Notes: generated from the sequence alone by a model not told the origin. 32,469 nucleotides of DNA from Verrucomicrobiota bacterium (GCA_026397755.1 JAPLUF010000336.1:1-32469), one strand, 5' to 3'; counted from the stretch's first letter, positions 1 through 32,469 are shown. Numbers and translations: made by a program.

Positions 1-410
1 CTGACCCGCGGAACTTTTTTGCCAGCTTCTATCCGAGTTGTTCGATCCGCGGGACATCTCCAAACCTCGCGAGAATTGCCCATGTATTTCATCAGGGGGC
101 TCTTATCGATGGTGTTGGTCGGAGAATCGCTGGCGGATCCCGCCACGAGTAGAACGCGCAAGTTATCCTCGGGTCCGCCAGCCAGAGATTTAACGAGTAA
201 GCCCTGATTATCATCGGCGTACAGTCGCCAGGCCAACATCATCTGCTTGTTGTTGTTCATGCACTGGATGCCAAGGGTCTTAGATTTGGCTTTTCCCAAC
301 GCGGGCAGGAGCATGCCTGCCAGAATGGCGATGATGGCGATGACGACGAGCAACTCGATGAGCGTGAAGCCACAGCGAGGGGGTCGATGGGTTTGCGACA
401 ACAATTTCAT
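1..410 (-). CDS. Prepilin-type N-terminal cleavage/methylation domain protein (C-terminus beyond window)
   Basis: Reading the minus strand from the ATG at 410 gives 136 codons without a stop before the window edge, so the 3' part is missing. Residues 14-20 read GFTLIEL, followed by a run of about 20 hydrophobic residues ([17 protein letters not shown]): the class III prepilin signal cleaved after Gly by PilD-type peptidase, with Glu at mature position 5. It continues with a region typical of the verrucomicrobial/planctomycete H-X9-DG (DUF1559-like) pseudopilins, including [12 protein letters not shown] and WRCPADR. These proteins are exported through type II/IV pilus-like machinery and their exact role is mostly unknown; many paralogues occur per genome. 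No clear ribosome binding site precedes the ATG. It is divergent from the dehydrogenase gene at 562. It is not adjacent to the pilus operon at 17-24 kb, so a functional link cannot be claimed. Confidence 0.88.
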
Positions 411-561
411 GGGTGTGTAAAAACCTGTTCCTTTGGCTGTGGGCCGTCAACAGAATCGTTTTTCGCAAACTGGAACGATTTTCTCGCCTCGCAGGCGGGG
501 TTTCCCTTCAGTTGTACACCCCGCGGACATCGCCCATCGATCCGCGACCTAATCCCCGCGC

Positions 562-1590
562 ATGAAGGCCATTCAACTGGAAAAGCCCGGATCATTCCGG
601 GTCATCGATATCGACGAACCCCCCGCTCCCGGCCCGGGTGAGGCCGTGGTCCGCGTCCATCAAGTGGGCATTTGCGGCACCGACCTCGGAGGCTACTTGG
701 GCAAGATGCCCTTCTTCTCCTACCCGCGGATTCCAGGGCATGAACTGGGCGTCGAAGTGGTAACCGTCGGTGACGGGGTCACGAACGTGCGTCCCGGAGA
801 TCGGTGCAGCGTCGAGCCCTACCTGAATTGCGAGCACTGCCACGCCTGTCGCCGGGGGCACACCAATTGTTGTCATCACAATCAAACCCTGGGCGTGCAT
901 TGCGACGGAGGCCTTCGGCGGTACTACACGGTGCCAGCCCGCAAACTTCATGGGGGTCCTTCTCTAGATTTCGAACAACTGGCGCTCGTCGAGACCCTCG
1001 CCATCGGGAGTCATGCCGTGTTCCGCGCCGCTCTGAAGCCGGGCGAGACGGTCCTGGTGATCGGGGCCGGTCCGATCGGATTGAGTGTCATCGAGTTCGC
1101 CAAACTCAGTGGGGCTCGGACGGTGGTGATGGACATGAACGAGCAGCGCCTGGCCTTCGTCCGGGATGTCATGGGTGTGACCGACACGGTGCTCACACGG
1201 GCCGACGGATCCGAGTTCACTGCGGTCGAGACGCTGACCGACGGCAACGGGGCCGAGGCGGTCATCGATGCCACTGGGTCTAACAAATCTATGAGCCAGG
1301 CACTGGGCTTCTGCGCGTTTGCCGGACGTCTGGTGTATGTGGGGATTACCCAGGCCGATTTGAGTTTCCCCCATGCCCCGATCTTGCATCGCCGGGAACT
1401 GAGCATTCTGGGAAGCCGCAATGCTCTCCCAGAGGATTTCCGCAGCATCATCGGCCACATCGAGGCGCACCGGATCGACACCCGGCCGTGGATCACCCAT
1501 CGCTCGGCCTTTGGAGAGATGATCGATCAGTTTCCCTCCTGGTTGAAACCCGAGACCGGGGTCATCAAGGCGATGGTGTCGGTGGATTAA
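562..1590 (+). CDS. Zinc-dependent alcohol dehydrogenase (MDR family, sorbitol/galactonate dehydrogenase-like)
   Basis: The 342-residue product has the usual length and order of medium-chain zinc dehydrogenases. Near residue 38 is GICGTD with the catalytic-zinc Cys, followed by GHE near residue 60. Around residues 90-105 is the four-cysteine structural-zinc lobe (CEHCHACRRGHTNCC). Near residue 165 the Rossmann motif GAGPIGL binds NAD(P), followed by an acidic VVMDMNE segment that favours NAD. Members oxidise secondary alcohols of sugars and sugar acids (sorbitol, threonine, galactonate); the substrate here cannot be told from sequence. The ATG at 562 places the first beta strand (KAIQLEKPGSFRV) correctly. 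It is followed after 27 bp by the first rhomboid gene on the same strand, but no functional link is obvious. Confidence 0.92.
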   Translation: MKAIQLEKPGSFRVIDIDEPPAPGPGEAVVRVHQVGICGTDLGGYLGKMPFFSYPRIPGHELGVEVVTVGDGVTNVRPGDRCSVEPYLNCEHCHACRRGHTNCCHHNQTLGVHCDGGLRRYYTVPARKLHGGPSLDFEQLALVETLAIGSHAVFRAALKPGETVLVIGAGPIGLSVIEFAKLSGARTVVMDMNEQRLAFVRDVMGVTDTVLTRADGSEFTAVETLTDGNGAEAVIDATGSNKSMSQALGFCAFAGRLVYVGITQADLSFPHAPILHRRELSILGSRNALPEDFRSIIGHIEAHRIDTRPWITHRSAFGEMIDQFPSWLKPETGVIKAMVSVD

Positions 1591-1617
1591 CCCCCCCGTT
1601 AACCTCGACACGCAGCC

Positions 1618-2286
1618 ATGAATCCGCCGCCCCCCTTGCCGCCCCCACGCGGGGAGGAGCTGCCGTTGGAGCGAGGTGCGACGCGGGTGTTGATTGCGCT
1701 GAATCTGGCATTCTTTGCTTATGAGCAATGGCTCTACCGGGTTGATCCGGGCCGCAAGCGCTGGTTTGAATTGAATCATGCCCTGAGCCTTGAGGGGTTG
1801 CTACGGGGAGCCTGGTGGCAATGCCTGAGCTTTCAGTTCCTGCATGGGGGCTGGATTCACTTGGGCATGAATCTCCTCCTGCTGCACTCGTTGGGCCCTG
1901 TGATGGAAACGACCCTCGGGCGGTGGCGTTTCCTCTTGCTCTACCTGGTCAGCGGAACGTTGGGCGGCATTCTCCACGTGGCGGGTGCTTGGATGATGCC
2001 CGAATCCTTCGGAGGAGCCGTGGTGGGAGCCTCAGCGGGATTGTGCGGGTTGTTGGCGGCCCTTGGAGCGTTGCACTCCGAGGAACGTCTGAGGGTGCTG
2101 CTATTCTTCGTCATTCCTATGGAGATCCGGGCGAAGTTTGTTCTGTTGGGCGGCATTATTATTAGCGCCCTGGGTGCCGTCTTTGTGGTGGGCCCCATTG
2201 CCCATTTGGCCCATCTCGGAGGCTTCATCGGAGGCTTGGCCGTCGCCCTTGCGCTTCAGCGGAATTTCCGACTCAGCACACGGTGA
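1618..2286 (+). CDS. Rhomboid family intramembrane serine protease (first of a tandem pair)
   Basis: The 222-residue protein has about six hydrophobic segments after a proline-rich cytosolic N-terminus (MNPPPPLPPPR). It carries the rhomboid signature: the FLHGGWIHLGMN segment (HxxxxN oxyanion region), GASAG with the nucleophile Ser near residue 139, and the catalytic His near residue 199 in AHLAHLGGFIGG. Rhomboids cleave transmembrane helices within the inner membrane; the substrate here is unknown. The length fits a minimal 6-TM bacterial rhomboid. The next gene, 60 bp downstream on the same strand, is a second rhomboid, so the two are probably co-transcribed. Catalytic residues are all present, so this looks active. 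Confidence 0.93.
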   Translation: MNPPPPLPPPRGEELPLERGATRVLIALNLAFFAYEQWLYRVDPGRKRWFELNHALSLEGLLRGAWWQCLSFQFLHGGWIHLGMNLLLLHSLGPVMETTLGRWRFLLLYLVSGTLGGILHVAGAWMMPESFGGAVVGASAGLCGLLAALGALHSEERLRVLLFFVIPMEIRAKFVLLGGIIISALGAVFVVGPIAHLAHLGGFIGGLAVALALQRNFRLSTR

Positions 2287-2346
2287 AGGCGGTGCAAGTG
2301 GATCCGCATTGGAAAAAGGGTCCGGCCCAGACTATCGTTAAACGCA

Positions 2347-3252
2347 ATGCTTTCAGATCGGGACTACATGCGGGAAGAGGACAACGGGATGCGTTTCTCT
2401 TGGACGGTGATGCTCCTCATCGCCTTGGTGGTGGTCTTCGTCGCGGAGGCCATTGCCGAAACCTACCTGAGCCTGCCGCTGCAGGAGTACGGGGCATTGT
2501 CCAATCGGGTGTGGCGATCGGGCTGGGTTTGGCAGCTGGTGACCTTCCAATTTTTGCATGGCAGTTTCGCTCACTTGTTCTTCAACGGGTTGGGTGTCTG
2601 GATGTTTGGTCGCCCCATCGAGGCGGCTTTTGGGGGCCGACGAATGATGGGCCTTTGGATGGCCGGTGGTCTGGTGGGTGGTTTGCTGCAGTTGGGGATT
2701 AGCGCGGCCTTTCCGGATGTATTCTCCCCAAGTGTGGTGGGGGCGTCGGCCGGGCTCATGACCTTCCTGGCGATTTTTTGTCGGCTAGAGCCCGATGCCC
2801 GAATTCTGCTGGCCCTCATTGTTCCGGTTCCGGCCCGTTTCCTGTTTTACTTCTCGGTCGGTGTCGCCGTGTTCTTCATCGTGGTCCCATCGCGGGACGG
2901 AGTGGCTCACGCGGCACACTTGGGCGGTTTGCTCTTCGGGTGGTTCTGGGTCCAGGCCGGATATCATCGGGGCGAGGGTTTGTGGGATCGTCTCTCCGAA
3001 GGCTGGCATCGTTGGAATCAACAGCGGCAGACCTCCCGCCCCGCCTCTCGAGCGGCCGTGGGGCAGATCATTAAGCCATCGTTCCGTTCTGACTCAGCTC
3101 CGACCCCAGCAAAAGAACTCTCTAATGCCGAGTTCATGGCCCGTGAGGTGGATCCCATTCTCGATAAGATCGCCCGGGATGGGATTAGCAGCCTGACCGA
3201 GGCCGAACGTCAAACGCTCGAGGCAGCTCGTAAGAAAGTGACCCGCCGATGA
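2347..3252 (+). CDS. Rhomboid family intramembrane serine protease with C-terminal soluble extension (second of a pair)
   Basis: The product is up to 301 residues and shares with its neighbour the FLHGSFAHLFFN segment, GASAG with Ser near 134 (counted from 2347) and His near 191 in AHAAHLGGLLFG, so it should be an active rhomboid. After the last membrane segment it has about 100 cytosolic residues: a basic Arg/Gln-rich linker and a conserved-looking terminal helix-turn-helix stretch (FMAREVDPILDKIARDG...LTEAERQTLEAARKK) seen at the C-terminus of many rhomboids of this phylum. The start is uncertain. ATGs at 2347, 2368 and 2389 are in frame, and the one at 2389 has the best ribosome site (GAAGAGG at 2374-2380, 8 nt away) and puts the first TM helix at the very N-terminus. 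The gene ends 111 bp before the convergent lpxB. Confidence 0.93.
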   Translation: MLSDRDYMREEDNGMRFSWTVMLLIALVVVFVAEAIAETYLSLPLQEYGALSNRVWRSGWVWQLVTFQFLHGSFAHLFFNGLGVWMFGRPIEAAFGGRRMMGLWMAGGLVGGLLQLGISAAFPDVFSPSVVGASAGLMTFLAIFCRLEPDARILLALIVPVPARFLFYFSVGVAVFFIVVPSRDGVAHAAHLGGLLFGWFWVQAGYHRGEGLWDRLSEGWHRWNQQRQTSRPASRAAVGQIIKPSFRSDSAPTPAKELSNAEFMAREVDPILDKIARDGISSLTEAERQTLEAARKKVTRR

Positions 3253-3293
3253 CAGCTCTCCGGTTGGATCCACCGATGAGCGCATCAGGTCTT

Positions 3294-3344
3294 AGCAGCC
3301 ATTGAGGGACACCCTAAGAGGGCTGAGTCCTCTCAGTGGCTGCT
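3294..3344. terminator. Stem-loop between convergent rhomboid and lpxB genes
   Basis: The arm at 3294-3308 (AGCAGCCATTGAGGG) pairs with 3330-3344 (CTCTCAGTGGCTGCT side) over about 15 bp with two G-U wobbles. It lies in the 110-bp gap where the rhomboid (+) and lpxB (-) transcripts meet. There is no clear U tract on either side, so it may be a bidirectional transcript-end or RNA-stability hairpin rather than a classical intrinsic terminator. Confidence 0.45.
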
Positions 3345-3362
3345 CAATGCCCTACGTACCGG

Positions 3363-4517
3363 CTAGTCAGCCAAGATCTTGTCGGCCGCTCGCTCGGTAG
3401 CTCCTGGAGGCCCCAGAAGTTGGCGAACTTGGATGAGTGCTTTTCGAGCCTCCGTCAGTGCTCCAGGAGTGGTTAGCAGTCTCAGGGTCGCCTCAGCCAG
3501 GGCGTCGGAAGTCGCCGCGTCTTGGACAAACTCCGGCAGGACTGCCTTGCCGGCCAAGAGATTCGGCATGGCCAGAAAAGGAACTTGGATGATGCGTTTT
3601 CCGATTTGGTAGGTGCTCCACGAGGTTTTGTAGAGGGCGATCGTGGGTACCGCGAACCAGGCACATTCTAGGGTGACGGTTCCGGTCGAGGCGATGGCCA
3701 CGTCGGCGTCAGCGAGGGTTGCGGCGAGTTTTCCGATCTGGATAGACATGCCTTTGGGATCAGGAATCCCCGGAGGCAGAGCCGACCGAGCGGCTTCCTG
3801 TGGCAACACCAGAGTGCATCGGGCCCCGGTTTTCTCGATGACCTTCTGGGCCGCGGCCGCCACCACTGGCCAGTGGCGTCGCAGTTCCCCTGTGCGACTT
3901 CCTGGGAGCAGTACTAGATGGGGTTGCTGCCCTGCCGATCGGAAGGGGGGCGCCGGCGGTAGACCATGCCGATCGACCAATGGGTGACCCACGAAGTCGA
4001 CCCGCACACCCGGCGCATTTTTTGCATACCATTCTTTCTCGAAGGGAAGGATCGAAAGTAATCGGTCCAGGATTCGAGGCATCTCTCGGGCCCTTCCGGC
4101 CCGCGATGCCCAAACTTGCGGAGACACGAATTGCACCCGTCGAGGCCGCCAGTTCTGGAAAGTCCCAGAGCTCTCGGAAGTCATTGCGGTGATGGCCTTG
4201 AGGAAGCGCAAATTGAAGGCCCCGAAATCGACTCCGATCACCACGTCGGGAGTTCGTTCGCGGGCGGCCTCCAACAACTGTCGGAACGCGCGGCGGAACT
4301 GGCCCAACTGCCGCAGGGCATCGGCGGGACCGATGACGGACTGCGCGGTCAGGTCGCAGAGGATCTCCACTCCGGCCCCCGCCATGGCCGGCCCCCCCGC
4401 CCCGAAGAACTGGGGTTCCAGAGGACCCGTCCTTCGGCGCAGAGCGCGAACTAGCTCGGCGGCGAGTTGGTCGCCACTGGGCTCACCGGCGATTAGCAGG
4501 ATGGACGAGGGCTTCAC
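3363..4517 (-). CDS. lpxB: Lipid-A-disaccharide synthase
   Basis: LpxB joins UDP-2,3-diacylglucosamine and lipid X to form the lipid A disaccharide at the cytoplasmic face of the inner membrane, so the organism makes lipopolysaccharide. The 384-residue product matches the family length (about 380). It shows the N-terminal LLIAGEPSGDQLAAEL motif (residues 7-22), the GVDFGAFN segment, SPQVWASR, DFVGHPLVD, LLPGSRTGEL and the C-terminal STGTVTLE block with a following PNLLAGKAVLPEFVQ region, as in GT19 glycosyltransferases. Start: MKPSSILLIAGEPSGD is the natural N-terminus. A 12-bp perfect palindrome lies 9 bp upstream. No other lpx gene is in the window, so lpxB stands alone here. Confidence 0.96.
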   Translation of the reverse strand: MKPSSILLIAGEPSGDQLAAELVRALRRRTGPLEPQFFGAGGPAMAGAGVEILCDLTAQSVIGPADALRQLGQFRRAFRQLLEAARERTPDVVIGVDFGAFNLRFLKAITAMTSESSGTFQNWRPRRVQFVSPQVWASRAGRAREMPRILDRLLSILPFEKEWYAKNAPGVRVDFVGHPLVDRHGLPPAPPFRSAGQQPHLVLLPGSRTGELRRHWPVVAAAAQKVIEKTGARCTLVLPQEAARSALPPGIPDPKGMSIQIGKLAATLADADVAIASTGTVTLECAWFAVPTIALYKTSWSTYQIGKRIIQVPFLAMPNLLAGKAVLPEFVQDAATSDALAEATLRLLTTPGALTEARKALIQVRQLLGPPGATERAADKILAD

Positions 4518-4828
4518 CGTGGGGCCGTAAGCTTACGAGGATCAGCCCGATTGTGGAAGCGCTCCCCAAACACCATTTCGCCCCAGAAACAATTTCTCGG
4601 TGAACCCGGTTTCCCGGACCCGTGCTTCCCTCCTGAGCTTCGCACGCACGGGCCGGCTCGGACCGAGCTTGGGTGCGGTGATCTTCCCTCTAGGTCGAAA
4701 GATCGCTTCGCCGAGTAACCCGCCGGGTCTTTTCACCCTTCGGCGTACTGCGTTTTCTCCGCTTCAGGGACTCTTCCAGTCTGGCTTTTGGAGGGAGTCT
4801 CCCAGAAAATGCCGAAATACCAGAGCCT
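4518..4828. other. Intergenic region between divergent lpxB and PSCyt1 genes
   Basis: This 311-bp gap separates two divergent genes and should hold both promoters. I see a perfect palindrome (4526-4537) near the lpxB start and several pyrimidine-rich stretches, but no convincing -35/-10 pair, RNA gene or conserved small ORF. Open frames of 60-100 codons here have no recognisable similarity and are probably chance. Confidence 0.5.
4526..4537. repeat. Perfect 12-bp palindrome CGTAAGCTTACG upstream of lpxB
   Basis: CGTAAGCTTACG is self-complementary over all 12 bases and sits 9 bp upstream of the lpxB start codon (4517, minus strand). Position and symmetry would suit a dimeric repressor site, but it could be chance; I see no second copy in the window. 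Confidence 0.35.
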
Positions 4829-7800
4829 ATGAAGATCCCCCTGCTTCCCGAGGCAATCGCCCTGTTCACCGGAACCCTCCTGGTTTCCCAGACGATGGCG
4901 GCGACCGACTTCACGGCTGAGATTGAGCCGCTATTAATTCGGCGTTGCTTCGAATGCCATGGCCCGGACAAGCAAAAGTCCAATCTTCGCCTAGATTCTC
5001 GTGCGGCTGCCTTTCAGGCGGCCGAATCTGGCAAGGTGGTCTTGGAGGTGGGAAAACCCGAGACCAGCGAACTCATCCGTCGCGTCACCGCCACCGATCC
5101 AGATGAAGTCATGCCGCCCAAGGGTCCGCGATTAACACCGGCTGAAGTTGCCAGCCTTACCCGCTGGATCCGCGAGGGTGCTCTTTGGCCTGATAGCAAT
5201 ATCCAGAAGCATTGGTCCTTCCAGGCGCCGATCCGACCCAATCCTCCAGAAAACCTGCCGAAGACGGCCACTCTTCAAAATCCCATTGACCGGTTCATTG
5301 TGGCTCGATTGGCCAAAGAAGGGCTGCAGCAACAGCCTGAAGCCGATCGTGCCAATTTGATTCGTCGTGTGTCCCTCGACCTCACTGGTCTGCCTCCGGA
5401 ACCGTCCGAGATCAGCGCTTTTCTCGCCGACAAGTCGCCGCGCGCCTTTGAGACTCTCGTGGATCGTCTGCTCGCCTCGCCCCACTACGGGGAGCACATG
5501 GCCCGGGGTTGGCTCGACCTAGCGCGCTATGCCGATTCCAACGGCTATCAGGTGGATCTGGCTCGTTCCATTTGGCCTTACCGTCAATGGGTGATCGAGG
5601 CCTTCAACAAGAACCAACCGTTTGACCAGTTCACCATCGATCAGCTGGCGGGTGATCTTTTGTCCCAACCCACCTTGGCCCAGCGCATCGCCACGGGGTT
5701 CAACCGCAACACCAAGGTCAACGACGAGGGGGGTGGCGATGCCGAGGAGTACCGTACCAAGGCGGTGAAGGACCGGGTGGCAACCGTGGGCACGGCCTGG
5801 TTGGGACTTACCCTGAACTGTGCCGAATGCCATACGCACAAGTACGATCCGATCACCCATGAGGAGTACTACCGGTTTTACTCCTTCTTCAACAACAGTT
5901 CCGACTCGGGCAATTACAGTCTCGGCCCCTCGGTCGAGGTGCCCAAGCCAGACCTGACTGACATGGACGCGCACTTGTCTCGGCGGTTGCAGGAGACCCG
6001 GGATGAGCTTTCTCGCATCGAGAAGGAACTTCAGAAATCTCAGGCCGTCTGGGAGAAGTCGGTGGCTCGGAAAGCGGACCCGTGGCGCACTCTCCAACTC
6101 GTCAACCCTCAGTCCACCGGCGGTTCCAGCTACACAAACTTGCCGGACGGATCCCTCCTCGGAACTGGGGTCAACGCCATCTACGACACCATTACCGTCG
6201 AGGCCGAGACGGACCTCACAGGCATCACGGCTGTCCTGCTCGAAGTGCTGCCCGATCCTAGCCTTCCGAAGAATGGTCCGGGTCGTTGGGGCGCCAGCGG
6301 CAATTTCATCCTCGACGAATTTTCCTTCGCCGCCGCTCCCATGAAGGGCGCCGCTCCGGCCAACACCAATCTCTTTTTCAGCAGCGCCACGGCCGATTGG
6401 GAACAGCAGTATTACAAGGCCGAGCACGCGATCGATCGTAATTCCAAGACGGGTTGGTCCATTGGTCCTCGCTTTGGACAGCGTCACTTTCTCATCGCTC
6501 GGTTGCAGGATCCGACCGGATACCGTGGGGGCAGCCGGCTCACCTTTCGCTTCGACCATTACCATGGGAACAGCCATTGCATCGGCCGATTCCGTATTTC
6601 GGTGACCACAGAGAAGGATCCCCAACGTCAATGGCCCCTGCCTGAAGACGTGCGGGTGGCAGCCTCCCGGTCCTCGCAGGAACGTTCGACCGAGCAGTCG
6701 GCGCTCTTGGTAGCCAGCCAGCGCTCCGCCTCGGAGAAGGTCCGTACCCTTGAGCGTGAACTCTTCGTTCTTGAGCAGAATCGTCGGCAGCGCGTCGGTC
6801 AGAAGTTCACCACGCTGGTGATGCAGGAACGATCCGATCCGCAGCCGCGCGAGACTTACATTCATCTCCGGGGCGACTTCCTGACCAAAGGGAAGGTTGT
6901 CCAGCCGGGAATCCCAGCGGTGTTCCCACCCCTGCCAGCGGGAGTCCCGGCCAATCGCCTGACCCTCGCCCGTTGGTTAGTGGATCCAGCCAATCCCCTC
7001 ACGGCTCGGGTCACGGTGAACCGGTTTTGGGAGCGCTGCTTTGGAACAGGTCTGGTGAAGACCAGCGAAGACTTCGGCCGCCAGGGTGAATTGCCTTCCC
7101 ATCCCGAACTCCTCGATTGGCTGGCCACCGAGTTCATTGCCAGCGGCTGGGACGTCAAAGCTCTGCAAAAACTCATCGTGATGTCGGCGACCTATCGACA
7201 AAGTGCCGCGACCGATGCCACCCGCCAGGAGAAGGATTTCTACAACCGCTTCCTCTCGCGTGGCCCTCGTTTCCGCATGGATGCCGAGATGATTCGCGAT
7301 CATGCCCTGGCGGTCAGCGGCCTCCTGCACCACAAGGTGGGTGGCCCGAGCGTCTACCCCGTGCAGGTGCCCAACCTCTGGAAGGAGATTGGATTCCTCC
7401 GTCCCGAGATCGGCATGGACGAATGGCCGGTGAGCGATGGCCCCGACTTGTATCGACGCGCCCTCTACACTTTCTGGAGACGCGTTTGTACCTATCCTAC
7501 CTTGGCCACCTTCGATGCCCCCAGCCGCGAGGTCTGCGTCTCACGGAGGCCCCGGACCAATACGCCGTTGCAGGCACTGGCCGCACTGAACGAGCCAACA
7601 TTGCTCGAGGCGGCTCGATTTTTTGGACAGCGGATTCTGGCCGAGGGCGGTCCGGACGATGCCTCTCGCGTGGACTACGCCTTCACGCGGAGCGTGGGCC
7701 GACCACCGACCGCGGCGGAACAACGGCGGCTCCTAGCCTTTGTCCAGCAACAGGAGCGGAGTTTCCGAGCCGACCCCAAGGCGGCAGCGGCGTTGATTCA

Positions 7801-7909
7801 GGTGGGGCAGGTGCCAAAAGCGGCCGATTTGGAGACTCGAAAATTGGCCGTTTGGACGACCCTGGCCAGTGTCCTTTTCAACCTGGACGAAACACTCACC
7901 AAGGGCTGA
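4829..7909 (+). CDS. PSCyt1 / DUF1549 / DUF1553 domain protein (planctomycete-verrucomicrobial cytochrome-like)
   Basis: This 1026-residue secreted protein has an N-terminal signal peptide (about residues 1-25, ending TMAA). A PSCyt1 domain follows, with CFECHGPD (CxxCH haem-c type site near residue 40) and VMPPKG as distal Met ligand candidate. Next are the DUF1549 (PSCyt2) region from about residue 150 (NPIDRFIVARLAKEGL), containing a second CxxCH (CAECHTHKYDP) near 331, a central carbohydrate-binding-like insert (about 430-610) with a coiled-coil stretch at its edges, and C-terminal DUF1553 (PSD1) from about 700 (NRLTLARWLVDPANPLTARV). Such proteins are abundant in Planctomycetes and Verrucomicrobia, often next to a DUF1501 partner and sulfatases or sugar enzymes, and are thought to act in periplasmic polysaccharide oxidation; the chemistry is unproven. 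Here the DUF1501 partner is absent, because the next gene is convergent moaA. No clear ribosome site precedes the ATG. Confidence 0.94.
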   Translation: MKIPLLPEAIALFTGTLLVSQTMAATDFTAEIEPLLIRRCFECHGPDKQKSNLRLDSRAAAFQAAESGKVVLEVGKPETSELIRRVTATDPDEVMPPKGPRLTPAEVASLTRWIREGALWPDSNIQKHWSFQAPIRPNPPENLPKTATLQNPIDRFIVARLAKEGLQQQPEADRANLIRRVSLDLTGLPPEPSEISAFLADKSPRAFETLVDRLLASPHYGEHMARGWLDLARYADSNGYQVDLARSIWPYRQWVIEAFNKNQPFDQFTIDQLAGDLLSQPTLAQRIATGFNRNTKVNDEGGGDAEEYRTKAVKDRVATVGTAWLGLTLNCAECHTHKYDPITHEEYYRFYSFFNNSSDSGNYSLGPSVEVPKPDLTDMDAHLSRRLQETRDELSRIEKELQKSQAVWEKSVARKADPWRTLQLVNPQSTGGSSYTNLPDGSLLGTGVNAIYDTITVEAETDLTGITAVLLEVLPDPSLPKNGPGRWGASGNFILDEFSFAAAPMKGAAPANTNLFFSSATADWEQQYYKAEHAIDRNSKTGWSIGPRFGQRHFLIARLQDPTGYRGGSRLTFRFDHYHGNSHCIGRFRISVTTEKDPQRQWPLPEDVRVAASRSSQERSTEQSALLVASQRSASEKVRTLERELFVLEQNRRQRVGQKFTTLVMQERSDPQPRETYIHLRGDFLTKGKVVQPGIPAVFPPLPAGVPANRLTLARWLVDPANPLTARVTVNRFWERCFGTGLVKTSEDFGRQGELPSHPELLDWLATEFIASGWDVKALQKLIVMSATYRQSAATDATRQEKDFYNRFLSRGPRFRMDAEMIRDHALAVSGLLHHKVGGPSVYPVQVPNLWKEIGFLRPEIGMDEWPVSDGPDLYRRALYTFWRRVCTYPTLATFDAPSREVCVSRRPRTNTPLQALAALNEPTLLEAARFFGQRILAEGGPDDASRVDYAFTRSVGRPPTAAEQRRLLAFVQQQERSFRADPKAAAALIQVGQVPKAADLETRKLAVWTTLASVLFNLDETLTKG

Positions 7910-7971
7910 CCTCAGCCGCCTTCAGTAGAGATTTGTGGTGGCGACCCGGAGAGGGTGGTTCGTCGGTCGGC

Positions 7972-9048
7972 TCAGCCGCCAATGCAGCTCATGGAGCGTT
8001 GCGGTTGCACAAAGTCGGCCTGGCCAATCCGATGCCCGGCTTCCTTGTGTTGAACCCGGTCTCGCAGCAACGAGGCGAGATCTTCGTCGGAGCCGCCGCC
8101 CCGCAGCAGCGGCTTGAGGTCGTGCTCATCGAGGCTGAAGAGGCAGGTTCGCAGTTTCCCGTCGGCCGTCAGGCGCAACCGATTGCAGTGACCGCAGAAG
8201 GGCTCACTCACCGGAGCAATGATGCCCAACTCGCCCTCAGACCCTTCCAGACGCCAACGGCGCGCCGTTTCCGAAGGATTGGCCGAGGCATCGACTGGCT
8301 GCAAATTAAACTCCCCGCGCAGACGTTCCAGGATCTCCCGACCGGGAACGACCAGCCCCTTTTGCCAGGCACGGCTGGAGTCCAGCGGCATGAATTCAAT
8401 GAAGCGCAGGCTCAGATTTTGTTTCACTGCGAAACGGACCAGATCGGGGATTTCGTGGTCGTTCATTCCGCGGATCACCACGGCATTGACCTTCACAGGA
8501 TGAAAACCCAATTCCCGGGCCAGGCGGATTCCGTCGAGCACACCGTCCAGACCGTCTCGCCCCGTCATCCTCCGGAAGTTGTCCCGGTCCAGCGAATCCA
8601 TGCTGAAGCTGACCCGGTTCAGCCCGGCCTTCCGCAGGGCAGCAGCCTGGGATCCGAACAGCGCTCCATTGGTGGTCATGGCCAGGTCGCGGACGCCTGG
8701 AATCGCTGCGAGCGATCCGACCAGTCGGTCGACTCCTTGGCGCAATAGAGGCTCGCCGCCGGTGACCCGGACCTTCTCGATTCCTAAATCAACGGCGATT
8801 CGGACTACCCGAGTGATCTCCTCAAAACTGAGGATCTCCGACTTCGGTTTCCATTCTCGATGGATCGGAGTGGCCGAGGGGCTGGCCGGGGTTGGGTTCC
8901 GCAGGCCGTCGTAGCGGGTGCGGTAGAAATTCGCGGCCTCCTCGGTCTCGGGCAGGCAGTACAGGCAGCGGAAATTACAGCGATCGGTCACGCTAACCCG
9001 AAGGTCTCGCATGACTCGTCCGTGGGAATCCTGTAGTTGCCCGTGCAT
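7972..9048 (-). CDS. moaA: GTP 3',8-cyclase MoaA (molybdenum cofactor biosynthesis)
   Basis: MoaA is a radical-SAM enzyme that converts GTP to 3',8-cyclo-GTP, the first step of molybdopterin synthesis. The N-terminal cluster is CNFRCLYC (Cys24, 28, 31), preceded by LRVSVTDR. VRVTGGEPLLR is the SAM-binding GGEP motif, and the C-terminal second cluster is FCGHCNRLRLTADGKLRTCLF. The chain ends in the diagnostic GG tail (SCIGG) needed for activity. It is 358 residues against about 330 in most homologues. The extra length is an insert between the first Cys motif and ILSFEEI (about residues 34-70), rich in Pro, Arg and Tyr. No other moa/moe gene is in the window. It is convergent with the PSCyt1 gene, with 62 bp between them. 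Confidence 0.95.
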   Translation of the reverse strand: MHGQLQDSHGRVMRDLRVSVTDRCNFRCLYCLPETEEAANFYRTRYDGLRNPTPASPSATPIHREWKPKSEILSFEEITRVVRIAVDLGIEKVRVTGGEPLLRQGVDRLVGSLAAIPGVRDLAMTTNGALFGSQAAALRKAGLNRVSFSMDSLDRDNFRRMTGRDGLDGVLDGIRLARELGFHPVKVNAVVIRGMNDHEIPDLVRFAVKQNLSLRFIEFMPLDSSRAWQKGLVVPGREILERLRGEFNLQPVDASANPSETARRWRLEGSEGELGIIAPVSEPFCGHCNRLRLTADGKLRTCLFSLDEHDLKPLLRGGGSDEDLASLLRDRVQHKEAGHRIGQADFVQPQRSMSCIGG

Positions 9049-9125
9049 AGCACCAGCTTGAGCCCGTACGGTGTCGGCCGCAACGCGGAGTATGACCGGT
9101 GCAAGACGTCCCCAAGGGTTGGGGT

Positions 9126-9890
9126 CTACGGCTTAGGCGCGGTTTCCACCCGGGTGGATCCGTCGGTACCCACCTCCACCTTCAAGGGGTAGGCGTTGGT
9201 GGCCGAGCTGGCCGGGGCCTTGGGTCGAATGCCTTCCTGTAAAAGTTGTGCGCCCTTCTTGTCGAAGCCGTAAAGCCCACGCCGGATGAAGTCGAGCCGG
9301 CGAGCGATGTTGAGCTCTTCCTTCAGCTTGCGCACCTGATCGCGGAGGACCGCCAAGTCGTTGAACTTCTTCTCGAGGTCGGTTTTTTCAGCGATGAGCC
9401 GCTTGAGCTCCTTCTTGAGGGCTTCACGGTCCCCCTCGCTGGCGGCGAGCTTCCGTTCGGTGATTTTGATCTGGTTCTCGAGACCACCGATTTGACCGGT
9501 TAATTCGCCCATCTTTTTGGTCAGGTCATCCTTCTCTCCCTCCAGGTCGGAAATCTGTTTGTCCCGGCGCTCGATCTCCGTCTTGGCCGCCGCTGCAGCC
9601 TTCGCTGCCTCGGCCGAAGTGCGGGTTAGTTCTCCAGAGGTAGCAACCCACTTGTTGGAGACCGTGTTCAAGTCCTCGATGCGCTGGCTGAGATTGGTTT
9701 CAAGGGTGGCATTCACCCGGACTTGCTCGGTGAGTTTGCCCGTCGTGGCCACCAGATCATTGGACAGGGCCGATTGCTGACCCTCCATTTGGATCCGCGT
9801 CTCTTCAGCCTTCTTCGAGTTCAGAAACCATCCGGTGCCGAGGCCCAGGCAGACGAGTACCAGCACCGCGGGAACGAGTTTGGATTTCAT
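9126..9890 (-). CDS. Membrane-anchored periplasmic coiled-coil protein, function unknown
   Basis: I do not recognise a family. The 254-residue product begins MKSKLVPAVLVLVCLGLGTGWFL, an uncleaved signal anchor or signal peptide. From about residue 25 to 195 it is almost entirely heptad-like coiled coil, rich in Lys, Glu, Leu and Ala (for example EIERRDKQISDLEGEKDDL, then LKKELKRLIAEKTDLEKKF). A short C-terminal part follows with RRLDFIRRGLYGFDKKGAQLLQEG and a Thr/Pro-rich tail. It probably projects into the periplasm as an elongated helical protein, like structural or tethering factors. It lies upstream of moaA on the same strand (77 bp gap), but the pairing is likely incidental. Confidence 0.8.
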   Translation of the reverse strand: MKSKLVPAVLVLVCLGLGTGWFLNSKKAEETRIQMEGQQSALSNDLVATTGKLTEQVRVNATLETNLSQRIEDLNTVSNKWVATSGELTRTSAEAAKAAAAAKTEIERRDKQISDLEGEKDDLTKKMGELTGQIGGLENQIKITERKLAASEGDREALKKELKRLIAEKTDLEKKFNDLAVLRDQVRKLKEELNIARRLDFIRRGLYGFDKKGAQLLQEGIRPKAPASSATNAYPLKVEVGTDGSTRVETAPKP

Positions 9891-10021
9891 TGATCAGGTA
9901 GGATTGGACGGTCGGGAGAATTCCCGTTCGTTGAATCAATAGACACCGAATCCGCCCGAACATTCAATCTCCGAGCAAGCGCCCGCCTTGCGTTGGCTGG
10001 AGCTCACTTTAACCTCAGGCC

Positions 10022-10696
10022 ATGCTGATACCCGACCGAATGGGGGTTATGATCCTGGGAGAGGCCAGCCTGTTTCCACAGGCCATGATGCCCCTGTTCA
10101 TTTTCGAACCCCGCTATCGGGAGATGCTGGCCGAGTCGCTGGAGACTCATCGGATGTTCTGCCTGGCGATGCAGCGGACCGACGCCAAGCGAGAGTCCCC
10201 CTGCCGGATCGCCACCCTCGGACTGGTCCGGGCCTCGGTCCAAACCCCGAACGGAACTTCCAACCTCGTGCTGCAAGGCCTCATCCGGGTCCGCTTGGGT
10301 CGGATCGTCCAAACCCGGCCCTTCCGCACGCACCTCATCACTCCAATTAAGGAGGACGTGGACAGGTCCCCGGCGGTGCTTGCTCTGGTCAACCGTAGCC
10401 TAGACCTAATCGACGCGCGCCTGCGTCAAGATCAGCCGGTGCCACTGGACCTCATTTGGCAACTGGCCTCAGGCGGTCAGGCCCAATCGGAGACACGGGT
10501 AGAAGACTGCATTCGGGAACTGAAGCGCATCAAGAACCCGAGCCGCTTCGCCGACCTTATCGCTGCTCTCCTGCTGCCCAATCCCGCGGCTCGGCAAATG
10601 ATCTTGGAGACCGTCCAACCCGAAGCCCGCCTGCGTCATCTCGTCCTGTTTTTGGCGGCTGAGGTCCACCGGGGAGCCTCGGGCGAGGGACAGTGA
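10022..10696 (+). CDS. LON peptidase substrate-binding domain protein (stand-alone)
   Basis: The 224-residue product matches the N-terminal LON (PUA-like) substrate-binding domain without the AAA+ ATPase or Ser-Lys peptidase parts. Recognisable pieces are SLFPQAMMPLFIFEPRYREML near the N-terminus, the middle IATLGLVRA and VLQGLIRVRLGRI segments, and a helical C-terminal half (LKRIKNPSRFADLIAALLL). Such stand-alone proteins are widespread; a role as an adaptor or chaperone-like protein is suspected but unproven. Its stop codon overlaps the start of the following ABC permease gene (TGATG at 10694-10698), so the two are translationally coupled. A weak AUG-proximal context and an alternative internal Met (MGVMILGE) leave the start slightly uncertain. 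Confidence 0.85.
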   Translation: MLIPDRMGVMILGEASLFPQAMMPLFIFEPRYREMLAESLETHRMFCLAMQRTDAKRESPCRIATLGLVRASVQTPNGTSNLVLQGLIRVRLGRIVQTRPFRTHLITPIKEDVDRSPAVLALVNRSLDLIDARLRQDQPVPLDLIWQLASGGQAQSETRVEDCIRELKRIKNPSRFADLIAALLLPNPAARQMILETVQPEARLRHLVLFLAAEVHRGASGEGQ

Positions 10697-11553
10697 TGAC
10701 ACCCGTAACCCATAATCCGACACCGACCACGCCCTCGACCCATCTCTGGAGCAAGTACGGCCATGTGCTCTCCATGGGTATTCAGAACACACTGGTCTAT
10801 CGGACTAACTTCCTGTTTCGGGCCGCCTTTGGATTAGTCCCTTTGGCGGCGACGCTCTTTCTCTGGGAGGCGATTTATGCCGACAAACCCGCCGGCACGG
10901 CCATCGGAGCCTACACGCTGGCCCAAATGGTGAGCTACTACTTGTTGGTCACCGTAGTGGATGCGATTACCGCCGTCGCCGAAGACGACTGGCAGATCGC
11001 CGCCGATATCAAAGACGGGGCAGTCAGCCAATTCCTGCTTAAGCCGCTCGATTTCTTGGCCTACCGGCTTTGTCTCTACCTTTCCGGACGCGTGATTTAC
11101 ACCAGCGTTGCGCTGATCCCGGTGGCCTTCTTTTTGTTCTTTCAGCGGGAGTACCTCGTGGGTCCGGCCGAGCCCTTGAGGTGGATTCTTGCGCCGCTGT
11201 CGGTGTTGATGGCGGGGCTTCTGCAATTTTTCATCGCCTACACCGTGGCGCTCTTGTCGTTCTGGGTGCTCGATGTCAGCACCTTCATCTTCATCCAGTT
11301 TGCCTTCGAGTTCTTGGCCAGTGGCCACCTCTTCCCGTTGGACATCCTCCCGGATGGATTGCACCGACTCTTGCTCTGGTCCCCCTACCCGTACCTTCTT
11401 TATTTTCCGGTGGGCGTTTATTTGGGCCGCATCCAGGGTGCGGAGTTGTGGCAGGGTTTTGCTTTGCAGTTGGCCTGGGTGGGGGTGGCCTTCCTGATTG
11501 CGCGGTTCGTCTGGTCTCGCGGCTTGCGAAAATACACCGCGGTTGGTGGCTGA
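10696..11553 (+). CDS. ABC-2 family transporter permease (first subunit)
   Basis: The roughly 285-residue integral membrane protein has six hydrophobic segments (for example near residues 35-55, 70-90 (ending LLVTVVDAI), 130-150, 165-190, 195-220 and 245-270). A cytosolic DIKDGAVSQFLLKPLDFLAYRL segment near residues 110-130 is the hallmark 'G-x-hydrophobic-x-x-xLLKP' loop of the ABC-2 permeases of the COG4587 type. These pair with a second permease (COG3694 type) and an ATPase to export an unknown substrate. The second permease follows at 11579, but no ATPase gene is nearby. The start ATG (10696) overlaps the stop of the LON-domain gene; a GTG at 10693 is also in frame. Confidence 0.88.
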   Translation: MTPVTHNPTPTTPSTHLWSKYGHVLSMGIQNTLVYRTNFLFRAAFGLVPLAATLFLWEAIYADKPAGTAIGAYTLAQMVSYYLLVTVVDAITAVAEDDWQIAADIKDGAVSQFLLKPLDFLAYRLCLYLSGRVIYTSVALIPVAFFLFFQREYLVGPAEPLRWILAPLSVLMAGLLQFFIAYTVALLSFWVLDVSTFIFIQFAFEFLASGHLFPLDILPDGLHRLLLWSPYPYLLYFPVGVYLGRIQGAELWQGFALQLAWVGVAFLIARFVWSRGLRKYTAVGG

Positions 11554-11578
11554 GGCGCTGGCTCAACAAATAACCCGC

Positions 11579-12368
11579 ATGCCCTCTTTCTCTCGCTACG
11601 CCGGCATTTATGCCGCGCTCATCCGCTACTCGTTGATCCACGAGATGCAGTTCAAGGTGAACTTTCTCCTCTGGATCGTCGTCGAGGCCCTGTGGTTCGG
11701 ACTTCAACTGGCCTTCATGACCGTCCTGTACGGGCATACCGACCAGATCGCCGGCTGGTCGCGGTGGGAGGTTGTCTTGCTGGTTGGCTGCAACCAGTTC
11801 ATCCAGCAGCTTTTCCACACCCTTTTTGTCACCAATTTATCCAATCTTTCAGGGGACTCTCGATTTGTTGCTCCTGCAGCCGGTCAACACTCGCTTCCTC
11901 ATCTCGGTCAAAAAGTTCGAGATCGGCAACATTATCAATGCCCTGATGGGTCTGGTGGTCATCGTCTATTCGCTGGCCCAGCTGGGACGAGTGCCGACGT
12001 TGGCCCAGTGGTTGGGTTTCGCGGTGGTGTGCCTGGCTGGCCTGAGCGTGCACTACTCGCTGATGTTCCTTCTGGCTTGCATCTCCTTTTGGACAGTCCG
12101 GGCTCAGGGCATCGTCTGGGGCTACTACAATCTCTTCAACATCGCGCGTCTTCCGGCGGAGGCCTTCCCGCGGGGAGCCTATCGGGCGGTCTTCACCTGG
12201 GTCTTGCCCATGCTATTGGTCTCCAATGTCCCCGCCAAGCTGTTGGCTCAGCGTCTGGCATCCCCGTGGGAATGGCTCGCCCTGTTGGGCATGGGCGCGG
12301 CCTGTTTCGTGGTCAGCGAACTTTTCTGGCGCTTCTCTCTGCGCCATTACACCAGCGCCAGCGCGTAG
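11579..12368 (+). pseudogene. ABC-2 family transporter permease (second subunit), broken by a frameshift near 11855
   Basis: From ATG 11579 (MPSFSRYAGIYAALIRYSLIHEM) the frame gives a normal permease N-terminus up to FHTLFVTNLSNLS. It then loses similarity, while the frame one base over carries GTLDLLLLQPVNTRFLISVKKFE and all later membrane segments to the stop at 12368. The joined product is about 262 residues with six TM segments, the COG3694-type partner of the preceding permease. The break falls at a GGGG run (11855-11858). Removing one G restores an open frame (NLS-GTLDLLLL), though relatives usually have several more residues here, so a short deletion is also possible. It may be a sequence error or a real lesion. 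It abuts the convergent methyltransferase gene with 3 bp between stops. Confidence 0.8.
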
Positions 12369-12371
12369 CGT

Positions 12372-13499
12372 TTAGCTGACGGTGGGTCTCGGTGCCGCGG
12401 TCGCCACTTTGGCAAAGCGGTAATGGCTGACGTGCCATTGGTTCCCGTCTTGGAAATCCCACAGCTCGGCGCAGGCCATGAAGAAGACCCTCCAATAGAC
12501 CCACCAACGGGTCTCTTGGTCTGCGCCATACGTTGCGGCGAGGATGCCTCGGACTTCCGTCTCGTGGGTATCCATGTTCTCCAACCACTGGTTGGCCGTC
12601 CGGCCGTAATGCCGACCGTTCACCACCCAATGCTCCTCGATTCGCAGGTCTTCGTTGAAGTAGAGCAGCAAATCGTCGCTAGGCATAATGCCTCCGGTGA
12701 AAAAGTAACGGGCCATCCAGTCGCTGGGGCCTCGGGGGATAAAGTGGTACGCGTATTCCCGGTGGGTGAAGATGTGGACAAACAGACGTCCATCGGGCCG
12801 GAGCCAACGGGCGATGTTGGCCAGGAGCCGTCGGTAATTCTTCATGTGCTCGAACATTTCCACCGAGACGACCCGGTCAAACTGCCCGTCGCCGCCGGGG
12901 GGCTCGAAGTGGTTCATGTCACAGGTGATGATCTTCAGGTTTTTGAGGCCTCTACGGAGGGCCTCTCCTTCGATGTGTTCACGCTGCGTACGGGAGTTGG
13001 ACACGCCGGTAATCCGGGCGTTCGGATAATGAGCGGCCATCCAGAGCGAGAGGGATCCCCAGCCGCAACCCAACTCCAAGATGTTTTGCCCATCGGCTAG
13101 GCCCGCGCGCTCGCAAGTGAGGGCGAGCATGATGTCCTCGGCCTCGGACAGGCTTTCCTGGAAGGTATGATAGTAGCAGCTCGAGTATTTAAAGCGTGGA
13201 CCGAGGCACAGTTGGTAGAAGCGCGTGGGAACCTCGTAATGCTGCTCGTTGGCCGCCGCGGTCTCAATGGCGATCGGCAACTCGGACAGCTCCCGGATCA
13301 ACCGCATCCGGTGAGCCCGCTGTGCCTCGACATCCCCGTGGGCGTCCTCTTCGGTCAATCGCTCCCGCAACAGTCGGCGGATACCAAATCGGATCAACGG
13401 ATCGGGGAGCACATTGGCCTCCAGCAAACGGTCCAGCAAGTTGGGGTCTGAATCCTTGGGAGACGGTGAAGCCGAGGCCGGCGCGGGGAACGAACTCAT
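12372..13499 (-). CDS. Cyclopropane-fatty-acyl-phospholipid synthase-family SAM methyltransferase
   Basis: The product is about 375 residues. It has the SAM-binding motif [16 protein letters not shown] near the middle, then [27 protein letters not shown] and [13 protein letters not shown], all typical of the CFA synthase class. Bacterial relatives transfer a methyl or methylene from SAM to unsaturated acyl chains. In detail it resembles the plant coclaurine N-methyltransferase-like branch: an N-terminal [25 protein letters not shown] segment, [13 protein letters not shown], and an ending [17 protein letters not shown]...WHVSHYRF. The substrate is therefore uncertain. Start: MSSFPAP at 13499 or MTVMSS at 13508; frames upstream to 13571 add a basic, uncharacteristic N-terminus. 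It is divergent from the sugar dehydrogenase. Confidence 0.88.
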
Positions 13500-13618
13500 G
13501 ACGGTCATAATCCATCGCCCAGATCGCCTCCCGGTCAATGCCGCTTGTCGGTCCGATTGCGTCGATGGCAAAGAAGGGCAAGATTGAAATAAGTCGAGCC
13601 AACCTCTACCACTCTACC

Positions 13619-14917
13619 ATGTCTTCGCATTGCTTTGCCCTTGCTCTGGCCCTCTTGGGAGCGGTCAGCCTCCGAGCGGCCCCCCAGGTTTCCCTCACTC
13701 GGGTCGCTGGCGGCCTGACATCGCCTTTGTCCTATGTGTCCCTGCCGGATGGACAGGCGTTGATCGTCGATCAGCCGGGTTTCATCCGACTCCTGGATAA
13801 GACCGGACAATTGCGCGAAAGCCCGGTCCTCACCCTCACCCCTCGGCTCAGTTCCCTCAACCATGGGGCCTTCGATGAGCGCGGAGTGCTGAGCCTAGTC
13901 TTGCACCCCCAGTTCCAGAAGAACCATCGGGTGTTCATCTCGTACACCGCTCCCCGCCGGTCGTCCGCCCCGGCCGACTGGGATTGCACCCTGCGGATCT
14001 CGGAGTTCACCGCATCCCCAGGAGAGCCGTTCACTATTGATCCGGCGACGGAGATCCTTCGCCTGGAGATCGACAAGCCCTACAGCAACCACAACGGGGG
14101 TCGTATGGCTTTCGGCCCCGAGGGTTTCCTCTACATCGGTGTGGGCGACGGAGGAAATGGCAACGATGATGGCAAGCGGCCCAGCCTGGGCAACGGACAG
14201 AACCTCGACACGCTCTTGGGTAAGATCCTGCGCATCGACATCAACTCTCCCGAGGGACACCGCATCCCCAAGGACAATCCCTTTGCCGACGGCAAGAAAG
14301 CCCGCCCGGAGATTTGGGCTTACGGTATTCGTAATCCCTGGGGCCTGTCCTTTGACCGCGGGGGTGATCACGCCCTCTACTCGGCCGATGTCGGCCAAAC
14401 CCTGTGGGAAGAGGTCAACGTCATTCAAAAAGGGGGCAATCACGGATGGCGCTTGCGTGAGGGATTCATCGGCTTCAATCCGAAGGCCGCCGACAAACCC
14501 TTGCCTGAAGTTCCGCAGACCGGTCTCCATGGTGAGTCCTTCGTCCATCCCGTAGCTGTTTACAAGAACCGGAACGGGTTCAAAAAGGACCCTGAGGCCT
14601 ATGGTATCAGCGTCATCGGTGGGTTTGTTTATCGAGGCAAAGCGCTGCCGGAATTGACCGGAGACTATGTGTTTGGCGATTGGGGTCGGATCTGGGGAGT
14701 TCCCGGCGGGACCTTGCTGGTGGCCCATCGCCCCAAGTCTGGTCCGGGCCCATGGACTGTGGAACCCCTTCAGTTGGGAACCCCTTCCAAGGTGGCTTCT
14801 TACATCATTGGCTTTGGTGAAGACAACGAGGGCGAGCTCTACGTGTTGACCAACGGAAACATTGGCCTCACCCCGGGTAAGGGCGAGGTATGGAAGTTGG
14901 TCCGCAGCGCTCCTTAA
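13619..14917 (+). CDS. PQQ-type sugar dehydrogenase (aldose sugar dehydrogenase-like), secreted
   Basis: The 432-residue product starts with a signal peptide (MSSHCFALALALLGAVSLRAA). The six-bladed propeller of the soluble glucose/sorbosone dehydrogenase family follows: LTSPLSYVSLPDGQALIVDQPG, GVLSLVLHPQF, YSNHNGGRMAFGPEGFLYIGVGDGG with the conserved His and Ca/PQQ-site Gly-Asp cluster, GKILRID, EIWAYGIRNPWGLSFD and NHGWRLREGF. Relatives oxidise aldoses in the periplasm with PQQ as cofactor, but many remote members have no proven activity. An in-frame upstream ATG at 13538 would add 27 residues before the signal peptide and overlap the divergent methyltransferase region, so 13619 is preferred. 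No pqq biosynthesis gene is in the window. Confidence 0.92.
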   Translation: MSSHCFALALALLGAVSLRAAPQVSLTRVAGGLTSPLSYVSLPDGQALIVDQPGFIRLLDKTGQLRESPVLTLTPRLSSLNHGAFDERGVLSLVLHPQFQKNHRVFISYTAPRRSSAPADWDCTLRISEFTASPGEPFTIDPATEILRLEIDKPYSNHNGGRMAFGPEGFLYIGVGDGGNGNDDGKRPSLGNGQNLDTLLGKILRIDINSPEGHRIPKDNPFADGKKARPEIWAYGIRNPWGLSFDRGGDHALYSADVGQTLWEEVNVIQKGGNHGWRLREGFIGFNPKAADKPLPEVPQTGLHGESFVHPVAVYKNRNGFKKDPEAYGISVIGGFVYRGKALPELTGDYVFGDWGRIWGVPGGTLLVAHRPKSGPGPWTVEPLQLGTPSKVASYIIGFGEDNEGELYVLTNGNIGLTPGKGEVWKLVRSAP

Positions 14918-14983
14918 TCTTGATCGGACCTTGGGCGGTTACCCCGGACAGGGTTCAAGGAAAGGCCGACAACTTCTGCCCAT

Positions 14984-15006
14984 CCGGGCGGCCTATCACC
15001 CGCCCG
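14984..15006. terminator. GC-rich hairpin between convergent sugar dehydrogenase and EamA genes
   Basis: CCGGGCGG (14984-14991) pairs perfectly with CCGCCCGG (14999-15006) around an 8-nt loop that contains the EamA stop codon. It lacks a T tract. It may help end the two converging transcripts, but could also be chance in GC-rich DNA. Confidence 0.3.
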
Positions 15007-15946
15007 GCATCGGCCTCATTGGAGCTGTACGCAGGGCCAAGACGACGGCCGCCAAGATCAACGCGCCTCCGGTGGCCCGTGCTAAGAGGACTCGGGGTCC
15101 GGAGTTCTGACGTTCCGCGTTACCGAACCAGGAGCCGGCCCACCAAACCAAGGCTAGGCTCCACAGTCCTCGGGTTCCATAGACGACATTGACCCCGGCG
15201 GCATCCCGCCAGGTGGCGATGGTGCCAGTGATGATCAGAGCCTGAATGGCAGACAAGGCTGTCGCTAAACCGATCCAACGCCAAGCCCTTGGAGGAGCCC
15301 TCAGGGAACGGGTGGCTTGCTGGAAAATAGGCAGAGGCCTGGTTTCCGGATGGGCTATGAATCCCAATAGCGGGAGCACCAGGATCGATTCGAGAGCTAA
15401 AGCCCCGAAGAGCAGGGACAGGAAGTTGAGCACCCCGAATTCCGCAGCCCAGATTTGGATCAGGACATCGGTCACCGCGAAGGCGCCCGCGCATCCCAAG
15501 GCCAGCAGCGTGGTCCATCCGGTTCGGCGACCGGGTTTCAAATCAGTGAGTCCTGTAATCAAGACCCCAGCGCTCGTCAGAGCCGCCGCCGTCAATTGAC
15601 CCCCCGACAGCGGCCACCCGAACGCAAAACGAGCAATCAGGGCCACAAACACCACCTTCACCCCAAGCAGGGGCGTCGCCACGGACACATCGCCCACCCG
15701 CAGGGCCGCCACGTTAAACAAGTGCCCTACAATAAAAGTGGCCGCAGTCAGGAAGGGCAGGTGCAGGCGATCCCAGGGTATAGGGTGGGGATCCCAGGCC
15801 ATGAGTGGTAGGAATAGCACGCCGAGAATAACATTGTTGACCACCACTGCATGGGAGAGTGAGGCCCCTTCTGCGAAGGCCCGCTTAAAGACCAACGAAC
15901 CGGCGGCGAAGGCGATGGCGGCAATCAGCGGGAGAATCAGTTGCAT
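14996..15946 (-). CDS. EamA/DMT-superfamily transporter
   Basis: The 316-residue membrane protein has about ten hydrophobic segments in two repeats of five, the drug/metabolite transporter (EamA) layout. It begins MQLILPLIAAIAFAAGSLVFKRAF, with the first repeat running to about residue 135 (ALTSAGVLITGL). The second runs from GWTTLLALGCAGAFAVTDVLIQIW to GALILAAVVLALR, ending in the short basic/proline tail RTAPMRPMPGG. Members move metabolites or drugs across the inner membrane; the substrate cannot be read from sequence. The gene is divergent from the TPR protein and convergent with the sugar dehydrogenase. Confidence 0.87.
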   Translation of the reverse strand: MQLILPLIAAIAFAAGSLVFKRAFAEGASLSHAVVVNNVILGVLFLPLMAWDPHPIPWDRLHLPFLTAATFIVGHLFNVAALRVGDVSVATPLLGVKVVFVALIARFAFGWPLSGGQLTAAALTSAGVLITGLTDLKPGRRTGWTTLLALGCAGAFAVTDVLIQIWAAEFGVLNFLSLLFGALALESILVLPLLGFIAHPETRPLPIFQQATRSLRAPPRAWRWIGLATALSAIQALIITGTIATWRDAAGVNVVYGTRGLWSLALVWWAGSWFGNAERQNSGPRVLLARATGGALILAAVVLALRTAPMRPMPGG

Positions 15947-16052
15947 CGGGCGCGCTCAAGCTCCGTTACTACAGAAAAACTCTCAATCTCAACCGTTTCC
16001 GAGCTTGGGACTTCAAATCCGTCCGAGAGGTTTGTACAGTCCAAAGCTGTCG

Positions 16053-16571
16053 GTGAACGATTCCCTCTCCAATAATTTGCAAGTCGAGCACGGCGTCCGC
16101 GCTGCGCAAGGCTGGTTTGAACTCGGTTTGGCGGCCGAGGCCGAGGCGGAGATTTCTCGCCTTCCTGCTCCGGCCCAGCGCCTGCCTGAGGTGCTCAAGC
16201 TGCGTTTCCACGCGGCCCGCGCCTGCAAGCGCCATGAAGACGCTCTGGAAATTGCCCAGGTCCTCATGGAGGTCGCCCACGATGAGTTGTGGGGGTGGCT
16301 CTACCGTTCCCAGGCGTTGCACTGGTTGGGACGCACCGTCGAAGCCTACGACCTGCTTCAGCCAATTCAGCGTCGATGGCCCAGGGCCTTTGAGATCCCT
16401 TACGATTTGGCCTGTTATTGCTCCCAATCAGAGCGGATTGATCTCGCGGCCGAGTGGTTCGGCAAAGCATTGAAACTCACCAAGCACCCGGCCGCGGTCA
16501 AATCGATGGCCTTGGCCGATCCCGATCTTAACCCCCTTTGGCCTGATATCGAAGCGGGTCGCTGGAGCTGA
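16053..16571 (+). CDS. TPR-like protein (small, start uncertain)
   Basis: The coding part is about 170 residues of alpha-helical tetratricopeptide character: EHGVRAAQGWFELGLAAEAEAEI, ARACKRHEDALEIAQVLME, WGWLYRSQALHWLGRTVEAYDLL and DLACYCSQSERIDLAAEWFGKALKL form three to four TPR-like helix pairs. The frame stays open far upstream into the antisense of the EamA gene, but that part looks non-coding. No ATG exists between the helical domain and the upstream junk, so a GTG at 16053 (VNDSLSNNLQ) or TTG at 16077 is the probable start; neither has a good ribosome site. Such proteins mediate protein contacts. The HAD phosphatase gene follows after 45 bp on the same strand. Confidence 0.75.
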   Translation: MNDSLSNNLQVEHGVRAAQGWFELGLAAEAEAEISRLPAPAQRLPEVLKLRFHAARACKRHEDALEIAQVLMEVAHDELWGWLYRSQALHWLGRTVEAYDLLQPIQRRWPRAFEIPYDLACYCSQSERIDLAAEWFGKALKLTKHPAAVKSMALADPDLNPLWPDIEAGRWS

Positions 16572-16616
16572 GGCCCTGGCTTTCCATTCGATCTGGAATC
16601 CATTTCGCAAATCCTC

Positions 16617-17303
16617 ATGACCCGATTGGTATTGTTTGACATTGACGGCACCCTCATCCGGACCGGAGGGGCTGGCGTGCATGCCTTCGGTCGGACGGCC
16701 GAACTGCTTTACGGCGTGGCCGGCGTGGCCGAGAGCACCCGCTTCCATGGTCGGACCGATACGGCATTGGTCCGGGAGTTCTTCCTGAGCAATGGCCTGC
16801 AAGGTCGCTCTTGGGACATTCGGCATTTCCTCGATGCCTATGTTTTTCTGCTCGATCATCGTCTTCAAGAAAATCGGGGTGAGATTTGCCCAGGGGTTCC
16901 CCAATTTATCCAGGCGCTAAAACAGCTCTCCGAGCCTCCCGCCCTAGGCCTTCTGACGGGCAACATTCGCCTCGGAGCCAAGATTAAGCTCGGGGCTCAT
17001 TCTCTTTGGGGAGACTGGATGTGCGGTGCCTTTGCCGACGATCACGACGACCGCAACCAATTGGCCCGGATCGCCCGCGACCGGGCTTCACGTCAACTCG
17101 GACGCCGTCTCGAAGGTCCTGAAATATTGGTGATCGGCGATACTCACCGAGACGTCGAATGCGCCCAAGCCATCGGAGCCCAGAGCCTCGGGGTTTGCAC
17201 CGGCGGCGGCTCGTCAGACGAACTCCGAACGGCCGGGGCGACTTGGGTGGTGACCGATCTCGGGGAATTTCCGATGCACAGTCTCCAAGAGCGACTCAAC
17301 TGA
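16617..17303 (+). CDS. HAD-superfamily hydrolase (phosphoglycolate phosphatase-like)
   Basis: The 228-residue protein has HAD motif I VLFDIDGTLIRTGG (nucleophile Asp8, acid Asp10), a four-helix cap region after GAGVHAFGRTAELL, motif II LLTGN, a motif III Lys near KIKLG, and motif IV EILVIGDTHRDVECAQAIG. This is the Gph/PGMB-like subclass I pattern: a Mg-dependent small-molecule phosphatase or mutase. Phosphoglycolate is the family default, but specificity is not readable. The conserved GD is here followed by TH rather than the usual TxxD, with the second Asp retained (DTHRDV). It is possibly co-transcribed with the upstream TPR gene. Confidence 0.9.
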   Translation: MTRLVLFDIDGTLIRTGGAGVHAFGRTAELLYGVAGVAESTRFHGRTDTALVREFFLSNGLQGRSWDIRHFLDAYVFLLDHRLQENRGEICPGVPQFIQALKQLSEPPALGLLTGNIRLGAKIKLGAHSLWGDWMCGAFADDHDDRNQLARIARDRASRQLGRRLEGPEILVIGDTHRDVECAQAIGAQSLGVCTGGGSSDELRTAGATWVVTDLGEFPMHSLQERLN

Positions 17304-17387
17304 TTTGGAGCCCCATCCCAATGGTGGATCCGCTGAGGTTGCGTCAACAGATGTGAACAAGTTTCGCCCAACTACCGACTTTTGTGT

Positions 17388-17416
17388 TTGACCCTTCCAT
17401 CCGCTTTCTTTAGCTA
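17388..17416 (+). promoter_or_regulatory. Possible sigma-70-like promoter for the pilus operon
   Basis: TTGACC at 17388-17393 matches the -35 box at five of six positions. It is followed after exactly 17 bp by TAGCTA (17411-17416), a poor -10 match. It lies 82 bp upstream of the pilM-like start in a 194-bp gap. It is weak evidence by itself, but this gap must hold the operon promoter unless readthrough from the HAD gene suffices. Confidence 0.3.
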
Positions 17417-17434
17417 CACCCCTACATCCGTGAT

Positions 17435-17471
17435 CGCTCGCCGCTAGGCATGCCTCGCTCGAGCGTTTTTT
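17435..17471 (+). terminator. Intrinsic terminator or attenuator in the leader of the pilus operon
   Basis: CGCTCG (17435-17440) pairs with CGAGCG (17460-17465). Inside lies a second stem AGGC-AT-GCCT (17446-17455). The outer stem is followed directly by TTTTTT (17466-17471). The right part is also a self-palindrome (CGCTCGAGCG, 17456-17465), offering an alternative fold. It either ends the TPR/HAD transcript or, if the promoter at 17388 is real, acts as an attenuator 27 bp before the pilM-like start codon. Confidence 0.55.
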
Positions 17472-17497
17472 AGTCCTTGGAGGGCTAGAATTTTCAC

Positions 17498-19420
17498 GTG
17501 AATCGCGCTCACAGCCAAATGCTAAAAGCCAAAACATTTCTTGGGATCGACTTCGGGGCTGGCACCCTGAAGATCGCCGAGTTCGAACCCGCCGACGGCG
17601 GCGGTTTGAAGCTCCTCCGCTTTGGCGTCCGCGCCCTCGGGCTCCCCGGCTCCCAAGATGCTGCCCGCGATGGAGTGCTCAAGCGCGCCCTGAGTGAGCT
17701 TCTGACCGAAGGTGGTTTTGTTTCCCGTCAAGCCAACATCTCTGCCCCGGGTTATCAGGTCTTCTCCAAATTCGTCAAACTGCCCCCGGTTGACGCCTCG
17801 AAGATTTCTCAGATCATCCAATACGAGGCCCAGCAGAACGTTCCCTTCCCGCTGACCGAAAGTGCTTGGGACCATCAGATTTTGGGCACCGCTGCCGACG
17901 GGGCGCGTGAGGTGCTTCTGGTGGCCATCAAGGCCGAGGTGGTTGAAAAGCTCTTTGCGGTGGGTGAATCGGTGGGTCTGAAGATGGAAGTGGTGGATGC
18001 GTCGATGGCCGCATTGGCCAACGCCTTCCGTTACAACTACGCAGATGTCGAGGGCTGCAGCCTCTTGATCGATATTGGAGCCAAGACCAGCAACGTCCTC
18101 CTCTTCGAGAAAAACAAGTTTTACGTCCGCACGGTCCCAGTCGGTGCCAACACCATTACTCAAGAATATTCGGTCGAATCCAAGGCCCCGTTCGCTGAAG
18201 CCGAGAAGTTCAAGATTTCCCAAGGTTTTGTCAGTTTAGGCGGTGCTTACGAGGAACCTGATGATGCGAAGGTGGCCGCTGTTTCTAAGGTCGCCCGGAA
18301 CGTCCTGACTCGCCTGCACATGCAGGTCAATCAGACGGTGCAGTTTTACCGGACCCAGCAAGGTGGATCGGCTCCTCAGCGGGTTTATCTGTGCGGTGGT
18401 GGCTCGGTGATGGCCTATTCCGCCGAGTTTTTTCAGGAAAAGCTCAACCTGCCGGTCGAATATTTCAGCCCGTTTCGCAACATTCAGATCGACCCGTCGG
18501 TGAATGTCGAAGAGCTAGAGAAAACCGCGTCTTTCTTCGGCGAAGCAGTGGGTCTTGGCTTGCGTAACATCGCCGATTGCCCGGTCGAACTGAACCTCTT
18601 ACCCAAGAGCTCCAAGGCACGGCAAGATTTCAATTCCAAAAAACCCTTCCTTGTGGCTGCCGCCTTCGTGGCCGCCGCCGGTGTTTGGGCTGCTGGATTC
18701 TTCTACAGCAAGGTGGCCGCGGTTCACCGAGAGGGTTTGGCCACAATTTCCGAAAAGGTCGAACCTCTGGCACGCGTAGAAACTTCGCTCAAGAGCGAAG
18801 AAGTGAAGCTTTCCGATGTTCATAAGCAAACCGACCAACTCGGAGCTTGGCTCTCTGAACGCGGTTATTGGCCCGACATCCTCACCGAGGTTCGTAGCAT
18901 CCTGAAGGCGACCGAGGCAGAAGCTTCCCAGAAACTGGGTGTGCCGGTAGGCATTTGGGTGGACACGTTCTACTCGACCGAACCTCCCAAGCCCGAGGTG
19001 GCTGCCGCTGAAGATGATGCTCCGAAGCCCATGCAAATGAGCAGAGAGCTCATGATGCGTTACGGACTCCTCCCGAAATCAGCAGTTGCCCCAGGTGAAG
19101 GTGGTGAAGCCGGCGTTGCGGCCGAAGGCGGTGCGGCCGGCGGTGGGGCTGCCGGCGGTGGGGCTGCCAAGCCTAAGTTAGCCGTCTCAACCAATGAGGT
19201 TGCCGTGTTGAACCTGAGCATACGGGCAGTCAATCTCCAGAAAGTGAAGCAAGAGGCCAATGGTCAGATCGCCTACGATCTCGAGAAAATGGCCAAGGCC
19301 AGTCCGCTATTCGATGCGTCGGAGACTCAGCTCTCCGGCAATCTTGAGCAGGTCGATGACACCACTGCGACCTTCACCTTCCCCCTGAAGCTCAAGCTCA
19401 AGCGTCCCATCAAGCTCTGA
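17498..19420 (+). CDS. pilM: PilM-PilN-like fusion protein of a type IV pilus/type II secretion machine (Amuc_1101-like)
   Basis: The 640-residue product starts with an actin-like PilM domain: phosphate-1 motif LGIDFGAGTLKIAEF (about 15-29), VKLPPVDASKI and QYEAQQNVPFPLTE (the classical PilM block), phosphate-2 LLIDIGAKTSNVLLF (near 188-202) and adenosine motif VYLCGGGSVMAY (near 296). PilM is normally about 350 residues and cytosolic. Here a TM helix (about 383-405) and a PilN-like coiled periplasmic domain follow in the same chain. A Gly/Ala-rich linker (about 530-558) and a C-terminal beta domain (LNLSIRAVNLQ... to LKLKLKRPIKL) complete it. It should nucleate the inner-membrane platform. 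GTG at 17498 has GGAGG at 17479-17483 (long spacing); ATG at 17519 is the alternative. The next gene starts 1 bp after its stop. Confidence 0.9.
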   Translation: MNRAHSQMLKAKTFLGIDFGAGTLKIAEFEPADGGGLKLLRFGVRALGLPGSQDAARDGVLKRALSELLTEGGFVSRQANISAPGYQVFSKFVKLPPVDASKISQIIQYEAQQNVPFPLTESAWDHQILGTAADGAREVLLVAIKAEVVEKLFAVGESVGLKMEVVDASMAALANAFRYNYADVEGCSLLIDIGAKTSNVLLFEKNKFYVRTVPVGANTITQEYSVESKAPFAEAEKFKISQGFVSLGGAYEEPDDAKVAAVSKVARNVLTRLHMQVNQTVQFYRTQQGGSAPQRVYLCGGGSVMAYSAEFFQEKLNLPVEYFSPFRNIQIDPSVNVEELEKTASFFGEAVGLGLRNIADCPVELNLLPKSSKARQDFNSKKPFLVAAAFVAAAGVWAAGFFYSKVAAVHREGLATISEKVEPLARVETSLKSEEVKLSDVHKQTDQLGAWLSERGYWPDILTEVRSILKATEAEASQKLGVPVGIWVDTFYSTEPPKPEVAAAEDDAPKPMQMSRELMMRYGLLPKSAVAPGEGGEAGVAAEGGAAGGGAAGGGAAKPKLAVSTNEVAVLNLSIRAVNLQKVKQEANGQIAYDLEKMAKASPLFDASETQLSGNLEQVDDTTATFTFPLKLKLKRPIKL

Positions 19421-19421
19421 T

Positions 19422-20446
19422 ATGTCTTGGATTAAGCGCAATTTAGCCTTCGTCATCAGCTTGACTGTGGCGGCAGCCCTGCTCATCGGCGGGGCGGTCT
19501 ACCTGTTCTCCACTCAGTCAGAGGCTGAGGCAGCCACCGGAGAACTCGAGGCCAAGAAAAACGAATACGATACGCTCGTCAAACGGGAGCCCTACCCGAA
19601 TGCCAAAAACATCGATTTAGCGAAAGCTGAGCAAGTCCGCTTCAACACTCTCAAGTCTCAGGCTCTGGCAACCTTTTCCCAATATCCCTCAGTAGGGGTT
19701 ATGGATGACGCATCCTTCAAGGCATTGCTGACCCGAACCATCAGCGATTTAGAACGTTCTGCCGAGCGAAAGGGTGTCAAGTTGCCCACCGGAGCCGATT
19801 CCACCTCTGGTTCGACTTCTGGTTCCGCATCCAAGTACAACTTCACCTTCAATACCCAGCGCCGAGAACTGCGTCTGCCTCCGAATACTCTCCAACCATT
19901 GGTATTGGCCGTGACAGACATACGTGAATTTACGGAAATTCTCTTTGCTTCGAAGATTCACTCGCTGCTGCACATCAAGCGATCGGCCATCGGCACCAAT
20001 GAGCTGGCCGGTTCTGGTGACATCCTCTCCAAGAAGGTCAGCACCAATACGGTGATTGGTGCCGGCATCTTTCCCTATGAGGTGCAATTCCAGTGCTTCA
20101 GTTCTGAATTGGGGGATGTGCTGACCCGGTTTGTGGGGCATCCAACGCGTACGTTCTCAAGACACTCAACGTAGACCGACCTTCCTCCGAAGGTTCTGAT
20201 TCTGCTGAGGCCGCCCCGGTCAATCCAGCGTCCAGCATGATGGCCATGATGAGCCGCTACGGACTGAGGCCGGGAATGGGGACCATGCCTCTCGCCCCGG
20301 CCAACCAGGCCGCCCCAGCGCCGTCGGGCAAGGTGGGTGATATCGTTCTCGAGCAGAAACCCATCAAGGTCACCCTAGGCTTTGAGGTGGTGCGTCTCGC
20401 GTCTCCCCCGACAGCAACTCAGGCTCCGAAGGCGACCCGCCGTTAG
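19422..20446 (+). CDS. PilO/Amuc_1100-like pilus-associated membrane protein, frame broken at 20135-20138
   Basis: The first frame (19422-20174) encodes a short cytosolic start, one TM helix (AFVISLTVAAALLIGGAVYLF, residues 9-29), a coiled coil and a mixed alpha/beta periplasmic domain, reaching ELGDVLTRFVG. It then runs into GHPTRTFSRHST and a stop. The -1 frame continues sensibly from 20138 (ASNAYVLKTLNVDRPSSEGSDSAE) through a Met/Pro/Ala-rich linker to a final beta strand pair (VGDIVLEQKPIKVTLGFEVVRL), ending at 20446. The joined protein is 341 residues. Length, topology, position between PilM-like and Amuc_1099-like genes, and the C-terminal pattern fit Amuc_1100 of Akkermansia, a PilO-like immunoactive membrane protein. 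One G missing from the GGGG run explains the break. Confidence 0.82.
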
Positions 20447-20465
20447 GCCGCAATTCTGGGAACCT

Positions 20466-21263
20466 ATGGAATTCATCAAGAAACATTACGAGAAGCTAGT
20501 TCTGGGAGTCGTCCTTCTGGCCGTCGCTGGTTTGGCGATTTCCCTCGTCTTCTCCGTGGCCCAGGTCCGATCGTATCTGGAGACCGCCTTGCAGCAGCTC
20601 GCAGGAGCCAAGCAGAAACCTCTGGTCCCAGAAAATCTCGAGACCAATTTGACGCAAACAGCCCTCACGCGAGTCTCGCAACGCACTCCGACGGTTTTGG
20701 CAGCTCAAGACCACTACACGTTCAACCCCATCACTTGGACTCGGGCGGCCAGTGGACGTTTGGAGCCCTCCAAGCCGCGTCCTAATACCGGGGCTTCCGG
20801 CTTGGTCTACGTTGCCCCCCACGATCTCGTTTTGGAAATTGCTTTTGAACAGGTTGCTGGAACTCCTGAGTCGCCTCGTTACCAGTTCTCCGCTCGCCGC
20901 GACTATGAAAAAGCGGTCAATGGTCGCCGCGCCATGGTGGAGTCCGTGGCCGTAGGATCGGAAAACAAAGACCAACTTTTCCGACTCCTTGAGGTTCAGG
21001 GTCCGAAGGAGTCTCCCACCAATTTTGTCTGCGAACTCATGGCCACCCGGGAGGCCTTTAACCTAACCAAAGGTAAGAATTTTCGCCGCACTCAAAGTTA
21101 CTCCGCCGACCTCCGTTACGAGGCTGATCGGCGTGATTTCCCACAGAAGCGTGTTGGTGAATCCATCAGTCTCTCCGGCGCGGTCTACAAGATTGTTGCC
21201 ATCGAGAAAGATGAACTAGTAGTGTCCGCTCCCAATTCCGTGCGTACCACCGTGGCGAGGTAA
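20466..21263 (+). CDS. Amuc_1099-like pilus-locus membrane protein (possible PilP analogue)
   Basis: The 265-residue product has one N-terminal TM helix (LVLGVVLLAVAGLAISLVF, about residues 11-29) and an otherwise periplasmic chain. The first part is helical (SYLETALQQLAGAKQKPLV), the middle Pro/Ser/Thr-rich. Two beta-rich segments follow, the last being VGESISLSGAVYKIVAIEKD, similar in feel to the small beta domains of PilP/GspC that touch the secretin. This assignment rests on position: it sits between the PilO-like gene (19 bp upstream) and the secretin gene (21 bp downstream), as Amuc_1099 does in Akkermansia. The family has no proven function. The frame is open further upstream, but MEFIKKHYEKL at 20466 gives the expected TM placement. 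Confidence 0.82.
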   Translation: MEFIKKHYEKLVLGVVLLAVAGLAISLVFSVAQVRSYLETALQQLAGAKQKPLVPENLETNLTQTALTRVSQRTPTVLAAQDHYTFNPITWTRAASGRLEPSKPRPNTGASGLVYVAPHDLVLEIAFEQVAGTPESPRYQFSARRDYEKAVNGRRAMVESVAVGSENKDQLFRLLEVQGPKESPTNFVCELMATREAFNLTKGKNFRRTQSYSADLRYEADRRDFPQKRVGESISLSGAVYKIVAIEKDELVVSAPNSVRTTVAR

Positions 21264-21284
21264 TTCCAATAATCGGCTCGTTGC

Positions 21285-24257
21285 ATGTCCATTTTAGTCC
21301 AAACCGTGAAGAACCCCATGACGAAAGTCTCGAAGATCCTGAGTCTCGTCGCACTCATTGCCGCGTTTGATTCCGTCTCCACCCGCGCCGTGGCGCAGGA
21401 AGCCGGTGAGATCGCCGTACGGCGCGAAGAAAAAGCCATTGTCTTGCGTAAGACGCTGGAGGCTGCCGCCACTGCTGCCAAGCAGGGCGATCTGACTTCC
21501 GCGGCCAAAGCCTACGAAGACGCATGGAACTTGACCGAGGAATTGGGCTCCAACGTCGAAAAGGAACGCGGCATCACGATTGAGGGATTTACTTCCAGTC
21601 GCTTGGCGTTGGCCTATGCCGCCGCCAAGGCGGGCGACTACAAGGAGGCGGACCTTCAGGTCAAGCGCTTGCTCAAGGTCGACCCCAACCACGTCAAGGC
21701 CAAGAACTTCAAGCGCGAGAACGATCAACGCTTGATGAACTTGGTCGGCCGGGTTCCCTCTGAAGAAGCCTTGAGCTACATTGGTCAAGACAAGACCAAC
21801 AAGTTAGCGGCCGCCATCGCTGTCCAAGACGGCAAGTTGGCCTTCGAGATGGGTAGCTTTGAACGCGCCGAGGTCAAACTTCAGGAAGCAATCAAGCTCG
21901 ACCCGGACAACGGTGCCGCTTACCAGTACCTGAACATTATCCGCGAGTCGAAGTACACCCGGGCCCATCGCGAGAAGCTCTTGACCGACAAGGATAAACT
22001 TTTGGAAGTGGAGCAGTATTGGGAAGAGCCAAAGTCCAAGTTGCCGATCTCCAATCCATTTGCCAGAACTAATCGGGTTCATACTGGATCCGGCCGCCAA
22101 GCCATTTATCACAAGCTGGATACCATCCGTATCAATGAAATCAAATTCGATGGCCTGCCGTTAGGTGAGGTCGTCAAGTATTTGGATGAGCAGACCCGCC
22201 TCCGAGATCCCGATAAGAAGGGCATCGCCTTTGTGGTCAACTCGCAAGCAGACCAACCTCTTTCAACCCCGGGTTTCGGTGGAATAGATCCCGCGACCGG
22301 TGCTGCCCAGCAATCCCAGCAAGCGGCTGAGCCCCTGGACCTCAACAACATTCCGGTGCGGATCAACCCGGCCTTGCGTGATTTGCGCTTGGCCGATGTC
22401 CTAGATATTATTACCAAAGTAGCCGAGAGGCCTCTAAAATATTCCGTGGAAGAATGGGGTATCATGTTCCGTCAGCGTCTTCCTGAAGCAACGCAGCTGC
22501 ATTCCCGTTGGTGGCGTGTTAATCCCAATACCTTCATGGAAGGTTTGGAAAGTGTTACCGGCTTTAGTCCCGCGGCGGTTTCCTCTCAAAGTGGTGGAGG
22601 TCAGGGTGGCGGCGGCGGCGGCGGCGGTGGCGGCGGTGGTGGCCAACAGGGTGGTGGTGGTGGTGTCTTCACGATCCCGCGCGTCGAAGTTAGTGGTGGC
22701 GGCGGTGGTGGTCAGGGTGGAGGTCAGGGTGGCGGCGGTGGTGGCGGTGGTATGGGCGGTGGTGGTATGGGTGGTTCTGGAATCACCGGTGTCACCCGCA
22801 CGAACCTCACGGCCAACATTCAAGTCGTTGTTCGTCAGTTCTTCATGGCCTGTGGTTTAAATTTCCCAATGACCATCATGCCCGGTGGCGCCGGTGGTAT
22901 GGGCGGCGGCATGGGTGGTATGGGCGCCGGCGGCATGGGCGGCATGGGCGGCGGCATGGGCATGGGCATGGGCGGCATGGGCGGCGGTATGGGCATGGGC
23001 GGCATGGGCGGCGGCATGGGCGGCGGCATGGGCAGTATCTATCCGGCCGGCGTCGCTCCTTGGGAGCAGGATCAGAAAGCCCTGTTCTTCAACGACCGCG
23101 TTGGCATCCTCTTCGTCCGTGCGACGCTCTCGGATCTGGATATCATCGAGAAGGCCATCCAAATTCTCAATGTCGCGCCCCCTCAAGTGGAGATCGAAGC
23201 CCGGTTTGCAGAAATCAACCAAACCGACAGCAAGGCCATCGGATTTGATTGGCTCTTGGGCAACGTCCTGATGGGAGGCGGTCGTCTCGGTCTCTCTGGC
23301 GGCAGTTCACCGAGCTACACAGGCCAACCCTCCTTGGCCAATCCGGGCTCTGAAAATCTCCCCGGTGGTCTATTCCCCGGAACCAGCCTCGCGGGATTGG
23401 CCCCTTCTGGAGCCAACGATCAGTTGGTTACCTCTGGGTTACGCAACACTACGGCTGACAGCGGCAAGATTCCTGAAGTCTTCAGCTTGACTGGAATTCT
23501 CACCGATCCTCAGTTCAAAGTGGTCATTCGCGCGCTCGAACAGCGCGATGGCGTAGACCTCCTCTCAGCGCCAAAAATCACGACGTTGAGCGGCCGCCAG
23601 GCCCACGTCGAGGTATCCGATGTCCGAACGATCGCCACCGGGTTGCAAAACCAAGGCGGTGGTGGTGGTGGTGGTGGGCAAGGGGGCGGCGGTGGAATCG
23701 GCGGCGGCGTCGGCAACAACGTCAGTCAGCCCCTCCTTGGTTTGATCACACCGACGTTGGCTACCCAGCCGTTCGGCCCGACGCTCGACGTCGTTCCTTA
23801 TGTGTCGGCAGATGACGAGACCATCCAAATGACCATCATCCCAACAATTATGGAGTTCATCGGCTATGATGATCCGGGTGCGTTTGTGCCGCAAGTTATC
23901 GGCCTAGGTTCCGGTAGCACGATTAGTCGTACGGCCCAGCTTCCGCTTCCGCACTTCCGGGTGCGCATGCTCACCACCAGCGCCATTGTCTGGGACGGCC
24001 AGACGGTTGCCTTGGGCGGCCTCATTGCCGAAGACAACGTCAAATCACGAGACAAGGTCCCCGTTCTGGGTGACATTCCGGTCTTGGGCCGTTTGTTCCG
24101 CAGCGAGAATTCACGGTCGGTCAAAAAGAACCTCATGATCTTTGTCACCGCCACCATCTTGGATGCTGGAGGCAAGCGCGTGCACGATCCTGAGAATCCG
24201 GGGTATGATCCCACCACGACACCGCCCAAATCGGCAGTCAACCGAACAGCGTTTTAA
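21285..24257 (+). CDS. Secretin (PilQ/GspD-type outer-membrane channel) with Gly/Met-rich repeats (Amuc_1098-like)
   Basis: The 990-residue precursor has a signal peptide (best read from Met12, ATG 21318: MTKVSKILSLVALIAAF...AVAQ). A TPR-like helical region lies near residues 50-240 (AAKQGDLTSAAKAYEDAW, AAKAGDYKEADLQVKRLLKVDPNH, AYQYLNIIRESKYTRA). An N-domain region follows (about 275-435, with LPLGEVVKYLDEQTR and LRDLRLADVLDIITK). The secretin core runs from VEIEARFAEI (about 635) through LSAPKITTLSGRQAHVEVSD to VALGGLI and VPVLGDIPVLGRLFR near the C-terminus. Secretins form the multimeric outer-membrane gate for pili or type II export. Three Gly-rich tracts interrupt it (about 435-498, 533-583 and 790-808). 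The product is longer than typical PilQ because of the TPR part and the tracts. Confidence 0.95.
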   Translation: MSILVQTVKNPMTKVSKILSLVALIAAFDSVSTRAVAQEAGEIAVRREEKAIVLRKTLEAAATAAKQGDLTSAAKAYEDAWNLTEELGSNVEKERGITIEGFTSSRLALAYAAAKAGDYKEADLQVKRLLKVDPNHVKAKNFKRENDQRLMNLVGRVPSEEALSYIGQDKTNKLAAAIAVQDGKLAFEMGSFERAEVKLQEAIKLDPDNGAAYQYLNIIRESKYTRAHREKLLTDKDKLLEVEQYWEEPKSKLPISNPFARTNRVHTGSGRQAIYHKLDTIRINEIKFDGLPLGEVVKYLDEQTRLRDPDKKGIAFVVNSQADQPLSTPGFGGIDPATGAAQQSQQAAEPLDLNNIPVRINPALRDLRLADVLDIITKVAERPLKYSVEEWGIMFRQRLPEATQLHSRWWRVNPNTFMEGLESVTGFSPAAVSSQSGGGQGGGGGGGGGGGGGQQGGGGGVFTIPRVEVSGGGGGGQGGGQGGGGGGGGMGGGGMGGSGITGVTRTNLTANIQVVVRQFFMACGLNFPMTIMPGGAGGMGGGMGGMGAGGMGGMGGGMGMGMGGMGGGMGMGGMGGGMGGGMGSIYPAGVAPWEQDQKALFFNDRVGILFVRATLSDLDIIEKAIQILNVAPPQVEIEARFAEINQTDSKAIGFDWLLGNVLMGGGRLGLSGGSSPSYTGQPSLANPGSENLPGGLFPGTSLAGLAPSGANDQLVTSGLRNTTADSGKIPEVFSLTGILTDPQFKVVIRALEQRDGVDLLSAPKITTLSGRQAHVEVSDVRTIATGLQNQGGGGGGGGQGGGGGIGGGVGNNVSQPLLGLITPTLATQPFGPTLDVVPYVSADDETIQMTIIPTIMEFIGYDDPGAFVPQVIGLGSGSTISRTAQLPLPHFRVRMLTTSAIVWDGQTVALGGLIAEDNVKSRDKVPVLGDIPVLGRLFRSENSRSVKKNLMIFVTATILDAGGKRVHDPENPGYDPTTTPPKSAVNRTAF
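22591..22780 (+). repeat. Gly-codon microsatellite tract 1 in the secretin gene
   Basis: About 190 bp consist mostly of GGT/GGC triplets with interspersed CAG, encoding poly-Gly with GGQGG units and a short spacer (VFTIPRVEVS). It lies before the secretin core, where the N-domains should connect. Low-complexity DNA like this can slip in replication. Confidence 0.9.
22883..23034 (+). repeat. GGM minisatellite tract 2 in the secretin gene
   Basis: About 150 bp of repeating GGCATGGGC/GGTATGGGC units encode roughly 50 residues of only Gly, Met and two or three Ala (GGMGGGMGGMG pattern). It sits between two N-domain-like blocks just before the secretin core. Its antisense frames give His/Ala repeats that are not genes. 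Confidence 0.9.
23654..23709 (+). repeat. Gly-codon microsatellite tract 3 inside the secretin core
   Basis: A 56-bp run of GGT/GGC triplets encodes GGGGGGGGQGGGGGIGGG. It falls after SDVRTIATGLQNQ and before PTLATQPFGPTLDVVPY, a position that in secretins corresponds to a loop of the beta-barrel/gate domain. Confidence 0.85.
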
Positions 24258-24331
24258 ACCAGCTGCAAAGTTATAGCCGGTGGAATGATTGAACTGCCTA
24301 GAAGTCCCTTAAGTCTTCTGGCAAACCATCC

Positions 24332-25867
24332 ATGAACCAAATTCGAAACTGCCGATCATCGTGGACGCTGATGGGGCTTGCAGCACTCATCGGTCTGTCC
24401 GGATCGAGCCTGGGGCAAGGGGTCCTCTCCCGAGCACCGCGACTGACAATTCAGGAAGTGGCTCCGGCTACCCTCGAATTGCTCGGATCCGAGGTGCGAA
24501 TCCTTCCCAACGGCACCTCGCCTTTGGGTCTGGTGGGCGACCAAGTCAATGCCTCCGTGGCCGCCAACGGATCGGTTGCTTTTGTGGTCTGGCAAGACAA
24601 TGCCATCGACGGTGATGGGCTCGGCATCGGATCCCGCGTCTACAACTTGCAGACCGGGTCGGCCAGTCCTCAGATCCTTCGGGTCAATCAACAGGCGCTC
24701 TTCAACCAGGAGAATCCCGTCGTTTTGTCCCTGGCTGATGGTTCTGCTGTGGTGGCTTGGCAATCCGGTAAGCCCGGAAAGCAATCCATTCATGCGCGTC
24801 GGCTCTCCCGAACGGGTGTGCCTCAGGGAGATGAATGGGTCGTGGCGGTTGCCGATTCGAATGGCAGCAATGAATCTCCGGCGATGACTGAAATCCCGGG
24901 CGGTGGATTCGCCATGGCCTGGCAATCGAGCGGCGCCGATGGGGTATCGTCTAAGATCCACTTACAACGCTTTAAGAGTTCCGGATCGCCCGTCAGTGAA
25001 CGCCGAGTCCTCGGAACTTCGGCCGCTGTGGATCGATCACCGACACTCTCGGCTCTGTCCAATGGCGACCTCGCCGTTGCGTGGGTTGCAGAGCAGGCGT
25101 CTGCTGATGTGCTCAATCTCGGTGGCCAAGCCACCCGTCGTGAGGCCAACTCCGATATTTTCGTTCAAATCATTCAGGCGGATGGAAATGCAGCTTCGCC
25201 AATTTGGATCAATGGCGCGGCGTCTCCCTGTGATCGTCCTTCTATGGCTACTTTGCCCAACGGCAAGCTGGTGATCGGCTGGTCCGAATTCGACACCGAC
25301 GCGAAGTCATCCTGGGACATCCGCTTGGCTGTTGTCTCTGGCACAGGCATCGTTCAGGGAACCCCGGTCACACTGAATGATTTCCGCGCATATGATCAAA
25401 CGGGCGTCCGTATCTCCTCCGGTTCAGAAGGCGCTTTGGCCGTCTGGTCCACGCGCGGTGCAGACGGATCCGGTCTGGGTGTTGCTGCCAAGTCCATTAC
25501 CGCTAATGGAATGATTGCGGGTGATGAGATGATCCTCAACCAAACCCGCAAGAATGATCAGTTTGCCCCCAATGTGGTATCGACGCCCTCGGGATATCGA
25601 GCCATCTGGAGCGATTTCGTTGGAATCAACACGGGTGTCGACCTCGCAGCCCGCGACCTCAAAAAGGTATCGATAGCCCAACGACAAAAGCTCAAACTTT
25701 CTTGGGAGACAACAGTCGGTGCTCAGTACCGTTTGGAGTCCTCCACCGATCTAGTTCGCTGGACCGAGGTTCAGTCCACCCAGACTGCGACGTCGACCAC
25801 CCAATCAGCGTCCATTGATGCTGGCGCTGCTGCCCAATCCTACTTCCGCGTCCAATCCGATCGCTGA
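24332..25867 (+). CDS. Secreted protein with seven propeller-like repeats and verrucomicrobial C-terminal module
   Basis: The 511-residue product has a signal peptide (about 1-29, ending SSLGQG). Seven similar units of about 50-60 residues can be aligned by eye around a P-x-V-x-x-L-x-x-G-x-x-x-V-x-W core: VAANGSVAFVVWQ, LADGSAVVAWQ, IPGGGFAMAWQ, LSNGDLAVAWV, LPNGKLVIGWS, GSEGALAVWS and TPSGYRAIWS, most followed by a DG turn and a strand with Arg. This pattern suggests a seven-bladed beta-propeller. The last 60 residues (KLSWETTVGAQYRLESSTDLVRWTEVQ... to YFRVQ) are the fibronectin-like terminal module common in secreted verrucomicrobial proteins. Function unknown; possibly ligand-binding. It starts 74 bp after the secretin and ends 2 bp before the next gene. 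Confidence 0.82.
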   Translation: MNQIRNCRSSWTLMGLAALIGLSGSSLGQGVLSRAPRLTIQEVAPATLELLGSEVRILPNGTSPLGLVGDQVNASVAANGSVAFVVWQDNAIDGDGLGIGSRVYNLQTGSASPQILRVNQQALFNQENPVVLSLADGSAVVAWQSGKPGKQSIHARRLSRTGVPQGDEWVVAVADSNGSNESPAMTEIPGGGFAMAWQSSGADGVSSKIHLQRFKSSGSPVSERRVLGTSAAVDRSPTLSALSNGDLAVAWVAEQASADVLNLGGQATRREANSDIFVQIIQADGNAASPIWINGAASPCDRPSMATLPNGKLVIGWSEFDTDAKSSWDIRLAVVSGTGIVQGTPVTLNDFRAYDQTGVRISSGSEGALAVWSTRGADGSGLGVAAKSITANGMIAGDEMILNQTRKNDQFAPNVVSTPSGYRAIWSDFVGINTGVDLAARDLKKVSIAQRQKLKLSWETTVGAQYRLESSTDLVRWTEVQSTQTATSTTQSASIDAGAAAQSYFRVQSDR

Positions 25868-25869
25868 CC

Positions 25870-27333
25870 ATGCGCACGACCCATTTCATCGCCTCAATCG
25901 TCGCCCTGCTGCTGCTCGGAAGTTTGCCGGGGCGCGCCTTCTCACTCCTGGGGCCTTTTTCTGGATGGCAGTCACCCGAATTGGGATACAATGTCCCGAA
26001 CGGAGGCAACGAATACGGAGGGCCACGCCTTCGAGGCGATGAATACCGGTTGAGCACACCTGTGGTGACCTATGGAATTGATGGGTCATTTCTCGAGTTC
26101 TTCGGCGTGGAAGGTGCACTAGCGGTAGACTCCGCATTTGCACTGTTCAACAATCTCACCAATGTCTCAGCGTTCAGTTCGACGCTGGAGGAGTTTCCGC
26201 TCAAGGCCGATGGCATTAACCCCAGCGCTAGGGCTTTGGGCTTGGTGGATCTAAAGACCCAGTTGTTGTCTCAAATCCTCGCCACTCTCGGCCTCACGTC
26301 ACCGGAGCGCTGGTGCTGGTCACTGCGCGCTCGTTATCTGGTTAATACCACTCCCAGCTACTCGGTGGTCAATTTCAACTACGATCCTATTTCTGGGCGT
26401 CCGTCGCGCTACATCAACGGATCCCTTTATTCCTACGTCATCCGCGAAATCTATAATGGTGACGGGACAGTAAGTTTCTATGATGCCCGGGAAGTTCCGG
26501 TCGATTCAGCCAACCCGATGGTCAGCTTGGCCTCGACCATTAGTGTTAATTTCCAAGAGACCAGCGATGACCGCGTTGTCCGGGCTCTCAGCCCCTCCGG
26601 TCGTTACTTCACCGGTTTGACCCGGGATGATGCGGGTGGTCTCCGTTATCTTTATCACCCCGCTAATCGGAACTACGAGGGGGCTCCGGCCGGCTCGTTC
26701 CGAGGCAGCCCCTCCTCTGGTGGTACCGCAGCCGCAGCCTCATCCACCTTGGAGTCGCCATGGACCATTGCCGGATCTACCGGGCAAGTAGGCACCACTG
26801 CCGTGGGAACCACAACCACAACCAGCAACACGCTGCAATTGGTGAATCTCGCGGTCCGAGCCGGTGTAGACCGAGTCCGTTTCGTCAAGGTCAACACGGA
26901 TCCCGTTCTGCGTCAAAATGCCCGTCAAGCGGCGGTCACCTATCCCGAGGTGGTCAGTTCCAACGGCGTGGTCATCCGTCAGGTGGTCAGCCGCATTTTG
27001 GCCCGGCCGGACATCCTCATCAGTGCTCGTGATTTGGGGGTCGCACTTTATGTTCCGGTCATTGGAGATCTGGTCCAACCCGGATTCGTCAATACAGGAG
27101 CTACTTTGGATGGTGCCGCTGAGGGCCCTGGAAACGTTGAACCTCAGTCCGGCTACACCTTCAGCAAGGTAGGCGTTTATTCTCTGAATCGCGGCAATAC
27201 CGATGAGCAAGATGGGCAACCCGGAAACATCTGGGGCTCTTTTGACGGAAGCACCAATGCGCCGGTGTTGTATCCGATCGGCAGCAAACTGTCAGACCTT
27301 GAAGCCGCGGCTCTCTACCTGAAGGGCAACTGA
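25870..27333 (+). CDS. Exported protein of unknown function, cotranscribed with the pilus locus
   Basis: I do not recognise an established family with certainty. The 487-residue product has a signal peptide (MRTTHFIASIVALLLLGSLPGRAF). An N-terminal region follows with GPFSGWQSPELGYN, LSTPVVTYGIDGSFLEFFGVEGALAVDSAFALFNNL and a helical PSARALGLVDLKTQLLSQILATLGL. A middle part contains paired Cys/Trp (RWCWSLR) and DDAGGLRYLYHP. A Ser/Thr/Ala-rich linker (about 280-320) leads to a beta-rich C-terminal part ending LYLKGN. The Y-x-x-D-x-S-F-x-x-x-F-G-x-x-G-x-x-A-V block recalls the substrate-side region of secreted metalloprotease-like proteins, but no HExxH zinc site is visible. It lies 2 bp after the propeller-like gene and 8 bp before the large surface-protein gene, so co-expression is likely. 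Confidence 0.78.
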   Translation: MRTTHFIASIVALLLLGSLPGRAFSLLGPFSGWQSPELGYNVPNGGNEYGGPRLRGDEYRLSTPVVTYGIDGSFLEFFGVEGALAVDSAFALFNNLTNVSAFSSTLEEFPLKADGINPSARALGLVDLKTQLLSQILATLGLTSPERWCWSLRARYLVNTTPSYSVVNFNYDPISGRPSRYINGSLYSYVIREIYNGDGTVSFYDAREVPVDSANPMVSLASTISVNFQETSDDRVVRALSPSGRYFTGLTRDDAGGLRYLYHPANRNYEGAPAGSFRGSPSSGGTAAAASSTLESPWTIAGSTGQVGTTAVGTTTTTSNTLQLVNLAVRAGVDRVRFVKVNTDPVLRQNARQAAVTYPEVVSSNGVVIRQVVSRILARPDILISARDLGVALYVPVIGDLVQPGFVNTGATLDGAAEGPGNVEPQSGYTFSKVGVYSLNRGNTDEQDGQPGNIWGSFDGSTNAPVLYPIGSKLSDLEAAALYLKGN

Positions 27334-27341
27334 ACCGTCCG

Positions 27342-29090
27342 ATGAATACCTTCAACCTCTCCAAACACCTCTCCAACATGGTGAGAAACCTTTGTGTCGC
27401 ATTTGCCTTCGGTTGGGTGGTGTCGGCGGGCGACTTTTACAACGGCGGAAACTATTCGGTCGATCGACCGATCGACGCTGTTTCCTTTGTTAATGCCGGC
27501 TCGTTCGCAGCCGACACCTTCGATATCTTTGCCACGCGGAACACGTTAACCTACACGAACTTCGGGACTATCCAAGCCACGTACGGCATGGATTTCCTCA
27601 CGGTGGACTCCAAAGGTCTCCGCCAACCTAGTGCGACTATCCTGAATGGTGATCGAGCGGTGATCGAGGGTCTTGGGACCGCTTCACTCCTCTTTGGCTA
27701 TCCTGAGGGCCATAATTACACCTTCGGTGATGGGGGTTATTTGTCTCTCAACGCGACGAATATTATTAATCGTGGTCGCATCTCTGTTTCGTTTTGGGGT
27801 GACCTTTCTGCCGCCGGCCAGCAGGTGGATCTCACCCGTTCCACGTTGACGACATTGAATCGAGAGAGGCCTGAGAACAGTCGGTTTTCGTTCCTCGACA
27901 ACAACATCAACGTCGCCTATACGCCCGGCGGCGTCCAAAACCTTTACTGGGGGTATTGGAATACAGATATCGACTTCGGTTCCTTTGCTAAGCCAAAGGC
28001 TGTCAAGACCACCTATCCCACTGCGACGAATCCGATCGTGGTCACCAATATTTTAGCGGACATAGACATCAGTTATTTGGCCTCAATAGACCGGGTGCCT
28101 GGTGATCCCACCGCCAATCCGGCGAATTGGAGGGGTGACAGCATCACGACGGCGGGTTTCCCACCGGTCCCCGCATTGACCTATGTCCAGACCAACCAAC
28201 TGACTCCGACAAATAATCGGATCAACGCAGTTTTTATTATCAACCGAAATCCAAACATTCTGGCTTCAGCCCGAGTGGACGGCACCCGCGGCCTCACCGT
28301 GACGTTGGGTTATCTGAACACCAACAACACCGAAGGATCGGTGGAATTTGAGAGTCTCAACATTGCCGAGAGTTTCACGACCGCACCGACCAATATTTAT
28401 GGATGGGATCAGCGGTCCCCTTCGACGGCCGTTCCCTACAATATCCGGGTTTCCCGAAACGTCGGGGTTCCGATCCCTCTCAATCGGGCCGACCGGTCTC
28501 ACATTGGAAACGAACTGGACCCTCTCAATCCGCTCTCCCGATCCAATTTATTGTCTAAGTATCTGAACGAATCTCGTTCCGGAGCCAACAGCGTCTTCAC
28601 TAAGGATTTGTTCACTACTGCCTATTTTGGACTCTTGACCAACGGCGTGGCCTACACCAATACCGTGTGGAACACGAATTACGTGGCTTATTCATTCGGC
28701 ATTACTTCATTGCCGTCCCAGATTCCCAACCCGACCAACAGTTCATTTGGTAGGGTTCTGGGTGCCAATGGAGGTCGGTACTCGTTCTTTAATTCCCAGA
28801 CTCCGTTTGCTTACGCCACGAATCTGGCCGGACGGGTTCGTGTCAAGGCCGACAATCTCAAACTCGAAGACGCTCGCATCCGGGCTCATGGTATCGTAAA
28901 CCTCCAGGCGAAGCATGTAACGTCCTCGGCTAACACCAGCATCGCGGCTCCCTATGCCAATTACGATTTGGGATCCACCAATGGAACTTTGGTCTACCGA
29001 GGATTTAGCCCTGTTGGGCAACCGAATCTGACCGGTACCATCAAGTTGATCCGGCCGCTGGAACCGGAACCGGTACTATCGCGACGCTAG
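27342..29090 (+). CDS. Large secreted haemagglutinin-like surface protein, N-terminal half (frame broken near 29055)
   Basis: This frame encodes 582 residues: a basic start and hydrophobic stretch (MVRNLCVAFAFGWVVSAG) as signal peptide, then a long Asn/Thr/Ser/Gly-rich beta chain. Recurring N-x-G-x-(I/F) turns (FVNAGSFA, YTNFGTIQ, IINRGRIS) are typical of right-handed beta-helix, filamentous-haemagglutinin-like proteins. Near the end NLTGTIKLIRP switches to an Arg-rich nonsense tail (LEPEPVLSRR) and stops. The neighbouring frame carries on with GTGTGTIATLVGDTHFRVMIIDAD, so one missing base around 29055-29060 separates this from the downstream half. Joined, the protein is about 1073 residues. 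Likely a cell-surface or released adhesin-type protein; substrate unknown. Confidence 0.78.
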   Translation: MNTFNLSKHLSNMVRNLCVAFAFGWVVSAGDFYNGGNYSVDRPIDAVSFVNAGSFAADTFDIFATRNTLTYTNFGTIQATYGMDFLTVDSKGLRQPSATILNGDRAVIEGLGTASLLFGYPEGHNYTFGDGGYLSLNATNIINRGRISVSFWGDLSAAGQQVDLTRSTLTTLNRERPENSRFSFLDNNINVAYTPGGVQNLYWGYWNTDIDFGSFAKPKAVKTTYPTATNPIVVTNILADIDISYLASIDRVPGDPTANPANWRGDSITTAGFPPVPALTYVQTNQLTPTNNRINAVFIINRNPNILASARVDGTRGLTVTLGYLNTNNTEGSVEFESLNIAESFTTAPTNIYGWDQRSPSTAVPYNIRVSRNVGVPIPLNRADRSHIGNELDPLNPLSRSNLLSKYLNESRSGANSVFTKDLFTTAYFGLLTNGVAYTNTVWNTNYVAYSFGITSLPSQIPNPTNSSFGRVLGANGGRYSFFNSQTPFAYATNLAGRVRVKADNLKLEDARIRAHGIVNLQAKHVTSSANTSIAAPYANYDLGSTNGTLVYRGFSPVGQPNLTGTIKLIRPLEPEPVLSRR

Positions 29091-30562
29091 TGGGTGATAC
29101 CCATTTCCGTGTGATGATTATCGATGCAGACATCGATCCGTTGAAAACCACGGGCGAATTGGTTGGTTTGAAGCTTCGTGCGACCAATCTGACCACGGTG
29201 GATCCTATCTTGTACCAAGTGCCCGATGTGGATGCGCTTCCGACGACCTACCCCGATGGATTCTCGGGAGCTTCATCGATCTCAGGCAACGAGCAGGTGG
29301 CTCCCGTCACTGAGAACTGGATCAACCAAGGCAGCTTTGAATTGATCGGACCCCTTGGGGTCTCCTCCCGAACCTTCCCGATGTTAAAGACTCTTTCCAA
29401 TAGTTCCGACATCCTGGGTGAGCGCGTGGCCCTTGGGGTGGGACAGACCACGGCCTTGAGTTACATCACCAACACCGGGTCCATCATCTCGTCCGGTTAC
29501 TTGGGCTTGGGTGCTTCCATTCTCCACCATGCTGGGCGTATCGAGGGCGGCAACGTCATCGACCTGGCGGCGAATTCGCTCGTGTTGGCCGGAACCAACA
29601 GCATCGTGACCGGTGGTGGTTTAAATATCACGGCCAAGAATTTGGACGCCAGTGCTGGTGGAGCCATAAGCACCCCGAATTTGATCACCTTGAACGTGAG
29701 CGATAAATTCTTGGCCCCCGCGGGTAAAGTGCTCGCTCTGGCCGCTGCCGGAGTAACGTTGAAGGGTAATGTAAGCTCTAACGACCTCAGCGGCGTGAGC
29801 GTTTCTGTGAGTGCCGGTCGCTTCCAGACAGCCTTCGTAGACTGGTCGGGTGTTAATCGTGGGACTGAGGCAGCAGGCTTCTTGAACAATTCGGCGATCG
29901 CCGCGCTGGTGCTGACCATTGGCGAATATGGCCGGGCTGATATTCGTGCTTCCGGATCGGGCGATCGAGCCCTGTATACCAAGCGTTTGGAGTTGAATGG
30001 CGATTTCAGCCAGTTCATCAACATCACCAACAAGACGTTCGATGCCGAGGGCTTGGCATCGGCTCTGAGCATCGATAGCAACACACGCCTCTACTTCAGC
30101 ATCGTTTCGGTCAATGGCATTGAACTCGCCGGACCGGTTCTCGATGGCGCACTCGGTGGCCGTTTGCGTCTGGTGCGTATTAGTGGAGCCAATGGCGGAC
30201 CGATCTCGTTGGCCGTGGGCAATGGCTACGTGGTCGAAGCTTCATGGGCGGTTCGGTACTCTGTTTCGCTCGATTCCGATGGCGATGGCCTAGTCAACGC
30301 CTTGGATGCCACCCCATTTTCTGGGGCAGTGGTGACCACCAAGGCCATTGAGATTCAGGGTAAGCCTTATTTGGAGATCTCTTGGGACGCAGCGGCCAAT
30401 ACCGAGTATCAAATTCTGGCGCAGGAGCCTGCAGTGGGTTCGACTTGGACCGGCTTGAGTCGCATGTCCAATACTTCAGTATCTTCAAAGGTGCTGAAGT
30501 TCTATGATCCGCTCGATCAGGGGACCGGGGCCAAGGCCTATCGCATCCTCTACAAGCCCTGA
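29090..30562 (+). CDS. Large secreted haemagglutinin-like surface protein, C-terminal half
   Basis: This part has no signal peptide of its own. Its reading frame is already open before the nominal GTG at 29090 (from about 29060), showing that it continues the previous gene. It holds more beta-helix-like repeats (WINQGSFE, ITNTGSIISSG, HHAGRIEGGN, LNITAKNLDAS). Near residue 395 is a Ca-binding thrombospondin-3-like motif, DSDGDGLVNALDATP. A C-terminal module follows (LEISWDAAANTEYQILAQ ... TWTGL ... KAYRILYKP) akin to the end of the protein at 24332-25867. Such terminal modules often end exported proteins in this phylum and may mark them for sorting. A strong terminator follows 40 bp after the stop. 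Confidence 0.8.
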   Translation: MGDTHFRVMIIDADIDPLKTTGELVGLKLRATNLTTVDPILYQVPDVDALPTTYPDGFSGASSISGNEQVAPVTENWINQGSFELIGPLGVSSRTFPMLKTLSNSSDILGERVALGVGQTTALSYITNTGSIISSGYLGLGASILHHAGRIEGGNVIDLAANSLVLAGTNSIVTGGGLNITAKNLDASAGGAISTPNLITLNVSDKFLAPAGKVLALAAAGVTLKGNVSSNDLSGVSVSVSAGRFQTAFVDWSGVNRGTEAAGFLNNSAIAALVLTIGEYGRADIRASGSGDRALYTKRLELNGDFSQFINITNKTFDAEGLASALSIDSNTRLYFSIVSVNGIELAGPVLDGALGGRLRLVRISGANGGPISLAVGNGYVVEASWAVRYSVSLDSDGDGLVNALDATPFSGAVVTTKAIEIQGKPYLEISWDAAANTEYQILAQEPAVGSTWTGLSRMSNTSVSSKVLKFYDPLDQGTGAKAYRILYKP

Positions 30563-30602
30563 ACGGCACACTTCCTTCGGACTCGATTCCGATCGTTTTC
30601 GG

Positions 30603-30639
30603 GCGCTGGAGAATTCAAGTTCTCCAGCGCTCTTTTGTT
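30603..30639 (+). terminator. Rho-independent terminator at the end of the pilus/surface-protein operon
   Basis: GCGCTGGAGAA (30603-30613) pairs perfectly over 11 bp with TTCTCCAGCGC (30620-30630) around a 6-nt loop. It is followed by TCTTTTGTT (30631-30639). This is the clearest intrinsic terminator in the window. It closes the transcript that appears to start before pilM, and ends only 4 bp before the coaE start codon. Confidence 0.9.
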
Positions 30640-30643
30640 AAAC

Positions 30644-31246
30644 ATGATCACCATGGGACTCACCGGAGGAATTGGGGCAGGGAAATCCGAGGCGTCCGAA
30701 TACCTGAAGCGGCTCGATATTCCTATCTTGGACACCGATGTCGTGGCCCGGGAACTGGTGACACCCGGCCAACCTGCCTTGGATGAGATTGTTGCCGCTT
30801 TTGGGTCGGATATTCTCGATTCCCAAGGCCTTCTGGATCGCAGCGCTTTGGGTCAGAAGGTCTTTGGAGACAGCGCAGCCCGTCAGCGGTTGGAGGCCAT
30901 TTTGCATCCCCGGATTTATGAGGGATGGACCGCCTGGACCCGCGAACAATCGCTTCAAGATCGGCGCCTCTGCGCGGTGGTGATCCCATTGCTCTATGAA
31001 AAAGGATATGATTCCCACTTTCAGGTGACTATGGCCTTGGGCTGCACCCCGCAAACGCAGCGTCAACGCCTTCACCAGCGTCAATGGACCGATCAAATGA
31101 TTGACCAGCGCTTGGCGGCTCAGTGGCCTATGTCGGAGAAACTACAGCGTGCCAACTATTGCGTTTGGAGCGAAGGCCAACGCGAGGCCCTCCACCAACA
31201 AATTGAAGTCGTGCTGAAGTCGGTGGGATATCCGTGGTCCCCCTGA
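30644..31246 (+). CDS. coaE: Dephospho-CoA kinase
   Basis: CoaE phosphorylates the 3'-hydroxyl of dephospho-CoA, the last step of coenzyme A synthesis, in the cytosol. The 200-residue product has the P-loop LTGGIGAGKSEAS near the N-terminus, DTDVVARELVTPGQPALDEIVAAFG (substrate-binding block), RSALGQKVFGD, LEAILHPRI and VVIPLLYEKG, all in family order and at family length. ATG 30644 (MITMGLTGG) or ATG 30653 (MGLTGG) is the start; a TTG at 30635 lies in the terminator T-tract and is unlikely. Because a strong terminator ends 4 bp upstream, coaE must have its own promoter inside or after that hairpin, or rely on readthrough. Confidence 0.95.
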   Translation: MITMGLTGGIGAGKSEASEYLKRLDIPILDTDVVARELVTPGQPALDEIVAAFGSDILDSQGLLDRSALGQKVFGDSAARQRLEAILHPRIYEGWTAWTREQSLQDRRLCAVVIPLLYEKGYDSHFQVTMALGCTPQTQRQRLHQRQWTDQMIDQRLAAQWPMSEKLQRANYCVWSEGQREALHQQIEVVLKSVGYPWSP

Positions 31247-31298
31247 ATTGGACCGGCCGAATGGGTCGGACTGGGGAGTCCAGGTCGGCTCTAGGGCG

Positions 31299-31865
31299 TT
31301 ACTTGCTGCCGGGCTTGGTTGCGGGAATGGCCGCGAGGTCTGGAGGCAAGTTCAGGGGATCAAAGGTTTCCACATCGAGCCGAATTAGAGGGATTAAGGG
31401 AACGCCCAAATCCAGTGTGCCATCGGAACGGTCCACCACCATGGTCACCCCCACTACGGAGCCCTGAAGCCCTTGGACAATTTGGACTGTCTCGAGGGCC
31501 CGCCCACCCTTGGTAACCACATCCTCAACCACCAGGCACCGTTCTCCAGGTTGGATCTTGAACCCGCGCCGCAAAACGAGCGTGCCGTTTTCCTTTTCGG
31601 CGAAAATGAAACGGCAGCCCAGTTGGCGCGCCACCTCTTGACCGATAACGAGGCCACCCATGGCTGGAGCGATGACCGTTTCAACTCCGAGGGAACGCAC
31701 CTTTTCAGCCAAGGCGGCCCCAAAACGTTCCACGAGCGGCATTTGTTGCAGGGCCAGGGCGCACTGAAAGAACTGTCGGCTGTGGAGGCCGCTGCGAAGG
31801 ATGAAGTGTCCGTCCAGCAGGGCACCGGTTTGCCGGAACAGGGAGAGGGCTTCCTGGTTGGTCAT
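31299..31865 (-). CDS. pyrE: Orotate phosphoribosyltransferase
   Basis: PyrE joins orotate to PRPP to give OMP in pyrimidine synthesis. From ATG 31865 (MTNQEALSLFRQTGALLDGHFILRSG) the product is 188 residues, the normal length for the short OPRT branch. Seen are LRSGLHSRQFFQCA (orotate/dimer loop), VIAPAMGGLVIGQEVAR, FAEKENGTLVLRRGF (flexible Lys/Arg loop) and the PRPP-binding LVVEDVVTKGGRALETV. The frame is open upstream to 31964, but that extension (Pro/Arg-rich) is not part of the family. The gene is convergent with coaE, with 52 bp between stops. Confidence 0.94.
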   Translation of the reverse strand: MTNQEALSLFRQTGALLDGHFILRSGLHSRQFFQCALALQQMPLVERFGAALAEKVRSLGVETVIAPAMGGLVIGQEVARQLGCRFIFAEKENGTLVLRRGFKIQPGERCLVVEDVVTKGGRALETVQIVQGLQGSVVGVTMVVDRSDGTLDLGVPLIPLIRLDVETFDPLNLPPDLAAIPATKPGSK

Positions 31866-32329
31866 CGGCCGTGAGAATGACCGGGTGGCTGGCTCGGAAC
31901 GAGCGGAAATCCTTGGGTTCCTCGCTGTTTGCAGTTTAAAAGGGGGTGGTGGCTTGACGGCCACACGATGATGCGAAGCTTAAAAATATCTACGACTGCA
32001 AGGATGCCGGGAGTGGCCAGAAACCCCCACCTCACCCACTCACCTCCGAGGTAGGGCGATTTCTCCGAAAGCGCCACGTCCGCAGACACAGATCACCACA
32101 GAGATCGCACCGCCGAAAGGGACAGAGATACGGCACTCTCCATGGCAGGCAATCACGACGGGCAGTACCACGGGAGACGAACCGCTCGGAGCTCGGTCCC
32201 TACCGGGGAGGTGGCAGCCGGGCCTGGGGTGCCGCTGGCGGAGGCGCCAGGCCGGGAGGCCTGCCAGTTTGATAGGCCCGGTGTCTCACCGTCCATTCCC
32301 TAGGCAGCCGGGCAAGATGGGTGGGTAAT
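31866..32329. other. Gene-free stretch right of pyrE
   Basis: No open frame here has recognisable coding character. Left of about 31980 it must hold the pyrE promoter; an A/T-rich patch (TTAAAAATATC, 31980-31990) is the only candidate. From about 32070 it contains CACAGATCACC/CACAGAGATCGCACC-type near-repeats and a GC-rich inverted repeat (32212-32266). On the minus strand, the part below 32330 is the 3' exon side of the group II intron. Confidence 0.5.
32212..32266. repeat. GC-rich interrupted inverted repeat
   Basis: TGGCAGCC...GGCCTGG (32212-32227) is complementary to CCAGGCC...GGCCTGCCA (32247-32266), apart from small bulges; the central 19 nt are also GC-rich. It could fold as a long hairpin on either strand. 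It lies about 65 bp from the group II intron end, within the DNA into which the intron inserted, and could be an older repeat element or a transcription end. Confidence 0.5.
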
Positions 32330-32469
32330 ATAGGGGTAGGGATGGCCGTTGCCGACCACCCCTCCCTCCGAACCGGACTGGCGGATTTCCCGCATCCGGC
32401 TCTCCAGTTGGTGAGTCACCCGCTTGCGGCGGGACTGGTACGTTTGGCTAAGGCTAAGGCGTATAGAGA
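32330..32469 (-). mobile_element. Group II intron, 3' end (domains V and VI), rest beyond window
   Basis: On the minus strand 32402-32370 reads as domain V: 33 nt beginning GAGCCGGAT and ending TCCGGTTC. The AGC catalytic triad is near the 5' side, a lower stem is GAGCCGGA/TCCGGTTC, a two-base bulge (CA) follows, and an upper stem GCGG/CCGC is capped by GAAA. Directly after it (32369-32330) is domain VI: GGG-A, then GGGGTGGTCG paired with CGGCCATCCC around a GCAA tetraloop, with an unpaired A at 32337. That is the branch point, 7 nt before a 3' end in AT (the AY rule), placing the 3' splice site at 32330/32329. Everything upstream (domains I-IV, encoded protein) lies past the window edge. Confidence 0.85.
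32416..32469 (-). CDS. Possible C-terminal tail of the group II intron-encoded protein (partial)
   Basis: On the minus strand one frame is open from the window edge to a TGA at 32416-32418, giving 17 residues that end LAKRTSPAASG. It stops 14 nt before domain V, where the intron-encoded reverse transcriptase/maturase usually ends in domain IV. The stretch is far too short to identify by itself. The CCCGC-CGCAA-GCGGG hairpin within it may equally be non-coding domain IV. Confidence 0.25.
   Translation of the reverse strand, partial: SLYALALAKRTSPAASG

Follow-up and report, generated by a model that had tools for sequence, protein, structure and literature searches.

Akkermansia, a gut bacterium, has a pilus-type envelope machine that is tied to mucin use. 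The MUL2 genes of this machine are Amuc_1099-1102, and its PilQ secretin is Amuc_1098. PilQ has been found to be an abundant outer-membrane protein (PMC4960237), and envelope fractions show an enrichment of the Amuc_1098-1102 cluster (PMC5332112). Periplasmic glycan storage has been reported to require mul genes (PMC13174399), and coaE and rho have been reported as neighbours of the locus in Akkermansiaceae (PMC13174399).

The stretch of DNA analysed here (the window, 32,469 nt) is contig C310 of a 3.79-Mb Verrucomicrobiota genome that is 80.6% complete. Seven genes lie on its plus strand between positions 17498 and 30562, namely PilM, PilO-like, PilP-like and secretin genes followed by three genes designated A, B and C. 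Re-reading of the sequence gave gaps of 1, 19, 21, 74, 2 and 8 bp from PilM through C, the same values as in the earlier note, the 19-bp gap lying between 20446 and 20466. Judged from its sequence, the locus represents the Akkermansia pilus/MUL2 locus in its Limisphaerales form, and it appears to have gained a co-inherited module of exported proteins.

The core genes and their surroundings

The PilM-like gene (17498-19420, plus strand), a relative of Amuc_1101/MUL2B, matches PF11104 (E=8e-32) and, below the cut-off of that model, NF045709 (E=6e-145). An ATG at 17519 is a possible alternative start. The PilO-like gene (19422-20446, plus strand) is a relative of Amuc_1100 and matches NF038287 (E=2e-12). 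The next gene (20466-21263, plus strand) occupies the PilP position, which is conserved, and its assignment as a relative of Amuc_1099 leans on this position because the match to NF042425 is weak alone (E=0.0017). It is followed by a TPR-containing secretin gene (21285-24257, plus strand) related to Amuc_1098 and PilQ, with matches to PF00263 (E=7e-30) and NF042912 (E=3e-108). The order PilM, Amuc_1100, Amuc_1099, secretin known from Akkermansia had been recognised in these four genes previously, and NCBIfam models match each of them. All four proteins score under the equivalog cut-offs and are thus relatives, not equivalogs.

As in Akkermansia, the four genes are adjacent and in the same order, and coaE is located nearby downstream. 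The latter gene, for dephospho-CoA kinase (30644-31246, plus strand; PF01121, E=5e-46), is a flanking marker and lies outside the machine. The order locus differs by the insertion of A-B-C before coaE. Furthermore, the Akkermansia cluster has the Amuc_1102/MUL2A pilin gene before PilM, whereas none is recognisable in the order, where the Amuc_1102 model matched 0/116 genomes. Outside the order the model does match loci, although certain diverged upstream genes escape it there as well; the result therefore indicates that there is no recognisable relative.

The PilM and secretin families, together with a motor cluster in relatives (see below), are shared with the type IVa pilus machine. However, the machine here is split over two loci, the window has no separate PilN gene, Amuc_1100/1099-like proteins take the places of PilO and PilP, and the exported trio follows the secretin. 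In the type II secretion system GspE/F and pseudopilins accompany the secretin, and the locus here is without these. The genome of the window contains four further secretin genes (contigs C176, C177, C211 and C352), and the copy on C176 sits inside a 3971-codon open frame. A match to a group II intron (RF00029) was found on the minus strand near the window end (32330-32404).

Two of the seven genes are broken in the assembly. The PilO-like reading frame starting at 19422 stops at 20174 because a single G, present in five relatives, is missing near 20138; hence the single open frame previously read for the Amuc_1100-like gene does not hold for this sequence. Gene C (27342-30562, plus strand) is divided into two ORFs (27342-29090 and 29090-30562) by the lack of 64 bp near 29045, as compared with a locus (L106) that is 98% identical to the window in B and in which the C frame stays open. 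The '1073-residue' product given in the earlier note is accordingly not a single frame, that reading having passed through both breaks silently. In relatives PilO and C are single ORFs, save for one locus (L041) in which C is broken as in the window, with runs of N nearby. The breaks at 20138 and 29045 are either assembly errors or real mutations. A naturally split gene C is unsupported, as the gene is intact in relatives, including the 98% identical one.

The leader (17388-17471, plus strand) includes a promoter-like pair, TTGACC (17388-17393) and TAGCTA (17411-17416), separated by a 17-nt spacer, and an attenuator-like hairpin (17435-17465) followed by T6. Both are conserved in eight aligned sequences, but the hairpin folds no better than shuffled sequences (z -0.6 to -0.95), which makes its energy unexceptional. 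A consensus promoter scan did not pick up the TTGACC-17-TAGCTA pair. The sequence of the 74-bp gap between the secretin gene and A is conserved in close relatives, and a non-coding block in this gap, GGTGGAATGATTGAACTG (24276-24299), is conserved in eight of them. A terminator scan of the gap found none. The strong terminator placed earlier at 30603-30639 was confirmed 3' of C as an intrinsic terminator (30601-30632, plus strand) with a 14-pair stem (-25.5 kcal/mol, z -7.1), and it is kept in relatives. A single transcript over the whole locus is plausible in this genus.

Predicted products of A, B and C

All three proteins of the trio look exported, with signal peptides judged by eye, and none of them belongs to a Pfam or NCBIfam family. 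Gene A (24332-25867, plus strand) was characterised from its translation, its family consensus and a C-terminal module as encoding an exported repeat protein. On inspection by eye, the consensus shows about seven repeats that contain Trp, in line with the seven repeats originally described; the propeller-like shape that had been attached to them is a possibility. PilY1-type pilus tip adhesins resemble A in that they are large exported proteins, possibly propeller-like, encoded with pilus genes. A differs from these adhesins by the absence of a PilY1 or vWA family match and in being accompanied by B and C, not by minor pilins.

Gene B (25870-27333, plus strand) was delineated by profile searches and structure models, and its exported product represents a family that extends across the order and has no entry in Pfam. 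For C the family consensus, read alongside the two ORFs in the window, indicates a large exported repeat-rich protein, long and with a DSDGDG motif. The description 'haemagglutinin-like' found no support in databases, although the repeat texture of C fits it.

A and C have a common C-terminal module (25658-25864 and 30338-30559 in the window), which is absent from B. It has no confident Pfam match in A or C. Many large frames across the phylum contain the module, with dozens of copies in some genomes, and the idea that it is a signal used by this machine alone was thus rejected.

The N-domain of B was modelled confidently by AlphaFold2 (pLDDT 88, pTM 0.83). Comparison of this model with solved structures gave nothing convincing, with no Z of 2 or more, and a viral structure library yielded nothing convincing. 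A modelled domain that lacks a structural match is not by itself proof of a new fold. A literature search found no paper describing the trio or its function.

Synteny and distribution of the trio

A B profile search of a genome collection found 150 loci, 80 of which were kept. The record titles were Verrucomicrobia, Pedosphaera, Limisphaerales or 'bacterium' MAGs, and a few were labelled Akkermansia muciniphila. The PilM, PilO, PilP, secretin and A genes precede B in the same order and on the same strand in 43/43 distinct contigs that extend 9.5 kb or more upstream, and C comes after B in 61 of the 62 contigs with room downstream. A was found in 62 of the 67 contigs having 2.6 kb upstream; the five contigs without it all have less than 9.5 kb upstream. 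Forty larger loci that were fetched directly have the same arrangement, truncated or diverged ones excepted. The PilM-to-C synteny is far beyond chance, and the trio is tied to the secretin locus, as the earlier note had it, instead of occurring mostly away from secretin genes. The sole exceptions observed are isolated paralogues of B, carried by a minority of the genomes. Those found off the pilus locus (L187, L188, L189, L190, L191 and L193) have unrelated neighbours where checked.

In many order loci coaE follows C, and in one genome a large subtilase gene (PF00082; L043:7911-11702) is located between the two. A 5'-3' exonuclease gene (PF02739/PF01367) separates the secretin gene and A in many order relatives, L047, L054, L056 and L070 being examples. 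One locus (L209, genome G030) has opposite-strand genes after PilM in place of PilO and is seemingly broken up.

B is present in 125 of the 146 genomes of the Limisphaerales/Pedosphaerales order and had no match outside the order in a 338-genome sample of the phylum. Full-length A and C were found solely in order genomes among the 24 genomes tested. A PilM match was obtained in 325 of the 338 genomes, a count that takes in some weak hits. Thus, the core is phylum-wide, whereas the trio is order-wide. Loci read outside the order have coaE and rho downstream of the secretin gene with no trio between; in some of them the secretin gene and coaE are separated by an exonuclease gene and a Dpy19-like one (the exonuclease was seen there in L221 and L222). 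In order loci, A-B-C lies between the secretin gene, or the secretin and exonuclease genes, and coaE.

One order member of 95% completeness (G034) has the arrangement PilM-PilO-PilP-secretin-exonuclease-coaE, from which the trio is absent, and neither B nor C nor a full-length A was found elsewhere in its genome. The other order genomes without B were not accepted as evidence against linkage, since several of their contigs end before the trio; G034 is truly trio-less.

Pairwise distances at 25 loci correlate at 0.69-0.75 within A/B/C and at 0.67-0.82 within the core, as compared with lower values of 0.34-0.68 between trio and core. Because the correlations within modules exceed those between them, the trio seems to be inherited jointly as a module added to the machine and not to be a core part. 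These sequence data favour an accessory role over a core one, the trio forming an evolutionary module of its own that would be dispensable in G034.

Motors and interpretation of the locus

No PilB, PilT or PilC motor genes are present in the window, and no motor or pseudopilin gene lies beside the secretin in the fetched loci as labelled. The suggestion that the motor is encoded elsewhere gained support from relatives, seven of which have a separate cluster with two PilB genes, PilT and PilC. In the one relative that was scanned in detail (G118), which is of the same genus, the PilB-PilT-PilB-PilC cluster runs on into pilin-type genes that carry N-terminal methylation motifs and weakly match 'Verru_Chthon cassette' families. 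Other secretins and T2SS-like motors are located elsewhere. Given the separate motor/pilin cluster in relatives, the whole is likely a machine of the type IV pilus type that includes a retraction ATPase, in which the motor locus would be paired with the PilM-secretin locus.

The best explanation of these data, to which we assign a probability of about 0.55, is that A-B-C forms a Sec-exported surface binding module near the pilus or secretin of this machine. The separate PilB-PilT-PilB-PilC-pilin cluster would supply the motors and pilins that drive a filament through the secretin. A, B and C would be exported by Sec and assembled on the outer face of the cell close to the pilus or secretin, where the module may serve in attachment or substrate capture. 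We infer in this way that the trio lies at the surface, touches the machine physically, shares a transcript with it and has a binding role. The last is a best guess by analogy with Akkermansia, made because the trio looks exported, is rich in repeats and belongs to no recognisable enzyme family. Several findings tell against this explanation. Neither core nor trio strictly needs the other, since the trio is missing from the core locus of G034 and isolated copies of B occur off the locus in a few genomes. The exonuclease gene often intervenes between the secretin gene and A, the trio-core correlations are the lower ones, and in the window's own genome, 80.6% complete, only other motor paralogues were found and no such motor cluster.

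It is unlikely that the trio is cargo, i.e. substrates that leave through the secretin in the manner of a type II secretion system. A, B and C do look exported and are encoded behind a secretin gene, and the recurring C-terminal module of A and C could be a common export or anchoring signal. However, that module is also found in lineages without the trio and is not part of B, and the core matches PilM and Amuc_1098-1101, not a full Gsp set. The genome also has other secretins, one of which (C211) shares its contig with a GspE-type ATPase.

Equally doubtful is an independent surface operon that is adjacent to the pilus genes merely through stability of the locus. The neighbouring coaE, exonuclease and rho genes are likewise conserved without a functional link, and the frequent placement of the exonuclease between the modules, the loss of the trio alone in G034 and its weaker correlation with the core agree with such independence. 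On the other hand, the adjacency is order-wide and in a single orientation in more than 60 contigs, and the scan picked up no terminator in the 74-bp gap, the strong one lying after C.

Verrucomicrobiota are prominent polysaccharide degraders. A more far-reaching proposal, which we regard as tentative and rather improbable, is that a pilus/secretin machine serves for import, with A-B-C as its outer receptor, and that Limisphaerales would thereby bring in large polysaccharides through a PilQ-type channel. The order-specific surface complex would then stand in for the MUL2A pilin, and B would represent a new protein family whose fold may also be new.

Finally, a trio that processes or binds protein substrates, with B as an inactive matrix metalloproteinase relative, is very improbable: the best matches of the full-length, lower-confidence model of B are mostly matrix metalloproteinases, though weak (Z about 5), but the better N-domain model (pLDDT 88) matches none, the HExxH zinc motif occurs in 0/50 B sequences and no profile match was found in Pfam or among PDB sequences, and B was accordingly rejected as a zinc metalloprotease or degenerate matrixin.

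A pilus-type machine of this kind is already known from Akkermansia, and no paper retrieved describes what the three extra exported families behind the secretin gene do. Three uncharacterised, order-restricted exported families can be named as candidate surface parts of a phylum-wide pilus machine. The locus presents an order-wide change of accessory genes within a phylum-wide pilus locus, for which G034 provides a natural trio-less locus for comparison.
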